Source: Hartmannibacter diazotrophicus
Lineage (GTDB): Bacteria > Pseudomonadota > Alphaproteobacteria > Rhizobiales > Pleomorphomonadaceae
Direction: 5' to 3'
Length of the DNA stretch: 64,000 nt
NCBI RefSeq assembly: GCF_900231165.1
Contig: NZ_LT960614.1
Span: forward strand, 4,217,501 to 4,281,500
Made by a program: the position numbers and the translations under genes. Positions 1 through 64,000 of this stretch are shown here, in pieces; the stretch's first letter is position 1; the number at the start of each line of letters is the position of its first letter. The notes under the pieces are model-generated. The model saw only the letters and a program-made list of their open reading frames with translations. It was not told the origin of the DNA and searched no databases.

Positions 1-253
1 ATCCATCTCTCCAGATGAACCGCACTCCTGGCTCGGACGCGGTCCCGTTGGCGGTGACACGGTCGCCACCCTCATCGTCATGCGGCTGACCGGGCGTCTT
101 CGACCGGGCAGCCGTCCTCCGCCGTGCGGCCCTGCAACGACGCCGGAACACAGGCCGCCGATGCTCTCCACCACTTCCGACTTCCTAGCAAGCTTTTTGA
201 TGATTGACTAGTATGGAAGTATGGAGCTATGTGTGCCGAAGGAGGACCATGCG
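1..253. other. Leader region without a recognisable gene
   Basis: No reading frame here has a convincing start, length or family resemblance. The last 60 bases lie in front of the GntR gene and are less GC-rich than the rest, as expected for a promoter. The first 190 bases could be the end of an upstream intergenic region; I see no repeat or RNA gene in them. Confidence 0.5.
204..232 (+). promoter_or_regulatory. Possible promoter and tandem 8-bp repeat before the GntR gene
   Basis: The octamer AGTATGGA occurs twice in direct tandem (210-217 and 218-225). It lies between a TTGACT (204-209) and a CTATGT (227-232), which are 17 bases apart and resemble weak -35 and -10 boxes. A directly repeated box between promoter elements could be a regulator site. 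The -10 match is poor, so this is a tentative reading. Confidence 0.25.
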
Positions 254-943
254 ATGGAAGCGACGCAAAACGCGCAATGGACGATCGACCTGTCCGTGGC
301 GGTAGGGCCCCAGCTCCGCCGCATCCTGCGCGAGCGCATCATCCGCGCCGATCTGACACCGGGCAGTCTTCTGTCGGAGGCCGAAATCGCCCGCTCCTAT
401 GCCGTCAGCCGGCAGCCGGTGCGCGAGGCCTTCATCAAGCTCGCCGAGGAAGGGCTTGTCGAGGTGCGCCCGCAGCGCGGCACAGTGGTGCGCAAGATTT
501 CCAGGTCCCAGGTGATGGATGCACGCTTCGTGCGCGAGGCCGTCGAGGCGGACATCGTCAAGCTGCTCGCCAAGTGCATCGATCGCGCGGCGATCAGCGA
601 GCTGCGCAAGCTTCTCGCGCTCCAGAAGGAAGCAGCCAAGGGCGACCGCATCCGCTTCATGGAACTCGACGACCAGTTTCACCGCACGCTTGCCGCGGCG
701 GCCGGGCGTGGAGGTGCATGGCACGTGATCGAGGAATCCAAGGCCCAGATGGACCGGGTGCGCTTTCTCTCCTTCGGGCAGTTCCCGATGGACAAGCTCA
801 TCGCCCAGCACGAGGCGGTCGTCGACGCCGTCGCCGAGGGCCGTACCGACGATGCGGAGGCATCGATGCGCGGGCACTTGCGGGAGGTTCTCGTCGACCT
901 GCCGAAGATCGCGGAGGCGGTCCCCGACTATTTCGAGGCGTGA
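254..943 (+). CDS. GntR-family (FadR/FCD type) transcriptional regulator
   Basis: A 229-residue DNA-binding regulator. The N-terminal winged helix-turn-helix (about residues 15-80) has the GntR pattern LSEAEIARSYAVSRQPVREA. The C-terminal half is an all-helical FCD ligand domain with the typical ELDDQFH and HEAVVDAV segments, whose Asp and His residues usually bind a metal and an organic acid. I chose the ATG at 254 because AAGGAGG lies 8 bases before it; an in-frame ATG at 221 lacks such a site. It directly precedes a TRAP transporter and a sugar-acid dehydrogenase on the same strand, so it most likely controls them, with a sugar acid or its product as effector. The effector is inferred. Confidence 0.9.
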   Translation: MEATQNAQWTIDLSVAVGPQLRRILRERIIRADLTPGSLLSEAEIARSYAVSRQPVREAFIKLAEEGLVEVRPQRGTVVRKISRSQVMDARFVREAVEADIVKLLAKCIDRAAISELRKLLALQKEAAKGDRIRFMELDDQFHRTLAAAAGRGGAWHVIEESKAQMDRVRFLSFGQFPMDKLIAQHEAVVDAVAEGRTDDAEASMRGHLREVLVDLPKIAEAVPDYFEA

Positions 944-997
944 TCCCGAAAGAAGGGACCGCCCGGGAGAGATCAGCACCAATCAAGGGAGGATACG

Positions 998-1975
998 ATG
1001 CTGACTATGAAACGACTGGGAACGACGGCGCTTGCCGCGATGGCGGGCATGCTGCTTGCCGGCTCGGCGCTCGCCGCCGACATGACGCTGAAGCTCGGCC
1101 ATCTCGCCAACGAGCAGAACACCTGGCACAAGGCGGCCATGAAGTTCGCCGAGGAGGTGAAGTCGCTCACCGACGGGCGCATCGAGGTCGAGGTCTATCC
1201 GAACGAGTCGCTCGGCAAGGAGATGGACCTCGTCAACGGCATGCAGCTCGGCACGGTCGACATGACGATCACCGGCGAGAGCCTGCAGAACTGGGCGCCG
1301 ATGGCAGCCCTTCTCGCCGTGCCCTATGCCTACAAGTCGCTTGACCACATGGATGCCGTCGCCAGCGGCGAACTCGGCAAGAAGATCGAGGCCGAGATCG
1401 TCGAGAAGGCGCAGATCCGCCCCCTCGCCTATTTCGCCCGCGGTCCGCGCGATCTCACCTCCAACCGCCCGATCAAGTCGCCGGACGACCTCAACGGCCT
1501 GAAGATGCGCGTGCCCAATGTGCCGCTCTTCGTCGCGGTGTGGAATGCGCTCGGCGCCAGCCCGACGCCGATGGCCTTCTCCGAGGTCTTCACCTCGCTC
1601 CAGAACGGCACCATCGACGCGCAGGAAAACCCGCTCGCCCTCATCAAGTCGGCGAATTTCAACGAGGTGCAGAAATACGTCAACAAGACCGAGCACGTGC
1701 GCTCGTGGATCTACCTGACGATTTCCGAAATCACCTGGGCCAAGCTCTCCGACGCGGACAAGAAGGCGGTCGAAACGGCGGCCAAGGAGGCGCAAGCCTA
1801 CGAGCGTGAGCTCTTCCTGGCCGACGAGAAGAGCCTCGTGACCGAGCTGGAAGGCAAGGGCATGACCTTCGTCGACGTCGACGGCGCCGCCTTTGCCGCC
1901 AAGGCCAAGGACGCCGTGCTTGCCAACGTCAAGCCGGAGATCAAGCCCTACGTCGAAGAGCTCTTCGCCGAATAA
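998..1975 (+). CDS. dctP: TRAP transporter substrate-binding protein (DctP family)
   Basis: A 325-residue periplasmic receptor for a TRAP secondary transporter. Residues 1-27 form a Sec signal peptide (Lys-Arg, hydrophobic core, cleavage after SALA). The mature protein has the family hallmark GLKMRVPNVPLF with Arg171, the residue that in DctP proteins forms a salt bridge to the carboxylate of the ligand, followed by FSEVFTSLQNGTIDAQENP. A GGAGG precedes the ATG by 6-8 bases. It is the first transporter gene after the GntR regulator and is followed by a strong hairpin that may raise its expression over the membrane subunits. The ligand is probably a sugar acid, judged from the idonate-dehydrogenase-like gene downstream; this is inference. 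Confidence 0.93.
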   Translation: MLTMKRLGTTALAAMAGMLLAGSALAADMTLKLGHLANEQNTWHKAAMKFAEEVKSLTDGRIEVEVYPNESLGKEMDLVNGMQLGTVDMTITGESLQNWAPMAALLAVPYAYKSLDHMDAVASGELGKKIEAEIVEKAQIRPLAYFARGPRDLTSNRPIKSPDDLNGLKMRVPNVPLFVAVWNALGASPTPMAFSEVFTSLQNGTIDAQENPLALIKSANFNEVQKYVNKTEHVRSWIYLTISEITWAKLSDADKKAVETAAKEAQAYERELFLADEKSLVTELEGKGMTFVDVDGAAFAAKAKDAVLANVKPEIKPYVEELFAE

Positions 1976-2005
1976 GACAGGTCTCCGCTGATCTGACACA
2001 GAACA

Positions 2006-2033
2006 CGAGACCAGCAGTCTGCTGCTGGTCTCG
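2006..2033 (+). terminator. Intercistronic hairpin between dctP and dctQ
   Basis: A perfect 12-bp inverted repeat (arms 2006-2017 and 2022-2033, arm CGAGACCAGCAG) encloses the loop TCTG. No run of T follows, so it is better read as a 3'-end protector or partial attenuator that favours dctP mRNA than as a full terminator. Confidence 0.7.
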
Positions 2034-2045
2034 CTCGACGCGGCC

Positions 2046-2576
2046 TTGCATTCAAAACGGATCGCCCCCGTGGATCTTCGAAAGACCATCCGGACCATCG
2101 AACTCCTCTGCCGCCTGCTCACCGGGCTTGCCTTTGTCGTGCTCGGAGCTGCGGTGCTCGTTCAGGTCGTCGGCCGGCTCCTGTCCGCTTCCCCAGTCTG
2201 GACCGAGGAACTGACCCGCTTTGCCCTTCTCTATGTGGCGGCCTTCGGCGCGGGGCTCTCCTACAAGAGCGGCGATCTCGTCAACGTCGACCTCATCTGC
2301 GAAAGCCTGCCCGGACGCTGGCCCTGGCGCCTGCGCCTCTTTTCAGCAACGGCGACCGCCGTGCTCATGGCCTTCCTGATCATGCCGGCCTGGAAATACA
2401 CCTCCATCGGCGCGATGCAGACCTCGCCGGCGCTCTCCTGGCGCATGGACTTCATCCACGCGAGCGTCCTCGTGCTGCTTGCCAGTCTGCTGCTCTTTTC
2501 CGTCCTGCGCGTCGTCGCGATGATCGCCGGAACCTCGGACGGCCTTCCCAACGCGGCGGTGGACGACCAGCCATGA
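2046..2576 (+). CDS. dctQ: TRAP transporter small permease (DctQ family)
   Basis: A protein of about 176 residues with four predicted membrane helices (near 28-48, 60-75, 100-118 and 138-160). It has the DctQ pattern with VWTEELTRFALLY between helices 1 and 2, and it forms the small integral membrane subunit that partners DctM. The start is uncertain: a TTG at 2046 and a GTG at 2070 are both possible and neither has a good ribosome site. Its last codons overlap the dctM start in an ATGA arrangement, so the two are translationally coupled. Confidence 0.88.
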   Translation: MHSKRIAPVDLRKTIRTIELLCRLLTGLAFVVLGAAVLVQVVGRLLSASPVWTEELTRFALLYVAAFGAGLSYKSGDLVNVDLICESLPGRWPWRLRLFSATATAVLMAFLIMPAWKYTSIGAMQTSPALSWRMDFIHASVLVLLASLLLFSVLRVVAMIAGTSDGLPNAAVDDQP

Positions 2577-3850
2577 ACCTTGCCATCCTGATCCTGGTTT
2601 TCGTCGGCGGACTCATAGCCGGCGTGCCGGTGGCCGTGACCCTCGGCCTTTCCTCGCTCTGCTACCTGCTCGCGGCCGGCATTCCGCTCGTCGTCATTCC
2701 GCAGAAGATGTACGCCGGCATCGATGTCTTCGTGCTGCTCTGCATTCCCGGCTTCATCCTCGCCGGCAATCTCATGAACAGCGGCGGCATCACCGGGCGC
2801 ATCATCCGCTTCGCCAACGCCCTCGTCGGCTGGATGCGCGGCGGCCTTGGCCTCTCCAATGTCGCCGGCTCCATGCTCTTCGGCGGCATCTCGGGAACGG
2901 CCGTGGCCGACGCCGCCTCCATCGGCGGCATGATGATCCCCGGCATGAAGAAGGCCGGCTATCCGGCGGACTTTTCCGCCGCCGTCACCGCTGCCTCCTC
3001 CACCGTCGGCCCGATCATCCCGCCGAGCGTGCCGATGATCATCGTCGGCGCGCTCTCCGGCATCTCGGTCGGCAAGATGTTCATCGCCGGCGCGGTCCCC
3101 GGCATCCTGATGGGCCTTGCGATGATGGTGACCTGCTACATCATCGCGGTGCGCAAGAACTTCCCCCGCCAGCCGTGGCAGGGCGTTGGGGAGCTTGCCT
3201 CGTCCTTCCTCGGCGCCTTCTGGTCACTCGCCATGACGGCGCTCATCGTCGGCGGGCTTTTGAGCGGCATCGCGACGCCGACCGAGACCGCCATCGTCGC
3301 CAGCGTCTATGCCTTCATCGTCGGCCGCTTCATCTACGGCGACCTGCCCTTGAGGGCCGTGCCGCGCATCATCATCGACAGCGCCGTCTCCTCCGCCGCG
3401 ATCCTCGTCCTCGTCGGCTTTGCCAACGTCTTCGGCTGGATTCTCGTCTCCGAGCGCATCCCGCAGATGATCGCGAACGCCGTCCTCTCGCTCACCGACA
3501 ACAAGTATCTGGTGATCCTGATCATCAACCTCCTGCTGCTCTTCGTCGGCATGTTCATGGAGACGATCGCGGCCCTGATCATCCTCTTCGTGCCGCTCTT
3601 GTCGCTGGCGCAGGGCGTCGGCATCGACCCGCTGCACTTTGCCACCTTCGCCGTGCTGAACCTGATGATCGGCCTGACGACACCGCCGGTCGGCGTCTGC
3701 CTCTTCATCTGCGCCAACATCGCGCGCCTGCCGCTGACGCCGGTGATCAAGGCCATCGCGCCCTTCCTGATCACCAACATCATCGTGCTTCTTCTCGTTT
3801 CCTACATCCCGGCGCTCGCAACCTGGCTGCCCTCGGTTCTCTTCAAATAG
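2573..3850 (+). CDS. dctM: TRAP transporter large permease (DctM family)
   Basis: A 425-residue inner-membrane protein with about 12-13 hydrophobic helices, the ion-coupled transport subunit of the TRAP system. Family landmarks are GSMLFGGISGTAVADAASIG, SSTVGPIIPPSVPMI and MIGLTTPPVGVCLF, the re-entrant loop regions thought to form the ion and substrate path. The length fits the family. It overlaps dctQ by 4 bases and is followed after 9 bases by the dehydrogenase gene, so all belong to one transcript. Confidence 0.95.
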   Translation: MNLAILILVFVGGLIAGVPVAVTLGLSSLCYLLAAGIPLVVIPQKMYAGIDVFVLLCIPGFILAGNLMNSGGITGRIIRFANALVGWMRGGLGLSNVAGSMLFGGISGTAVADAASIGGMMIPGMKKAGYPADFSAAVTAASSTVGPIIPPSVPMIIVGALSGISVGKMFIAGAVPGILMGLAMMVTCYIIAVRKNFPRQPWQGVGELASSFLGAFWSLAMTALIVGGLLSGIATPTETAIVASVYAFIVGRFIYGDLPLRAVPRIIIDSAVSSAAILVLVGFANVFGWILVSERIPQMIANAVLSLTDNKYLVILIINLLLLFVGMFMETIAALIILFVPLLSLAQGVGIDPLHFATFAVLNLMIGLTTPPVGVCLFICANIARLPLTPVIKAIAPFLITNIIVLLLVSYIPALATWLPSVLFK

Positions 3851-3859
3851 GCCCCCGAC

Positions 3860-4906
3860 ATGAAAACGCGCGTCTGCCGCCTCTACGCCCAGAACGACAT
3901 CCGCATCGAGACCGACGACGTCGCCGCGCCCGGCCCCGGCGAGGTGCTGGTGCGCATCGGCGCTGGCGGTATCTGCGGATCGGACCTGCACTACTATCAG
4001 GAGGGCGGCTTCGGTCCGATCCGGGTGAAGGAGCCGATCATCCTCGGCCATGAGGTTGCCGGCACCGTCGAGGTGCTTGGCGCAGGCGTATCGACGCTTG
4101 CTGTCGGCGACCGGGTGGCGCTCAATCCGAGCCGCCCCTGCGGCGCCTGCAAATACTGCCTCGAAGGCATGCCGACCCATTGCCTCACGATGCGCTTCTT
4201 CGGCTCGGCCTTGCGCTTTCCCCACGAACAGGGCGCTTTCCGCGACCTCATGATCGCCGACGCCGTGCAATGCGTCGCGGTCGCTCCGCACGTCACCCTG
4301 GCCGAGGCCGCCTGCGCCGAGCCGCTCGCCGTCTGCCTTCATGCCCGTAGCCGCGCGCCGAATCTGAAGGGCAAGAAAGTGCTCGTTACCGGCGCCGGTC
4401 CGATTGGCGCTCTCTGCGTCGCGGTTGCGGCGGACGCCGGCGCTGCCGAGATCGTCGTCACCGACCTTCAGGACGCAACCCTCGCTGTTGCAAGCAAGAT
4501 GGGCGCGACCCGGACCATCAACGTCGCCAAAGACGGCGCGGCTCTTGAGGCCTATTACGCGGACAAGGGCCACTTCGACGTAACCTTCGAATGCTCCGCC
4601 GCCGGTCCGGCGATCAGGAGCGCGATTGCCGCGACGCGTCCGCTCGGCACCATCGTTCAGGTCGGCGTGACGGGCGACCTGCCGGTTCCGATCAACATGC
4701 TCGTCGGCAAGGAGATCACCTTCGCCGGCACGCACCGCTTCCATCGCGAATATGCCGAGGCGGTCGCCGCGATCAACTCCGGCGCCATCGACGTGAAGCC
4801 GATCATCACCGGCAGCTATCCGGTCGAGGAGGCGATGGCCGCCTTCACAGAGGCGGGCGACCGCAGCCGCGCGGTCAAGGTGCAACTCGAATTCGCCTCG
4901 GCGTAA
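3860..4906 (+). CDS. Zinc-dependent MDR dehydrogenase, L-idonate 5-dehydrogenase-like
   Basis: A 348-residue medium-chain alcohol dehydrogenase. Catalytic zinc ligands are visible as Cys39, His64 and Glu65 (GHEVAG). The structural zinc is held by four cysteines at 94, 97, 100 and 108. A Rossmann fingerprint GAGPIGAL lies at about 172-179, followed by an acidic residue (VTDLQ) that favours NAD. The segment MRFFGSALRFPHEQGAFRD is characteristic of L-idonate 5-dehydrogenases, which oxidise L-idonate to 5-keto-D-gluconate. Lying just behind a TRAP transporter, it supports a sugar-acid uptake-and-oxidation operon. A related polyol or sugar-acid substrate is possible. Confidence 0.8.
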   Translation: MKTRVCRLYAQNDIRIETDDVAAPGPGEVLVRIGAGGICGSDLHYYQEGGFGPIRVKEPIILGHEVAGTVEVLGAGVSTLAVGDRVALNPSRPCGACKYCLEGMPTHCLTMRFFGSALRFPHEQGAFRDLMIADAVQCVAVAPHVTLAEAACAEPLAVCLHARSRAPNLKGKKVLVTGAGPIGALCVAVAADAGAAEIVVTDLQDATLAVASKMGATRTINVAKDGAALEAYYADKGHFDVTFECSAAGPAIRSAIAATRPLGTIVQVGVTGDLPVPINMLVGKEITFAGTHRFHREYAEAVAAINSGAIDVKPIITGSYPVEEAMAAFTEAGDRSRAVKVQLEFASA

Positions 4907-5030
4907 GGGGCGTCGCCGGAAGTATCGGAGCGACGGTTGGGATTTCGGCCATGCCCGGCCTGCGGTTCTGTCACGATCTGATGGACGAAATCCCCTCAAT
5001 TGGATAGTCGTCACGGCGAGCAGACGACGG

Positions 5031-5051
5031 CTGCGGCGCCGGACGCCGCAG
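5031..5051. terminator. GC-rich hairpin upstream of the amidinotransferase gene
   Basis: Eight-base arms CTGCGGCG (5031-5038) and CGCCGCAG (5044-5051) flank a 5-base loop in the 190-bp gap after the dehydrogenase gene. Only a weak T-rich tail follows. It may end the TRAP/dehydrogenase transcript, but the evidence is limited to the stem. Confidence 0.35.
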
Positions 5052-5098
5052 ATCCTTGTCGCTCTCCTATCGGTCCGATTCTCGTTCAATGAGGCCCC

Positions 5099-5986
5099 AT
5101 GTCCGCTCCCGCGCCCGAATGGCAGATCGACAGTGAAACCGGTGTCCTGCGCGATGTGCTGCTGTGCCCGCCCGACCACTACGAGTGGATTACGACCAAC
5201 GACATCGCGCGGCGCAGCCTCACCGCGTCCGGCGGCGCAAGCCCCGACCACCAGGGCCTTCAGGCGCAATTCCGCGAACTGACGGACTGCCTGGAGGGCG
5301 CCGGCGTTGCCTGCCACTATCTGGAGCCCGAGCCGCAGCTCCCCTATCAGGTCTATACGCGCGATTCCTCGCAGGTGACCCCTTGGGGCCCCTTCGCGAC
5401 CCAACTCTTCCGCCCGCAGCGCCGCGGCGAGATTGCCTCGATCGCCGCCTTCTATGAAAAGACCGGCTGCCCGATCCGACGCTTTCCTTCGGCCGGCTCC
5501 GTCGAGGGCGGCGACATCCACATCATCCGCCCGGGCCTGATGGCGATCGGCTATTCCGGCGAGCGCACCACGCAGTCCGGCGCCGAGCAGTTTGCCGGCT
5601 GGTTCGAGGCCGAGGGCTGGTCGACCCGGATCATTTCCTTCGCGGAACACTTCCTGCACCTCGACGTCATCTTCTCCATGGTCGCGGACGGGCTGGCGCT
5701 TGCCGTGACTGACGTCATCGACGACGAACACCTCGACTGGTTCAAGGCCAACGGCATTCGCCTGCTGCCCGTCAGCTACAAGGAAGCGATGGGGCAGATG
5801 GGCTGCAACGTGCTGGCGCTCGGCAACGACCGCGTCGTCAGCCCGCGCCATTCCAGACGCGTCAACGAGATGATGCGGGCCGAGGGCCTCACCGTCCTCG
5901 AGCCGGAACTCGACCTCTTTGCCAGCGGCGGCGGCAGCGTCCACTGCATGACGATGCCGCTGAAGCGCGACTTGATGGCGAAATAG
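5099..5986 (+). CDS. Amidinotransferase-fold hydrolase (DDAH/arginine deiminase superfamily)
   Basis: A 295-residue cytoplasmic enzyme of the guanidine-modifying superfamily. The expected active-site elements are present in order: YTRDSSQV with Asp89, EGGDIH with Glu136-Asp139, HLDVIF with His187, and the C-terminal nucleophile Cys283 in GGSVHCMTMPL. Family members hydrolyse or transfer from guanidino groups (dimethylarginine, arginine, related compounds). The exact substrate cannot be read from the sequence. It stands 190 bp after the sugar-acid operon, possibly with its own promoter, and converges with the ABC exporter genes, whose last stop is only 14 bases away. Confidence 0.8.
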   Translation: MSAPAPEWQIDSETGVLRDVLLCPPDHYEWITTNDIARRSLTASGGASPDHQGLQAQFRELTDCLEGAGVACHYLEPEPQLPYQVYTRDSSQVTPWGPFATQLFRPQRRGEIASIAAFYEKTGCPIRRFPSAGSVEGGDIHIIRPGLMAIGYSGERTTQSGAEQFAGWFEAEGWSTRIISFAEHFLHLDVIFSMVADGLALAVTDVIDDEHLDWFKANGIRLLPVSYKEAMGQMGCNVLALGNDRVVSPRHSRRVNEMMRAEGLTVLEPELDLFASGGGSVHCMTMPLKRDLMAK

Positions 5987-6000
5987 ACGGACGAACCTGG

Positions 6001-7128
6001 CTATCCGGCCTGCGCCAGCATGCGACGGAAACGGCTGACCGCGGCAACGAGGAAGACAAGACCGATGCCGGACATGATCAGAAGCTGCGGCCAGACGATG
6101 GCGATGCCCGCCGCCCGGTAGAGGATCGCCTGCGCGAACTGGACGAAATAGACCGACGGCGAGGCGTGCATGGCGATTTGCAGCCACTGCGGCATGCTTT
6201 CCAGCGGCGTCATGGTCCCCGACAGCAGCATCATCGAGATGAAGACCGGGATGGCGAGCAGCGCGAACTGCGGCATGGACGAAGCGACGGTCGCAAGCAG
6301 GATGCCGAGCGACGTCGTCGCGAAGAGGTAGACGAAGGTCCCGGCCAGAAACAACGGTATGGAACCGGCAATCGGGATGCTCAAAAAGATCTTCAGAACG
6401 ATCTCGACCGACAGGAAGACCGCGACGAGGATCACCAGCCCGTTCGCCCAGATCTTGGCGAGCGCAATCGCCGTCGGCGAGACCGGCATGACGAGAAGAT
6501 GCTCCATCGTGCCATGCTCGCGTTCGCGCATCACCGCCGCGCCGACGAGCAGGATGGAGAGGATCGTGATCGAGTTGATCACCTGCATCACGCCGTTGAA
6601 GCGCACGCCGTCGAGGTTCGGGTTGAAATAGAAGCGGATCGCCGTCTGGACCGGCAGCAGGCTCGAAACCGTCTGCCGCTGCAGGTAGCTGGCCGTCTCG
6701 TTCGTGAGGATTTGCTGCAGGTAGGCGATGCCGTTGCCGGCCTGCGCGATCGCCGTCGCATCCGCCCGGATGGCGACCGCCGGCTGGCGGCCCGCCAGCA
6801 CATCGGCTTCGAAATTCGGCGGAAAGGCAATGACGAAGGTGTATTGGCCGGCGTCGACCGCCGCATCGATGGCCGAGGCATCGACCGTCACCGGTTCCTG
6901 GAAATAGCGCCGCGGAATGGCGTCCACCAGACGTTCGCTGAGTTGCGAGCGGTCGAGGTCGACGATCGCTATGGCCGCGTTCGAGACCTCCAGCTTCACG
7001 CCCCTCGCAACCAGCATCACCGCGATGGAAAGCGCGTAGACCACGAGGAAGAGCATCACCCGGTCATAGCGAAGGCTGGAAAATTCCTTCAGCCCCAGGA
7101 AAAAGACATCGCGCAGGAAGCGGATCAT
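6001..7128 (-). CDS. ABC-2 type transporter permease (YhhJ-like)
   Basis: A 375-residue membrane protein. One N-terminal membrane helix (about 25-43) is followed by a large periplasmic domain of about 120 residues and then five to six helices near the C-terminus. This topology is typical of the YhhJ/YbhR branch of ABC-2 permeases. It includes the REREHGTMEHLLVMP coupling motif seen in this family. It starts 3 bases after the RbbA-type gene and is the last gene of a HlyD-RbbA-permease operon. Role: half of the membrane channel of an exporter, probably of amphiphilic compounds or drugs. Confidence 0.9.
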   Translation of the reverse strand: MIRFLRDVFFLGLKEFSSLRYDRVMLFLVVYALSIAVMLVARGVKLEVSNAAIAIVDLDRSQLSERLVDAIPRRYFQEPVTVDASAIDAAVDAGQYTFVIAFPPNFEADVLAGRQPAVAIRADATAIAQAGNGIAYLQQILTNETASYLQRQTVSSLLPVQTAIRFYFNPNLDGVRFNGVMQVINSITILSILLVGAAVMREREHGTMEHLLVMPVSPTAIALAKIWANGLVILVAVFLSVEIVLKIFLSIPIAGSIPLFLAGTFVYLFATTSLGILLATVASSMPQFALLAIPVFISMMLLSGTMTPLESMPQWLQIAMHASPSVYFVQFAQAILYRAAGIAIVWPQLLIMSGIGLVFLVAAVSRFRRMLAQAG

Positions 7129-7131
7129 CGC

Positions 7132-9876
7132 TCACGGCTCCTGCTTCTTGAGGATCAGGGACGCAGCGCCGATGAAGATCAACCCGAACAACGCAAGCAT
7201 GGCGAAATTGGCGGCGAAGTCGGTCACCGGGCGTATCTTGGCAAAGGTACCGAGCGAGATCGTCTGGAACCAGGAGGCCGGAAACAGGGTGCCGACGACC
7301 CGGCCCGGCCCTTCCACCGAGGCGAGCGGAAACAGGAAGCCGGAGAAATTGATCGCCGGTATGACGCTGAGGATGGCCGTCGCAAACGTCGCGGCGACCT
7401 GCGTCGTGACGATGGTGGAGACCAGCAGACCGAAGGCCGTGCAGGCAAAGACATAGAGGAGCGCGCCGAAGGTCATGGCGGTCAGCGAGCCGTTGAAGGG
7501 GACGCCGAAGACGAAGACCGCCGTGGCGATCAGCATGGCGATGTTCACGGTCGCCAGCGCGACATAGGCCAGTTGCTTGCCGATCAGGAATTCGACGACA
7601 CTCGCGGGCGAGGCCTGAAGGTTGGCGATTGAGCCGATCTCGCGTTCACGCACCACGCCAAGGGCGGTCATCATCGACGGGATCAGCATCAGCACCAGCA
7701 TGATGACGCCGGGCGCGATCGCATTCACCGACTTGAAGGCCTGATTGTAGAGGAAGCGCGGCCGGATCTCGATCGGCAGGACCAGACCCGACGCCCCCGC
7801 CGAAGCCTCGCGCGCCTTTTCCTCGGCCCAGGTCGTCACGAGCCCGTTGACGTAGGAGCGCACGGTCTCGGCGCGGAAGGTATTGGCCCCGTCGATCCAG
7901 ACGCTCACCTCCGGCTGCCGGCTCAGCAGCAGATCACGCCCGAAGCTCGGCGGGATGCCGATGACGAGGCGAAGTTCACCATCCTGCAGCCGCCAGTCGA
8001 CCTCCGCCTCCGATCCGATTGGATCATGCTGCTCGAAATAGCGCGATCCCTCGAAACTCCTGAGAAAGCCCCTGCTTTCGGCGGACTGGTCGCGGTCGAA
8101 AACCGCATAGGGAAGCGATTCCACGTCGAAGGAAATGCCGAAGGAGAAGATGAAGAGGAGGAAGACCGGAATGCCGACGGCAAAGCCGATCCGGATGCGG
8201 TCGCGCAGGATCTCCAGCGCTTCCCGGCGGCAGAAGGCCCAGACCCTGCCGAGGCTGCTCGCGACACCTGACGGCGCGTCATGCGTGGCGGCGGGCTGAT
8301 CAGTCCCGTCGGCGGCAACGTCCGGCTCCACGGTGCCTTCCTCGTCGTCCTCCACCAGATAGGAAATGAAGGCTTCCTCCAGCGAGGGCGCATGACGCGA
8401 GGCCACCAGGTCGGCCGGCGTGCCCATGGCCAACACCCGCCCGCGATGCATGAGCGAGATACGGTCGCAGCGCTCTGCCTCGTTCATGAAATGGGTCGAG
8501 ACGAAGATCGTCACGCCGTCCTTGCGCGAAAGATCGGCGAGATGGCGCCAGAAGTGATCGCGGGCCGCCGGATCGACGCCGGACGTCGGTTCGTCGAGGA
8601 TCAGCATGCGCGGACGGTGCAGGCAGGCGGCGGCAAGTTGCAGGCGCTGGCGCAGGCCAAGCGGGAGCTTTGCCGGCAGATCGTCGGCAACCTCCCTTAG
8701 CCCGAACCGGTCGAGGCTTTCGTTGACGCGATCGGCAATCTCGCCCGATGGCACGCGGTAAAGCCGCGCATGCAGCCGAAGATTTCCCCGGACCGTCAGC
8801 TCCTCGTAGAGCGAAAAGCTCTGGCTCATGTAGCCGACATCGAGCCGCGCCGTGAGATCGCGCGGATCGACGGAGCGCCCGAAGAGCTCCGCCCGGCCTT
8901 CGGTCGCATCGAGCAGACCGGTGAGCATCTTCATCGTCGTCGTCTTGCCGCAGCCGTTCGAGCCGAGAAATCCGAAGATTTCGCCGCGCGGGATGCTGAA
9001 ACTGACATGGTCGACGGCCGTGAAATTGCCGAAGCGGCGCGTCAGCCCCTCGGCGACGATCACCGGCGCTCCGCCGTCCGCGTCGGTCCGGGGCGGAATG
9101 ACAAGAATGTCCTCCCCCGGGTCGTTGCCGCTGTTCTGGAGCCGGCGATAGGCGGCCTCAAGCCCCTTCCCGCCGGCATTGGCAATGACCTCCGCCGTCG
9201 GTCCGCAGGCGATCAGCCGGCCGTCGTCGACGGCGATCACCCGGTCGAAGCGTTCGGCTTCCTCCATGTAGGCCGTCGCGACGATCACCGTCATGCCGGG
9301 CCGGTCGGCGCGGATGCGGTCGATCAGCGACCAGAACTGCCGCCGTGAAAGCGGATCGACGCCGGTGGTCGGCTCGTCGAGGATCAGGAGGTCGGGGTCG
9401 TGCACGAGGGCGCAGCAGAGCGAGAGCTTCTGCTTCATGCCGCCCGAGAGCTTGCCCGCAGGCCGGTCCGGAAACGGATCGAGCCCTGTCGCCTGCAGGA
9501 GACGCGCGATGCGCGCGGCGCGTTCGCGGCCATGAAGGCCGAAGAGGCGGGCATGAAAGTCGACGTTTTCGGTGACGGACAGGGTCGGATAGAGGTTGCG
9601 CCCGAGCCCCTGCGGCATATAGGCGATCCGCCCGGCGATGCGGCTGCGGTGACCCGCATCCGCCATCGAGCCGCCGAGCACCTCGACCGTTCCGGTCTGC
9701 AGCCGGCGCACACCGGCGATCAGTCCGAGGATCGCGGATTTTCCAACTCCGTCGGGCCCGATGACCGCCGTCGCACTGCCGGAAGGCAGATCGAAGGAGA
9801 CATCGTCGGCGGCAGTCGTGCGACCGTAGCGGTGCGTGACCGAGACCACACGGACCGCGGGTTCACCCGGCGGCAT
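7132..9876 (-). CDS. rbbA: RbbA-type ABC fusion: two ATPase domains plus ABC-2 permease
   Basis: A protein of about 914 residues joining two nucleotide-binding domains and a permease. Domain 1 (about 7-235) has Walker A GPDGVGKS at 40-47, signature LSGGM and Walker B LLILDEPTT. Domain 2 (about 280-500) has Walker A GSNGCGKT and LILDEPTSG. Residues 560-914 hold an ABC-2 permease with a periplasmic insert and the VREREIGSIANLQASP loop. The architecture equals E. coli RbbA (YhiH). I start at the ATG at 9876, which overlaps the end of the HlyD gene by 14 bases; a longer frame to 9939 lacks support. The product likely powers export together with the HlyD adaptor and the YhhJ-like permease. Confidence 0.92.
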   Translation of the reverse strand: MPPGEPAVRVVSVTHRYGRTTAADDVSFDLPSGSATAVIGPDGVGKSAILGLIAGVRRLQTGTVEVLGGSMADAGHRSRIAGRIAYMPQGLGRNLYPTLSVTENVDFHARLFGLHGRERAARIARLLQATGLDPFPDRPAGKLSGGMKQKLSLCCALVHDPDLLILDEPTTGVDPLSRRQFWSLIDRIRADRPGMTVIVATAYMEEAERFDRVIAVDDGRLIACGPTAEVIANAGGKGLEAAYRRLQNSGNDPGEDILVIPPRTDADGGAPVIVAEGLTRRFGNFTAVDHVSFSIPRGEIFGFLGSNGCGKTTTMKMLTGLLDATEGRAELFGRSVDPRDLTARLDVGYMSQSFSLYEELTVRGNLRLHARLYRVPSGEIADRVNESLDRFGLREVADDLPAKLPLGLRQRLQLAAACLHRPRMLILDEPTSGVDPAARDHFWRHLADLSRKDGVTIFVSTHFMNEAERCDRISLMHRGRVLAMGTPADLVASRHAPSLEEAFISYLVEDDEEGTVEPDVAADGTDQPAATHDAPSGVASSLGRVWAFCRREALEILRDRIRIGFAVGIPVFLLFIFSFGISFDVESLPYAVFDRDQSAESRGFLRSFEGSRYFEQHDPIGSEAEVDWRLQDGELRLVIGIPPSFGRDLLLSRQPEVSVWIDGANTFRAETVRSYVNGLVTTWAEEKAREASAGASGLVLPIEIRPRFLYNQAFKSVNAIAPGVIMLVLMLIPSMMTALGVVREREIGSIANLQASPASVVEFLIGKQLAYVALATVNIAMLIATAVFVFGVPFNGSLTAMTFGALLYVFACTAFGLLVSTIVTTQVAATFATAILSVIPAINFSGFLFPLASVEGPGRVVGTLFPASWFQTISLGTFAKIRPVTDFAANFAMLALFGLIFIGAASLILKKQEP

Positions 9877-10864
9877 CGGGCAACCTCGGCTGCAGCCAGT
9901 CCGGCCAGGCGGCGTCCGCCCCAAGTCGGACGTAGGCATCTCCCGTAAGGCCCGACTTCACATAGTCGCGGTACTCCTTGAGGAGGTCCGTCGGCACCGC
10001 GACCTTGACCCGGTACATGAGCTTCTCGCGCTCGGAGGTCGTTTCCACCGTCTTCGGCGTGAACTGCGCCTCCGCCGCCACGAAGGAAACGCTGGCGGGG
10101 ATCACATACTCCGGCGCGGCATCGAGAACGATGCGCGCTTCACTGCCGAACTTCACCTTGCCGACCGAGGAGGTGGGCAGGAAGACGGTCATGTAGACGT
10201 CGGAAAGGTCGAGCAGCGTGACGACGCGGCCGCCGGCCGCGACGACTTCGCCCGGCTGGACGAGCTTGTATTCGACCCGGCCGGCGATGGGCGCCTTCAG
10301 CACCAGGTCGTTGATCGTCGCCTTGATCTGCGTGACCTTGGCCTCGGCCACCTTCTGGGCGGCCTGAGCGGAGCCGAGCGACGCCTTGGCCGCCTCAACG
10401 GCGGCGGCGGCGACATCGCGCCCGGCGCGGCGCTGGTCCGCTTCCGACTGCGAGGAAAAGTCCCGCGTCCTCAGATCTTCCGCGCGCTTGAGCTGCACAT
10501 CCGCAAGCTCCAGTTCCGCCTGCCGGCTGGCAATCGCCGCCCGCGCCTGCGCCACGCCCTGGATCGCCTGCTCCACAGACGCCTGAGCGGCGGCAAGTTC
10601 GGCCAGGGTTTCGCTCTGGTCCAGGGTTGCGATCACATCGCCCGCCGCGACGAGATCGCCCTCCCGCACGTCGATGGAGGCAACGCGTCCCGGCAGTTTC
10701 GCCGACACGTCGACCCGCTGCACCTCGATCCGACCGTTCGCCATGGCGATGGTGTCGGGGAGTGCATGCGAATCCGTCGCCAGCACGTAGCGGTAGACGC
10801 CGAAGCCGCCGACAAGGGCCACCACGATGAGAAGAACGACGGCACGGATGAGCTTGCGCGACAT
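9863..10864 (-). CDS. HlyD-family periplasmic adaptor protein
   Basis: A 333-residue membrane fusion protein. One N-terminal anchor helix (about 6-25) is followed by a barrel-sandwich (biotinyl-lipoyl-like) half (about 45-80), an alanine- and glutamine-rich coiled-coil hairpin (about 85-185) and a second lipoyl half with VLKAPIAGRVEYKLVQPGEVV, then a beta-barrel. It links the inner-membrane exporter to an outer-membrane factor. It is the first gene of the operon with rbbA and the ABC-2 permease, as in E. coli yhiI-rbbA-yhhJ. The start at 10864 places the anchor helix directly at the N-terminus; an upstream in-frame start at 10918 would add an 18-residue tail. Confidence 0.9.
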   Translation of the reverse strand: MSRKLIRAVVLLIVVALVGGFGVYRYVLATDSHALPDTIAMANGRIEVQRVDVSAKLPGRVASIDVREGDLVAAGDVIATLDQSETLAELAAAQASVEQAIQGVAQARAAIASRQAELELADVQLKRAEDLRTRDFSSQSEADQRRAGRDVAAAAVEAAKASLGSAQAAQKVAEAKVTQIKATINDLVLKAPIAGRVEYKLVQPGEVVAAGGRVVTLLDLSDVYMTVFLPTSSVGKVKFGSEARIVLDAAPEYVIPASVSFVAAEAQFTPKTVETTSEREKLMYRVKVAVPTDLLKEYRDYVKSGLTGDAYVRLGADAAWPDWLQPRLPDAAG

Positions 10865-11121
10865 GGCGACCCGATGAGCTCGTGGAGAAGGAGTAGGCGG
10901 TGGCAACCCGGCGTGCACTCGGAGTTCGATTCGCTCCGGCGTCCATCCGCCTTGCCCTCTGGCTTTTCGGGATCAGTTGTACAGATCAAAACGACGGAAC
11001 GGCAAGGGCATACGGGTTTCAACGTGGCTGGGCGAGAGCCGGAGCGTCTGCGCAGCCGAATACCCGGGCAGAAGATCGGGCGGACCGACCGACTTCGCCA
11101 GACCAACCGTTCCGCGCAGGC

Positions 11122-12186
11122 TCAGACGACCTTGCCGCGCGCCGGCACCGGCCAATAGCCGACCACCTCGCCTGCCCGCAGGACGTGCACGCCGTCGACC
11201 ATGTTGGTGACGACGCAGGCGTGGTTCGGCACGATCTGCAGCTTGTCACCGACCGAAAGCCCGATCGGGCCCTCGCTGACGATCCGTCCATGCTCCTCCG
11301 AAAGCTGGTCGATCGACAGATCCGGCCGATCGAGGACATGGCCGTGGCCTGTGAGGCCGAGGAGATCGGAGGTCAGCACCTTGCTGCCCGCATCGATGAT
11401 GGCACGGTCCGGCGCGGGCACGGAGACGACCGTGGCAAGCACCGTCAGGGCGCAGTCGTCATAGCCACAAACGCCGCGAACGACCAGCGAGCGGTCGTTG
11501 TAGACATAGGTTCCCGGCCGGTGCTCGGTGACGACGGACGGCTTGTGGGCGCGGAACATGTCCGGCGAGCCGCCGGAGGTGATCGTTTCCACGGAAAGCC
11601 CTTCCGCCTCGATCAACGCCTTCGCCCTGGTCATGAAGTCCTGCACGGCCTCGGCGCCGCCGACCGGCGGATAGGTCATCAGGCCCGCGAATGTGAGGCC
11701 CGGCAAGCGGTCGATGATCAGGGCAAGATCGCGGGCCGCCTCGGGCGAAGAGACACCGCAGCGATGCGCACCAGTGTCGCATTCGACGAAGACCCCGAGC
11801 GGCTTGTCCGCATCCGCGAAGGCCCCTGAAAGCCCGGCCACGACCGGCTCACTGTCTGCGACGACCCTGAGCATGATCTTGCCGGCCAGCGCCCTCAGGT
11901 GGGCAAGCTTGCCGGCCCCGAGAATGTTGTAGGTGATCAGCACGTCCGTGATGCGGTCGCTGCCGGCGACCATGGCCTCGGCCTCGGACACCTTCTGGCA
12001 GGTGATGCCGACCGCGCCGGCGTCGAACTGCATCTCGGCGATCTTCGGCAACTTGTGCGTCTTGATATGCGGCCGGACGGCAAGCCCGTTCGTGGTCGCA
12101 TAGGTCTGAAACCGCTGGATGTTCCGCTGCACGACATCAAGGTCGACCAGCACGGCGGGCGTATCGATCTCAGACCACTCACCCAT
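11122..12186 (-). CDS. D-threonine aldolase / D-serine dehydratase-type PLP enzyme
   Basis: A 354-residue fold-type III PLP protein (alanine-racemase-like barrel plus C-terminal domain). The PLP lysine is Lys42 in RPHIKTHK. His322 and Cys324 in VPNHAC are the metal ligands characteristic of D-threonine aldolases and eukaryotic-type D-serine dehydratases. The family cleaves or dehydrates D-beta-hydroxy amino acids. A GGAGAG site 6-8 bases before the ATG at 12186 sets the start. It is divergent from an amino acid ABC transporter, RidA and IclR genes, so it probably degrades the imported amino acid; RidA would remove a reactive enamine/imine product if the reaction is a dehydration. The exact substrate is unknown. 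Confidence 0.85.
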   Translation of the reverse strand: MGEWSEIDTPAVLVDLDVVQRNIQRFQTYATTNGLAVRPHIKTHKLPKIAEMQFDAGAVGITCQKVSEAEAMVAGSDRITDVLITYNILGAGKLAHLRALAGKIMLRVVADSEPVVAGLSGAFADADKPLGVFVECDTGAHRCGVSSPEAARDLALIIDRLPGLTFAGLMTYPPVGGAEAVQDFMTRAKALIEAEGLSVETITSGGSPDMFRAHKPSVVTEHRPGTYVYNDRSLVVRGVCGYDDCALTVLATVVSVPAPDRAIIDAGSKVLTSDLLGLTGHGHVLDRPDLSIDQLSEEHGRIVSEGPIGLSVGDKLQIVPNHACVVTNMVDGVHVLRAGEVVGYWPVPARGKVV

Positions 12187-12261
12187 TTGCTCTCTCCGCT
12201 TCCTCTCAAGGGCACTTGACAAGATATGCGACAAGGCCAAAACTTCGTCAATCCGTTATTA

Positions 12262-12282
12262 CAGACACATGTCTGCTATATT
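12262..12282. promoter_or_regulatory. Dyad operator and -10 box before the amino acid ABC operon
   Basis: In the 118-bp divergent region, CAGACA-CA-TGTCTG (12262-12275) is a perfect 6-bp dyad directly upstream of a TATATT (12277-12282) that resembles a -10 box for the plus-strand operon. A good -35 is missing, which fits an activator-dependent promoter. The IclR protein encoded at the end of the operon is the obvious candidate binder; this is inference. Confidence 0.45.
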
Positions 12283-12304
12283 GGACAACGAGAGGAACAG
12301 CAAC

Positions 12305-13147
12305 ATGATCAAGACATCGGCACTGGCGGCCATCCTCGCCGCAACCCTTTCCTTCGCCCTGCCCGCCAACGCGCAGGAGACCACCAGCAAGCTCCAGGAG
12401 GTTCTCTCCCGTGGGCACCTCGTTCTCGGAACCGGAAGCACGAACGCGCCCTGGCACTTCAAGAGCGCTGACGACAAGCTGCAGGGCTTCGACATCGACA
12501 TGGGCCGCATCGTCGCCAAGGCTCTCTTCGGCGATCCGGACAAGATCGAGTTCGTCAATCAGTCGTCGGATGCCCGCATTCCGAACATCACCACCGGCAA
12601 GGTCGACATCACCTGCCAGTTCATGACCGTCACGGGCGAGCGCGCCCAGCAGGTCGCCTTCACGATCCCCTACTACCGCGAGGGCGTCGGCCTGATGATG
12701 AAGGCGGACAGTTCCTACGCCGACTATGCGGCGCTGAAGGCCGCCGGTTCGTCGGTCACGGTGTCGGTGCTGCAGAATGTCTATGCGGAGGACATGGTCC
12801 ACGCCGCTTTGCCGGAAGCGACCGTCGACCAGTATGAGTCGGTGGACCTGATCTATCAGGCGCTTGAGGCTGGCCGCGCCGACGCGGTGGCGACCGACCA
12901 GTCGTCGATCGCCTGGTACATGACCCAGAACCAGGGCCGCTACAAGGATGCCGGCTACGGCTGGAACCCGCAGAGCTACTCCTGCGCCGTCGCCCAGGGC
13001 GATCAGGTCTGGCTGAACTTCGTCAACACCGCCCTGCACGAGGCGATGACGGGCGTCGAATTCGACTTCTATGCCAAGTCCTTCAAGACCTGGTTCGGCG
13101 TCGATCTCGCCCCGCCGCAGATCGGTTTCCCGGTCGAATACAAGTAA
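12305..13147 (+). CDS. Polar amino acid ABC transporter substrate-binding protein
   Basis: A 280-residue family 3 solute-binding protein. A signal peptide of about 23 residues ends at ANA-QE. The mature part begins with the family pattern VLSRGHLVLGTG and continues with LQGFDIDMGRIVAKALFG and DIEFVNQ-like elements of the periplasmic binding fold. GAGAGG lies about 8 bases before the ATG. It heads an operon with two HisM-type permeases and an ATPase. A strong hairpin follows its stop codon. Ligand: an amino acid, plausibly the D-hydroxy amino acid handled by the divergent PLP enzyme. Confidence 0.92.
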   Translation: MIKTSALAAILAATLSFALPANAQETTSKLQEVLSRGHLVLGTGSTNAPWHFKSADDKLQGFDIDMGRIVAKALFGDPDKIEFVNQSSDARIPNITTGKVDITCQFMTVTGERAQQVAFTIPYYREGVGLMMKADSSYADYAALKAAGSSVTVSVLQNVYAEDMVHAALPEATVDQYESVDLIYQALEAGRADAVATDQSSIAWYMTQNQGRYKDAGYGWNPQSYSCAVAQGDQVWLNFVNTALHEAMTGVEFDFYAKSFKTWFGVDLAPPQIGFPVEYK

Positions 13148-13154
13148 GACAGTC

Positions 13155-13185
13155 GGCGCGGCGGCGATTTCCCCGTCGCCGCGCC
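13155..13185 (+). terminator. Intercistronic hairpin after the amino acid binding-protein gene
   Basis: Nine-base arms GGCGCGGCG (13155-13163) and CGCCGCGCC (13177-13185) enclose a 13-base loop in the 62-bp gap before the permease gene. No T run follows. As with dctP, it probably stabilises the binding-protein mRNA or partly ends transcription. Confidence 0.65.
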
Positions 13186-13209
13186 CCGAATTTCCGGACC
13201 CGATCCCTC

Positions 13210-13872
13210 ATGGGCTATCAACTCAATTTTGCCGCCGTCTGGCGCAGCTTCGACAGCCTGCTGGAAGGCCTTGGCCTTTCGCTCCTGCTGGCGGTCGGAG
13301 CGATCGGCATCGGCTGCCTGATCGGCCTTGTCGTCGCCTTCGGCCTCGTCTCCAAGCGCGGCCTCCTGCGCCGGCCGGCAGCGCTCTACGTGACGATCAT
13401 CCGCAACACGCCCATTCTGGTGCTGGTGCTTTTCACCTATTTCGCCCTGCCGCAGCTTGGCCTGCGCCTCGGCAAGATCGAGTCCTTCGTCTATACGCTG
13501 GCGATCTACTCCGGCGCCTATCTGGCGGAGGTCTTCCGCGGTGGACTGAAGGCCGTGCCGCCGGGCCTGCGCGAGGCCGGCCTCGCGATCGGCCTCACCG
13601 AGCATCAGATCCGGACCTCGATCATCCTGCCGGTGATGTTTCGCTCCGTCCTGCCGGCCCTTTCGAGCACCTTCATCTCGCTCTTCAAGGACACCTCGCT
13701 CGCCGCCGCCATCGCCGTGCCCGAACTCACCTTCGAGGCGCGCAAGATCAACGTCGAGACCTTCCGCGTGGTCGAGACCTGGATCGTCGCGAGCGGACTT
13801 TACGTCGCCACCTGCACGGTGATCGCCGCGCTCCTGCGCCGGCTCGAACGCCTGCTGGCCATTCCAAGGTGA
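13210..13872 (+). CDS. Amino acid ABC transporter permease (HisM/GlnP family)
   Basis: A 220-residue inner-membrane protein with about five helices. The EAA loop that contacts the ATPase is seen as [20 protein letters not shown] (about 118-137). The [11 protein letters not shown] segment is typical of polar amino acid permeases. It is one of two permeases that would form a heterodimer with the next gene, which starts 5 bases after this stop. Confidence 0.93.
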
Positions 13873-13877
13873 GCCCG

Positions 13878-14540
13878 ATGGACTTTCTCCCCTTCCTCGA
13901 CCAGCTCTGGATCGCCCGCATCCCGCTTCTCAAGGGCATCGGCCTGACGGTCGCCATCTCGGCGCTCGCCATTGTCGCGGGCACGATCCTCGGCATCTTC
14001 GTCGGCCTCGGCCTGACCTACGGGCACATGCTCGTTCGCCTCGTCCTTCGCGGCTATACGGACTTCATCCGCGGCACGCCCGTGCTCGTGCTGGTGCTCG
14101 CCAGCTACTACGTGCTCTCGACGATCGGCCTGCAGCTCGATCCCTTCGAGGCCGGCGTCCTCGCCCTCGCGGTATTCTGTTCGTCCCATGTCGCCGAGAT
14201 CACGCGTGGAACGCTCGGAACGATCCCGGTGGGGCAGATCGAGGCGGCCAAGGCCATCGGCCTCACCTTCTCGCAGACCTTCGCCTATGTGCTGGGTCCG
14301 CAGGCGATGCGCCTCGGCCTGCCGGCCTGGGTCAACACCGCCGCCGAGATGGTGAAGGCCTCAACCCTGCTCTCGATCATCGGTGTCGCCGAACTTCTCC
14401 TGCGCACGCAGGAGGTGATCTCGCGCACCTTCATGAGCCTGCCCTTCTATTTCTTCGCGGGCCTTCTCTACTTCGCCGTCAATTACGCGATCGAGCGCTT
14501 CGGGCGCTACGTCGAGGCGAAGACCCACATCCCGCGCTAG
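13878..14540 (+). CDS. Amino acid ABC transporter permease, second subunit
   Basis: A 220-residue HisM-type permease with about five helices, the [11 protein letters not shown] segment and the EAA loop [20 protein letters not shown]. The ATG at 13878 gives the same length as its partner; longer in-frame extension upstream overlaps the first permease and is not needed. It sits between the other permease and the ATPase. Confidence 0.93.
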
Positions 14541-14554
14541 ATCGAGTTCCCGAC

Positions 14555-15325
14555 ATGACCGCGAAACTTCTTGAAATTCAGAACCTTCACAAGAGCTACG
14601 GCGCGACCGAGGTGCTGAAGGGCGTCGACTGCTCCCTGACCAAGGGCGACGTCGTCTCGATCATCGGTTCGTCCGGTTCCGGCAAGACGACCATGCTCCG
14701 CTGCATCAACATGCTGGAGGAATTCCAGGGCGGCACGATCCGCCTCGACGGCGAGGAAATCGGCTATGAGACGAGCGGCAGCACGCGCCGCCGGCGCTCG
14801 GAGCGGGACATCGCCCGCCAGCGCGCGCTGACCGGCATGGCCTTCCAGCAGTTCAATCTCTTCCCCCACATGACGGCGACGCGCAACGTCACGCTCGGCC
14901 TCACCAAGGTGAAGAAGATGGCCCACGACGAGGCGGTGGCGCTTGCCGAACGCTGGCTCGACCGGGTCGGCATGCTGGCCCGCAAGGACCATTTCCCCGG
15001 CCAGCTTTCCGGCGGTCAGCAGCAGCGTGTCGCGATCGCCCGCGCCATCGCCATGAATCCCCGCCTGATGCTCTTCGACGAAGTGACCTCCGCGCTCGAT
15101 CCCGAACTCGTCGGCGAAGTGCTGCAGGTGATCAAGGATCTCGCGGCCGACGGCATGACGATGCTGATCGTCACCCACGAGATGCGCTTCGCCTTCGAGG
15201 TGTCGAACCGCGTCATCTTCATGAATCAGGGCCGTATCGCCGAGGAAGGCAATCCGCGCGAGATGTTCATCGCGCCGAAGACCGAGCGCCTCGCCGAATT
15301 CCTCAAGTCGTCGAGCTTCGGCTGA
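14555..15325 (+). CDS. Amino acid ABC transporter ATP-binding protein
   Basis: A 256-residue GlnQ/HisP-type ATPase. Walker A is GSSGSGKT (about 38-45), the signature is LSGGQQQR, and Walker B is [14 protein letters not shown], followed by the H-loop THEM. A short Arg-rich insertion (about 76-90) before the Q-loop is common in this subfamily. It powers import by the preceding binding protein and permeases; the genes are separated by 5-60 bases. Confidence 0.94.
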
Positions 15326-15371
15326 CGGCTTTTTCCACCACTTTCCATCAAAAACAAGAAAGGTCATCCTT

Positions 15372-15758
15372 GTGACGATTACACGCTATGGCGCCGGAGA
15401 AACCGGCGCGGGTGGACAGCCCCTTCCCTTCGCCCGCGCCGTCGAGGCGGACGGCTGGCTCTATGTTTCAGGCCAGGTGGCCATGGAGAACGGCGAGATC
15501 GTGGCCGGCGGCATCATCCCGCAGACCCGCCGCACCATCGAGAACGTGATCAAGATCCTCAAAGAGGCCGGCTATGGCCTGGAAGACGTGGTGCGCGTCG
15601 GCGTCTGGCTTGACGATCCGCGCGATTTCTGGAGTTTCAACGGCGTCTATGCCGAATATTTCGGCGCCCATCCCTCGGCGCGCGCTTGCGTGCAGTCGAG
15701 CATGATGGTCGATTGCAAGGTCGAGATCGACTGCATCGCCTACAAGAAAAAGGCCTGA
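15372..15758 (+). CDS. RidA-family enamine/imine deaminase
   Basis: A 128-residue YjgF/YER057c/UK114 protein. Family elements include LYVSGQVA near residue 31, the conserved ENVIKILKEAGYGLEDVVR helix and SARACVQSSMM with the arginine that binds the carboxylate of the imine. RidA proteins hydrolyse 2-aminoacrylate-like intermediates made by PLP dehydratases. That matches the divergent D-serine-dehydratase/D-threonine-aldolase-type gene. The start is a GTG at 15372 with AGAAAGG about 9 bases upstream. Confidence 0.85.
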   Translation: MTITRYGAGETGAGGQPLPFARAVEADGWLYVSGQVAMENGEIVAGGIIPQTRRTIENVIKILKEAGYGLEDVVRVGVWLDDPRDFWSFNGVYAEYFGAHPSARACVQSSMMVDCKVEIDCIAYKKKA

Positions 15759-15785
15759 TGCCAATCATCGGGATATGAGGATCCA

Positions 15786-16577
15786 ATGGTTCTGGACGCA
15801 GAGGAAAGCATCGGCAAAAGGGCGCGCGGGCTCGACAGGGCCTTCGAGATCCTCGACTTCCTGCGCCTGAAACGCATGCCGATGCGCCCCAACGAGATCG
15901 CCGGCCAGATCGGCGCGCCGCGCTCGTCGGTCTATGAACTCGTCAACCTCCTGGTGCGTCTCGGCGTCCTCGAATATCGCGGCGGCGACGGCCGGGTCTA
16001 TCTCGGCCGCAAGCTCTATTTCCTCGGCACCGCCTATGCCGAGGAATTCGACCTCATGCGCGAATGTGACGATCTTCTGGTGCGCATCGCCGAGGAAACC
16101 CGCGAGACCTCGCAGCTCTGCATGCTGGAGGGCAACAAGTATACGGTCGCGCTGATGAAGGAGGGCCTGCGGCCCTTCCGCATCTCTTCCAACGTCGGCG
16201 AGCCGGTCGCGATCCCGTGGACGGCCTCGGGCCGCCTGCTCGTCTCGCACATGAGCGACGACGAGATCCTCGCCTTCATCCCGCCGCAGGATTTCCAGCT
16301 TCCCGATGGCTCCTGGCTGGAGACATCGGTCTTCCTCGCCGAGGTCGCCAAGGCGAGGAAGGACGGCTATTTCACCTTCAACAGCGCGGTCGAGACCTTC
16401 ACCCACTGCTTCGCGGTGCCGGTGCGCGACGAGAGCGGCATCTGCGTCGCAACGCTCTGCCTCGTCGCCCCGCGCGAGGACGGCCTTGCCAACCACGCGG
16501 CCTATCTGGGTTGCCTGCTTCGGGCGGCCGACGATCTCTCCGCCCGGTTGGGACATGAGGCCAAGGCGACGGCCTGA
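15786..16577 (+). CDS. IclR-family transcriptional regulator
   Basis: A 263-residue regulator. The N-terminal winged helix (about 12-70) includes MRPNEIAGQIGAPRSSVYEL. The C-terminal IclR effector domain (about 85-255) contains the typical IPWTASGRLLVSHM stretch and a C-terminal subdomain with VPVRDESGICVATLCLV. It lies 27 bases after the RidA gene as the last gene of the amino acid operon, and likely controls that operon and the divergent PLP enzyme gene. Confidence 0.9.
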   Translation: MVLDAEESIGKRARGLDRAFEILDFLRLKRMPMRPNEIAGQIGAPRSSVYELVNLLVRLGVLEYRGGDGRVYLGRKLYFLGTAYAEEFDLMRECDDLLVRIAEETRETSQLCMLEGNKYTVALMKEGLRPFRISSNVGEPVAIPWTASGRLLVSHMSDDEILAFIPPQDFQLPDGSWLETSVFLAEVAKARKDGYFTFNSAVETFTHCFAVPVRDESGICVATLCLVAPREDGLANHAAYLGCLLRAADDLSARLGHEAKATA

Positions 16578-16587
16578 GCCGCCGCCC

Positions 16588-17496
16588 TCAAGCCTGTTCG
16601 AGAGCCGAGGGCCGGCCGCCAAGCACGGTGGTGATGGCCGCACCGGCCGCCGTGCCGCGCACTAAGCAGGTCGCGATATCGTGCCCGCCAAGATGAGCCG
16701 CGACATAGGCGGCAAGGAAAGCATCGCCCGCCCCCGTCGTATCGATCACGTCCGCGACAGGCGCGGGCGCCGAATATCGCAGCCCATCGGCAAGGGCTTC
16801 GGCGCCCTGCGCGCCTCGCTTGATGACGAGGGTCTTGTAGAGCGGACCGAGCCGCTGGAACTGCTCATCGGGATCGTTGCTGCCGGAAAGCAGCGCCGCC
16901 TCCGCCGCATTGGGGAAGCAGAAGTCCATGCCCCGCGTCCACTGAAGAAAATTCTCCACCCCGAATTCGGACAGGAAGGTGATGGATGACGGATCGATCG
17001 AGGTCGCGATCCCTGCCGCCTTGGCCTTGGCGAGGAAATCGAGCACGGCGGTCCGCGAGCCCGGCGCCACCAGCGCATAGGCCGAGACGTGCACGATCGC
17101 AGCGCCCGCAAGCAGCCCCTCCGGCAGGTCGGCGGATGACAGGGCATCGTTGGCGCCGCGGTCGGTGAAAAAGCTGCGCTCGCCGTCCGCCGCGACCAGC
17201 GTCACCAGCTTGCCGGACGGCAGATCGGCGTCTGAACCGAGATGCGCCTCGACGCCGGCGGCCGCGAAGTCCGTGACCAGTCGCGCATGATCCTCATGCC
17301 CGACACGCGCCACGAAGCGTGTTGGCACGCCGGCGTGGGCCAGCCAGCAGGCCTGGTTCGCCCCGGACCCGCCCGGCAACATGCGGATGGTCGCCCGGCA
17401 GTCGGACCCGCGCACCATCTCGCCCTTGGCACGGACGATGATGTCCGTCATCACATCGCCGATGACGACGACCGTCCCGATTGTCGTGTCAGCCAT
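16588..17496 (-). CDS. psuK: PfkB-family kinase, probable pseudouridine kinase
   Basis: A 302-residue ribokinase-like sugar kinase. The N-terminal signature GGSGANQACWLA binds the sugar. The C-terminal PfkB motif DTTGAGDAFLAAYVA holds the catalytic Asp of the GAGD segment. Its start at 17496 overlaps the end of psuG by 6-8 bases. In the known pathway PsuK phosphorylates pseudouridine to its 5'-phosphate, which PsuG cleaves. The assignment to pseudouridine rests on this coupling to psuG, since PfkB sequences alone do not fix the substrate. Confidence 0.82.
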   Translation of the reverse strand: MADTTIGTVVVIGDVMTDIIVRAKGEMVRGSDCRATIRMLPGGSGANQACWLAHAGVPTRFVARVGHEDHARLVTDFAAAGVEAHLGSDADLPSGKLVTLVAADGERSFFTDRGANDALSSADLPEGLLAGAAIVHVSAYALVAPGSRTAVLDFLAKAKAAGIATSIDPSSITFLSEFGVENFLQWTRGMDFCFPNAAEAALLSGSNDPDEQFQRLGPLYKTLVIKRGAQGAEALADGLRYSAPAPVADVIDTTGAGDAFLAAYVAAHLGGHDIATCLVRGTAAGAAITTVLGGRPSALEQA

Positions 17497-18406
17497 TGCT
17501 GCCGGCCAGCGCCACGGCAATACGCGCGGCCAGCGCGGCGTTGTTCTTCACCAAGGCGATATTGGCAACGAGGCTGCGCCCGTCGGTCAATTCCAGGATG
17601 CGCTGGAGCAGGAAGGGCGTCAGCGCCTTGCGGGTAACGCCCTTTGCCTCCGCCTCGGCGATCGCTTCCGCGATCCGCTGGTCGATCATGGCGCTGTCGA
17701 GCGCGTCGGCCTCCGGGATCGGGTTGGCGATGAGAAGGCCGCTGGAAAAACCGAGCGCCCGATGGGTGGCGATCACAGACGCGATTTCCTCGGGGCTGTC
17801 GCAGGCAAAATCGACCGTCTCGCCGCTCTCGCGTGTGAAGAAGGCCGGAAAGGCCGTCGACCGGTAGCCGAGCACCGGAACGCCGTGGGTCTCGAGGAAT
17901 TCCAGCGTCTTCGGGATGTCGAGGATCGATTTCGCCCCGGCGCAGACGACGGTCACGGGCGTTTGCGAAAGCTCGATGAGATCGGCGGAAATGTCGAAGG
18001 TTTCTTCCGCGCCCCTGTGCACCCCGCCGACGCCGCCCGTCGCGAAAACCGGAATGCCGGCCTTGGCGGCGATCACCATGGTCGCGGCCACCGTTGTGCC
18101 TGCCGTCCCGCCACGCACCATGATCGGGGCAAGGTCCCGGCGCGTCGCCTTGAAGACGTCCTTCGCCTGGCCGAGCCGGTCAAGCGTTGCCTCGTCCAGC
18201 CCCGCCACCAGCTTGCCATTGAGCACGGCGATGGTCGCAGGCACGGCCCCGTTCTCCCGCACCGTGGCTTCGACGGCCCGCGCCGTCTCGACATTTTGCG
18301 GATAGGGCATGCCGTGGGTGATGATAGTGGATTCCAGCGCCACGACCGGCCGCCCCGCCGCAAGCGCGGCCGCGACCTCGGGACTGGTGATCACATCGGT
18401 CTGCAT
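17489..18406 (-). CDS. psuG: Pseudouridine-5'-phosphate glycosidase
   Basis: A 305-residue enzyme that splits the C-C glycosidic bond of pseudouridine 5'-phosphate to uracil and ribose 5-phosphate. Strongly conserved family segments are present: VALESTIITHGMPYPQN at the N-terminus, GGTAGTTVAATM, FATGGVGGVHRG, VVCAGAKSILDI, and GLLIANPIPE. I start at the ATG at 18406, which leaves no long tail before the conserved core. It is coupled to psuK by overlap. No pseudouridine transporter gene is adjacent. Confidence 0.95.
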   Translation of the reverse strand: MQTDVITSPEVAAALAAGRPVVALESTIITHGMPYPQNVETARAVEATVRENGAVPATIAVLNGKLVAGLDEATLDRLGQAKDVFKATRRDLAPIMVRGGTAGTTVAATMVIAAKAGIPVFATGGVGGVHRGAEETFDISADLIELSQTPVTVVCAGAKSILDIPKTLEFLETHGVPVLGYRSTAFPAFFTRESGETVDFACDSPEEIASVIATHRALGFSSGLLIANPIPEADALDSAMIDQRIAEAIAEAEAKGVTRKALTPFLLQRILELTDGRSLVANIALVKNNAALAARIAVALAGSNG

Positions 18407-18609
18407 AGAATTCTTGTGTCCGTTTCTGGAAGGCTGGCGTATCGCGCCGGATGGTGCCGATCCATAGGCCGACCCGGCCCCCGTCAGCAAGCCCGCCGAT
18501 GCAGGCCCGCCCGTACATGACCGCCGGGAAGCAACGGCAACGACCTGAAAACCAGCGGCAGGACGATGGCGCGGTGCGCGGAGATTGCCCCCGCGCACCA
18601 CGCGGCCAT

Positions 18610-19332
18610 TCAGTCGAGATTGGTAACGATGCCGGTTTTCAGGTCATAGATCGCAGCGACAATCTTGAGCTTTCCGCCATCGACGAGGTCTGCGATAGGC
18701 CTGCTCGTCGCCGTCAGCCGTGCTGCGGTTCGCCGCGCGCTTTCCATGGCGGTGTTGTCGACGAAATCGCCGGGCTCGCCCTGCACGGCAATCGCCGCCG
18801 GCACGATGGGTTCGATCATCGGTCCGATGGCGCCGGGATAGGTCGCCTTCTTCGTCACGACATTGCAGGCGGCGCTCGCCGCGCCGCAGCCGGTGTGAGC
18901 AAGCACGACGACAAGTGGCGAGCCGAGCACGGCCGTGCCGTACTCGATGGTGCCGAGCGTCGCGGTATCGACCAGGTTGCCGGCGTTCCGGGCAACGAAG
19001 AGTTCGCCGACACCATGGCCGCCAAAGATCAGTTCGGGAGGGACGCGGCTGTCGGCGCAGCTGACGATCGTCGCCCATGGCGCCTGATGACCGGCGACGG
19101 ATGCCCGCTTCGCGGCAAGATCGATCGAACAGAGTTCCGGAGTGCGCACATAGCGCTCGTTGCCCGATTTCAGCCTGGCAAGCGCTTCGCCGGGCGAGAG
19201 CGCGGTCGCGGCGCCATCGGCGGCCCGTGCCTGCGGGGCCCCGCCATCCAGCCCGAGCGCGACCAGGCCGGCCACGCCCAGTGTCAGCAGATGACGTCGA
19301 CCGATCCCGGCCGTCTCACACTTTTCACACAT
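18610..19332 (-). CDS. Beta-class carbonic anhydrase with a twin-arginine-like leader
   Basis: A 240-residue carbonic anhydrase. Zinc ligands and the catalytic dyad are visible: Cys92, Asp94 and Arg96 in SCADSR, then His146 and Cys149 in HTGCG. The first 38 residues contain GRRHLLTLG followed by a hydrophobic stretch and an Ala-rich cleavage site (QARA). This looks like a Tat or Sec export signal, with the unusual feature of two cysteines before the Arg pair. Family members interconvert CO2 and bicarbonate; export would place the activity in the periplasm. The ATG at 19332 has AAAGG about 8 bases before it. Confidence 0.9.
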   Translation of the reverse strand: MCEKCETAGIGRRHLLTLGVAGLVALGLDGGAPQARAADGAATALSPGEALARLKSGNERYVRTPELCSIDLAAKRASVAGHQAPWATIVSCADSRVPPELIFGGHGVGELFVARNAGNLVDTATLGTIEYGTAVLGSPLVVVLAHTGCGAASAACNVVTKKATYPGAIGPMIEPIVPAAIAVQGEPGDFVDNTAMESARRTAARLTATSRPIADLVDGGKLKIVAAIYDLKTGIVTNLD

Positions 19333-19517
19333 GTACGCACCTTTTCTTTCCAAACCCCAAGGTGGGGCGTTAAGTCGTCTTAGAAATATTTCGGCGTCCG
19401 TATAAAGACATGATTCACCAATGATCTCGCGCCGCGCGCCTTTTCACTCTTATGATAGAATTTGTCTCTTATTTTGAATGTCACGAACAGCACTCGGTCA
19501 TTTCGGGAATATTAGCG

Positions 19518-19766
19518 ATGCAGCAGACCATTCGAGAATTGATTTCGAAGCACGGCGGAATTGAGGGCAAGGCGCTCGACGAGACAAGTGACCTTTACGA
19601 TGCCGGCCTGACGTCGTTTGCCTCCGTCCAGCTGATGCTGGGACTGGAAGACACCTTTGACATCGAGTTTCCCGAAACGATGCTGAACCGGCGAACCTTC
19701 CAGTCGATCGCCTCGATTGCGGCGGCCGTCGCCGAGCTCGTCGGCGATCATGAGAATGCATCATGA
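19518..19766 (+). CDS. Acyl-carrier-protein-like carrier for an aminoacyl group
   Basis: An 82-residue phosphopantetheine carrier protein. The attachment site is Ser33 in DAGLTSFASVQ, where DSL of fatty-acid ACP is replaced by LTS. The rest forms the four-helix ACP pattern with DTFDIEFPETML in helix II/III. I start at the ATG at 19518, after GGGAA; the extra 22 residues upstream look unlike a carrier protein. It overlaps the next gene (ATGA) and is followed by an amino acid:[carrier protein] ligase, so it is most likely the acceptor of that enzyme and not a fatty-acid ACP. Confidence 0.9.
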   Translation: MQQTIRELISKHGGIEGKALDETSDLYDAGLTSFASVQLMLGLEDTFDIEFPETMLNRRTFQSIASIAAAVAELVGDHENAS

Positions 19767-20962
19767 GCGCCATCGAACGGATTGACGCCAAGGCCCCGGC
19801 CCAGACCGAGAGTCTCAGCGAACGCGCGCGCGAAGTCGCCGCCGTCGCGGCCGCCCACGCCGATGACGTCGACCGCAAGGCCCGCTTCCCGCACGAAGCC
19901 ATCGCCGCCATGAAGGTGAAGGGCCTCCTTGGCATCATGGTGCCGGCCGCACTCGGCGGCGAAGGCGCGAGCCTTGCCGAGGTCGCCGAGGTCACCTCAG
20001 CCATCGGCCAGGCCTGCGCGGCGTCCGGCATGATCTTCGCCATGCACCAGATCAAGATGTCGAGCCTCGTCTCGCATGGCGTCGAGAGTGCGTGGCATTC
20101 CGAATTCATGAGCCGTGTTGCCAGGGAGCAGCTTCTGCTCGCCTCGGCGACGACCGAGGCCGGCATCGGCGGCGATCTGCGCAACTCCATCTGTGCGGTC
20201 GAGGTCGAGGGCGACAAGGCGCGGCTGGAAAAGGCCGCGACCGTCATTTCCTACGGCTCCCACGCGGACGCCATCCTCGCGACCTCGCGCCGCCACCCCG
20301 ACGCTCCCTCGTCGGACCAGGTCATGACCGTGCTCGTCAAGGGCCAGTACGATCTGGAAAAGACCAACGACTGGGACACGCTCGGCATGCGCGGCACCTG
20401 CTCGGATGGCTTCATGCTGCGCGGCGAAGTCGCCGCTGAGCAGATTTTCCCCAAGCCCTTCGCGGAAATCGCCGCCCAGTCGATGCTGGCGACCTCGCAT
20501 CTGCTCTGGGCCTCGCTCTGGCACGGCATTGCCGTCGACGCATTTGCCCGCGCCCAATCCTTCGTGCGCGCCGCCGCCCGCAAGCAGCCGAGCGCAACGC
20601 CCCCCGGCGCGCTGCGACTGGCCGAGGCCGGCAGCGTCCTGCAGGCCATGCGCTCGGGCATCCGGTCGGGTCTGGAACGCTTCGAGGCTGCCAAGGCCGA
20701 TCCGGACGTGCTCTCCTCGATGGGGTTCGCCGTCGCCATGAACAACGTCAAGGTTGCCGCCTCCGAGCAGGTGCTCGCCGTCGTCGACCAGGCGCTGCTG
20801 GTCACCGGTATCCTCGGCTACAAGAACGGCACGCCCTACAGTGTCGGCCGGCATCTGCGCGATGCCCACTCCGCGCGGCTGATGATCAGCAACGACCGCA
20901 TCCTCGCCAACACGTCGAACCTGCTGCTCGTGCAGCGGCAGGACGCCAGCCTTCTGAGGTAA
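19763..20962 (+). CDS. Acyl-CoA-dehydrogenase-like flavoprotein
   Basis: A 399-residue protein of the acyl-CoA dehydrogenase superfamily. The N-terminal helical domain (about 15-120), a middle beta domain with [13 protein letters not shown], and a C-terminal helical domain can be recognised, ending in [13 protein letters not shown]. The usual EGT segment with the catalytic Glu of many dehydrogenases is absent (MISNDR instead), so the base may lie elsewhere or the activity may differ. Sandwiched between a carrier protein and its ligase, it probably acts on a carrier-bound aminoacyl or acyl group. It overlaps the carrier gene by 4 bases. Confidence 0.82.
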
Positions 20963-20967
20963 CCACC

Positions 20968-21876
20968 ATGGATGTTCAGGGCAGTTTCCTCGATCAGCTC
21001 TTCGACCGCGGATTGCTGATCGAGACGGGCGTCGACGGCCTTTACGGCCGCAGCGGCGTTTTCGAAGACGTCATCGCCCGCTTCGATGCGCTGGTGACCC
21101 GCTATGGCGAGGCCGACGGTGCCGAGGTGATGCGCTTTCCTCCCGGCATGAGCCGGCCGCATTTCGAAAAGAGCGGCTATCTGAAGAGCTTTCCCCAGCT
21201 TGCCGGCACGGTGCACAGCTTCTGCGGCGACGATCAGGGTCACGCCCGCATCATCGAATGCCTTGCGACCGGCGAGGACTGGACCGGCGAACAGAAGGCG
21301 ACGGACGTCGTCCTGACGCCTGCGGCCTGCTACCCTCTCTATCCGGTGATCGCCAAGCGCGGCCCCCTGCCGCCGGAAGGCCGGCTCTTCGACCTCCAGT
21401 CCTATTGCTTCCGCCACGAGCCCTCGCTGGAGCCGACCCGGATGCAGCTCTTCCGCATGCGCGAGTATGTCCGCGCCGGAACGCCCGAGCAGGTGGTGGA
21501 CTTCCGCGAGAGCTGGCTGGAGCGAGGCCAGGAACTCATCAAGTCGCTGGCACTGCCGATGAAGGTCGATGTCGCCAACGACCCCTTCTTCGGCCGTGCC
21601 GGACGCATGATGAAGGTGAACCAGCGCGACCAGGGCCTGAAGTTCGAGCTTCTGGTGCCGGTCAACAGCGAGGAAAGCCCGACGGCCTGCCTCAGCTTCA
21701 ACTATCACCAGAACCATTTCGGCCAGACCTGGGGCATCGCCACGGACGCCGGCGAGACGGCCCATACCGCCTGCGTCGGCTTTGGCCTCGAACGCGTGGC
21801 GCTCGCGCTCTTCCGCCACCACGGCCTTGACGTGAAGACCTGGCCGAAGCCCGTCCGCGAAACGCTCTGGGGTTGA
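20968..21876 (+). CDS. Amino acid:[carrier protein] ligase (class II aaRS homologue)
   Basis: A 302-residue truncated seryl-tRNA-synthetase homologue without a tRNA-binding arm. Motif 2 appears as CFRHEPS...MQLFRMREY and motif 3 as [12 protein letters not shown]. Three residues fit the zinc site of atypical SerRS and of the Bradyrhizobium ligases: Cys121 (AACYPLYP), Glu166 (RMREY) and Cys269 (TACVGFG). Known members (Bll0957 type) activate glycine or alanine with ATP and load it on the phosphopantetheine of a small carrier protein rather than tRNA. The carrier gene lies two genes upstream. Which amino acid is used cannot be judged safely from the sequence. Confidence 0.92.
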
Positions 21877-22880
21877 CGATCATGCCGCAGCCGACCACGC
21901 AGGACCGCGCGTCGGCGGCCTTTGACGCGGCCGTCTTTCCCGCGCTCGATCCGTCCGCCTATGAGCGTCACCCGCTGCATTCGGCCGACCGAATCTGGCC
22001 GGAAACCAACTGCTTCATGGATCTGTGGATCGAGGTTCTGGCAAGCCTCGGCCACGCGCCGGAGGCCATGCTCGGCTTCACGGTGACGCAGGATTTCGAG
22101 GGCGACCAGGCGACCTTCTTCAAGGTGCCCGCGGCCGACCTTGAGGCGATCTACGGCCTGAGGCTTCAGGAACTGGCGATCTTCGAGCATGTCGAGGATC
22201 ACGTGACGACCCAGATCGCCCGTGGCCGGCTCTGCCTCGTGGAGGTCGACGGCTTCTACCTGCCGGATACGCAGGGTGTGGCCTATCACACGGAGCACGG
22301 CAAGACGACGGTCGCCATCAACCGGCTCGACATCACCGGACGGCGGATGGAGTATTTCCACAACGCCGGCTATTTCACCCTCGAAGGCGAGGATTTCGAC
22401 GGCGTCTTCCAGCGCACGCCCGGTGCCGACGGCGAACGGCCGCTGTTCCTGCCCTATACGGAATTCGTGAAGTTCGGCCCCGCCCCCGAGGACGGGAACA
22501 TGAAGGCCGACGCCTGCAAGCGCCTTGCCTCCGCTCTGGCCCAGCGCCCGGCGGAAAACCCGATCGCGGCCTTCGCCGCCGTCTTCCCGGCGCAGGCCGA
22601 AAACCTTGCCGGTCGGCCCTTTGCCGCCTTCCATCACTACGCCTTCAACACGCTGCGACAGTTCGGCTCGAACTTCGAACTGCTCGCCAGCCACCTCGAC
22701 TGGCTCGGCGAGGACGGTGCTGACGCCCGCGCCATTGCCGAGACGATGAAGAGCGCCCAGTTCCAGCTTGCCCGCGCGGTCAATCGCGGCAAGTTCGAAA
22801 AGCTCACGGGCGTCCTCGATCCGGCGGTGGCGGCATGGGACCGGCTGATGGCCGATCTGGAGACAAGGTTCAAAGCGTGA
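21873..22880 (+). CDS. DUF1839-family protein
   Basis: A protein of about 332-335 residues (TTG at 21873 or ATG at 21882). I recognise it as DUF1839, a family of unknown function. An N-terminal Cys sits in [17 protein letters not shown], followed by [29 protein letters not shown]. The arrangement of an early Cys and a later His before a beta strand recalls BtrH-type transferases that move acyl groups from carrier proteins; this comparison is my inference. The gene overlaps the ligase upstream and the glycosidase downstream (GTGA), so it is clearly part of the carrier-protein pathway. The C-terminal half is helical. Confidence 0.75.
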
Positions 22881-25333
22881 CGACGTTCCAGGATCGCGCT
22901 GTGTCCCCGTCCGCATGCATCGGCGCGTTCTCCCTGATCTCGACGCCGGCCGGCGCTTTCAGGGCGCCCGACGGTCTTCCCGACGCGGACGCCATCCCCG
23001 CGCCCGTGCCGGGCACCGTGGCAGAGGCTCTGGCAGCGGCCGGATGCTTCGACCGCAACGACCCGACACCGCTTCACGACGACGATCACTGGTATCTCGC
23101 GCCGCTTTCCGGCGAGGGCCGCTTCCGCCTCGTCTTCGATGGTCTTGCGACTTTCTGCGACGTCTATCTCGATGGTGAGCGGATCGCCGCAACGAAGAAT
23201 ATGTTCGTGCAGCATACATGTAACGTGTCGCTGTCGGGCACGCACCGGCTGGCCCTGTGCTTCCGCGCGCTGCGGCCGGAACTCGGCAAGAAGGGCCCCC
23301 GCGCCCGCTGGCGGCCGCAGATGATTCCCAATCAGGGCCTTCGCCTCGTCCGCACCACGCTGCTCGGCCATATGCCCGGCTGGTGCCCGAGCATCGAAGC
23401 GATCGGCCCCTATCGTCCGATCCGCATCGAAGCGCTTGACCGGCCGGTCGTCCGCCGTGCGCGCATCACACCGGACTTCGACGGCAAGGGTTCGCTCGAC
23501 GTTGAACTTGAGATCGAGGGCGCGGCCGGCAATGCCAGCCTGTCCTGCGCCGGCGGGACGACGGTCCTCACCTCCGACGACGGCAAGACGTTTTCAGGCC
23601 GGCTCGATAGTCTCGATGTCGAGCCCTGGTGGCCGGCCACCCATGGCGGCCAGCCGCTTTACCCCGTGAGCCTGACCGTCGGCGACACGACGCTCGATCT
23701 CGGCCGCACCGGTTTTCGCCGCATCGAGGCCGATCGTGGAGAGGACGGCAAGGGCTTCGGCCTCAGGGTCAACGGCACGCCCGTCTTCTGCCGTGGCGCC
23801 TGCTGGACCAACGCCGATATCCTGAGCCTTGCCGGCGCGCGCCAGAACTACGAGCCCTTCCTGCGTCTTGCCGCCGAGGCCGGCATGAACATGATCCGCG
23901 TTGGCGGCACCATGCTCTATGAAAGCCCGGACTTCTTCGCGCTTTGCGACGAACTGGGCCTGATGGTCTGGCAGGAGTTCGTCTTCGCCAACTTCGACTA
24001 TCCCGTCCGCGATCCCGACTTTGTCGCCGAGGTCCAACGGGAGGCCGAAAGCGTCCTGACGTCCATCGCCGGCTCGCCATCCCTTGCGGTTCTGTGCGGC
24101 GGCAGCGAGGCGATGCAGCAGGGCGCGATGATGGGCTTGCCCGAAAGCGCCTGGCGCTCGCCGCTCTTCACCGACATCCTCGCTGGGGCTGCCGCGCGGC
24201 TCCGCCCCGACGTACCCTATGTGGAGAATTCGCCCTCGGGCGGCGCCCTGCCCTTCCTTCCGAACGAGGGCGTCGGGCACTACTACGGCGTCGGCGCCTA
24301 TATGCGTCCGTTGGAGGATGCGCGCCGCGCCAACGTCCGTTTCGCCGCCGAAAGCCTTGCCTTCGCCAACGTGCCCGACGAGGTGTCCCTCAAGACAACG
24401 CTGAACGTTCCGGCCGTGCATCATCCACGCTGGAAGGCGGGCGTTCCGCGCGATCTCGGCGCCTCCTGGGATTTCGAGGACGTGCGCGACCACTATCTCG
24501 CCCTCCTCTACGAGGTCGATCCGGCGCGTCTGCGCCGCGAGGACCCGGTCCGTTACCTCGACCTGTCGCGCGCCGTCAGCGCCGAGGTGATGGCGGCGAC
24601 CTTCGACGAGTGGCGGCGCGCAGGATCGTCCTGCGCCGGCGCGCTGGTCTGGACGCTTCAGGATCTTGCCGCCGGCGCCGGCTGGGGTATCATCTGTTCG
24701 GACCGCAATCCGAAGCCGGCATGGCATGGCCTGAAGACAGCCTTTCAGCCCATCCGCGTGATCCTCACGGACGAGGGCACCAACGGCCTTGCCATCCATC
24801 TCGTCAACGAGACGCCCGAGGCCATCGAGACGACGGTTTCCCTGACGGCCCTTCGCGAGGGTCGCCAGCCCGTTCTCTCCGCCAAAAAGGACATGGAACT
24901 GCCGCCGCGCTCGGTCCAGTCGATCAACGCCTTCGAGCTGACCGGCGCCTTCTTCGACCTCACCTATGCCTACCGCTTCGGCCCGCCGAGCCATGATGCG
25001 GTGGTGGCAGGCCTGTCCGGTCCCGACGGCATGCTTCTCTCGCAGACCGTCCATTTTCCGCTTGGCCGCGGCAATGCCCGGCACGATCTTGGACTGGAAG
25101 CGACGCTGATTGAGGACGGCGGCTATTGGCTGGAGATCTCCACCGCCCGCCTCGCCCAGTCGGTCCATATCGTCGACGAGCACTTTCGCGGCGAAGCAGA
25201 ATGGTTCCACCTACCGCCCGTCGCGCCGCGCCGCATTCGCCTCCTCCCGCGCGCCAACGCTCCCGAAGGGGCAAGGCCGTCCGGCGAACTCATCGCCGTC
25301 AACGGTCTTCGCGGCGCGCGATACGGCGGCTGA
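22877..25333 (+). CDS. Glycoside hydrolase family 2, beta-mannosidase-like, without signal peptide
   Basis: An 818-residue GH2 enzyme. The N-terminal jelly-roll sugar-binding domain (about 10-190) includes GLATFCDVYLDGERI. An Ig-like domain follows, then a TIM barrel starting at GLRVNGTPVFCRGACW. The likely acid/base is Glu411 (CGGSEAM) and the nucleophile Glu492 (FAAESLAF). C-terminal Ig-like domains follow (about 650-818). The start is a GTG whose last bases form the stop of the DUF1839 gene, so translation is coupled. With no export signal it should act in the cytoplasm, perhaps on a glycoside made or imported by this locus. Confidence 0.85.
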   Translation: MTTFQDRAVSPSACIGAFSLISTPAGAFRAPDGLPDADAIPAPVPGTVAEALAAAGCFDRNDPTPLHDDDHWYLAPLSGEGRFRLVFDGLATFCDVYLDGERIAATKNMFVQHTCNVSLSGTHRLALCFRALRPELGKKGPRARWRPQMIPNQGLRLVRTTLLGHMPGWCPSIEAIGPYRPIRIEALDRPVVRRARITPDFDGKGSLDVELEIEGAAGNASLSCAGGTTVLTSDDGKTFSGRLDSLDVEPWWPATHGGQPLYPVSLTVGDTTLDLGRTGFRRIEADRGEDGKGFGLRVNGTPVFCRGACWTNADILSLAGARQNYEPFLRLAAEAGMNMIRVGGTMLYESPDFFALCDELGLMVWQEFVFANFDYPVRDPDFVAEVQREAESVLTSIAGSPSLAVLCGGSEAMQQGAMMGLPESAWRSPLFTDILAGAAARLRPDVPYVENSPSGGALPFLPNEGVGHYYGVGAYMRPLEDARRANVRFAAESLAFANVPDEVSLKTTLNVPAVHHPRWKAGVPRDLGASWDFEDVRDHYLALLYEVDPARLRREDPVRYLDLSRAVSAEVMAATFDEWRRAGSSCAGALVWTLQDLAAGAGWGIICSDRNPKPAWHGLKTAFQPIRVILTDEGTNGLAIHLVNETPEAIETTVSLTALREGRQPVLSAKKDMELPPRSVQSINAFELTGAFFDLTYAYRFGPPSHDAVVAGLSGPDGMLLSQTVHFPLGRGNARHDLGLEATLIEDGGYWLEISTARLAQSVHIVDEHFRGEAEWFHLPPVAPRRIRLLPRANAPEGARPSGELIAVNGLRGARYGG

Positions 25334-25335
25334 TC

Positions 25336-27117
25336 TCAGCCCTTGCTGGCAAAATCGATGAGATGGGCGAGCAGCGCCTCGCGCGCAGCTCTCGGCGTCA
25401 TGTTGTGATCCGCGTCCGGCACGATGGTCAGCGTCGTGTTCGGATAGGCTGCAAGGCCCGCACCCCCGGCCCGGAAATAGGTCGAAAGCTCGTCGAGGCC
25501 GCCATCGTCCGCGCTGTAGACAAGCGAGATGCGCGTTCCGCGCTCCCTGAGCAGGCGGAAGCGGCGGTGCACCTCATCATAAAGGCGCGCATATTTGGTC
25601 ATGCCGAAGCTCACTGGGGCAAGGCGCACGCCGAGCTTCTGGCTCATCCGGCGGAAGACGTCGGCGCTCACCCGCACGACGTCGATGTCGCCGGTGAAGA
25701 GGCGCTTGAAAGTCTTCAGCTCCAGCATCCGGCTGCGATAATTCGCCAGCGAACGGAAGCTGTTGCGGATCGCCTCGTCGACGTCCTCTTCCGGGTTCCA
25801 GATAAAGCGCAGGATGTTGACGAGAACGGCGCCCTTGACGCGGGGGTCGCGGACCGCCCCCGCAAGGCCAAGGAAGGCGCCGCTGCACCGACCGGCAAGG
25901 ATCACATCCGAAAATCCCCGGGCCTCGAGCATGTCGATGGCAGACGTGACGTCGCGCGCCTGCGCCTCGGAATAGAGCACCTGACGCGGACTGTCGGGCA
26001 GCGCCGGACTGTCGCCGACATCGGCGGCATCGAAGCGCAGCGAGGCGATTCCCGCCTTCGCCAGCCCGCGCGCGTTGTCGACGGTCGAGCGCGCCCAGCC
26101 GAGATGCGGATCGAAACCGGAGTTGAGAAAGACGAAGACCTTGCCGCCCGAAGCACCCGACGCTCCCGCCGGCCGGCAGAGAATGCCGAAGAGATGATCG
26201 CCGGGCCCGAAGCGCAGCGCCTCTTCCTCGAACGCCGCGCCAACCTGGGCGGCGAGCGGCGCAGGCATCGGCGGGCACGAGGCATCCTCGGCAGGAAAAT
26301 TGGCGTCCATCCAAGCTCCGACCGCATTCCAGACCTCAGCCGGCGTGCGCGCCGAGGTCGGATCGCCCGTCAGGAGATCGTAGCCCTCGAAGGCAATGGC
26401 CTCGCAGGCAATGTCCGCACCCTTCAGCGCCGCTGTGAAATCGGCATCGACGGTCTGGCCGGGACGCATGGCCACGAAGTGCCGCACCTGCGGCATCGGC
26501 AGCGCCGCCGCGCGAAGAGCCTTGATCGACGTTGCCAGCGCATCGGGCATCCGGAAGCCGGCAATGCCGACACCACCCGTTGCGGCAGCCTCCGGCGGAA
26601 GACCGATCTTGTCGTTGATCATCGCCGACCAGGCGGAGATTTCCCGCAAATGACGGCGGCCGTCACTGACCGGGCCGAGCAGAATGAACCCGCCGAGCGC
26701 GGGCACATCGGGGCTCGCGAGCCGGGCCAGAAGAGCCCCGAGGCCGAGGCCGCAAAGAACGATGCGAGACGCGCCGGAAAGCCGCGTGAGGTCCTCCGCC
26801 GCTTCCACGACGGCCGTACGCCAGGCATCGACGTCGCCCACCGCTTCAGGATCGACGGCGCTGTCGCCCGTGCCCGGATAGTCGAAGCGCAGGACGGCAT
26901 AACCCCGGTCGGCAAGCTGGTCGGCGAGAATGCGCAGGCTCTTGTGCGCGCAGAGAGCCTCGAAACCCCACGGCGGACAAATCAGAACAGCCGTGTCGCG
27001 GTGGCCGGCGTGAAGCATTCCGAAGCCATGGGACAAACCGACGGGGGCACCGCCCGGTGCCCGGGGCAGGTCCACGTCAAGCGAGACTGCATTTATTTGC
27101 CCGGAATGAACTATCAT
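25336..27117 (-). CDS. Tandem alpha/beta hydrolase with altered nucleophile motifs
   Basis: A 593-residue protein with two alpha/beta hydrolase domains (about 1-270 and 285-593). In domain 1 the nucleophile elbow reads G-L-G-L-G (123-127), with no Ser, Cys or Asp, so it is probably inactive or binding only. In domain 2 it reads G-R-C-S-G with Cys411 at the nucleophile position, and a C-terminal Asp and His (YSADDGG, DADHNM) complete a possible triad. The domains resemble serine aminopeptidase-like hydrolases found in surface polysaccharide loci. It converges with the GH2 gene (2 bases between stop codons) and is divergent from the flippase gene. Confidence 0.78.
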   Translation of the reverse strand: MIVHSGQINAVSLDVDLPRAPGGAPVGLSHGFGMLHAGHRDTAVLICPPWGFEALCAHKSLRILADQLADRGYAVLRFDYPGTGDSAVDPEAVGDVDAWRTAVVEAAEDLTRLSGASRIVLCGLGLGALLARLASPDVPALGGFILLGPVSDGRRHLREISAWSAMINDKIGLPPEAAATGGVGIAGFRMPDALATSIKALRAAALPMPQVRHFVAMRPGQTVDADFTAALKGADIACEAIAFEGYDLLTGDPTSARTPAEVWNAVGAWMDANFPAEDASCPPMPAPLAAQVGAAFEEEALRFGPGDHLFGILCRPAGASGASGGKVFVFLNSGFDPHLGWARSTVDNARGLAKAGIASLRFDAADVGDSPALPDSPRQVLYSEAQARDVTSAIDMLEARGFSDVILAGRCSGAFLGLAGAVRDPRVKGAVLVNILRFIWNPEEDVDEAIRNSFRSLANYRSRMLELKTFKRLFTGDIDVVRVSADVFRRMSQKLGVRLAPVSFGMTKYARLYDEVHRRFRLLRERGTRISLVYSADDGGLDELSTYFRAGGAGLAAYPNTTLTIVPDADHNMTPRAAREALLAHLIDFASKG

Positions 27118-27256
27118 TTGCTAACAAGAGCCCCGGCGAATGCCGCCCGTTCCATGTATTCGCGTCCATGAAGACATTTGCCCGCATATTTATCGAAGTT
27201 TACCGCCACACCGTGCAGAAAAATCGAAAAAAAGTGAATCAAATGCTGGGCATCCC

Positions 27257-28600
27257 ATGTTGAACGGCAAGAAGGCGACCGAACGCTCCCCGGCCGCATC
27301 GTGGGTGTGGCGTCTGGTCGAGCGGCGGCGATCGGCCTTCGGCGCGGCGCTGACCCTCGGCATCAAGGTCGGCGGCACCGGCCTTGCCTTCATCCTTTTC
27401 TGGCTCGCGGCCCGCAGCATGGGCGCGGAGGATTTCGGCCGCCTCGCCGTCTGGTTCAACGCGGTCTCGCTCATCGCCGTCGTCGCAACGCTCGGCCAGG
27501 AAACGCTGATCATGCGCTCCTGGGGCGAGTATATGGCCCAGAAGCGGCCCGCCGCAGCCCGGGGCGCCCTGAGGAGCGGCTGGATGACCGCGATCTCCGG
27601 CGGCATCGTTCTGGCGGCGCTGGTCGCCGTCTTCGGACCGATGATCGACCCGGCCGAGAACTGGGCGGTCGGCGTTGCCGCCGCGGCCTTCGTTTTCGCC
27701 CAGGTGCTCCTGCACTATGGTTCCCACGCCACCCGCGCGGTCGTCGGCGTCCTCGTCTCCGAACCGAGCAGGGAACTCGTCTGGCGCTTCATCCTGGCAG
27801 CTTCGCTCGCCGCGGCCTGGATCACCCATGGCAGCGTCAGCCTCGCCTTCTTCTTCGGCATCGCCAGCCTCGGAATGCTGATCGGCGTCACGGTCGAGGC
27901 GTCGGCGCTTCGCAGCCGGCTGGCGAAGATGCCCACATTGCTCGATCTCTCCGACCAGCCCAAATGGCGGCGACGCGCGCTGGCCATGTGGTCGGCCGCC
28001 AGCATCGAGGCCTGCGGCCAGTATGCCGAGGTGCTGGTGATCGGCGCCTTCGCGAGCCCCTTCGAGGCCGGAGCCTATTTCGTCGCGACGCGCCTTGCCA
28101 ATGTCTTCAGCGTCATGACGGGCGGGCTCAACAGCTATTCGTCGGCCCGCCTGTCGGCGCTCCATTTCAGCGATGCGCGCGGCGAACTCGTCCACATGCT
28201 GAAGAGCATCATGGCGATCGCCCTCATGCTCGTCGCCGGCATCGGCGTGGCGATCGCGGCCTTCGGCCCCTTCCTCCTCGGCCTTTTCTCCCCCGACTAT
28301 GTCTCGGCCTACCCGGCGCTTCTGATCCTTGCCGCCGCGGCCGCGCTGACAGCGCTCTGCGGCCCCGCCCCCACCGTTCTGCTGACGCTCGGCGGCGAGA
28401 CCGTCTATCCGCGCGTCATCGCGGTGACGCTCGCCATCCGCCTCGTCGGTCTTTTCGTGGTGGTGCCGGTTTATGGCGCCCTCGGCGCGGCGATCGTCTG
28501 GGCGACGACGACCACCGTCTCGTCGCTGTTCCTGGTGCGCCTCTGCCGCAAACGGACGGGCCTCGACCCGTCCGTCGCCATTCTTCTTCGCAAGGGCTGA
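27257..28600 (+). CDS. Oligosaccharide flippase-like membrane protein (MOP/Wzx superfamily)
   Basis: A 447-residue inner-membrane protein with about 12-14 predicted helices and very few charged residues between them. The pattern of an early Arg/Lys helix, LAARSMGAEDFGRLAVW and a repeated MATE-like layout fits polysaccharide flippases, which move lipid-linked glycans across the membrane. The ATG at 27257 is chosen because it opens just before the first helices; the ribosome site is weak. It faces the tandem hydrolase gene across a 140-bp promoter region. It supports a link of this block to cell-surface glycans. Confidence 0.82.
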   Translation: MLNGKKATERSPAASWVWRLVERRRSAFGAALTLGIKVGGTGLAFILFWLAARSMGAEDFGRLAVWFNAVSLIAVVATLGQETLIMRSWGEYMAQKRPAAARGALRSGWMTAISGGIVLAALVAVFGPMIDPAENWAVGVAAAAFVFAQVLLHYGSHATRAVVGVLVSEPSRELVWRFILAASLAAAWITHGSVSLAFFFGIASLGMLIGVTVEASALRSRLAKMPTLLDLSDQPKWRRRALAMWSAASIEACGQYAEVLVIGAFASPFEAGAYFVATRLANVFSVMTGGLNSYSSARLSALHFSDARGELVHMLKSIMAIALMLVAGIGVAIAAFGPFLLGLFSPDYVSAYPALLILAAAAALTALCGPAPTVLLTLGGETVYPRVIAVTLAIRLVGLFVVVPVYGALGAAIVWATTTTVSSLFLVRLCRKRTGLDPSVAILLRKG

Positions 28601-28631
28601 TCGCGCCCGGGGCTGTTCGTCACGGATCCGG

Positions 28632-29414
28632 TCAGTGGCCGTTGGTCCCGTCCAGCGACAGGTCAAGCATCTGCCCCCCGAAAAGGCGCTGGCGCGATCC
28701 CTCAAGATGGCCGCGCATCGCCTCGCGCGCGCCGTCTGGCCGGCCCTCCACGATCTCCTTGAAGATCGAGCGATGCTCCTCGAACACCTTTTCGAGCTGC
28801 GGTCCGGGGCCCATCAGCGTCTGGCCGTGGAGGTGCATGCCGACCGCGATATGCTGGCGCAGGGCATCGAGCGTCGACGTGTAATAGTGGTTGTTCGCCG
28901 CCTCCGCGATCGAGCGGTGGAACTGGAAGTCGACATCCTCGCGGTGACGATGCAGCCGCGTGGCGTCATTGAGGAGGTTGAGCGCCTCCTCCATCTTGGT
29001 CAGGGCCGCATCGTTGCGGCGCATGGCGGCAAAGTAGGTCGCGTCCAGTTCGATCGACAGGCGGAACTCGTAGCAGCGCTGGATATCGGCGATGGTGCCG
29101 ACGGGGGCAAAGCTGAGCACTGCGCTCGCCGCCCGCTGCGCCCTGACGAAGCTGCCGGCGCCCTGCCGCGAGTAGATGAAGCCCTCGTCGCGCAGGCGCC
29201 CCAGGGCATCGCGCAGGATGGGCCGCGACACGCCGAAGGCAGCCGCCAGCTCATGTTCGCCGGGCAACCGGGAGTCCGGCGGATATTCGCCCCGGTCGAT
29301 GCTGGCCTTGAGCTCCATGTAGACGCGGTCGCCAAGCCGCTGCCCGCCGCCTCGCGGCGCGGCGGCAAAACTCGGCCGTGCGGCCGCAATCTTGTCACCC
29401 GGCTGTGGGTCCAT
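28632..29414 (-). CDS. GntR-family (FadR/FCD type) transcriptional regulator
   Basis: A 260-residue regulator. The winged helix (about 20-85) includes LPGEHELAAAFGVSRPILRDAL, and the C-terminal FCD domain carries VDFQFHRSIAEAANNHYY with the usual Asp/His positions. It is the last gene of the minus-strand operon with the four-carbon acid sugar kinase and ABC transporter, so it likely controls that operon and the divergent one. A GTG at 29453, immediately after the upstream stop, is an alternative start. Confidence 0.88.
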   Translation of the reverse strand: MDPQPGDKIAAARPSFAAAPRGGGQRLGDRVYMELKASIDRGEYPPDSRLPGEHELAAAFGVSRPILRDALGRLRDEGFIYSRQGAGSFVRAQRAASAVLSFAPVGTIADIQRCYEFRLSIELDATYFAAMRRNDAALTKMEEALNLLNDATRLHRHREDVDFQFHRSIAEAANNHYYTSTLDALRQHIAVGMHLHGQTLMGPGPQLEKVFEEHRSIFKEIVEGRPDGAREAMRGHLEGSRQRLFGGQMLDLSLDGTNGH

Positions 29415-29453
29415 GTCCTCGTCCCGGCTTCGGCCTTGTCCGTCTTCCAACAC

Positions 29454-30527
29454 CTAGCCCCCCAGAGCGCGCAATGCCGGCGCGGGCAACAGCGCCGCCA
29501 GCACGTCATCGTTGCCAAATCCACCAGATTTGACAACCACGCACAAGTTCTTGCCAAGTGGCAAAGTCACCGTCATCCACGGCATTCCCGCCGCGACCTC
29601 GCCGCCAGGCCTCACCCAGCCGACGCCGAAGCCCCGCAAGATGGAAAGAGCGGTGTCCCCGCCCGACGCCAGCAGCGTCTCCGCGCCCCTGTCGTCGAGC
29701 CATCGCCGCACGCCCTTGGCGAACCGTTCCGCGACATCGGCGGGGTCCTCGGTCATCTCGCCACAACAACGCAGGACCGCCGGCAAAAAGCCGGTCTTTG
29801 AAGAGGGAACCCGTCCGGCCGGAGCGTCCGCGATCATGACCTCGGGCCGGAGCCGTCGAAGCCGTTCGACCTGGGCGGCGGTGATCGGGTCGCGGGAACC
29901 GATGGCAAGAAGACTTGCCCGCGAGGGGCGGAACGCGGCGGGCCTGTCTGTCTTGCGCCATTGCCGGGCAAGAGCCGCCCCAAGCCCCCGAGCACCGACC
30001 AGCAGCCGCCCGTGAGTAAGACCGATCCGGCCCGCAATCCGGTCAAGGTCGCTATCGTCCGCCGCATCCTCGACCGTTACCGCCAGACCCGAGCCCTCGA
30101 AAACCGGCGAAACGGCAATCGGCTCGGCGACGCCACGCCCGGTCACGCTGCCGGAAACGACAAACCGGCCCTGATCGGGAACGGCCGGCGAAACCAGAGC
30201 CTGCGAAAGGCCGAAGACCTCGGCGATGGCCGCGCTCTCGGCCCCGACATTTCCCTTGAGCCTTGAATCGACCTTCTTGAAGACCATCCCCGGCGCATGC
30301 GGACGGAAGAGTTTCGCCGCCCGCCGAACGATGCGCGCTGCCGTCTCGGCTCCGACCGCGCGGCTTTCCGTCGCGACGGCGACCACTTCGGCGCCCGATG
30401 CGATCGCCTTGTGCAGATGATCCACGTCGAGCGCCACGACGGTTTCGAGACCCGCCATAGCGAAGGGAACGGCGGTGTCGAGCGCCCCGGTCAGGTCATC
30501 CGCGATCAGGGCGAGCCGCAAGGTCAC
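29454..30527 (-). CDS. Four-carbon acid sugar kinase family protein (DUF1537)
   Basis: A 357-residue kinase of the DtnK/OtnK/DenD type. The N-terminal sugar-binding domain begins [19 protein letters not shown] and has [14 protein letters not shown]. The C-terminal nucleotide-binding domain contains [17 protein letters not shown] and a Gly-rich KSGGFGNDD near the end. Members phosphorylate four-carbon acids such as D-threonate or D-erythronate, and a PdxA2 partner then oxidises the product. A PdxA-like gene indeed lies in the divergent operon. The GTG start overlaps the end of the ATPase gene (GTGA). The exact acid is not determined. Confidence 0.88.
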
Positions 30528-31561
30528 GGGGCACCGCCTTCCCCGGCAAGGTGGCAGGCAACGTGATGGCCCGGCCGCGCCTCGCGCCATTCCGGCACCT
30601 CCGCCCGGCAGATGTCGGTCGCGATCGGGCAGCGGGTGTGGAAACGGCAGCCGGAGGGCGGATCCATCGGGCTCGGCACGTCGCCTTGCAGGATCTGCCG
30701 CTGGCGCGTGCGCTCCGTGACCGGATCGGGCTCGGGCACCGCCGAAAGCAGGGCCTTCGTATAGGGATGAAGCGGGTTCTCGAAGAGTTCGGCGGAGGGG
30801 GCAAGCTCGGCGAAGCGGCCGAGATACATCACCGCGACGCGGGTCGAGATATGCCGCACGACCGCAAGGTCATGGGCGATGAAGAGATAGGTGAGGCCGT
30901 ATTTCTCCTGCAAATCCTGCAGGAGGTTGATGATCTGCGCCTGCACCGACACGTCGAGGGCCGAGATCGCCTCGTCGCAGACGACGAAGCGCGGATTGCA
31001 GGCAAGGGCACGGGCGATCACAACGCGCTGGCGCTGGCCGCCGGAAAGCTCATGCGGATAGCGCGAGGCAAAACGCGCCGGCAAACCGACATCGGAGAGC
31101 AGCGCCGCGACCTTGGTATCCACCGTCTTCTTCGTGGCTTGGCCATGATGCAGCATCGGCATGGCGATTTCCTCGCCGATGGTCATGCGCGGATTGAGCG
31201 TCGAATAGGGATCCTGGAAGACGACCTGAAGCTCGGCGCGCAGCGGCCGCAGTTCCTTCTCGCTGAGCCGGGCAAGGTCGCGCCCCTTGTAGACGATTTC
31301 GCCGGCGGTCGGCGAATTGAGCCTGAGGATCGTGTTGCCGGCGGTGGACTTGCCGCAGCCGGATTCGCCAACAAGGCTCAACGTCTCGCCCTCGATGACA
31401 TCGAAGGTTATGCCGTCAAGCGCATGAACGACGGCGCCCTCCTGCCCGAAGGCACCGAGGCGGACGTGGAAATGCTTGGTGAGATCGCGCACCCGGATCA
31501 GGGGCTCGCCCGCAGGCGCGGCGGAGGTCGGGGTTGTCGTCTCGGCGGTCACGGCGCTCAT
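30524..31561 (-). CDS. Peptide/opine-type ABC transporter ATP-binding protein (OppF-like)
   Basis: A 345-residue ATPase with Walker [10 protein letters not shown], signature LSGGQRQR, Walker [13 protein letters not shown] and a C-terminal oligopeptide-transporter extension with a cysteine-bearing segment ([16 protein letters not shown]), which binds an iron-sulfur cluster in related Dpp/Opp ATPases. It pairs with the OppD-like ATPase, whose stop overlaps this start by 4 bases. Confidence 0.93.
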
Positions 31562-32616
31562 GAGCGGGCCTCCATGGGTTGGCCGGCCGGCGCGTTGACC
31601 GCATGGCAGGCGACTTCATGGCCGGGGCGCGCGCCCTTAGCCTGCATCAGCGCCGGCATGACGCTGTCGCAGACGTCGAGGCGGGCCGGGCAGCGCGGCG
31701 CGAACGGGCAGCCCTTCGGCCGCTTGTACGGCTCGGGCGGCGTTCCGCCGATCGAGGCAAGCCGCCTTGCCGGCTCGCTCCCCTCGTCGATGCGCGGGAT
31801 GGAGGCGAGCAATCCGCGCGTATAGGGATGCAGCGGCTCGGCGTAGAGCGCGTCGACCGGGGCGTTCTCGGCGACGGTCCCGGCATAGAGGACGATGACC
31901 CGGTCGACGAGGCCGGCGATCAGCGCAAGGTCATGGGTGATCCAGATGATCGACATGCCGAGCCGGTCGCGCAGCGACTTCACCAGCTCGACGATCTGCG
32001 CCTGGATCGTCACGTCGAGCGCCGTCGTCGGCTCGTCGGCGATCAGAAGCTTCGGCTCGCAGGCAAGGCCGATGGCGATCATGACGCGCTGGCGCATACC
32101 GCCGGAAAGCTCGTGCGGAAAGTTGTCGAGCCGCGCCTCGCCGCCCGGCAGGCCGACAAGGCGCAGCAACTCCCCGGCCCGCTCCCGCGCCTGCTTCCGG
32201 CTCATGCCGCGATGGTAGATCAGCGGCTCCATGAGCTGCTCGCCGATGCGCATCACCGGATTGAGCGAGGTCATCGGGTCCTGGAAAACAAAGCCGATGT
32301 CGCCGCCGCGCACCTGGCGCAACTGCTTTTGGCTGAGTGACAGGAGATCCTGCCCGCCGAACGCGGCCTTTCCGCCGACCACCCGGATCTTGGACGGCAG
32401 CAGGCCGACGAGGCTCATCATCGACAGGCTCTTGCCGCAGCCGGACTCGCCAACGACGCCCAGCGTCTCGCCCGCACCGACATGAAACGAGATGCCGTCG
32501 ACGATGGTGGCGGGACCGTAGCGCCCGTCGATCTCGACCTTGAGGCCCTCCACCGAGAGGATCGGGGCCTGTTCGGTGGAAGACTGTGCTGCCGACAGGG
32601 AGGTGATGGCGTTCAT
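31558..32616 (-). CDS. Peptide/opine-type ABC transporter ATP-binding protein (OppD-like)
   Basis: A 352-residue ATPase. Walker A is GESGCGKS, the signature is LSGGMRQR, Walker B is [12 protein letters not shown], and the C-terminal extension [15 protein letters not shown] is typical of OppD/DppD. It overlaps the OppC-like gene upstream and the OppF-like gene downstream by ATGA junctions, so the subunits are co-translated. Confidence 0.93.
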
Positions 32617-33572
32617 TTCTGGCCCTTCGGGTTGAGCGCGTCGTTGAGCCCGTCGCCGAGGAAGGAAAAGGCGATGGTGGCAAGACCGAGCACAATGGCC
32701 GGGGCGGCGAGCAGATGCGGATAGTGCTGCCAGACGCGCAGGCCGTCCGAGATCATGTTGCCCCAGCTCGGGGTCGGCGGATGAACACCGACACCGAGGA
32801 AGGAAAAGGCGCTTTCCAGCACCATGGCCGTGCCGAGGCCAGCGCTGACGGCGACCACCAGCGGTCCGACCGCGTTCGGCACGATGTAGCGCAGGATGAT
32901 GGTGTGGGTGGGAAGCCCGAGCGCCCGCGCCGCCGTGACGTAGGGCCGGTTACGGATCGAGAGAACCTGCGCCCTGACGAGACGCGCATAGGGCGGCCAG
33001 GTGATCAGCGCCATCGAGCCGAAGACGAGGATGAAGTCGATCCAGACCGAGTTGCGGTAGATCGGATTGAGCGTTTCGAGGTAGCGCGCCTCCATCCAGT
33101 TGGCGAGCGGCGGCTTCAGCGAGGTCGAGATCACGACGACCAGGAGAAGGTTCGGGATCGACATGGTGACGTCCGTAAGCCACATGATGAAGCTATCCAG
33201 CAGCCCGCCGAAATAGCCGGCAATCGAGCCGAGCGCGATGCCGATGATCATCGCGATGATCGTCACCACGATGGCGACGACCGTGGCCGTGCGGGCGCCG
33301 TAGATGACCCGGCTCGCAACGTCGCGGCCAAGGTCGTCCGTGCCGAGCCAATGCGCGAAGGACGGTAGCTCGTTGCGCACCTTGAGGTTCTGCTCGAGGA
33401 AATCGTAGGGCGTCAGCCAGGGACCGAAAATTGCGACGAAGACCAGCAGCGCGACCAGCACGAGGCCGACCATCGCGAGCTTGTTGCGCTTCAGGCGGTT
33501 CCAGGCATCGCCCCAGAGCGAAGCCGGCTTCTCGATGGGTTCGGCCGGAATGGCGGCGGAGGTCATGCTCAT
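32613..33572 (-). CDS. Peptide/opine-type ABC transporter permease (OppC-like)
   Basis: A 319-residue inner-membrane permease. An N-terminal cytoplasmic segment precedes helix 1 (about 28-50), and a long periplasmic loop contains HWLGTDDLGRDVASRVIYGAR, the hallmark of DppC/OppC. The EAA loop is seen as VTAARALGLPTHTIILRYIVP. The ATG at 33572 follows the OppB-like stop by 14 bases. Confidence 0.93.
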   Translation of the reverse strand: MSMTSAAIPAEPIEKPASLWGDAWNRLKRNKLAMVGLVLVALLVFVAIFGPWLTPYDFLEQNLKVRNELPSFAHWLGTDDLGRDVASRVIYGARTATVVAIVVTIIAMIIGIALGSIAGYFGGLLDSFIMWLTDVTMSIPNLLLVVVISTSLKPPLANWMEARYLETLNPIYRNSVWIDFILVFGSMALITWPPYARLVRAQVLSIRNRPYVTAARALGLPTHTIILRYIVPNAVGPLVVAVSAGLGTAMVLESAFSFLGVGVHPPTPSWGNMISDGLRVWQHYPHLLAAPAIVLGLATIAFSFLGDGLNDALNPKGQK

Positions 33573-33586
33573 GGCGCGGACCCTGA

Positions 33587-34540
33587 CTAGTTGCTGCGCG
33601 CGCTGGAGGCGCGCGGATCGAGAACGGGGTAGACCACGTCGACGAGGAGGTTCGAGACCATCACGAGGAAGGAGCCGATCAGGGTGATGGCGAGGATCAC
33701 CGGATAGTCGTTGTTGAGGAGAGCCGATACGGTGAGCCGCCCGAGGCCCGGCAGGCCGAAGACCAGCTCCACGAAGATCGCGCCGTTGACGATGGTGATC
33801 ATGATGAGGCCGAGCTGGGTGACGACCGGCGTCAACACGGGGCGCAGGATATGGCGCAGCGCCACCATCAGTTCTGGCACGCCCTTGGCCCGTGCCGTGC
33901 GCACGAAGTCCTCCGACAGGATCTCGATCACCGCCGTGCGGGTCTGGCGCACGATGAGCGCGATCGGCTGAAAGGAAAGCACGATGAGCGGCAGGATGAT
34001 GCGCACGTCGAAGATGCCGCCCCAGCCATAGGGAACGTTGTCGCCCGGCAGGAGCGTGATCAGCAGCACCATCAGCAGCGGACCGGCGACATAGGCCGGG
34101 ATCGCCCACAGGAACAGCGCCGAGCCGAGGATCACATAGTCCGTGCGGCTGTTCTGCTTCAGCGCCGCGATGACGCCGAGCGGAATGGCGACGACGGCCG
34201 TCAGCAGGATCGCCATCAGACCGAGTTGCCCCGAGACGGGTGCTGCGGCCGAGACCATGCGCCAGACTGACCGCCCGGAAATCAGCGAATTGCCGAAATT
34301 GCCGTGCAGGAGGTTCCAGACGTAGTTGGCGAACTGGACGAGGAACGGCTGGTCGAGGCCGGCGCTGGCGCGGATCGCCTCGATCCGCTCGGGATTGTAG
34401 GCAACGTCGCCCGGCGCGCGCAGGAAGATGAGCTTGATCGGGTCGCCCGCGCCGTAAAAGGCCAGCGCATAGACCCCGAGCAGGACGATGAGAACGGTCG
34501 GAATCCAGAGCAGCAGGCGCTTCAGGATATATCGCAGCAT
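33587..34540 (-). CDS. Peptide/opine-type ABC transporter permease (OppB-like)
   Basis: A 317-residue permease beginning MLRYILKRLLLWIPTVLIV, the typical DppB/OppB first helix. It has about six helices and the EAA loop VRTARAKGVPELMVALRHIL. Its start is the ATG at 34540, behind a GGAGA. It is separated from the binding-protein gene by 160 bases that hold a terminator-like hairpin. Confidence 0.93.
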   Translation of the reverse strand: MLRYILKRLLLWIPTVLIVLLGVYALAFYGAGDPIKLIFLRAPGDVAYNPERIEAIRASAGLDQPFLVQFANYVWNLLHGNFGNSLISGRSVWRMVSAAAPVSGQLGLMAILLTAVVAIPLGVIAALKQNSRTDYVILGSALFLWAIPAYVAGPLLMVLLITLLPGDNVPYGWGGIFDVRIILPLIVLSFQPIALIVRQTRTAVIEILSEDFVRTARAKGVPELMVALRHILRPVLTPVVTQLGLIMITIVNGAIFVELVFGLPGLGRLTVSALLNNDYPVILAITLIGSFLVMVSNLLVDVVYPVLDPRASSARSN

Positions 34541-34648
34541 GTGAATCTGTCTCCGCTCCGAAGAACGCCGGCACCCTGCCCTGTCGGGCACGGCCTGCAA
34601 CCGCGGGCCATGCCCATCTTACGTCCGGCACCCCTGCCTGAGGTCACG

Positions 34649-34691
34649 AAAAAAGCGGAGCGGAGCAATCCCGGTGGACCGCCCCGCTCCG
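34649..34691 (-). terminator. Terminator-like hairpin between binding-protein and OppB-like genes
   Basis: On the minus strand the arms CGGAGCGG and CCGCTCCG (34691-34684 and 34663-34656) enclose a 20-base loop and are followed almost at once by six T (34654-34649). This is a rho-independent terminator form placed inside an operon, so partial read-through would give more binding protein than permease. Confidence 0.7.
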
Positions 34692-34701
34692 GCAGGGAGG
34701 A

Positions 34702-36324
34702 TCAGGTGATCTCGATGTCCCAGGGACGGACGATCTGCCAGTCGAGGTTCTTTTCCATCGCCTTGACGTTCGGCTTGGCCCAGCGCGACATCGCCTGCAT
34801 GTACCAGGGGATGAAGCAGTAGTCCTCGCGGAACGTGCGCTGTGCCTTCTGGGCGAGAGCGATCCGGTCCGGATCGTCCACCGCCTTGGCGGAGGCCGTC
34901 TCCAACAGCGTGTCGATCTCGGCGTTCTTGTAGCCGCCGAGCTTGTTCTTGGCGTTGGAAGATCCCGAATAGATCGACCCGAGCAGGTAGCTCGCCGCGT
35001 CCGGCACACGAGTGCCGACGTCGTCGCGGAAGATCTGCACGTTCGCCTGGTCGGGACCGGAATAGCCGTCCTGCTGCGGCTTCATTTCCACGGCGGTGAT
35101 GCCGAGGTTCTGGCGCCACTGCTCGGCGATATACTGCGCCGCCGCCTCGATCGCCGGCGAGGATACGCCGACCATCATCAGTTTGGGCAGCCGCTCCGGC
35201 CCGCCGTAGCTGGATTCGGCGAGCAACTGCTTGGCCTTCTCCGGATCATAGGGATAGGGCTCGAAACTCTCGTCGACACCCGGAACCGAGTTGAGGATCT
35301 GGTCGGTCTTCTTGTGCGGGCCATCCGGGAACGACGCCTCGATGAGACCGTTGCGGTCGACGGCGAGGATGAGCGCCTGACGCACCTTCGGATCGTCGAG
35401 CGGCTTCTTGGAGAGGTCGAGCCAGAAGTGCTGGCTGGTCGGGATGAAGGGGCCGGCGGCGAATTCCGGGCCGAGGTCCTGGATGATGGTGGTCGTCACG
35501 AGTTCCGTGTGCGCGTCGAACTCGCCGCTCTTGATCAGTGAGGTCGCCGTCACCGCGTCCTCGACCGTGCGGATCTCGATGCGGCTCAGCTTGGGCTTCT
35601 GGCCGAAGAAATTCTCGTTCGGCTCGAAGACCAGCACGCCGCCATCGAGGTCGAGTTCGGTCAGCTTGAAGGGCCCCGAGGAGACGCCGCCGCTTTCCGG
35701 ACTCCACCACTCGATCACCTCTTCGCCATTGTCGTCGCGCGCCTCGGAGGCCTTGACCACCGGCACGATGTGGTTGGCGACGCGCATGTAGAAGATCGGA
35801 TCGGCCTGGGCCAGCTTGACGACGACGGTCTTGTCGTCCGGGGTCGAGACGCCGGAAAGCGCCTTGGCACTGCCGCCGGAAACCGCGTCATAGCCCTCGA
35901 CGCCGCCGATCACCTGGTTGACGCGCTGGTTCTTCGTCGACGGCATGGCGCCGAGTTCCCACGAGCCCTTGATGTCGGCCGCGGTGATCGGGCTGCCGTC
36001 GGAGAAGACGGCCTTGTCGTCGATCTTGAAGGTCCATTCCGTCTTGTCGTCGTTGGACGACCAGGAGGTGACGACATAGGGATGGATGTCGCCATTCTCG
36101 TCGAAATACATCGGCGAGGCCCACCACAGCGACGTCTGGCGCTGGTGCGCGCCGCCGCCGCGCAGCGGCGACCAGTCCATGTCGAAGACGGGGTGCGCGA
36201 TGCGGAGCACCTGATCCGCCGCCCGGGCGCTGCGCATGCCCGATCCCATCACGGCAATGCTGCCGAGCGCGGTCGCGCCCAGCATCAGCGCCTTGCGGCG
36301 CGATACCACAAACGGTCCTGTCAT
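34702..36324 (-). CDS. Family 5 ABC transporter substrate-binding protein, Tat-type leader
   Basis: A 540-residue periplasmic receptor of the dipeptide/opine class. The N-terminus has SRRKALMLGATALG followed by an Ala-rich cleavage site (ARAAD), which looks like a twin-arginine signal. The mature part shows WTFKIDDKAVFSDGSPITAADI and the family domain layout. It is the first gene of the minus-strand transporter operon and faces the catabolic plus-strand operon across a 446-bp regulatory region. The ligand is unknown; the linked kinase and PdxA2-like genes suggest a molecule containing a four-carbon acid. Confidence 0.9.
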   Translation of the reverse strand: MTGPFVVSRRKALMLGATALGSIAVMGSGMRSARAADQVLRIAHPVFDMDWSPLRGGGAHQRQTSLWWASPMYFDENGDIHPYVVTSWSSNDDKTEWTFKIDDKAVFSDGSPITAADIKGSWELGAMPSTKNQRVNQVIGGVEGYDAVSGGSAKALSGVSTPDDKTVVVKLAQADPIFYMRVANHIVPVVKASEARDDNGEEVIEWWSPESGGVSSGPFKLTELDLDGGVLVFEPNENFFGQKPKLSRIEIRTVEDAVTATSLIKSGEFDAHTELVTTTIIQDLGPEFAAGPFIPTSQHFWLDLSKKPLDDPKVRQALILAVDRNGLIEASFPDGPHKKTDQILNSVPGVDESFEPYPYDPEKAKQLLAESSYGGPERLPKLMMVGVSSPAIEAAAQYIAEQWRQNLGITAVEMKPQQDGYSGPDQANVQIFRDDVGTRVPDAASYLLGSIYSGSSNAKNKLGGYKNAEIDTLLETASAKAVDDPDRIALAQKAQRTFREDYCFIPWYMQAMSRWAKPNVKAMEKNLDWQIVRPWDIEIT

Positions 36325-36429
36325 CGATCTTCCTCCCTGACGGCCATTAGCTCCTCCAGCCTGGCCTTCCTCGGAACACCCATTCGTCGGGCAATCTTCG
36401 AGGCCACAGTCAACGACGACTTGTCTATC

Positions 36430-36441
36430 TTGTCAATACAA
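36430..36441. promoter_or_regulatory. Candidate GntR operator TTGTCAATACAA
   Basis: TTGT and ACAA flank a 4-base spacer, a dyad form often bound by FadR-subfamily GntR proteins. On the minus strand it overlaps a TTGACA that could serve as a -35 box for the binding-protein operon. The GntR regulator encoded at the end of that operon is the likely binder; this is inference. Confidence 0.4.
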
Positions 36442-36566
36442 CATGACATACATAGGCAAATTTTTGCAGGAGAATTTCTGACGGAAGAGCCAGTTTTTCG
36501 CCTTATACCAAGAAAAACAGAACACTAGACGCAATTTGCATCGCGCAGAATTTTCGACAGGTCTAT

Positions 36567-36604
36567 TGACATGTTGGACATGTGAAGGGCAATTTGTCAT
36601 GACA
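36567..36604. promoter_or_regulatory. Two dyads: TGACATGT-TGG-ACATGTGA and TGTCATGACA
   Basis: The first dyad (36567-36585) is a near-perfect palindrome with 7 of 8 arm positions matching. The second (36595-36604) is a perfect 10-bp palindrome 9 bases further. Both lie in the AT-richer part of the divergent region, and a TTGACA (36566-36571) overlaps the first and could be a -35 box for the plus-strand operon. They look like operator sites, perhaps for the same regulator in two half-site versions. Confidence 0.4.
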
Positions 36605-36770
36605 GTCGGTGTCGCACCACGAGATGACCACAGAGCGAACGCCGAGCCTTGGGTGGATTTCGGGCCGCACTCGGCCCGAAACGACAAATCCGATCGAGAG
36701 AAAAGCCCGGCGAGATTTCGGATAGACGAGTCCGATCCTCGCCGCGTGATGGACGCTGGAGGAGACGGCC

Positions 36771-37529
36771 GTGAGTCTGAACGGGAAGACATGCCTCATA
36801 TTCGGGGCGAGTTCGGGGATCGGCGCCGCCGTCGCGCGCCGCTTCGGCGAGCTTGGGGTGGACGTCGTCGTTCACTACAACGCCAACAGGGATGGGGCCG
36901 AGGCCGTCGTCAACGCCATTGCAGCCGCCGGGGGCAAGGCCTCCCACATCGGCGGCGACGTCAGTGACGGAGCCGTGGCGACGTCACTGGTGAATGAGGC
37001 ACGCGACCGTCTCGGCCGCCTCGACATCGTCATCAACAATGCAGGCACCATGTTCGGCCGCACGCCGATTGCTGGGGCGAGTGACGTGCAGTACCGCAAC
37101 GTTGTCGACCTCAACATCGGCGGCGTCTTCTTCGCCGCCCGCCGCGCGGCCCAGATCATGATGGACCAGAAGGCCGGCACGATCATCAACACAACGTCCA
37201 TCGCGGCCCGCACCGGCGGCGGCGACGGCGCCGGCCTCTACGGCTCGGCCAAGGGTTTCGTCTCCACGATCACCCGCGTCCTCGCCAAGGAACTTGCGCC
37301 CCACAACATCCGCGTCAACGCGGTCGCCCCCGGCGTGATCGAGACCAACTTCCACGCGGTCAACTCGACGCCCGAGCAGCTCGCCGCTTCTCTCAAGGGC
37401 ATCCCCATGGGGCGCCTCGGCACGCCGGACGACTGCGTCGGCGCCTATGAATTCCTGGCGAACGAAGCCATGAGCGGCTACATCACCGGTCAGGTCATCG
37501 AGGTCAACGGCGGACAGTTGATGCCATGA
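36771..37529 (+). CDS. Short-chain dehydrogenase/reductase (SDR)
   Basis: A 252-residue classical SDR. The cofactor motif [11 protein letters not shown] lies at about 13-23, NNAG at about 90-93, the catalytic Ser in NTTSIAA, and Tyr-x-x-x-Lys as YGSAK. The start is GTG with GGAGGAG about 6 bases before it. It is the first gene of a four-gene operon with PdxA2-, DapA- and sialidase-like products, so it probably oxidises or reduces a sugar-derived intermediate. The substrate is unknown. Confidence 0.88.
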
Positions 37530-38557
37530 GCACGTCATCCCTTCCAACCGGCCTTCCAACCCGCCTTCCCATCGGCATCACGCTCGGCGACGTCGCCGGC
37601 GTCGGCCCAGAAATCACCGTCAAGGCGCTCGCCGAGATGTCGCCGGACGACCGGGCGCGCACCATCGTCTACGGCAACATTCCGGTCCTGGAGGCCGCCG
37701 CCCGCAGCGTCGGCTCTGACCTGACGTTTGCCGACCTCGACAAGGCCGGCCCGTCCGAGATCGCGGTCGCCAACGTCGAGATCGAAGGCGAGCCGATCCC
37801 CTTCGGCAAGCTCGACACTCGGGCCGGTGACGCGGCCTTCCGCTTCATCGCCCGCGCCGTCGACGACGCCATGGCCGGTCGGATCGGCTGCATCGTGACG
37901 GCGCCGATCAACAAGGAAGCCCTCAACAACGCCGGTCACCACTATGACGGCCACACCGGCATGCTGGCCGCGCTCACCGGCTCCAAGGCCTCCTTCATGC
38001 TGCTCGCCTCCGAAAAGCTGTCGGCGATCCATGTCTCGACCCACGTCTCGCTGAAGACGGCCATCGACCGGGCAACGCCCCAACGGATTCTTGCGACCAT
38101 CCGCGCCGGACACGAACATTTCCGCCGCATCGGCGTGGAAAGGCCGCGCATCGCGGTCGCCGGCATCAACCCGCATTGCGGCGAGAACGGCCTCTTCGGC
38201 GACGAGGACCGGCTGCAGATCGTCCCAGCCGTCGAGATGGCCCGCGCGGAAGGCATCGACGCCGTCGGCCCGATCCCGCCGGACACCGTCTATCACCGGG
38301 CTCACGCCGGCGCTTTCGATCTGGTCGTCGCGCAGTATCACGATCAGGGCCATATCCCGATGAAGCTCGTCGCCTTCGACACGACGGTGAACGTCTCGCT
38401 CGGCTTGCCGATCGATCGCGCCTCGGTCGACCATGGCACCGCCTTCGACATTGCCGGCACCGGCAAGGCCAATCACGTCAACATGAACGCGGCCATCGCC
38501 TACGGCCGCAAGCTCGCCGCCAATCCGAAGCCGGCCGCGCGCAAGGGGGCCGCATGA
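37526..38557 (+). CDS. PdxA2-like 4-phospho-acid dehydrogenase (4-hydroxythreonine-4-phosphate dehydrogenase family)
   Basis: A 343-residue NAD-dependent enzyme of the PdxA family. [19 protein letters not shown] at the N-terminus, [18 protein letters not shown] and the metal-site segment [11 protein letters not shown] are conserved. Because a four-carbon acid sugar kinase is encoded in the divergent operon, this copy is best read as PdxA2: oxidation and decarboxylation of 4-phospho-threonate or -erythronate to dihydroxyacetone phosphate. A role in pyridoxal phosphate synthesis is less likely. It overlaps its neighbours at both ends by ATGA. Confidence 0.87.
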
Positions 38558-39471
38558 CGGCAACATCCCTGAACGGCGTCTGGTGCGCGGCGACGACTGC
38601 CGTCAACGCCGACCTCTCGCCCGATCTTCCCGCTTTCGTGGACCACGCAAGGACGCTCCATGAGGAAGGCTGCGGCATCGCGCTTCTCGGCACCACCGGC
38701 GAGGCCAACAGCTTCTCGATCGGCGAGCGCAGGCAGATCCTGGAGGCCGCATTGGCTGGCGGCCTGCCCGCCGACCGCCTGATGCCCGGAACGGGGCTCA
38801 ACGCGATTCCGGACACTGTGGAGTTGACGAAGCACGCGCTGTCGGTCGGCGTCACAAAGGTCGTGATGCTGCCGCCGAGCTACTACAAGGGCGTCTCGGT
38901 CGAGGGCCTCTATGCAGCCTACAGCGCGATCATCGACCGGATCGCCGACGACCGCCTGAAGGTCGTGCTCTATCACATCCCACAGGTATCCGGCATTCCG
39001 ATCCCGGCCGACCTCATCGAGAAGCTGGTGGCGCGCTATCCGCAGACCGTGGTCGGCATCAAGGACAGCGCCGGCGACATCGCCAACATGGAGATGCTGC
39101 TGGAGCGCTTCCCGGGCTTTGCCGTCTTCCCCGGCGCCGACCCACTGATGCTGCCGCTCCTCAAGAAGGGCGGCGCGGGCTGCATCACGGCAACGTCGAA
39201 CATCGTCGGCGCGGACCTCGTCACCGTGTTCCAGAGCCACGCCGACCCGGACAGGGCCGATCTCGTCGACAAGGCACAGGCCCGCGTGGTGGCGATGCGG
39301 ACGATCTCCAACTCCTACGTCCAGATCCCCTCGATCAAGGCGATGGTCGCGATCAAGACGGGCAACGCCGGCTGGCGCCGCACCCGCCCGCCGCTCGTCT
39401 CGATCACCGAGGACGAGGCCGCAATGCTCGCTTCGGCCATGGCGAGGCTCGACATGGAGCCCGCGTCATGA
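38554..39471 (+). CDS. Dihydrodipicolinate synthase/N-acetylneuraminate lyase family aldolase
   Basis: A 305-residue class I aldolase fold. The Schiff-base lysine is in [10 protein letters not shown], the Tyr of the proton relay in LYHIPQVSG, and the substrate-carboxylate loop reads [10 protein letters not shown] in the usual GTTGE position. Members split or form 2-keto acids: sialic acid lyase, KDG aldolase, DHDPS and others. Its context, next to a sialidase-fold gene and a threonate-type pathway, points to sugar-acid catabolism rather than lysine synthesis. The ATG overlaps the pdxA2 stop. Confidence 0.85.
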
Positions 39472-40664
39472 GCGCGCCGGCGACGGACATGACGCTGGCG
39501 ATGGACGGTGTGCTGCGCCCCTCGACCGTGGCGCCAGGGGCAAGCGAGGCCTTCCTGCCCTCCCCCTGCATCCAGAACCATGCCGCCAATCTCGCATGTC
39601 TGCCCGACGGGACGCTCGCCTGCGTCTGGTTCGGCGGCAGCATGGAGGGCGCCTCCGACATCTCGATCTACATGTCGCGGCTGGAGCCCGGAGCCGAGTG
39701 CTGGTCGCCGGCGGAGATGATGTCCGAGGACGCCGGCCGCTCCGAGCAGAACCCGATCCTCTTCAATGCCCCCGGCGGCGAGGTCTGGCTGCTCTTCACG
39801 GCCCAGCGCTTCGGCAACCAGGACACGGCCATCGTCCGCCGCCGCGTTTCGACCGACAACGGCCGCACCTTCGGCCCGATCGAGACCTTCGTCGAGACCC
39901 CCGGCACCTTCGTGCGCCAGCCGCCTGTGGTGACGGCCAGCGGCAACATCCTGCTGCCGATTTTCCGCTGCATCGCCCCGCCCGGCGGCAAATGGGGCGG
40001 CGACCTCGACACCAGCGCGGTCCTGGTCTCGTCCGACAACGGCGGGAGCTGGACGACGGTCGAGGTGCCCGAAAGCACCGGCTGCGTGCACATGAACATC
40101 GTGCCGGCCGGCGGCGACACCTATCTCGCCGTCTACCGCAGCCGCTTCGCCGACCACGTCTATGCCAGCCGGTCGGCGGACGACGGCCTCACCTGGTCCC
40201 GGCCCGAACCGACGGACTTGCCCAACAACAATTCCTCCATCCAGATGATCGCGCTGGACGAGGGCGGCTATGCCATCGTCTACAATCATTCGGCCGCGAC
40301 GGACGACATGGAACGCCGCCTCAATCTCTATGACGAGATCGAGGAAGACGGCGAGCCCGAGGAATACGCCGGGCAGTCTGCCGGTGTGGAAGCGCCTTCG
40401 GCTCCTGCCCGCACGGCGATCTGGGGCACGCCCCGCGCGCCGATGTCGCTCGCCTTTTCAGGCGATGGCCTCACCTTCCACGACCGCCTCGATCTGGAAA
40501 CCGGCGACGGCTACTGCCTGACCAACAATTCCAGGGACGGGCTCAACCGCGAATTCTCCTATCCGAGCATCGTCGAGACGTCCGACGGAGCCCTGCACGT
40601 CGCCTACACCTACCACCGGCGCGCCATCCGCTATCGCCGGCTGCCGAGGCAGACGCGCGGCTGA
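39468..40664 (+). CDS. Sialidase-fold (BNR/Asp-box) protein without signal peptide
   Basis: A 398-residue six-bladed propeller protein. Asp-box repeats are visible as STDNGRTF, SSDNGGSW, SADDGLTW and a degenerate SGDGLTF. Conserved sialidase-superfamily segments QNHAANLACLPDG and FSYPSIVETSDGALHVAYTY are present. No leader is seen, so it is expected in the cytoplasm, unlike typical secreted sialidases. It is the last gene of the SDR/pdxA2/dapA operon (ATGA overlap). Function may be a hydrolase or lyase acting on an imported oligosaccharide or glycoside; true sialidase activity is not shown. Confidence 0.8.
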   Translation: MSAPATDMTLAMDGVLRPSTVAPGASEAFLPSPCIQNHAANLACLPDGTLACVWFGGSMEGASDISIYMSRLEPGAECWSPAEMMSEDAGRSEQNPILFNAPGGEVWLLFTAQRFGNQDTAIVRRRVSTDNGRTFGPIETFVETPGTFVRQPPVVTASGNILLPIFRCIAPPGGKWGGDLDTSAVLVSSDNGGSWTTVEVPESTGCVHMNIVPAGGDTYLAVYRSRFADHVYASRSADDGLTWSRPEPTDLPNNNSSIQMIALDEGGYAIVYNHSAATDDMERRLNLYDEIEEDGEPEEYAGQSAGVEAPSAPARTAIWGTPRAPMSLAFSGDGLTFHDRLDLETGDGYCLTNNSRDGLNREFSYPSIVETSDGALHVAYTYHRRAIRYRRLPRQTRG

Positions 40665-40703
40665 GATTGGATCGCAGCCGCACAAAACGTTACAAATCAA
40701 GAC

Positions 40704-40721
40704 CCGCCAGTGACATGGCGG
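40704..40721 (+). terminator. Hairpin after the sialidase-fold gene
   Basis: CCGCCA (40704-40709) and TGGCGG (40716-40721) form a 6-bp stem with a 6-base loop, 40 bases after the operon's last stop. No T run follows. It may mark the end of the operon. Confidence 0.35.
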
Positions 40722-40817
40722 ACAAGGACACCTTCTAGAAAGACCCGCAGCACACGATGGCTGCGGACAGGCAACAGTCCGCTCGCGGCCAGTCTTTCAA
40801 GAAGGAAACTGTCCGCG

Positions 40818-41519
40818 ATGTTCAAGCGACTTGTCCTTGCGCTGGCCCTTTTGGCCACCGCTCCCGTCTATTTGGCCTCGGCCTCCACCGCCTCGGCGGC
40901 AACCCCCGCGGTCGCAACCGCCAACGTCAATCTCAGGGCCGGCCCCTCGACCGCCTATCCGGTCGTGACCGTCGTTCCCGCCAGGGCCCACGTCGTCACC
41001 TACGGCTGTCTGGCAAACTACAGCTGGTGCGATATTTCGCTCGGCACAGCGCGAGGCTGGGTCGCGGCGAAATACGTTCAGGTGGTCTATCAGGGGGCGC
41101 CGGTCGTGGTCACCGCGCCCGTCGCCCGAAGCGTCGGCCTCGCGGTCGTTGCCTTCAACAAGGCCTACTGGGACACCTATTATCCCGCCTATCCCTGGTA
41201 TCCCCGCTGGGCGGCCTACCCACCCTATGCCGTGCCGCCGCCCTACGCGCCCCGCGTCCAGTCCCATTCCCGCTCCGTGCAATGCGTTAACGGCACCTGC
41301 ACCGGAACCCGGTCGACCACCGGCATCTATGGCGGCTCGGCGAACCAGACCCGTCAGTGCGCAAACGGCAACTGCACCGCAACGCGCAATGTCGTCGGTC
41401 CCTATGGCGGCACGGCGAGCCGGACGCGGAACTGCAGCCGCGGCGATGCCTCCTGCAGCGTGACCCGCACTGGCCCGATGGGCCGCACAGGAACCCGCAC
41501 GCACATCTTCGGCAACTGA
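40818..41519 (+). CDS. Secreted SH3-domain protein with Cys-rich repeat tail
   Basis: A 233-residue exported protein. A signal peptide (about 1-27, ending SAA) precedes a bacterial SH3 domain (about 30-90) with NVNLRAGPSTAYPVV and GWVAAKYVQV. A Tyr/Pro-rich linker (about 112-140) follows. The tail (about 150-233) holds three copies of a roughly 25-residue unit: CVNGTCTGTR..., CANGNCTATR... and CSRGDASCSVTR..., each with a close Cys pair and a Tyr/Gly-Gly segment in the first two. The function is not known; SH3 domains of this type often bind the cell wall. AAGGA lies 11 bases before the ATG. Confidence 0.8.
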   Translation: MFKRLVLALALLATAPVYLASASTASAATPAVATANVNLRAGPSTAYPVVTVVPARAHVVTYGCLANYSWCDISLGTARGWVAAKYVQVVYQGAPVVVTAPVARSVGLAVVAFNKAYWDTYYPAYPWYPRWAAYPPYAVPPPYAPRVQSHSRSVQCVNGTCTGTRSTTGIYGGSANQTRQCANGNCTATRNVVGPYGGTASRTRNCSRGDASCSVTRTGPMGRTGTRTHIFGN

Positions 41520-41831
41520 CGGCAGGTCCACCGTCAATGCTCGGGGGGCACACCCCTCTTCCAAAAGATGATCCGCCGTCATTCCCGCGCAAGCGGGAAC
41601 CCATCGGCCATGCCGACAGCCGCCCCCCAACCAAGGTGAAATGGTTCTGTTTCAAGACCTTGGCAAGGCAATTGGCACTCGGTCGATGGTTGTCCGCTTG
41701 CGCGGGAATGACGGCGGCGGAACGACAACGCCCTTTTCGCAAGGCTTTCGTCCTGCAGGGCGAGCCGCACCCCCCGTCCTCAAGCAAAACCCCTCAAACC
41801 CAACCCCTCAAGCCCATCCAGGGAGACACCC
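41520..41831. other. 312-bp intergenic region holding a REP-like inverted pair
   Basis: No gene is convincing here. The region contains the inverted repeat pair described separately (41573-41717) and then a C-rich, AT-interrupted leader (about 41770-41825) before the next small gene, with a GGGAGA ribosome site at 41820-41825. Confidence 0.7.
41573..41717. repeat. REP doublet / REPIN-like element
   Basis: Two copies of a 24-bp sequence stand in inverted orientation (arms 41573-41596 and 41694-41717, perfectly complementary). The core is ATTCCCGCGCAAGCGG, which itself forms a small hairpin (CCCGC-GCAA-GCGGG in the left copy). Inner flanks remain partly complementary (CATCG near each arm). The total length of 145 bp matches a REP doublet that can fold into one long hairpin. 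It lies wholly between two small genes. Such elements are mobilised by RAYT transposases encoded elsewhere; none is in this window. Confidence 0.75.
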
Positions 41832-42083
41832 ATGAAACGCTTCGTCCTTCTCGCCCTTGTCCTCGCCTCGGCAACCGCCACGGCGAACGCCCAGCAGCAG
41901 TTCACGCGCCAGCAGATGATGGCCGTGCGCAATGCCTGCGAGGCCGATATCCGCCGCGTCTGTGCCGGCGTTCAGCCGGGCGGCGGCCGCATCCTGCAGT
42001 GCGTCCAGGCCAATGCCGAACAGATCTCCCTGCCCTGCAAGGAGACCCTCGCGGAGATCCGCGCCCAGCAAGCCCAGAAATGA
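41832..42083 (+). CDS. Small secreted cysteine-rich-repeat protein
   Basis: An 83-residue exported protein. The signal peptide (about 1-20) ends at ANA-QQ. The mature part has a four-cysteine pattern, ACEADIRRVCAG...RILQCVQ...LPCKETL, which matches the short 'cysteine rich repeat' family of alpha-proteobacteria. These probably form two disulfides in the periplasm. The function is unknown. GGGAGA precedes the ATG by 6 bases. Confidence 0.8.
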   Translation: MKRFVLLALVLASATATANAQQQFTRQQMMAVRNACEADIRRVCAGVQPGGGRILQCVQANAEQISLPCKETLAEIRAQQAQK

Positions 42084-42153
42084 CGGCATCGACCGGGGGT
42101 GACTGCAAAGTCCGCCTGCCGGTCGATCGGTCCCGAAAGACACGGTTGACACC

Positions 42154-43365
42154 ATGAACGTCCAGCCATCGCCTGACGCCTTCGTCACCCTCCGGCGCCC
42201 GGAACGGCGCCGGCGCGGCCCGCTCCGCTATCTCCTGCCCGCCGCGGTCTTCCTCGCCTTCGCCGCAAGTGCCGCGGTCATGCGCTATGGCATCGCGCAT
42301 CCCGTCGAGAGCGCCGTTCTTTCCACCGCACCGCTGGCCGTCGAAGTCAGGGCGCCGGGCAACCTCGATGCCATCCGCGAGGTCACCGTCAGCACCAGCC
42401 TCGCCGGCCGCCTCTCCACCGTCGCGGTCGACCTCAACGACAGGGTCACGTCCGGCGAGATCGTCGCAAGGCTGGACGACAGCGGCCCTGCGGCCGACGT
42501 TGCCTCCGCCGAAGCCACCGCAACAGCCGCCGACCGGGCCATCGACACGGCTCTTGCCGATCTCGACCGCGCCAGGGCAAGCCTTGCCAACGCCCGCGCC
42601 AATCACGACCGCCAGCTTCCTCTCGCCGCGCGCGGAGCCGTCTCGCAGGCCAACGCCGATTCCGCGGTGGCAACGCTGCAGGAGGCCGAGGCCGACCTGA
42701 CGCGTTCAGCAAAAGCCATCGATCAGGCCCGGGCCCAGGCAGCTTCGGCCCACGCCTCCGTCAAGGCGGCCAGGGCAAAACTTGACGACACGGTCATGCG
42801 GGCTCCGTTCGACGGCATCGTCGTCGCCCGCTCGCGCAATCCCGGCGACGTGGTCACCGCCGGCGCCAGCGTCCTGACACTGGTCGATCCGTCCTCCATC
42901 GTCTTCTCCGCCCGCTTCGACGAAAGCATTCTGGGAACCCTTCGCGTCGGCATGCCGGCGAGCCTCGGCTTTTCCTCCGATCCGGGGCACGTGATCGCCG
43001 GCCACGTCCTGCGTCTTGACCGCGAGGTCGACGAGGAAACCCGCGAGGTCGGCGCCGACATTGTCCTCGACGCCTTGCCGGAAAACTGGGCCCTCGGCCA
43101 GCGCGGTACGGCGCGGATCACCCTCACGGCGCGTGACGATGTCCTCAGTGTTCCGAAAGCCTTCATCGCCCGCCACAACGACGAAACCGGGCTCTGGATC
43201 GAGAAGAACGGCCGCGCACGCTGGCAGGCGGTCCGCTTCGGGCCCGGCAATGCCGAGCGCGCCGAAATCCAGTCCGGCGTTGCCTCCGGCGAAACGGTGC
43301 TCGCGCCGAAGGGGCTTTTCCCCTTCATGCGCATCACGACGACAGCCGAAAGCGGGAAATCATGA
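42154..43365 (+). CDS. HlyD/MacA-type periplasmic adaptor
   Basis: A 403-residue membrane fusion protein. A short Arg-rich cytoplasmic tail and one anchor helix (about 26-46) come first, followed by lipoyl halves (VRAPGNLDAIREVTVSTSLAG and VMRAPFDGIVVARS), a long Ala-rich coiled-coil hairpin (about 105-210) and a beta-barrel domain. It overlaps the FtsX-like permease gene by 4 bases. Together with the next two genes it forms a DevBCA/MacAB-like exporter that needs an outer-membrane channel encoded elsewhere. Confidence 0.9.
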   Translation: MNVQPSPDAFVTLRRPERRRRGPLRYLLPAAVFLAFAASAAVMRYGIAHPVESAVLSTAPLAVEVRAPGNLDAIREVTVSTSLAGRLSTVAVDLNDRVTSGEIVARLDDSGPAADVASAEATATAADRAIDTALADLDRARASLANARANHDRQLPLAARGAVSQANADSAVATLQEAEADLTRSAKAIDQARAQAASAHASVKAARAKLDDTVMRAPFDGIVVARSRNPGDVVTAGASVLTLVDPSSIVFSARFDESILGTLRVGMPASLGFSSDPGHVIAGHVLRLDREVDEETREVGADIVLDALPENWALGQRGTARITLTARDDVLSVPKAFIARHNDETGLWIEKNGRARWQAVRFGPGNAERAEIQSGVASGETVLAPKGLFPFMRITTTAESGKS

Positions 43366-44528
43366 ACCTTGCCTGGAAAGACATCCGCCACAGTCCGGCG
43401 CGCTTCCTGCTCACCGCCTTCGGCGTCGCCTTCCTGATGACCGCCGTCATCGGCATGGCCGGGCTCTATCGCGGCATCGTCGGCGACGCGTTGCTGATCG
43501 TCGACCATATCGGCGCCGATCTCTGGGTGGTTCAGGGCGAGCGGTCCGGCCCCTTCGCCGAAGGCTCCGCCGTCTCCTCCACCATGGATCGCCGCGTCGA
43601 GGGCGTGCCGGGCGTCGCCGGCGTGCGCCGCTTCACCCAGTTCAGCCAGCAGTTCACGTTTGACGGCAAGGCCCGCCGGGCCACGATCACCGGCCTCGAT
43701 TTTCCCAAGGACAAGGGAGACTGGCTCGACCTCACCGCCGGGCGCACCCTTGCCATGAGCCACTACGAGGCCATCGCCGACCGCAGCACAGGCCTTGCCG
43801 TTGGCGACGCGGTCAAGCTCGGCCTCGACACCTATAGCATCGTCGGGACGACCGGCGGCATGGTGGATTCGGCTGGCGACGGCCTGCTCTTCGTCAGCAT
43901 CAACGACGCGATGGCGATTGCCCAGCGCCGCACCGCCGAGGAGGTGCTACTCGCCCGTGCCGCAAGAGGCATCGACGGCGGGGCGGCAACGTCCGACGGC
44001 AGCTCCGTCGCGCAGGACAGCAAGATCGCCGCCGTGCTGGTGCCCCTCGATCCCTCGGCCGATCCGGATGCGGTCAAGGCAACGATTGCCCGATGGGGCG
44101 ATGCCAACGTGCTGAGCAAGGCCGATCAGCACGATCTCCTGCTCAATGCACGGCTCTGGAAACTGCGCCTCCAGATCCTCGCCTTCACCATCCTGATCCT
44201 CGTCATCACCTCGATCGTCGTCTCGCTGATCATCTACACCATGACCATCGAGAAGCTGCACGAGATCGCCATGCTGAAGCTGATCGGCGCGCGCAACTCC
44301 GTCATTGCCGGCATGATCGGCGGCGAGGCCGGCCTCATCGGCCTCATTGGCTATGTCCTCGCCATCGTCATTGCCTCGGAACTCTTCAGCTTCTTTCCAC
44401 GGCGCATTGTCATGGACGGTCCGGATCTCGCCCTGCTCGCGCTGGTACTGGCCGTCATCTGCGGCATCGGCAGCCTTGTCGGCATCGCACGGGCGCTGAA
44501 GGTCAACGCACGGGAGGTCCTGTCATGA
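43362..44528 (+). CDS. FtsX/MacB-type ABC permease (DevC-like)
   Basis: A 388-residue membrane protein. One N-terminal helix (about 13-35), a periplasmic domain of about 220 residues, and three C-terminal helices (about 265-290, 315-345, 352-380) give the four-helix mechanotransmission topology of MacB/FtsX. It opens with MNLAWKDIRHSPARFLLTAFG, typical of the DevC branch. The role is probably export of a glycolipid, peptide or drug from the periplasm. Confidence 0.9.
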   Translation: MNLAWKDIRHSPARFLLTAFGVAFLMTAVIGMAGLYRGIVGDALLIVDHIGADLWVVQGERSGPFAEGSAVSSTMDRRVEGVPGVAGVRRFTQFSQQFTFDGKARRATITGLDFPKDKGDWLDLTAGRTLAMSHYEAIADRSTGLAVGDAVKLGLDTYSIVGTTGGMVDSAGDGLLFVSINDAMAIAQRRTAEEVLLARAARGIDGGAATSDGSSVAQDSKIAAVLVPLDPSADPDAVKATIARWGDANVLSKADQHDLLLNARLWKLRLQILAFTILILVITSIVVSLIIYTMTIEKLHEIAMLKLIGARNSVIAGMIGGEAGLIGLIGYVLAIVIASELFSFFPRRIVMDGPDLALLALVLAVICGIGSLVGIARALKVNAREVLS

Positions 44529-45235
44529 TGAACGATGCCGTTCTCTCGGTGCGCGGTGCCCGCAAGCATTACCGCAGCGGCGAAACCGTGGTGCGGGCGC
44601 TCGACGGCGTCTCCATCGATATCCGCGCTGGCGAACTCGTCGGCATTATCGGGCCGAGCGGGTCCGGCAAGAGCACCTTCCTGATGATCGCCGGCCTGCT
44701 TGAGCCGCCGACGGCCGGCACGGTCACGCTCGCCGGCGAAAGCGTGTCCGATTCCGGTGCCGACCTCAATCGCCTGCGGGACTTTCGGCGCCGGCATATC
44801 GGCTTCATCTTCCAGAAGGCCAATCTCATCCCCTTCCTGACGGCGGAGGAAAACGTTGCGCTCGCCCTGACGATCGACGACGTGCCGATCGGTCCGGCAC
44901 GGGCCTATGCCCGCGAACTTCTGGCCGCCCTCGATCTCGTCCATCGCGCCGACAACATTCCGGCCAGGCTCTCCGGCGGCGAGCAGCAGCGCGTCGCCGT
45001 GGCGCGGGCGCTCGCCAACGATCCGCCGCTGCTTCTGGCCGACGAACCGACGGCTGCACTCGACAGCGTGCGCGGACGGCAGGTGATGGAACTGTTCCGG
45101 AAAATCGCCACCGAACGCGGGTCGGCCGTTGCCGTCGTCACCCACGACCCCCGCTCGCTCGATCTATTCGACCGCATCATCGAGTTCGAGGACGGCAAGG
45201 TGAGGCAGGGCGCAAACAGCACCCTCGCGTCCTGA
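44525..45235 (+). CDS. MacB/LolD-type ABC ATP-binding protein (DevA-like)
   Basis: A 236-residue ATPase. Walker A is GPSGSGKST (about 42-50), the signature is LSGGEQQR, Walker B is LLLADEPTAALD, followed by the H-loop THDP. It uses the ATG at 44525 overlapping the permease stop. It is the third gene of the exporter operon. Confidence 0.93.
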   Translation: MMNDAVLSVRGARKHYRSGETVVRALDGVSIDIRAGELVGIIGPSGSGKSTFLMIAGLLEPPTAGTVTLAGESVSDSGADLNRLRDFRRRHIGFIFQKANLIPFLTAEENVALALTIDDVPIGPARAYARELLAALDLVHRADNIPARLSGGEQQRVAVARALANDPPLLLADEPTAALDSVRGRQVMELFRKIATERGSAVAVVTHDPRSLDLFDRIIEFEDGKVRQGANSTLAS

Positions 45236-45275
45236 GGCCACAGGCAGAAGACAGAAGGCAGCACCGGCCGAACCG

Positions 45276-45779
45276 CTACTTGCCGCGCGCCCGCGCCACG
45301 TTCTCGTATTCGGTGATGAAACGTTCGAAAAGTCTGGCGAAGAGGGCGATATCCTCTGGGCTCCAGTCGGCCGTGATCGCGCGGATCACGTCGTATTTGG
45401 CGCGCTCCGCCGCCTCGAAATAGTCTCCGGCCTTCTCCGTCAATTCGACGACCGTCCGGCGCGCGTCCGATTGCGAGGCGGCCCGCCGGAGCATGCCTCG
45501 CTCGACGAGTTCGGACACGAGACGGCTGCTGCGCGAGGGATCGATGCGCATCATCTCGGCGATCGCCCCCACCGTCACCTCGCCATCCTTCGCAATCCAC
45601 TTGACCGTCTTGATCACGTCGGCATGGGTCAGTTCCAGGGGGATCCCCAACTGGTCCATGGCAAGGCGCGTGATGATGCGCCGCCCGGTGAGCATGCGCA
45701 TGCGCACCATCGATTCCGAAATCGTTGCGATATCTGGCGTTTCAGCACCGGCCGCCGGTTTGTCGACGCTGTCTTCCAT
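45276..45779 (-). CDS. MarR-family transcriptional regulator
   Basis: A 167-residue winged-helix repressor. The DNA-binding core (about 55-115) includes VTVGAIAEMMRIDPSRSSRLVSELVERGMLRRAASQSDARR, with the wing Asp-x-Arg pattern. The C-terminal helices form the dimer. I chose the ATG at 45779; an upstream in-frame start at 45833 would run into the operator. It is divergent from a drug exporter gene, and a matching dyad overlaps both promoters, so it most likely represses that gene and itself. Confidence 0.9.
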   Translation of the reverse strand: MEDSVDKPAAGAETPDIATISESMVRMRMLTGRRIITRLAMDQLGIPLELTHADVIKTVKWIAKDGEVTVGAIAEMMRIDPSRSSRLVSELVERGMLRRAASQSDARRTVVELTEKAGDYFEAAERAKYDVIRAITADWSPEDIALFARLFERFITEYENVARARGK

Positions 45780-45827
45780 GGTCCATCCAGTCTCCCTTGC
45801 CCTTCGATACAGGCAGTAACGTGCTTT

Positions 45828-45872
45828 TGTCAAATATGTGCGTTTGACACTTAAATGCTAAAGTCATATAAG
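45828..45872 (+). promoter_or_regulatory. MarR operator and sigma-70 promoter of the exporter gene
   Basis: TGTCAAA (45828-45834) and TTTGACA (45843-45849) form a perfect 7-bp dyad with an 8-base spacer. The right arm supplies the -35 box TTGACA (45844-45849), and TATAAG (45867-45872) follows exactly 17 bases later, a near-consensus sigma-70 promoter for the MFS gene. The left arm, read on the minus strand, is also TTGACA and has a TATCGA at 18 bases, fitting the marR promoter. One bound MarR dimer would block both. Confidence 0.75.
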
Positions 45873-45910
45873 CGCGACAAGGATGTTTCCTTCCTTCAAA
45901 AGGCATTTCC

Positions 45911-47437
45911 ATGGACAAGCCCAGCCGCGACGCCGAGGCCCTCACGTCTGCCGAGGCCCATCAGACCTTGATCCCTGACCCTCGCCTCAGGCTGATCGTC
46001 TTCGCCTTCCTGATGGCCGGCGTCTTCATGGCCACCCTCGATGTGCAGATCATCGCCACCGCGCTGCCGACGATCGTCGGCGAATTCGGGCATATCGAGC
46101 GCTTCGGCTGGGTGGGATCGGCCTATCTCCTGACGTCGAGCGCCATCATGCCGATCTACGGCAAGCTCGGCGACCTTTTCGGCCGAAAATACACCGTCAT
46201 GACGGCCATAGGGCTTTTCGTGCTCGGATCGCTGACCTGCGGCCTGGCCGTATCGATGGATACGCTGATCGCTGCGCGCGTTCTGCAGGCGCTCGGCGGC
46301 GGCGGCATCATGGTCTCGATCTTCTCCATCAACGCCGACCTGTTCGCGCCGCGCGAACGGGCGAAATATCAAAGCTATTCGAGCCTGATGTTGATGGCGT
46401 CCGGGTTTATCGGGCCGGTCCTCGGCGGCACCATGAGCGACCTCTTCGGCTGGCGGTCCATCTTTCTCATCAATCTGCCGATCGGGATCGTCGTCCTCTT
46501 GGGGCTGGGCCTGCTGTTTCCCAACCGGCGGCCGGACCGCAAGCCGAAGATCGACTATGCCGGCGCGTTGCTTCTGGCCGGCGTGACCGCGAGCATCGTC
46601 TTGTGGGCGGATGGGAGTGAACTTTTCGGCGGCCTTTTTTCTCCGCTGGCGATCGCGGTCATTGGCGCCGGCGCAATATGCCTCGTCTTCTGGGTTCGGG
46701 TGGAGCGGCGCGTGCCGGAACCCGTCATCCCCCTCAGCCTCTTTGCCAATCCCACGATTGCGCGGCTTCTGATCATCTCCGTTGCCAGCGGCAGCATCGG
46801 TATCGGGATGGTCAATTACATCGCCCTCTACCTGCAATCGACGCTCTCGATGAGCCCGACCGCCGCGGGCCTGTTCTTCATCCCGCTGACCGGCGGCATC
46901 GCCGCCGGCTCGATCACCGCCGGACGAATCATGTCGCGCACGGGCCGCTACAAGATCTTCTCGATCCTCTCCATGACGACCTGCCTGGTCGCTCTGCTCA
47001 GCCTGTCGTTGCTCGGCCCGGAAACGCCCCTCATTCTGGCCGCGGCCATTCTTCTGGTCGATGGGATCGGCATCGGCGTCGGGCAGCAGGTGCCCATTCT
47101 GGGAATCCAGAATGCCGCCGACCGCCGGGACGTCGGCGCGGCGACCGGATCGGCAACATTGACCCGCATGGGCGGCGCATCGATCGCGATATCGATCTAC
47201 GGCGCGATCGTCGCCGCGGGACTGGCCCCCTTTGCCACGACGATCCCCGGTGTCCCCAATCTGGAAAAGCTGTCCCCGGACGTCCTCTCCGCACTGCCGT
47301 CGCAGACCCAGCAGATGATCGGCCTCGCTTATCAGCAGGCCTTCCATCCGCTCTTCCTGGTCGCTGCGGGCTATGCCCTCGTCGGCCTCCTGACGGCCAT
47401 CAGCCTCAGGAACGTGCAGATGCCCGTGCGCGGCTAG
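45911..47437 (+). CDS. DHA2-family MFS multidrug exporter (EmrB-like)
   Basis: A 508-residue membrane protein with about 14 helices. Motif A between helices 2 and 3 reads GKLGDLFGRKYTVMTA, and Asp in TLDVQIIATALPTI of helix 1 is the DHA2 signature. AAAAGG precedes the ATG by 7 bases. Members are proton-driven drug or toxin exporters. Expression is predicted to be induced when the divergently encoded MarR releases the shared operator. No EmrA adaptor gene is adjacent. Confidence 0.92.
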   Translation: MDKPSRDAEALTSAEAHQTLIPDPRLRLIVFAFLMAGVFMATLDVQIIATALPTIVGEFGHIERFGWVGSAYLLTSSAIMPIYGKLGDLFGRKYTVMTAIGLFVLGSLTCGLAVSMDTLIAARVLQALGGGGIMVSIFSINADLFAPRERAKYQSYSSLMLMASGFIGPVLGGTMSDLFGWRSIFLINLPIGIVVLLGLGLLFPNRRPDRKPKIDYAGALLLAGVTASIVLWADGSELFGGLFSPLAIAVIGAGAICLVFWVRVERRVPEPVIPLSLFANPTIARLLIISVASGSIGIGMVNYIALYLQSTLSMSPTAAGLFFIPLTGGIAAGSITAGRIMSRTGRYKIFSILSMTTCLVALLSLSLLGPETPLILAAAILLVDGIGIGVGQQVPILGIQNAADRRDVGAATGSATLTRMGGASIAISIYGAIVAAGLAPFATTIPGVPNLEKLSPDVLSALPSQTQQMIGLAYQQAFHPLFLVAAGYALVGLLTAISLRNVQMPVRG

Positions 47438-47807
47438 TCGGTAGCTTCTGGGTTCAGGCTCGCGCTGCCGAGCGCCGAAGAAGGCGCGACCTCGCCCTCT
47501 TCAGTCGTTCCCGGAAGTGATCAAAAGATTTCTACCACGCAAGGCCGCGCCGGCCCGAAGATTGACCTTCCCGACAACCTGCTGCATTGCTATGGTTGCG
47601 ATGTTGGCGAAGGTGGTTGTTCGCGATCATCGTGACTAAACCGTTTATTTGTCGCCACGAAAGTGACACAGAATTCATTGAGATTTCGGTCGTGCCATCG
47701 CTTGGGCCCAGTGCAACGGGCGATCATGACTACTGTTTGCTCAAAGACTTGCCGAATCTCATGTAGGCCGGTTTTCCGGCTCGAAGTTGATTGCCTTGGG
47801 TGGAACG
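47438..47807. other. 370-bp region before the exosortase-like gene
   Basis: No coding frame here is convincing. The stretch about 47600-47760 is lower in GC. Just before the next gene, GCCGG-TTTT-CCGGC (47767-47780) forms a small hairpin ending 27 bases ahead of the start codon, which could affect translation. I see no clear -35/-10 pair. Confidence 0.5.
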
Positions 47808-48617
47808 ATGGAATTGCTCGCTCGCTTGAAGTCGGATATTCGGCTCGGTCAGATTTATAGTATTCTGGTCATTGCCGCCTTTATCAACGCCGTGACCTTT
47901 GTTGTCATCGAGGAGGTCCAGAAGACCGATGCCCTGACGGCTCTGATGTCCGGCGGTACGCTGAACCCGATCATCCTGTTCTCCTTCGCCTGGGCAGCCT
48001 GGTCCCTGTGGGAGGCGGAGATCGAGCCCCTTGCCAATTCCCGGCTCGAGAATCTGTTCATCGTGGCGATGATCGCGCTGATCTATATCCCGATGTACTG
48101 GTTTTCCTGGGTAGCGCTGACCCTCGTGGGGCTGCGCGTCGCCCTGAGCTCCTTCCAGCTCGGCATTCTGGCGGCCTATCTCGCCGTTCCCCTCTTCTGG
48201 GGAAAGCTCATCATCACCTTCATTGGCCTCAAGCTGCTGTGGCTCGATGCGCTGATCGTCTCGCTCGCGGCGGGATACAGCGTCAAGGGCAACATGATCG
48301 TGCCGAACGACCAGAACGACCCGATCGTGGTTCTCTGGAGCTGCTCGTCGCTGCACGGCCTCAATTACCTGGTGCTGGCCTGGCTGACCTTCTCCATGGT
48401 CAACAAGACCAAGGCCCGGGACAACTGGCACATTCTGGCGATCGGCCTGCTCGGCATGTTCCTCATCAACTGGATTCGCCTGTTCATGATGGCGCGCTAC
48501 AGCCACTATTATGACTATCTGCACACCGGCACGGGATCGCAGATCATCGCGATGATCACGCTGGTCTGGATTGTCGGCATCTCCATGTTCGGCAGCCAGC
48601 GGAAGGTCGCGGCATGA
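47808..48617 (+). CDS. Exosortase/archaeosortase-like membrane protein
   Basis: A 269-residue protein with about seven to eight helices. The exosortase catalytic pattern is visible in order and in helix-end positions: Cys179 in LWSCSSLHGLNYLVLAW, Arg224 in FLINWIRLF, and His239 in YDYLHTGTGSQI. Exosortases are Cys transpeptidases that cleave C-terminal sorting signals (PEP-CTERM and related) and often sit in exopolysaccharide loci. Similarity over the rest is low, so the call rests on these motifs. I use the ATG at 47808 behind GGTGGA. It overlaps the next gene by ATGA. No target with a sorting signal is visible in the window. Confidence 0.65.
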   Translation: MELLARLKSDIRLGQIYSILVIAAFINAVTFVVIEEVQKTDALTALMSGGTLNPIILFSFAWAAWSLWEAEIEPLANSRLENLFIVAMIALIYIPMYWFSWVALTLVGLRVALSSFQLGILAAYLAVPLFWGKLIITFIGLKLLWLDALIVSLAAGYSVKGNMIVPNDQNDPIVVLWSCSSLHGLNYLVLAWLTFSMVNKTKARDNWHILAIGLLGMFLINWIRLFMMARYSHYYDYLHTGTGSQIIAMITLVWIVGISMFGSQRKVAA

Positions 48618-49093
48618 AGACCGCAATTATCCTTCTCCTTGGCGTCCTCGTCATTCCGCTGGGCCTCAAGCAAAAGGTCGGCGACGTCAAATACGAGGCG
48701 TCGCACATGCAGAATGACGCCGCCTTTTCACCGCGAACCATGGCGCTGCTGAAATCGGCCGGCTTCGAACTGTCGCGGATCAAGGACACGCAGAGGACGG
48801 CCGCCGTCCTCCCCGACTGCCAGATTCTCGTGAGCCCGCTCCAGTCGAACGGCGAGTGGCTGGCCGCCGTCGAAGAGCAGTCCAAGACCGCGAACAGGGT
48901 CACCTTCCTGTTCAAGGATCGGCTTCTCGACGAGTTCCCCTACCGGAAGGCGCTGTTCGCCCACTACAGCTACATCCTGACCGACTCGATCTCGAAGTCC
49001 TCGACTTACGAACCGGTGGTCGCGATTTCGGAATGGGGCGCCTGCCACGAACTCGACAAGCTGCGCGCCAAGGCCCCTGCTCCGACGTCGTGA
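48614..49093 (+). CDS. Membrane-anchored protein partner of the exosortase-like protein
   Basis: A 159-residue protein with one N-terminal helix (about 3-17) acting as signal or anchor, followed by a mixed domain of about 140 residues with LLKSAGFELSRI, LPDCQILVSPL and a C-terminal GACHELDKL. I recognise no named family. Overlap with the exosortase-like gene (ATGA) implies joint function, as with the small accessory proteins often fused or linked to exosortases. The domain would lie in the periplasm. Confidence 0.6.
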   Translation: MKTAIILLLGVLVIPLGLKQKVGDVKYEASHMQNDAAFSPRTMALLKSAGFELSRIKDTQRTAAVLPDCQILVSPLQSNGEWLAAVEEQSKTANRVTFLFKDRLLDEFPYRKALFAHYSYILTDSISKSSTYEPVVAISEWGACHELDKLRAKAPAPTS

Positions 49094-49098
49094 TCCGC

Positions 49099-51108
49099 TC
49101 AGGCGGCCGCCACATCGGCGAGGAACCGGTCGATCGTCGTCGTGAGCCTGCGCGTCATCTCGCCGACCTCGGCGGTCGCTCCGCTGACGTCGCCTGACGA
49201 GCGCCGGGTTTCGTCGCAGCTGCGCCCGACATTCTCGATGTTCTGATTGACCTCGATCGCGCTGTCTGCGACGAGCGAAATCGTACTGCTGATCTGCTGC
49301 GTGGCCGATCCCTGCTGCTGGATGGCGGCAACGACGGCGCCGATGCGTTCGGAAACCTCGCCCATGGTGCCGGTGATCTGGGCAATGGACTGAACCGTCG
49401 CTTGGGTCGAGGACTGGATCCCGCCGATATGGCCGGCGATTTCCTCGGTCGCCCGGGCGGTCTGGGCCGCGAGCGACTTGACCTCACCGGCGACGACGGC
49501 AAACCCCTTGCCGGCTTCCCCTGCCCGCGCGGCTTCGATGGTCGCATTGAGCGCCAGAAGATTGGTCTGTTCGGCAATCGCGCGGATCAGGCCGATCACT
49601 TCGCCGATCTTCGAGGCGGCATCGGCAAGCTGCTGCACTTCGCTGTTGCTCGCGTCGGCTTCCCGCCCGGCAGCCTCGACCACCCCGTTCGCCATGTTGA
49701 CCTGATTGGAGATCTCCTGGATCGACGCGGACAGTTCTTCCGCCGCCGCGGCGACCGTCTCGACACCCGATCGGGTGGAACTCGACGTCGCCGTCGCGCT
49801 CGATGTCTGGCGCGCGGTGTCGTCGGCCAGCAGGCGCAGTCCCTCGGCGGTCCGGTTCATCCCTTCCATCGAGGCTGCGACACCGTCAAGCATCTCGCGG
49901 ACATCATGGCGGAAGGCCTCGACGAGGTTGTCGACCCGGCTCTGGCGTTCCCGGCGCACCTCCGCATCCGTGAGGGCATCGTTGGCAAGCTGGCGACGCT
50001 CGATCGCATTGTCGCGGAAGATGGCAACGGTGCGGGCCATGTCGCCGAACTCGTCCTTGCGGTCCATGTCGGGCACCTCCGGCTCCTCGCCGTCGGCCAG
50101 CGCCATCATCACCCGCTTCAGCCGGCCGGCCGGCCCGGTGATGCTGCTCACGATGGCGAGGTTGATGCCGACGCCCAGGATGAGCGTCAGGCCCGCCACC
50201 AGGGGAATGACCAGCATCGCCCGGTCCTCGGCGGCCTTTCCGCTCGCCACCGCTGCCTCCTGGGTCGCGGACGCTGTCGCGACGATCTGTTCGACGATAT
50301 CGGGCACCAGATCGAAATTGAGACGCAGCTTGTCGATGAGCGGCGCCCGCTGCAGCACGCCCTGCGACCACCCGGCGAAGGCGTTGGTATAGCCGTCGAG
50401 AAGCTGATGAAGCTGCGTCTTGTCGTCGGCGGAAATGTTGGTCTTGTCGATGTAGCGGCCCAGCCTGACGGCAGCGCTGTCCACCCGGCCGCGCGCGGAA
50501 TCGCCCAGCGTCAGTTCGAACTGCGCGCGGGCGTGTTCCATCTGGGCATAGCCCTGGACGATCCGGACGGTCGCCTCGTTCATGCCGCTCTTGGAGACCT
50601 TGTTGATGGCGACGCCGAGCGCCTTGTCGGCGGAAACGAGCCCGCCGTAGAGCCCGTCCTCTGCCGTGAAGCCGATCACCGCCTGTTGCTTGAAGAGATC
50701 GTCGAAAAGACCGGAAATCGTCGCCAGTGCGTCGGTGAGAATCTGCAGCTGGTCGATCTCGATGCCAAGGCCCGCTGCCGCCTCGGCAAGCGACGCGGCC
50801 TGCGCCTCGACCCTGGCCGTGTCGCCGCGAAGCGCCGTTACGCCCGCCGGGGAGGGAGCGGCGACAAAACCGCCCTCGGCCGCGACCAGATCGAGGACAT
50901 GGACCTCCACGAGGCGGGCGGACTGGACGAGCCGCGACACCGCCGTCACGTCGACCCCGCTCTGACGCAACACACCAATGGTGAAATACGACGCTCCGAC
51001 CAGTCCCACGAGGCCGCAGAGCCAGATGAGGCTCGATGCCGTCAGGCGGGTGGAAAGGGAAAGACGGGAGAAGCCGCTGACGATGCGACTGGGAAGGAAT
51101 GCACGCAT
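49099..51108 (-). CDS. Methyl-accepting chemotaxis protein
   Basis: A 669-residue receptor. Helix 1 (about 22-45), a large periplasmic helical sensor (about 46-300), helix 2 (about 300-325), a HAMP domain (about 325-395) with [26 protein letters not shown], and a long cytoplasmic signalling domain are recognisable. The hairpin tip reads [24 protein letters not shown], where CheA and CheW bind. There is no CheR-docking pentapeptide at the C-terminus. It is alone, with no che genes nearby, and converges with the exosortase-linked pair. The start is uncertain between 51108 (ATG) and 51123 (TTG). Confidence 0.92.
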
Positions 51109-51303
51109 AACAAGGCCGTCCAATCGAGGAAGTTTACCTCAAACTAGGTCGGGAATCTTGATAAGGGATTGATATCAATGCGAAATACGTCGATTGTATG
51201 ATGAAATTATGGGCACGGAACAAAGCACGTGCCCAGCATTTCAGCAAAACCCGGAGTAGTATCGGATCGAAACAGGCGCGATCGGCCCGTGGCCGACGCC
51301 GCG

Positions 51304-52926
51304 CTACGGCGTCGCTGCCTCGCGAAAGGCGCGCCGGATGACCTTGCCCGATGTCGTCATCGGGATGTCCTCGACGAACTCGATTTCGCGCGGATATTCG
51401 TGGGCGGAAAGCCGCGAGCGCACGAAGCTCTTGATGTCGTTGACCAGATCGTCGCTGACCGTCACACCGTCCTGCGGCACGACATAGGCCTTGACGATTT
51501 CCGTGCGGATCGGATCCGGCTTGCCGACGACGACGGCAAGGCGCACCGCCGGATGCGCGATGAGGCAATCCTCGATCTCTCCGGGGCCGATGCGGTAGCC
51601 GGCCGAGGTGATGAGGTCGTCGTCCCGGCCGATGAAGCTGATGTAGCCCTCGTCGTCCATGACGCCCCGGTCGCCGGTGGTCATGTAGTCGCCGACGAAC
51701 TTGGCTTCGGTCGCCTCGGGCTGATTCCAGTATTTCAGGAACATCACCGGATCGGGCCGCTCGATCGCGATCTCGCCTGCGACACCGGCGGGCACGGGCT
51801 CGCCATCCTCGCCGAGAATGACGACGGAATGGCCAGGTATCGGCTTGCCGATGGCGCCGGCCTTGGAAACGCCGAGTCCGGCACAGGACCCGATGACGGC
51901 GTTGCATTCCGTCTGCCCGTAGAACTCGTTGACCGGAATGCCGAAGGCCTCCCGCGCCCAGTGAAAGGCCTCGGTCCCCAGTCGTTCACCGGCCGAGCCG
52001 ATGGCCCTCAGCTTCAGGGCGTCGCGGTCGATCCTGACCCCGTCGGCCTTCATCATCTTGAGCGCCGTCGGCGGCAGGAAGGCGTTCGTCACCTTGTGCC
52101 TGGCCATCAGCGCCAGCGCCCGTTCCGGATCGAACTTCTCGAAGCGGTAGGCAACGACCGGAACGCCGTAGTGCAAGGCCGGCATCAGCGCATTGAGAAG
52201 ACCGCCCGCCCACGCCCAGTCGGAAGGGGTCCACATCACGTCGCCGGGCTGTGGCATCAATTCCTGCGAAAGCTGGATGCCCGGCAGATGGCCGAGCAGG
52301 ACCTGATGGCCGTGCAGCGCCCCCTTCGGCGCGCCGGTGGTGCCCGAGGTGTAGATCATCAGCGCCGGATCGTCGGGGCGACTGTCGATCGCCTCGAACT
52401 CCCGTCCGCCCTGACCGGCGAAGGTCTTGAAGTCGACGGCATTCGGACCGGTGCCGTCCACCGTGATGACGAGCTCCAGATCGGACAGACTGCTGCGCAG
52501 GGGCTCGATCCGTTCGGCCGCCTCCACGGTCGTCACGAGCACCTTGATCCCCGCATCCTTCAGGCGGTACCGCAGCGCCTCTGTTCCAAACAGGATCGCC
52601 AGCGGCACGGCGATCGCCCCCATCTTGTAGGCGGCGACATGAGAAATCACGGTTTCGGGCGACTGGGGCAGAAGGATGCCCATCCGATCCCCCACCGCAA
52701 GGCCCGACGCCTTGAGGGCATTGGCCAGCCGGTTCGACCAGGACGCCAGATAGCCGTAGGTCGCAAAGCGCGGCGGCCCGGCCTCCCGATGAACGATCAG
52801 CGCCGGCCGGTCAGGCTCGGTCGCCGCCCAACGGTCGATCACGTCCCTGCCCATGTTGTAGAGGCCGGGAATATCGAAGCGAAAGCTTCGATGAAGATCG
52901 GGAAAGCTGGTCGGTCGGGTTAGCAT
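51304..52926 (-). CDS. Acyl-CoA synthetase (AMP-forming), medium-chain/aromatic type
   Basis: A 540-residue ANL-superfamily ligase. The P-loop is YTSGTTGAPKGALHG, followed by the gate segment near TPSDWAWAGGL, the core motif YGQTECN, the hinge region GRDDDLITSAGYRIGPGEIE and the C-terminal catalytic lysine in TTSGKVIRR. The overall pattern resembles AcsM/benzoate-CoA ligase relatives that activate medium-chain, branched or aromatic acids. The exact acid is not clear. A 36-bp dyad lies upstream as a candidate operator. Confidence 0.9.
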   Translation of the reverse strand: MLTRPTSFPDLHRSFRFDIPGLYNMGRDVIDRWAATEPDRPALIVHREAGPPRFATYGYLASWSNRLANALKASGLAVGDRMGILLPQSPETVISHVAAYKMGAIAVPLAILFGTEALRYRLKDAGIKVLVTTVEAAERIEPLRSSLSDLELVITVDGTGPNAVDFKTFAGQGGREFEAIDSRPDDPALMIYTSGTTGAPKGALHGHQVLLGHLPGIQLSQELMPQPGDVMWTPSDWAWAGGLLNALMPALHYGVPVVAYRFEKFDPERALALMARHKVTNAFLPPTALKMMKADGVRIDRDALKLRAIGSAGERLGTEAFHWAREAFGIPVNEFYGQTECNAVIGSCAGLGVSKAGAIGKPIPGHSVVILGEDGEPVPAGVAGEIAIERPDPVMFLKYWNQPEATEAKFVGDYMTTGDRGVMDDEGYISFIGRDDDLITSAGYRIGPGEIEDCLIAHPAVRLAVVVGKPDPIRTEIVKAYVVPQDGVTVSDDLVNDIKSFVRSRLSAHEYPREIEFVEDIPMTTSGKVIRRAFREAATP

Positions 52927-52964
52927 GGCTGCACTCGTTCAGTAGTTCCTCTTATTCTGCGCCC

Positions 52965-53000
52965 TTGCAGCGCACAAAGCAAATTTTGTGTGCATTGCAA
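52965..53000. promoter_or_regulatory. 36-bp interrupted dyad upstream of the acyl-CoA synthetase gene
   Basis: The segment reads almost the same on both strands: TTGCA at the left end pairs with TGCAA at the right, and inner GCACA with TGTGC. It lies 39-74 bases before the synthetase start in an AT-richer gap, which fits an operator for a dimeric regulator such as a TetR or FadR-type protein. No regulator gene is adjacent. Confidence 0.45.
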
Positions 53001-53143
53001 CATTCAAATTGAAGCCAGAACGGGCAGGGAAAGACGAGCGAAAGCGGGAGCTTGGTCACAACCGTCGCGATAGCCGGCATAGAACCGGCAGCCCGTCATG
53101 TTGCGACTGCGTGATCGCAGTGCGAAGGAAATGCGCCGTCTTG

Positions 53144-53698
53144 TCATTGCGTTGCGGCGGCGGCCGCGACCTCCTCGGGCGTTTTCGGCCAGGCCAGGAT
53201 GAGGCACCAGTAGACCTTGTACTTGCTGTTCGGATTGTAGGCGACGCCGATCCCCATCACGGTCTTGTCAGCGCTCTTCATGCCTGCGTCATGGCGCGGT
53301 GACTGGCGCCATTCGGAAAAGACATCGGCCAGGGTGTACTGACCCGCCGCGATGTTTTCGCCGGCGATCTTGTAGGCATAGCCGGCATCGCGCAGGCGCT
53401 TCAGCAGCGAGCCGTAGGGCTGAAGCACATGGGTCATGTCGCCGGACTTGGCCATCGCCTCCGCATAGTCCTGCGCGATCTTGACCAGCTTCGGGTCGGT
53501 CTTCAAAGGGCCGGCGCCGTTGGCGATGCGGTACTGGCTGATCATCTCGACCGCCTTGGCCTGATCGACCTTGGCGCCGGGCCGGGCCATGCTTTCGTAG
53601 ATGGACGGCTTCTGGCGCGGGGGCTCGGGGGTCGAGCAGGCGGCAAGCGAGGCGGAGAGAGCGAGGAAAAGAGGCAACGACCGGGAAAAGAACGTCAT
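53144..53698 (-). CDS. CAP/SCP-domain lipoprotein
   Basis: A 184-residue lipoprotein. The signal peptide ends in a lipobox (SLAAC, Cys21). The mature part is a CAP domain with HVLQPYG, AGENIAAG, and WRQSPRHDAGMKSAD, which contain the His/Glu cavity residues typical of the SCP/PR-1 family. A C-terminal segment has VYWCLILAW. Bacterial members are of mostly unknown function, some linked to envelope or biofilm traits. I start at the ATG at 53698; extension upstream does not look coding. Confidence 0.85.
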   Translation of the reverse strand: MTFFSRSLPLFLALSASLAACSTPEPPRQKPSIYESMARPGAKVDQAKAVEMISQYRIANGAGPLKTDPKLVKIAQDYAEAMAKSGDMTHVLQPYGSLLKRLRDAGYAYKIAGENIAAGQYTLADVFSEWRQSPRHDAGMKSADKTVMGIGVAYNPNSKYKVYWCLILAWPKTPEEVAAAAATQ

Positions 53699-54250
53699 GA
53701 TCAAGTGTCCAGTGCCAAAGAAAGCAGGTCGCCCTGCGTGCGACTCCGCCGAACCGCTGCCGGCACAGTGGACGGCCGCAACACGGCAATGCTCAGCGTG
53801 TCTCGGTCTATTCCATGGCTTTCCTGCGGCAGCGGGGAGGACCGCGTCGAATCGCATTGTCCCGCGACTTCCTTCCCAAGCGATGAACGCCGCGAACAGA
53901 GCCGCAACGACAGGCGGCCACACCCGCCAACGCCTTCGGGCGCTGTGGAAAACCTGTGCATGAATGCCGGCGCGATGGCCTGGCGCTGTGGGATGTTCCA
54001 TTTTCGTTCAAATGGATTGGGGTCAAGGTTCTTCCTTTGTCTGAAAAATCCCTAAGAAGCGCCCGGGGGCGCCTGCGACCGGAACGGGAAGACTTTGGCA
54101 GCAAAGGGAAATCTCGGATGGCAGAAAACAATTGTCGTTTCAGATAATTATCATAAAACCACGCCTTTCGGCCGGCCGAGATCGGCTCGACCGCTGCACG
54201 TGGAGATTTCCGCGAAGGTTGCGAAGATATTTAAAATTGGACCTAAACCG
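53699..54250. other. 552-bp region without a convincing gene
   Basis: Frames open here in several phases but none resembles a known protein or has a good start. A perfect palindrome GCGCCC-GG-GGGCGC (54059-54072) lies in it, with no T tail. The part 54100-54270 is distinctly AT-richer and follows the 3' end of the creatininase-family gene on the minus strand. The upstream promoter of the CAP-domain gene should lie near 53700-53800. Confidence 0.5.
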
Positions 54251-55048
54251 CTAGGAACCCCAAAGACTTGATGGGGAGAAACTGTGAATATCATCGAGGA
54301 GTTCGATAAATCCCCTCGCCGCGTGGTCGAGTGACCGACGGCCCTTCTCGGCCGTTGCAGCTGCGGCATTGCCGGCCGCGCCCTTGGCGTTGAGGTCCTG
54401 CATCGTCCAGCCGAATTGTGCCGGGCCATGGCCGCGAAGGTGCTTCTTCGTTGCGATGAGATCGAGTTGAAGCGTGCAGAAATCCTCCGCCGCGGTCATA
54501 TCGACCAGATCGGGCGCCAGATGCAGCATGATCGAGGTCTCGATGTCGCCGCCGTGGATGCCGTAGGTTCGCTCCGCGTCCGGATAAAGGCCCTCGGGCT
54601 GACCGAAGCGCAGCCAGCTCGTCGCAACGGCCAGCATGCCGTGGCGGATGCGCAGCTCGCGGGCGACGATGTCCATGATCGGCACGTTGCCGCCATGCGA
54701 CGTGACGATCACCAGCTTCTTCACCCCCGCCCTTGCGACGCTGTCGCCGATGTCGAGCCAGACCTTGGTCACCGTCTCCCAGTCGAGCGTCAGGGTGCCG
54801 GGCGAGGCGATATGCTCGTTGGACTTCGCCACCGCCTGCACGGGCAGGAAGGTGGCCGGAAGCCCCTTCGGCATCAGCTCGATCACCCGTTCGACCTGCC
54901 CTTCGGCAATCGTCGTGTCGGTCGAGACCGGCAGATGCGGCCCGTGCTGCTCGATGGCGGCGACGGGCAGCACGGCGACCCAGTCGGACGTATCGCCAAG
55001 AAAATCCGGGGCCCGCATCTCGGCCCAGCGGCGGCGGGGAAGCATCAT
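54251..55048 (-). CDS. Creatininase-family amidohydrolase
   Basis: A 265-residue metal-dependent amidohydrolase. Metal-site segments are visible: AIEQHGPHLPVSTDT (Glu, His, Asp), VTSHGGN, and GIHGGDIETSIML (Glu). The family includes creatinine amidohydrolase, FAPy deformylase (ArfB) and MftE. The ATG at 55048 begins 10 bases after the 8-oxoguanine-deaminase-like gene, so both are in one operon. That pairing suggests a step in breakdown of a purine-derived compound; this is inference. Confidence 0.82.
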   Translation of the reverse strand: MMLPRRRWAEMRAPDFLGDTSDWVAVLPVAAIEQHGPHLPVSTDTTIAEGQVERVIELMPKGLPATFLPVQAVAKSNEHIASPGTLTLDWETVTKVWLDIGDSVARAGVKKLVIVTSHGGNVPIMDIVARELRIRHGMLAVATSWLRFGQPEGLYPDAERTYGIHGGDIETSIMLHLAPDLVDMTAAEDFCTLQLDLIATKKHLRGHGPAQFGWTMQDLNAKGAAGNAAAATAEKGRRSLDHAARGFIELLDDIHSFSPSSLWGS

Positions 55049-55058
55049 CGGATCTGAC

Positions 55059-56405
55059 TCAAAGCGCCTCGAGGAACTTCTTCGCCGCTTCGCCATGCTC
55101 GTAGCGCAGCCGCGCGACATCGACGCCGAGCGGCGCGCCGTCGGTGACGCGCCATTGGCCCGCCACCATCACCCGGTCCGCCGCGTGGGCGCCGCAGAGC
55201 ACGAGGGCCGCCAGCGGATCGCCGGCACCGGAAAAGCGCAATTCGTCCAGCGTGAACATGGCGATGTCGGCCTGCTTGCCGACCGCGATCTTGCCGATAT
55301 CCTCACGCCCGAGACAGCGCGCCGAGCCTTCCGTCGCCCATTTGAAGACGTCGAAATGGGTCACCGAGGCCGCGTCATAGGTGAGGCGCCCGATCATCAG
55401 CGCGTGACGCAACGCTTCCATCAGGTTGGAATTGTCGTTGGAAGCCGACCCGTCAACGCCGAGGCCGACCGGCGAACCGGCCGCGTCCAGTTCCTTGGTC
55501 CGGCACTGGCCGGAGGCGAGCACCATGTTGGACGTCGGGCAATGGCAGACGCCGACGCAGGCATGGCCGAGCCGCTTCACCTCGTCGTCGTTGAAGTGGA
55601 TGCCGTGGGCGAGCCACACCCGATGGTTCATCCAGCCCACGTCCTCCAGATAGTCCACCGGCCGGCACTGGAATTTCTCCATGCAATAGGCCGTCTCGTC
55701 GTTGGTCTCGGCGAGGTGGGTGTGGAGGCGCAGGTCGTATTTCTCGGCCATCCTGGCCGATTCGACCATGACCTCCTTCTTCACGTTGAAGGGCGCGCAA
55801 GGAGCAAGCGCCACCTTGAACATCGCCCCCTCCGAGGCGTCGTGGTACTTCGAGACGACCCGCTCGCAGTCCGCCAGGATGACGTCCGTGTCCTGCACCG
55901 TGCCGGGAATGGCGGTGCCGCCCTCCTCCACCGTCAGGTTCATGGAGCCGCGCGTCAGCGTCATGCGCATGCCGATGGCGCTCGCCTCTTCCGCCTGGAT
56001 GTCCATCGCGTTGTCGAGGCCGGGCGTATAGAGATAGTGATGGTCGGAGGCGGTGGTGCAGCCCGAAAGCAGAAGTTCTGTGAGCGACAGACGCGTGCCG
56101 AGGCGGAAGGCGTCCGGCTTCACGTTCTTCGCCCAGATCGGATAGAGCGCCATCAGCCAGGGAAAGAGTTCCTTGTTGATCGCCGCCGGATGGGCCCGCG
56201 TCAGCGTCTGGAACATGTGGTGGTGGGTGTTGACGAGGCCCGGAATGACCACATGCCGCGAGGCGTCATAGGTCTCGTCGACAGGCGCCGACGGCGTCTT
56301 GCCCGAGGCGACCAGTTCGACGATCTTCCTGCCCTCGACCACGATGCCGCCACCCGCATCTCCATCGGCCAGAATGGCGAGCGGGTTCTTGATCCAGAGC
56401 CTCAT
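55059..56405 (-). CDS. 8-oxoguanine-deaminase-like amidohydrolase
   Basis: A 448-residue metal-dependent deaminase of the TrzN/AtzA/guanine-deaminase group. The metal ligands appear as HxH in VNTHHHMFQT, His in LHTHLAET, His in LAHGIHFNDDE, and Asp in GLGVDGSASND. The long similarity of segments such as GTRLSLTELLLSGCTTASDHHYLY and GVCHCPTSNMVLASG fits 8-oxoguanine deaminases, which convert 8-oxoguanine to urate. Chlorohydrolase-type activity cannot be excluded. It is the first gene of a two-gene minus-strand operon. Confidence 0.85.
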   Translation of the reverse strand: MRLWIKNPLAILADGDAGGGIVVEGRKIVELVASGKTPSAPVDETYDASRHVVIPGLVNTHHHMFQTLTRAHPAAINKELFPWLMALYPIWAKNVKPDAFRLGTRLSLTELLLSGCTTASDHHYLYTPGLDNAMDIQAEEASAIGMRMTLTRGSMNLTVEEGGTAIPGTVQDTDVILADCERVVSKYHDASEGAMFKVALAPCAPFNVKKEVMVESARMAEKYDLRLHTHLAETNDETAYCMEKFQCRPVDYLEDVGWMNHRVWLAHGIHFNDDEVKRLGHACVGVCHCPTSNMVLASGQCRTKELDAAGSPVGLGVDGSASNDNSNLMEALRHALMIGRLTYDAASVTHFDVFKWATEGSARCLGREDIGKIAVGKQADIAMFTLDELRFSGAGDPLAALVLCGAHAADRVMVAGQWRVTDGAPLGVDVARLRYEHGEAAKKFLEAL

Positions 56406-56533
56406 CGGCAGGTGCCTTTCCTGTACTGTTCAAATTTCGGGCTTGCCCTTTGTGTCACCATAGCAACGGGATCGTCCCCAGTGCGAGAGAATTCCGGCCG
56501 CAGAGTGATTGAAACAAGAGGGCTTTGCCGGAC

Positions 56534-56564
56534 TTGACCTTCCCGTCACTGGAAACCTCATATG
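56534..56564 (+). promoter_or_regulatory. CueR-type promoter of the copper ATPase gene
   Basis: TTGACC (56534-56539) and CATATG (56559-56564) stand 19 bases apart, the overlong spacing used by MerR-family activators. Within the spacer TTCC and GGAA flank a 7-base centre (CGTCACT), the same arrangement as the E. coli copA promoter (ACCTTCC on the left, GGAAACC on the right). This predicts copper induction by a CueR encoded elsewhere. Confidence 0.75.
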
Positions 56565-56592
56565 AGCGCCAGAAAGATCGGGAGATCCCGCC

Positions 56593-58830
56593 ATGGATGC
56601 AATGACAGCGCCGCGCCAGCAGGCCGCCGCAACGACCCAGAAGACCTTCGATATTCGCGGCATGACCTGCGCCGCCTGTTCCGCGCGCGTCGAGAAGGTG
56701 CTGTCGCGCATCGACGGCGTGGTCGAGGCGCATGTGAACCTGCCGCTGGAACGCGCCGACGTGACCCTGATGAGCGGCACGCCCGTCGAAGTCCTCGTCG
56801 ATGCGGTGGATCTCGCCGGTTACGAGGCCATTCCGCGCGCCGACGTCCCCGCCGCCCGCCGCAAGGCGCGCGAGGAACGGGAAGCAAGCCAGCGCGCCGA
56901 ATGGCGCCATCTTCTGCTGATCTTTGCCGTCTCCGCGCTGCTGACCCTTCCCTTCCTTGCCCAGATGATCGGCATGGCGTGGGGCGGCGGACACCTGCTC
57001 TCGCCGGTCACCGAACTCGTCCTCGGCACGCTGGTGCAGGTGATCGCAGGCACGCGCTTCTATCGCGGCGCGTGGCATGCGCTACGCGGCGGCAGCGCCA
57101 ACATGGATGTGCTCGTCGCCCTCGGCACGACGACGGCCTGGGCCTTCAGCGTCTATATGCTGGCAACGCGCGGCCATGCTGCCATGGGCCATCTCTATTT
57201 CGAGGGCGCGGCCACCGTCCTGACGCTGATCCTGGCCGGCAAGCTGATGGAAAGCCGCGCCAAGGCCGGCACCACGGCGGCAATCCGCGCCCTGATGGCC
57301 CTGCGCCCCGAAACGGCGACCCGCGTCACGCAAACCGGCGAGGAAACCGTGCCCGTCGAGAACCTCGTGCTCGGCGACAAGATCCGCGTTCGCCCCGGCG
57401 AGCGCGTGCCCGTCGACGGCATGATCGAGGATGGCGCCAGCAGCCTCGACGAAAGCCTCGTCACCGGCGAGAGCCTTCCGGTCGAGAAGGCCGTCGGCGA
57501 CAAGGTCGTTGCCGGCACGCTCAACGGCGAAGGCGTCCTGACGCTTCGGGCCGATGCGCTCGGCGAGGATACGACGCTCGCCCGCATCACCCGCATGGTC
57601 GAGAACGCCCAGACCGGCAAGGCGCCCGTCCAGCGGCTCGTCGACAGGATTTCGGCGGTCTTCGTGCCCACCGTCGTTGCCATCGCCGTCCTCGCCGTCC
57701 TTGGCTGGCTGATCAACGGCGCCGACTTCGAAACCGCACTGATCGCCGGCGTTTCCGTGCTCGTGGTCGCCTGCCCCTGCGCCCTCGGCCTTGCGACCCC
57801 GACAGCGCTCGTCGCCGGAACCGGCGCCGCCGCCAGGGCCGGCATTCTGGTCAAGGACATCGAGACGCTCGAGCGCACCCACCACATCGATACCGTGATC
57901 TTCGACAAGACCGGCACGCTGACGATCGGCAAGCCGGCTGTCACCGATGTGGTGCCTGCACCCGGCGTGAGCGAAGACGAGATCCTGCGCCTTGCCGGCT
58001 CGGTCCAGGCGATGAGCCTCCACCCGCTGGCCGGTGCCGTCGTCGAGGCCGCCAGGGAACGCGGAATCGCACTCCAACCGGCCGAGGCATTTCGCTCGCG
58101 CACCGGCCGCGGCGTGACCGCTCGCGTCGACGGCGTCCGCGTCGCCATCGGCAACGAGGCCCTGATGGCCGAGGAAAAGGCGGCCATTGGTGTTCTTTCG
58201 GCGGACTTCTTGCGCCTGGAGGAGGAAGCCAAGACCGTCACCTTCGTGGCGCGTGACGGGGTGGTCATCGGCCTTATCGCGCTGGCCGATCAGCTTCGCC
58301 CCGAGGCCGTCATGGCGGTCAACGCGTTGAAGGCCAGGGGCGTCGCCTCTCGTATGCTCACCGGCGACAGCACCGCCGTCGCACGATCCGTGGCCGCAAG
58401 GCTCGATCTCGACGGCTGGCAGGGACCGGTGCGTCCGGAGGACAAGGGCGACGAGGTCACCCGGCTTCAGGGCGAGGGCCACAGGGTGGCGATGGTCGGC
58501 GACGGCGTCAACGATGCCCCGGCGCTCAGCCTCGCCGATGTCGGCATCGCCATCGGCACGGGATCGGACGTGGCGCTGGAAAGCGCCGGCATCACCCTGA
58601 TGCGGCCCGACCCGAGACTGGTGGCCGCCGCGCTCGACATCGCCTCCGCGACCTGGTGGAAGATCCGCACCAACCTCTTCTGGGCCTTCATCTTCAACGT
58701 GATCGGCATTCCCGTCGCCGCTTTTGGCCTTCTGACCCCGGCCCTTGCCGGTGCCGCCATGGCGATGAGTTCGGTGACGGTGGTGACGAATGCCGCGCTG
58801 CTGACGCGCTGGAAGGCAAAGCTGGACTGA
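56593..58830 (+). CDS. copA: Copper-translocating P-type ATPase
   Basis: A 745-residue P1B-type ATPase that exports Cu(I). One N-terminal HMA domain has the copper site GMTCAACS (Cys26, Cys29). About eight helices are predicted, with the transmembrane CPC motif at Cys394-Pro-Cys396, the phosphorylation site DKTGTLT at Asp438, the HP pair in SLHPLAGA and the hinge [10 protein letters not shown]. The length with a single HMA domain is usual in Rhizobiales. The promoter has CueR-type geometry. No cueR or copper chaperone gene adjoins. Confidence 0.95.
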
Positions 58831-58839
58831 GACGCAGGG

Positions 58840-59667
58840 TTATCCCACGTCTTCCAGCGTGATCTGGTGGGCGATCAGCCGCGCCACCTCGCGCGGCACC
58901 TCCAGATGCGGCATGTGGCCGACACCGGCAAAGCGGTGCAGCGCCACCATGCCCGGAAGGCCGGCCGACTGGCTGACCGGCAGCACCCGGTCGGCAAAGC
59001 CCCAGATCACCTTCACCGGCACCTTGAGGTCGCCGAGCGCCTCGCGCGGCAGCATCTTCTGCATGTTGCCGTCGAGGATCGATTCGCAGATGTCGACCAG
59101 CGTCTCGACCCGGCCGGGTTCGGCCCGTTCGCGCGCCTCGTTCTCGACCATCCGGCGCGGCAGGCGGAACGCCGGCCCGAAGAACTGCGGCACCAGCGGC
59201 GCCAGCGCCTCCAGGTCCCGTGCCCGGCCATAGGCGCGAAGAAGCACATGATTGATTTCGCGGCCGAAGCCGCCCGGCGAAAGCAGCGTAAGGCTCGCAA
59301 GCCGTTCCGGTGCCTTGAGGGCCAGCAGCGCCGCCACGGCCCCGCCCATGGAATGGCCGACGAGATGCACCCGGTCGAGCCCCAGCGCATCCATGCTGGC
59401 CATCACCGCCAGCATTGAGACATGGGCGTTGCCGATCTTCGCCGCGCCGAGCGCCCGGCCATGGCCCGGCAGGTCGAAGGCGATGGACCGGCGCCGGCGC
59501 TCAAGGGCGATCTGGAGATTGGTCCAGCCGGCCGCACTCCCCCCGAAGCCGTGCAGCAGCACCAGCGGCGGATGCTGGTCCACGACGCCGCGCTTGGCAT
59601 AAGGCAGGATGTCGGTGCTGTCGGTGGGCAAGGCGGAACGTCTTGGCTCGAGAAATCGGCGCCCCAA
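58840..59667 (-). CDS. Alpha/beta hydrolase
   Basis: A protein of up to 275 residues. The oxyanion segment is LLHGFGGSAAGW, the nucleophile Ser is in VGHSMGGAVA, an Asp follows in WGFADRVLP, and the catalytic His is in GVGHMPHLE. This is a typical esterase/acyltransferase-like hydrolase related to the hydrolase domain fused to some acetoin dehydrogenase E2 subunits. The substrate is unknown. The start is uncertain: TTG at 59667 or TTG at 59631. It converges with copA with 9 bases between stop codons. Confidence 0.82.
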   Translation of the reverse strand: MGRRFLEPRRSALPTDSTDILPYAKRGVVDQHPPLVLLHGFGGSAAGWTNLQIALERRRRSIAFDLPGHGRALGAAKIGNAHVSMLAVMASMDALGLDRVHLVGHSMGGAVAALLALKAPERLASLTLLSPGGFGREINHVLLRAYGRARDLEALAPLVPQFFGPAFRLPRRMVENEARERAEPGRVETLVDICESILDGNMQKMLPREALGDLKVPVKVIWGFADRVLPVSQSAGLPGMVALHRFAGVGHMPHLEVPREVARLIAHQITLEDVG

Positions 59668-59881
59668 AGGTCACCGGCCATGGTCTGTGAAAGAATGCCG
59701 CGGCAATCCGGTTCACGCAGAAAAAGGGTGGCGACTGTCGACGATTGTCCACCCCTCTACCGTCAATAGACAATGAAGCGGCGAATGACGAGCGTCGATC
59801 GCGCATTTGCACAGGGCATTTTTCGGCGTATCAGTCGCCGGCGATCGATCTCGTCATCATCGAACACGTCGGATCAGCATC

Positions 59882-60856
59882 TTGGACTTCTGGCTCTTTC
59901 CGTTTCTCGCCCTCGCCGCGATCCTCACCGAAGCACTGACGGGCTATCCGCAAGTCCTCTTTCGGTGGATCGGCCATCCGGTCACCTGGATCGGTGCGCT
60001 GATCGCCGCGCTCGACGATGCATTGAATCGGCCGGAGCATGGCGAGGACATTCGAAGGGCGCTTGGCGTCGTCGCGCTCGCGATCATCATCGGCCTGCCG
60101 ACACTCGCCGCCTTCCTTCTCGACCGGCTGATCGGCTTTCATCCGATCGGCTTCGCGGCGCTTGCCATCCTCGCCTCGACGCTGCTCGCCCAGCGCAGCC
60201 TCTATGTTCATGTCGCGCAGGTTTCGGTGGGGTTGCGCGTGTCGCTTGAGGAAGGCCGCACAGCCGTCGGCCGGATCGTCGGGCGCAACCCGGCCTATCT
60301 CGACGAGGCGGGCGTTTCCCGCGCGGCCATCGAAAGCCTTGCCGAAAACCTGTCCGACGGTATCGTCGCGCCGGTCTTCTACATGACGATCCTCGGGTTC
60401 CCGGGCGGCGTCGCCTACAAGGCCGTCAACACCGCCGACAGCATGATCGGCCACAAGACCGAGCGCCACGGCGCCTTCGGCTGGGCCTCCGCCCGCTTCG
60501 ACGACCTCGTCAACCTGCCGGCCTCAAGGCTCTCGGCGCTGTTCCTGGTGCTGGCCGCCGCCACCATGCGCGGCGCCTCGCCGAGGCAGGCCGTCCAGGC
60601 CGTCTTCCGCGATGCCCAGCATCACCGCTCGCCCAATGCCGGCTGGCCGGAGGCGGCGACCGCAGGGGCCCTCGGCCTCGCCCTCAACGGTCCGAAGGTC
60701 TATGGCAACACCCGCGTCAACGACGCCACCATGGGCAACGGCCGGCGCGACGTTGGCCCGGACGACATCGACCGGGCATTGGCGCTCTACGTTCGGGCGT
60801 TAACGATCCAGGCGATTATTGTATTCATAGCCGCATTGGGACTTGCGTTACTTTAA
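59882..60856 (+). CDS. cobD: Adenosylcobinamide-phosphate synthase (CobD/CbiB)
   Basis: A 324-residue membrane protein of the aerobic cobalamin pathway that attaches aminopropanol phosphate to adenosylcobyric acid. Conserved CobD segments are present: GYPQVLFRWIGHPVTWIGALI, the loop SLAENLSDGIVAPVFYM, KAVNTADSMIGHKTERHGAFGWASARFDDLVN, and the C-terminal GLALNGPKVYGN. I propose the TTG at 59882, which starts right before the first helix; a longer frame from 59807 adds an Arg/His-rich stretch not seen in the family. It works with cobK 0.5 kb downstream. Confidence 0.92.
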   Translation: MDFWLFPFLALAAILTEALTGYPQVLFRWIGHPVTWIGALIAALDDALNRPEHGEDIRRALGVVALAIIIGLPTLAAFLLDRLIGFHPIGFAALAILASTLLAQRSLYVHVAQVSVGLRVSLEEGRTAVGRIVGRNPAYLDEAGVSRAAIESLAENLSDGIVAPVFYMTILGFPGGVAYKAVNTADSMIGHKTERHGAFGWASARFDDLVNLPASRLSALFLVLAAATMRGASPRQAVQAVFRDAQHHRSPNAGWPEAATAGALGLALNGPKVYGNTRVNDATMGNGRRDVGPDDIDRALALYVRALTIQAIIVFIAALGLALL

Positions 60857-60929
60857 TCTAGTCAAGACAATAACTTCCTGTCGACAATTTATTAATCCTT
60901 AATATTTCTTCTTTGACAGATTTGATCAA

Positions 60930-61382
60930 ATGAGTGATTTGCAATGGGTGACGATCAGGAACGGCTCCAGGATTGATATCGGCGCCGTCGGCTTTTCCGG
61001 AAACAAGGCGGTCGCGATCGCCTCGTTTTTCGATCCTCGTGATGGAAATTACGATGGCAAGGTGAACCTTCTTGAGTGCATGGCCGGCCATATCCCGAAC
61101 CTGGCTCTCGAACAGCGCGCGATCATGCAGATCGCCGAATTCGCCTCGATCAACAGCGAAGTGATCTCCCGGGACGCCGACTTCGCAATGAACGCCAATC
61201 ATCTGTTCGTGAAATACGGAATGGAACTGACGGTCAACGCAATCTACAGCTGGTACATAGACCGAAACATCAAAAGTATCGGTGCGACGTTCACCCGAAA
61301 CGGCAAGAAGAGCATGATCAAGTGCATTGCCGTCAGAAAAGGGCTGGAGCACATCGTCAAGAACGGCATCCTTCATCCTTGA
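60930..61382 (+). CDS. Hypothetical protein with an EF-hand-like loop
   Basis: A 150-residue protein of no family I recognise. Residues 38-49 (DGNYDGKVNLLE) match the 12-residue EF-hand calcium loop at positions 1, 3, 5, 6, 8 and 12. No second loop and no leader peptide are seen. The coding sequence and its 70-bp AT-rich leader are lower in GC than the neighbours, so it could be an acquired gene between cobD and cobK. The start codon at 60930 lacks a strong ribosome site. Confidence 0.65.
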   Translation: MSDLQWVTIRNGSRIDIGAVGFSGNKAVAIASFFDPRDGNYDGKVNLLECMAGHIPNLALEQRAIMQIAEFASINSEVISRDADFAMNANHLFVKYGMELTVNAIYSWYIDRNIKSIGATFTRNGKKSMIKCIAVRKGLEHIVKNGILHP

Positions 61383-61397
61383 AGGCTAGGCCGGCGC

Positions 61398-62144
61398 TCA
61401 AGACGCATCGATCCACGCCAGCACGGCCTCCGGATCATGCACCGTCGGCACGTCGGCCCGGGCCGGCGGCGTCACCATGACCACTTCGATGCCCAGCCGG
61501 CGCGCAGCCTCGATCTTGCCGTAGGTCGCCGGGCCGCCGCTGTTCTTGGAAACGACGACGTCGATCCCTTCGTCCCGCATCAGGGCTTCCTCCGCGTCGG
61601 CGGCATAGGGACCGCGATCGAGCACAAGGCGATGCCTAGGGAAGACGGACAGATCGCCTGGGTCGTCGATGCTACGGATCAGGTAGGCGTGCTGCGGGGC
61701 GACAGAAAAATCGGCGATGCCGAGCCGACCGATGGTCAGGAACACCCGCCGGGGTGCAGACCCCAGCGCCGCGACGGCACCGGCATTGTCGGCAACCTCG
61801 GTCCACCGGTCGCCGGGCTCGCGCTGCCACGGCGGGCGGGCAAGGACGAGCAGAGGCACGCCGGCGGCGTGCGCGGCAATCACGGCATTGTCGGAAATCT
61901 GCGCGGCGAAGGGGTGCGTGGCATCGACGAGATGCGTGATCCCCTCATCGCGCAGGTGGGCGGCAAGCCCATCAGCGCCGCCGAATCCGCCGATCCGGGT
62001 CGGCAGCGGCAGCGGCTTCGGTGCCACCGTGCGCCCGGCAAGCGAGACCCTCGCGTCAAGACCCCGACGCTCGGCCAGCAGTCGGCAAAGGCTTGCTGCC
62101 TCCTGCGTCCCTCCAAGCACCAGAATGCGCGGCTTCCCAGTCAA
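61398..62144 (-). CDS. cobK: Precorrin-6A reductase (CobK/CbiJ)
   Basis: A 248-residue NADPH-dependent enzyme of cobalamin synthesis. The nucleotide-binding start ILVLGGTQEA, DATHPFAAQISDNA, VFLTIGR and the C-terminal VVVSKNSGG...YGKIEAARRLGI are conserved. The start is the TTG at 62144, whose last bases overlap the stop of the cupin gene (TTGA), so the two are coupled. With cobD it supports B12 synthesis, which the ethylmalonyl-CoA mutase downstream of ccr in the pathway needs. Confidence 0.92.
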   Translation of the reverse strand: MTGKPRILVLGGTQEAASLCRLLAERRGLDARVSLAGRTVAPKPLPLPTRIGGFGGADGLAAHLRDEGITHLVDATHPFAAQISDNAVIAAHAAGVPLLVLARPPWQREPGDRWTEVADNAGAVAALGSAPRRVFLTIGRLGIADFSVAPQHAYLIRSIDDPGDLSVFPRHRLVLDRGPYAADAEEALMRDEGIDVVVSKNSGGPATYGKIEAARRLGIEVVMVTPPARADVPTVHDPEAVLAWIDAS

Positions 62145-62506
62145 GGCAGGCGGATCACGTAGAGCTTGCGGGTCGTCTCGACCACTTCCCAAAGACCCGA
62201 GAACCCCGGCCGGATAACGAAGCTGTCGCCGGCTTCCAGCCGATGCGGAGCCTCCGCGCCGTCTTCGTGCAGCAACGAGATGCCGGACTGGATGGAGCAG
62301 AATTCCCACTCGTCGTAGGAGACGCGCCAGATCCCGGGCGTTGCCTCCCAGACGCCGGAGAACATCTTGCCGTCCGGGCTCTCCTCCACATTCCAGGTGC
62401 GAAAGCGCGGATCGCCCTTGACGATGCGGTCAGGCTCCGGCGCCCCGTCTTCCGGAACGGTGGCGGAGAGGTCGAAGGGCAGGAACTTGGGCGGGACGTC
62501 GTCCAT
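62141..62506 (-). CDS. Cupin-domain protein (DUF861-like)
   Basis: A 121-residue single-domain beta-barrel. The cupin pattern is seen in SGVWEATPGIWRVSYDEWEFCSI and LEAGDSFVIRPGFSGLWEV, close to the (S)-ureidoglycine aminohydrolase/ethanolamine-type small cupins of COG3450. The substrate is unknown. It is coupled to cobK by a TTGA overlap, but I know of no fixed role for it in cobalamin synthesis. Confidence 0.8.
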   Translation of the reverse strand: MDDVPPKFLPFDLSATVPEDGAPEPDRIVKGDPRFRTWNVEESPDGKMFSGVWEATPGIWRVSYDEWEFCSIQSGISLLHEDGAEAPHRLEAGDSFVIRPGFSGLWEVVETTRKLYVIRLP

Positions 62507-62632
62507 TGGAAAGCCTTGGCTGGTGGTCGTGGAGCCAAGGTAAGGTCACACGGGGAGTTGGTCCAGTCGGGGCCGTTCCCGACGCGAGCTGCCGGACGCA
62601 GGACGCCGGCACGGACACCTGCTCCGCCGCCC

Positions 62633-62848
62633 TCAATAATGCGGCGGCGGCGGCTCCGGCGGCGCGGTGGCCGCAAGGCGGCCCTCGGCATGGTGTAGCC
62701 GGTCGAACAGCGTCGCCATCGCCTTCTTGAGCTGGTCGATCTCCGACCACTGCGCGGTGATGGTCCGGTTGAGGTCCTCGATCACCTCGTCCTGATGGGC
62801 GATCTTCATCTCGAGCGCATCGATGCGCGCGCTGTCACTGTCCGTCAT
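62633..62848 (-). CDS. slyX: SlyX-family coiled-coil protein
   Basis: A 71-residue protein. Most of it is one coiled coil (about 5-58: RIDALEMKIAHQDEVIEDLN and QWSEIDQLKKAM with heptad leucines/isoleucines). The tail PPEPPPPHY is the typical proline-rich SlyX C-terminus. The function of SlyX is not established. The genes around it are not co-transcribed tightly. Confidence 0.88.
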   Translation of the reverse strand: MTDSDSARIDALEMKIAHQDEVIEDLNRTITAQWSEIDQLKKAMATLFDRLHHAEGRLAATAPPEPPPPHY

Positions 62849-62928
62849 GCCGTCACCCTTCCCGCGGTTGCCGGCCTTCCTAACCGATAACCGCGGGAAA
62901 AGGCAAAAGGCTCCGATCCCGGGGCCGG

Positions 62929-64000
62929 TCAGTCGCCGGTGACCTCCAGGACGTCCTCAAGCGACTTGAGGCCGGTCTTCGGGGCGTTGACCAGCACGGC
63001 CATGTTGCCCGGCGCATGCAGGTTCTTCCACATCTTGGTGTGGGCGGCCGGGATCTGGTCCCAGGCGAAGACCTCCGACATGCACGGATCGACCCGGCGG
63101 TTGAGCACGAAGCGGTTGGCCTCGCTCGCCTGCTTGAGGTGGGCGAAGTGCGACCCCTGGATGCGCTTCTGGTGCATCCAGACATAACGGGCGTCGAAGG
63201 TGATGTTGAAGCCGGACGTGCCGGCACAAAAGACCACCATGCCGCCGCGCTTGACGACGAAGGTCGAGACCGGGAAGGTCGCCTCGCCCGGATGCTCGAA
63301 CACCGTATCGACGTTGACGCCCTTGCCTGTGATGTCCCAGATCGCCTTGCCGAACTTGCGCGCTTCGGCGAACCACTTGTCGTATTCGGGGCTGCCGACC
63401 TTCGGCAACTGGCCCCAGCAGTCGAAGTCCTTGCGGTTGATGACGCCCTTGGCCCCAAGGCTCATGACGTAATCACGCTTGGTCTCGTCGGAGATGACGC
63501 CGATGGCGTTGGCGCCCGCTGCCGCGATGATCTGCACCGCGAAGACGCCGAGACCGCCCGAAGCGCCCCACACCAGCACGTTCTGGCCCGGCTTCAGCGT
63601 ATGCGGGGCATGGCCGAAGAGCATGCGGTAGGCGGTGGCCAGCGTCAGCATGTAGGAGGCCGATTCCTCCCAGGACAGATGCTTCGGGCGCGGCAGCAGC
63701 TGCCGGCTCTGCACCCGGCAGAACTGGGCGAAGGAGCCGTCGTTGGTCTCGTAGCCCCAGATGCGCTGCGAGGGCGACAGCATCGGGTCGCCGCCATTGC
63801 ACTCCTCGTCGTCGCCGTCGTCCTGGTTGCAGTGGACGATGACCTCGTCGCCAACCTTCCAGCGCTTCACCTTGGAACCGACGGCCCAGACGATGCCGGA
63901 CGCATCGGAACCGGCGATGTGATAGGGTTGCTTGTGGCCGTCGAAAGGCGAGATCGGCTTGCCGAGCGAGGCCCAGACGCCGTTGTAGTTGACGCCAGCG
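62929..64000 (-). CDS. ccrA: Crotonyl-CoA carboxylase/reductase, N-terminus cut by the window
   Basis: The last 356 or so residues of an enzyme that converts crotonyl-CoA, CO2 and NADPH to ethylmalonyl-CoA, the key step of the ethylmalonyl-CoA pathway. Visible are PYHIAGSDASGIVWAVGSKVKRWK, the Ccr-specific insert VHCNQDDGDDEECNGGDPMLS, the cofactor-domain VWGASGGLGVFAVQI and KGVINRKDFDCWGQLP. The frame stays open to the right window edge, so the gene begins beyond 64000. The full family length is about 430 residues. Confidence 0.95.
   Translation of the reverse strand, partial: AGVNYNGVWASLGKPISPFDGHKQPYHIAGSDASGIVWAVGSKVKRWKVGDEVIVHCNQDDGDDEECNGGDPMLSPSQRIWGYETNDGSFAQFCRVQSRQLLPRPKHLSWEESASYMLTLATAYRMLFGHAPHTLKPGQNVLVWGASGGLGVFAVQIIAAAGANAIGVISDETKRDYVMSLGAKGVINRKDFDCWGQLPKVGSPEYDKWFAEARKFGKAIWDITGKGVNVDTVFEHPGEATFPVSTFVVKRGGMVVFCAGTSGFNITFDARYVWMHQKRIQGSHFAHLKQASEANRFVLNRRVDPCMSEVFAWDQIPAAHTKMWKNLHAPGNMAVLVNAPKTGLKSLEDVLEVTGD

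Follow-up and report, generated by a model that had tools for sequence, protein, structure and literature searches.

Gene set at the locus

Five open reading frames (ORFs) lie head to tail on the plus strand between positions 19518 and 25333 of the window, the 64,000-nucleotide stretch of Hartmannibacter diazotrophicus DNA that we analyzed. The initial annotation had described them as tightly packed genes for a carrier protein, a flavoprotein, a ligase, a DUF1839 protein, and a GH2 protein; ORF calling found a 4-base overlap at three junctions and a 5-base gap at the fourth, and profile searches bore out all five families. The five ORFs are where that annotation had placed them, but it missed a sixth gene (25336 to 27117, minus strand) that is convergent to the operon and encodes a double alpha/beta hydrolase of 593 amino acids (aa). 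This gene belongs to the set as its sixth member. A Wzx-type polysaccharide flippase gene (27140 to 28600, plus strand; PF01943, 28.7 bits against a cut-off of 28.2) is a neighbor. A consensus scan, which says little in a GC-rich genome, returned one promoter-like site, within the GH2 gene, and neither a promoter-like site upstream of the operon nor a terminator.

Conserved residues of the encoded proteins

The first gene (19518 to 19766, plus strand) encodes an aminoacyl carrier protein of 82 aa that matches PF00550 (PP-binding) at 38.9 bits and NF005480 at 99 bits (cut-off, 72), with 4h2w chain C and 2jq4 (Atu2571) as its nearest solved structures. Its phosphopantetheine site, Ser33, is invariant in 87/87 aligned carriers; the rows of this and the other residue-conservation alignments include near-duplicates, and a few genomes were entered twice. 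The class II aminoacyl-tRNA synthetase (aaRS)-like ligase (20968 to 21876, plus strand; 302 aa) scored 519 bits against the curated family NF005479, amino acid--[acyl-carrier-protein] ligase (cut-off, 357), 346 and 339 bits against the solved structures 4h2w and 3mey (Bll0957), and 25.6 bits against Pfam tRNA-synt_2b, below the cut-off of 29.3. It is the only match to its family in the genome. The zinc set proposed earlier, Cys121, Glu166, and Cys269, proved invariant in 107/107 aligned ligases, as did R149, E151, and R276, all aligned to 3mey and 4h2w; we take R149 and R276 to be the arginines of class II motifs 2 and 3.

The acyl-CoA-dehydrogenase-fold flavoprotein (19763 to 20962, plus strand; 399 aa) matched Acyl-CoA_dh_N (PF02771) at 51.1 bits and Acyl-CoA_dh_1 (PF00441) at 25.7 bits, both above the cut-offs. 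At the positions that we presume to be the known catalytic-base sites (medium-chain or isovaleryl type), all 105 aligned rows lack Glu or Asp: position 375 is I or V, and position 245 is S, A, T, or C. H95, H246, W249, W253, N377, and R379 are invariant in the same rows. Because the family lacks an acid at two known base positions, the oxidation that it is predicted to carry out need not equal desaturation. We dropped a plain alpha,beta-dehydrogenase role, since the usual base is missing and, if glycine is the amino acid, there would be no beta carbon. Among solved structures, the flavoprotein profile has six top matches that all carry the name acyl-CoA dehydrogenase; the first of them, 7p98, likewise has no Glu at either aligned position, so the missing Glu is no proof of monooxygenation. 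The operon contains no flavin reductase gene.

The DUF1839 protein (21873 to 22880, plus strand) scored 403 bits against PF08893 (cut-off, 22.5). We numbered it from a TTG start; an alternative ATG start is possible at 21882. C47, T133, T145, H163, and H254 are invariant in 86/86 rows. DUF1839 is assigned to the papain-like enzymes with a C(T/S)H order in the part of PMC10318531 that deals with it, and the corresponding residues here are C47, T133 or T145, and H163; the choice of T145 is our reading. These residues make the protein a candidate cysteine acyltransferase acting through C47, T145, and H163. Its proposed role would match that of BtrH, a carrier protein:aminoglycoside acyltransferase: transfer of an acyl group from the carrier to an amino sugar. 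The same part of PMC10318531 classes both as papain-like and gives the C(T/S)H order to DUF1839. A relation between the two families was unsupported by hhalign (probability, 3.8% against eight BtrH_N proteins). Searches of solved structures returned chance-level matches only and no solved relative of DUF1839.

The GH2 protein (22877 to 25333, plus strand; GTG start) is of the beta-mannosidase type. It matched Glyco_hydro_2_N2 (PF22666) at 46.2 bits and, in a profile search, the beta-mannosidases 5n6u (288 bits) and 2vjx (256 bits), with which it aligns over nearly its full length and shares both catalytic Glu residues. These acid/base and nucleophile residues (E411 and E492) are kept in 83/83 rows. 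The usual GH2 Asn-Glu motif, kept in 6/6 other related GH2 proteins, reads Ser-Glu here, with Ser410 in 83/83. Inspection by eye revealed no signal peptide, and the protein is apparently cytosolic.

The two halves of the double hydrolase resemble the exosortase A-associated hydrolases 2 and 1 in that order and are fused here: the N-terminal half scored 81.5 bits against TIGR03101 (hydrolase 2), below its cut-off of 202.75, and the C-terminal half scored 89 bits against TIGR03100 (hydrolase 1), below its cut-off of 168.45. The C-terminal half carries a cysteine nucleophile motif, G-R-C-S-G, with Cys411 present in 57/57 rows; two proteins of the set, this one and DUF1839, thus have invariant candidate nucleophilic cysteines. 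An acyl-activating ligase adjoins five of six true hydrolase 1 genes. In one compared locus (L110), hydrolase 1 shares the GxCxG pattern and a PP-binding gene precedes the hydrolase pair.

Distribution and genomic neighborhood

The six-gene set is kept together across many soil- and plant-associated bacteria. Co-occurrence in other genomes, on which the initial annotation had staked its reading, was strict. The order of the genes present was kept in 80/80 related loci (Alphaproteobacteria and Myxococcota), with missing genes at contig ends, and also in annotated Betaproteobacterial plasmid regions. Because all 80 loci keep this order, the arrangement is far beyond chance. DUF1839 occurred in 16 of 398 genomes of the phylum, directly downstream of the ligase in 16/16, and among 200 genomes the GH2 subfamily and the double hydrolase were found in 7/7 with DUF1839 versus 0/193 others. 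A dedicated carrier gene lies near the ligase in 79/80 loci, the exception (L059) being cut by the contig start. A relative of the hydrolase is present in 61/80 loci, and the other 19 showed none in their retrieved flanks, some of which are short; none is annotated in the Caballeronia region.

The resemblance to Bradyrhizobium ligases noted initially holds for the family and the active-site residues. Bll0957 (Bradyrhizobium; 3mey and 4h2w) shares the ligase family, and its zinc ligands align, but in the ligase tree it falls with 12 genomes into a separate clade (support, 98/97). As in the operon here, the flavoprotein gene lies directly upstream of the ligase gene in 12/12 of these genomes and a carrier gene is near it in 10/12; unlike here, a GNAT-like gene is directly downstream in 6/12. 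A DUF1839 match was absent from all 12, and both the GH2 subfamily and the double hydrolase were absent from the 8 genomes of this clade that were searched for them. Bll0957 therefore models only the loading step. Carrier, flavoprotein, and ligase genes without the other three occur in the Bradyrhizobium-type genomes and on one Priestia plasmid.

At least two neighbor clusters of polysaccharide (exopolysaccharide) type were present in 47/80 loci, and in one of the loci (L077) the genes GT4, Wzx, hydrolase, GH5, and GT4 and then the operon follow each other on one strand. A Wzx flippase relative, detected by tblastn in 22/80 loci, is a possible partner of the set; this low count led us to drop it as a fixed member. 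The counted polysaccharide clusters were absent from the five listed non-Hyphomicrobiales loci, and no Wzx, Wzz, or glycosyltransferase genes are listed in the Azospirillum, Mycetohabitans, and Caballeronia regions. The Mycetohabitans region contains an aminoarabinose-lipid A transferase gene. In the 15 neighbor clusters scanned, the only transporters besides flippases were an importer-type ABC ATPase (14/87 loci) and an SbmA/BacA-like protein (5 loci).

Proposed pathway and its alternatives

We infer the order load, oxidize, transfer, and act on a glycoside, and we see an even chance that the pathway decorates a glycan, or a precursor of one, with an oxidized aminoacyl group. The ligase would activate a small amino acid as its aminoacyl-AMP and then transfer the acyl moiety to the thiol of the pantetheine on carrier Ser33, a step shown for relatives and predicted here by homology. 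The flavoprotein would then oxidize the carrier-bound amino acid. Because its usual base positions hold no acid, oxidation of the nitrogen or the alpha carbon, by oxygenation or imine formation, is more probable than alpha,beta-desaturation. Next, the acyl group may move to the DUF1839 cysteine and then be joined to a sugar as an amide or ester, an amino sugar being the likeliest acceptor, and the cysteine alpha/beta hydrolase could serve in a second transfer or release stalled groups. In the last and weakest step, the GH2 protein might trim or transglycosylate the glycan substrate. The order kept in 80/80 loci, DUF1839 next to the ligase in 16/16 genomes, the confinement of the GH2 subfamily and the hydrolase to DUF1839 genomes, the polysaccharide neighbors in 47/80, the resemblance to exosortase-A hydrolases and the acyl-activating neighbors of hydrolase 1, the invariant cysteines, and a prediction already in print (PMC2922099) argue for attachment to a glycan. 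Counting against it are the Azospirillum, Mycetohabitans, and Caballeronia regions and the five non-Hyphomicrobiales loci described above, the lack of BtrH similarity and of a solved relative for DUF1839, the dehydrogenase names of the flavoprotein's solved matches, the missing flavin reductase gene, and the 19/80 loci in whose flanks no hydrolase was found.

Those same three regions would fit an operon whose product is a glycosylated amino acid derivative, small and diffusible, such as a signal or antimicrobial, with GH2 acting on a glycoside intermediate and the polysaccharide genes being mere neighbors in Hyphomicrobiales. The Priestia plasmid points the same way, since its core stands with ATP-grasp protein, thioesterase, and alanine permease/racemase genes and resembles a small-molecule cluster, but that region has no annotated DUF1839, GH2, or double hydrolase. 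We consider a diffusible product unlikely, given the frequency of polysaccharide-type neighbors (47/80 loci) and the importer-type and SbmA/BacA-like proteins that are the only nonflippase transporters in the scanned clusters. The ATP-grasp protein beside the Priestia core also suits supply of aminoacyl groups by the carrier to peptide assembly elsewhere, a nonribosomal peptide-type use that was put forward when the ligases were first described, as told in part of PMC2922099. However, the 15 scanned clusters, a subset of the neighbors, held no condensation domain or peptide ligase, and such a use seems very unlikely to us.

ATP-driven loading of carrier proteins is usually biosynthetic, which argues against a catabolic or salvage module in which GH2 and the hydrolases degrade an acylated glycoside, leaving the freed amino acid to the carrier system. 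Both catalytic Glu residues are kept in a GH2 protein closest to beta-mannosidases, as degradation would predict, but its motif departs from that of 6/6 related GH2 proteins and only 14/87 loci have the importer-type ABC ATPase cluster, so we regard catabolism as highly improbable.

Returning to attachment to a glycan, a more speculative version, which we think quite unlikely, treats carrier, flavoprotein, and ligase as a portable cassette for one unusual, oxidized amino acid unit (N-hydroxy or imino/oxo-glycyl, for example) with exchangeable finishing modules. These would be DUF1839, GH2, and the double hydrolase for glycans, the GNAT-like enzyme in the Bradyrhizobium type, and the ATP-grasp protein in Priestia; the cytosolic GH2 would then be a synthetic transglycosidase acting on an aminoacylated sugar.

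The end product had been called undescribed, and this holds within the literature that we searched for a product or mechanism, which yielded reviews, the survey of papain-like enzymes, and a note from 2010. The neighborhood and a closely similar hypothesis, however, are already in that note, added in proofs to a Biol Direct paper (PMC2922099), whose passage on Atu2571-Atu2574 of Agrobacterium tumefaciens lists the same kinds of genes: carrier, redox enzyme, aaRS-like ligase, conserved uncharacterized protein (Atu2574), glycosidase, and saccharide genes. It predicts ligation of an amino acid to a sugar amino group to form an amide, with the redox enzyme probably acting by monooxygenation; the double hydrolase, the separate ligase clades, and the altered active sites do not appear in it. 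To these earlier ideas the present analysis adds a sixth gene, the division of the ligases into clades, the absence of the flavoprotein base, and the change in the GH2 motif. With six genes that co-occur strictly and have altered active sites, the question becomes testable; if the proposal is true, it adds an aaRS-derived route for decorating bacterial sugars with modified amino acids. We infer that Atu2574 is DUF1839 and that the Atu redox enzyme is of the flavoprotein family found here, although the 2010 passage terms that enzyme Rossmann-fold and we assign the acyl-CoA-dehydrogenase fold to ours by sequence.

The operon in the window and in related loci

The initial annotation had described five open reading frames packed as an operon, and we found all five on the plus strand where it had placed them: a carrier (19518-19766), a flavoprotein (19763-20962), a ligase (20968-21876), a DUF1839 protein (21873-22880), and a GH2 glycosidase (22877-25333). 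Neighboring genes share 4 bases at three junctions and are 5 bases apart at the fourth. The host genome (5.45 Mb in two contigs, rated 99.99% complete) has one ligase match, and the ligase of Chthonobacter albigriseus (Pleomorphomonadaceae) is 85% identical to it. The phosphopantetheinyl transferase family PF01648 has three matches in the genome and none inside the window. On the minus strand at 16588-18601 are a PfkB-type sugar kinase and a second protein without an NCBIfam match, which by eye we take to be pseudouridine-5'-phosphate glycosidase-like; this pair probably serves pseudouridine breakdown.

A ligase-based scan of 84,980 species, with one genome per species, gave 192 confirmed relatives, and we kept the best 80. 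Because these are the closest relatives, the sample is biased to similar loci. Searches by tblastn with the window proteins found the flavoprotein in 80/80 loci, the carrier and DUF1839 in 79 each, and GH2 in 77. Each miss (the carrier in L059, DUF1839 in L071, and GH2 in L027, L055, and L071) falls at a contig end, as judged by locus length. The operon order is kept in all 80 loci, with median spacings of -1, 4, 4, and 9 bases when measured from script-chosen start codons; the loosest junction, DUF1839-GH2, spans 100 bases or fewer in 57 of 75 loci, with a maximum gap of 551. Among the hosts are Hyphomicrobiales, Azospirillum, Roseomonas, and two Myxococcaceae bins, and plasmid records add Mycetohabitans and Caballeronia. 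The gene table for Azospirillum argentinense (L082:16830-20972) holds no GH2 gene, and the GH2 open frame there is unusually long; this gene may be frameshifted.

A sixth gene (25336-27117, minus strand) encodes a double hydrolase with two alpha/beta hydrolase halves. Relatives of it occur in 61 of the 80 loci, and no other neighbor came near that frequency. The next commonest neighbor cluster was present in 28 of 87 clustered loci, where counts are lower bounds because, with our ORF caller, even the ligase joined its cluster in only 54 loci. In L069, L072, L074, L076, and Mycetohabitans, the hydrolase gene comes after GH2 and shares its strand, which makes a six-gene row.

Co-occurrence across the phylum

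We used a second, less selective sample of 398 genomes taken evenly across the phylum. The ligase model scored above its cut-off in 28 genomes, a count that leaves out 16 further genomes with matches of 101 to 175 bits only. DUF1839 was found in 16 genomes at 18 places. It lies directly after the ligase on the same strand in all 16, and G255 and G328 each have an extra copy elsewhere. Among the first 200 genomes, whose counts are non-independent through relatedness, DUF1839 was present in seven, the GH2 subfamily in the same seven with scores of at least 740 bits, against 146 bits for the next match, and the double hydrolase in the same seven and no others at E 1e-12. The double hydrolase is within about 10 kb of DUF1839 on the same contig in five of these and on other contigs in G107 and G191. 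The window's order contributes 27 of the 200 genomes (its own counted), and 20 of the 27 lack DUF1839, the GH2 subfamily, and the double hydrolase, which indicates that the three are gained or lost jointly even among near relatives. Eight of these 20 still have the ligase.

The gene set is real and strictly co-occurring, and it is essentially of the known Atu2571-Atu2574 type. Its order, co-occurrence, and sixth gene, with the clade split and active-site changes described below, are established in this analysis. PMC2922099 (2010) already associates the ligase with a carrier, a redox enzyme, the conserved uncharacterized Atu2574, a glycosidase, and saccharide genes; it predicts that an amino acid is joined to a cell-surface sugar at the sugar's amino group and that the redox enzyme probably works by monooxygenation. 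PMC10318531 suggests glycan processing for DUF1839 on genomic context. PMC9437257 describes the role of aminoacylated carriers as still unknown, and for these ligases its table gives Ala, Gly, and Ser. We found no paper on the operon's product among open-licence PMC papers. By homology to assayed relatives, the ligase would load the carrier; all reactions after loading are predicted from gene context and residues.

A three-gene core with different endings

DUF1839 is absent from 12 of the 28 ligase genomes. The flavoprotein is directly before the ligase in all 12, and tblastn placed a carrier gene upstream on the opposite strand in 10. In six of these genomes (Bradyrhizobium-type), a GNAT-like gene is the next gene after the ligase, and in a seventh it is about 3 kb off; it was not found in the other five. 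Pfam support for this family was 17.9 bits in one protein, below the cut-off, and none in a second. The GNAT-like protein directly behind the ligase at L103:10911-11786 has 291 residues and no Pfam match at E 0.01. In a tree of 103 ligases, the 12 group with Bll0957, the crystallized Bradyrhizobium amino acid:[carrier protein] ligase (support, 98/97). Bll0957 prefers Gly, and the GNAT-like protein is a possible acyl-transfer partner of its clade. The other side (97/98) holds the DUF1839-linked ligases and a long Priestia branch. The tree requires three label changes in all; the label "none" for L071 is an artifact of a contig end only, and the long branches (Priestia, two Betaproteobacteria, and L102) may be misplaced.

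The carrier-flavoprotein-ligase core also occurs on a plasmid of Priestia megaterium (L085:4875-18698), where it follows acpS and its ligase has 45% identity. Behind the core come, in this order, genes for a transporter, an ATP-grasp protein, a thioesterase, an alanine permease, and an alanine racemase; the ATP-grasp protein gave a sub-threshold match to an L-amino acid ligase domain. A D-Ala-D-Ala ligase gene is about 4 kb upstream of acpS. This cluster looks like one for biosynthesis of an alanine-like inhibitor with self-protection genes. From the DUF1839, GNAT-like, and Priestia settings, the core appears to be a unit whose endings can be exchanged.

More distant homologs were also seen on plasmids. 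In Apilactobacillus kunkeei (L090:11403-14051), a carrier, a distant aaRS-like ligase (26.5% identity), and an ATP-grasp protein lie near transketolase and aminotransferase genes, possibly as another small-molecule cluster. A Streptomyces plasmid carries a distant ligase homolog (35%) at L089:12001-12903, and 22 Streptomyces plasmid records have ligase matches, at about 28 to 35% identity among the matches listed.

Active sites and possible glycan links

Aligned to solved enzymes, flavoprotein Ile375 lies opposite the Y-E-G glutamate of 8i4p and Ser245 opposite the second known base position; both facing positions are catalytic-base positions in known acyl-CoA dehydrogenases. In 105 aligned rows, position 375 is I/V and position 245 is S/A/T/C, and neither is acidic in any row. 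These residues exclude the common arrangement of catalytic bases. Dehydrogenation may still take place, since the best solved match, 7p98, has Thr and Asn at the two positions. The flavoprotein profile matched six named acyl-CoA dehydrogenases at 80 to 98 bits, followed by DnmZ (80) and a nitrososynthase (77), so N-oxidation is a second possible activity.

C47, T133, T145, and H163 of DUF1839 are invariant in the alignment, and PMC10318531 assigns a C(T/S)H triad to DUF1839. Both catalytic Glu residues of GH2 are invariant, and Ser-Glu replaces the Asn-Glu motif in 83/83 sequences; all six other GH2 matches of the 200-genome search (four genomes, two with the operon and two without) have Asn-Glu. 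The Asn before the acid/base Glu binds the sugar's 2-hydroxyl, and Ser at this position also occurs in an exo-glucosaminidase. Ser-Glu would fit a 2-amino sugar. In the C-terminal half of the double hydrolase, C411 of G-x-C-x-G is present in 57/57 rows, and D538, D570, and H571 are conserved in 95% of rows or more; the N-terminal half has Gly or Arg at the nucleophile position.

We clustered neighbor ORFs up to 10 kb on each side of the ligase and scanned one representative for each of 15 clusters, which include GT4, GT2, Wzx, Wzz/tyrosine-kinase type, acyltransferase 3, and GH5. At least two polysaccharide-type clusters occur in 47/80 loci, a count that takes in one membrane protein of about 442 residues without a Pfam match that we called Wzy-like. 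The glycan link is weakened because the counted clusters are absent from the five non-Hyphomicrobiales loci listed (L060, L069, L072, L074, and L076) and because no Wzx, Wzz, or glycosyltransferase genes are listed in the Azospirillum, Mycetohabitans, and Caballeronia regions, although the gene table for plasmids has gaps. About 9 kb upstream in Mycetohabitans there is, however, a gene for an aminoarabinose-lipid A transferase.

A second link comes from the double hydrolase, whose two halves are similar to hydrolases 2 and 1, respectively, of the exosortase-A type, with scores below the cut-off. Hydrolase 1 scored above its cut-off in 6/200 genomes, with an exosortase-type AMP ligase, also above its cut-off, within 3 kb in five; these broad families give weak partial matches in most genomes. 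The exosortase-A-type locus L110:357-2328 encodes, in this order, a PP-binding protein (21.9 bits; cut-off, 20.8), an alpha/beta hydrolase taken as hydrolase 2 from its gene position, and hydrolase 1 with G-L-C-D-G; some 1.3 kb separate hydrolase 1 from the AMP ligase. A scripted gene listing flagged no carrier in the other five hydrolase 1 regions. An acyl-activating ligase thus goes with hydrolases in both the operon and the exosortase-A loci, with a carrier as well in L110, which is possibly a parallel acyl-decoration system.
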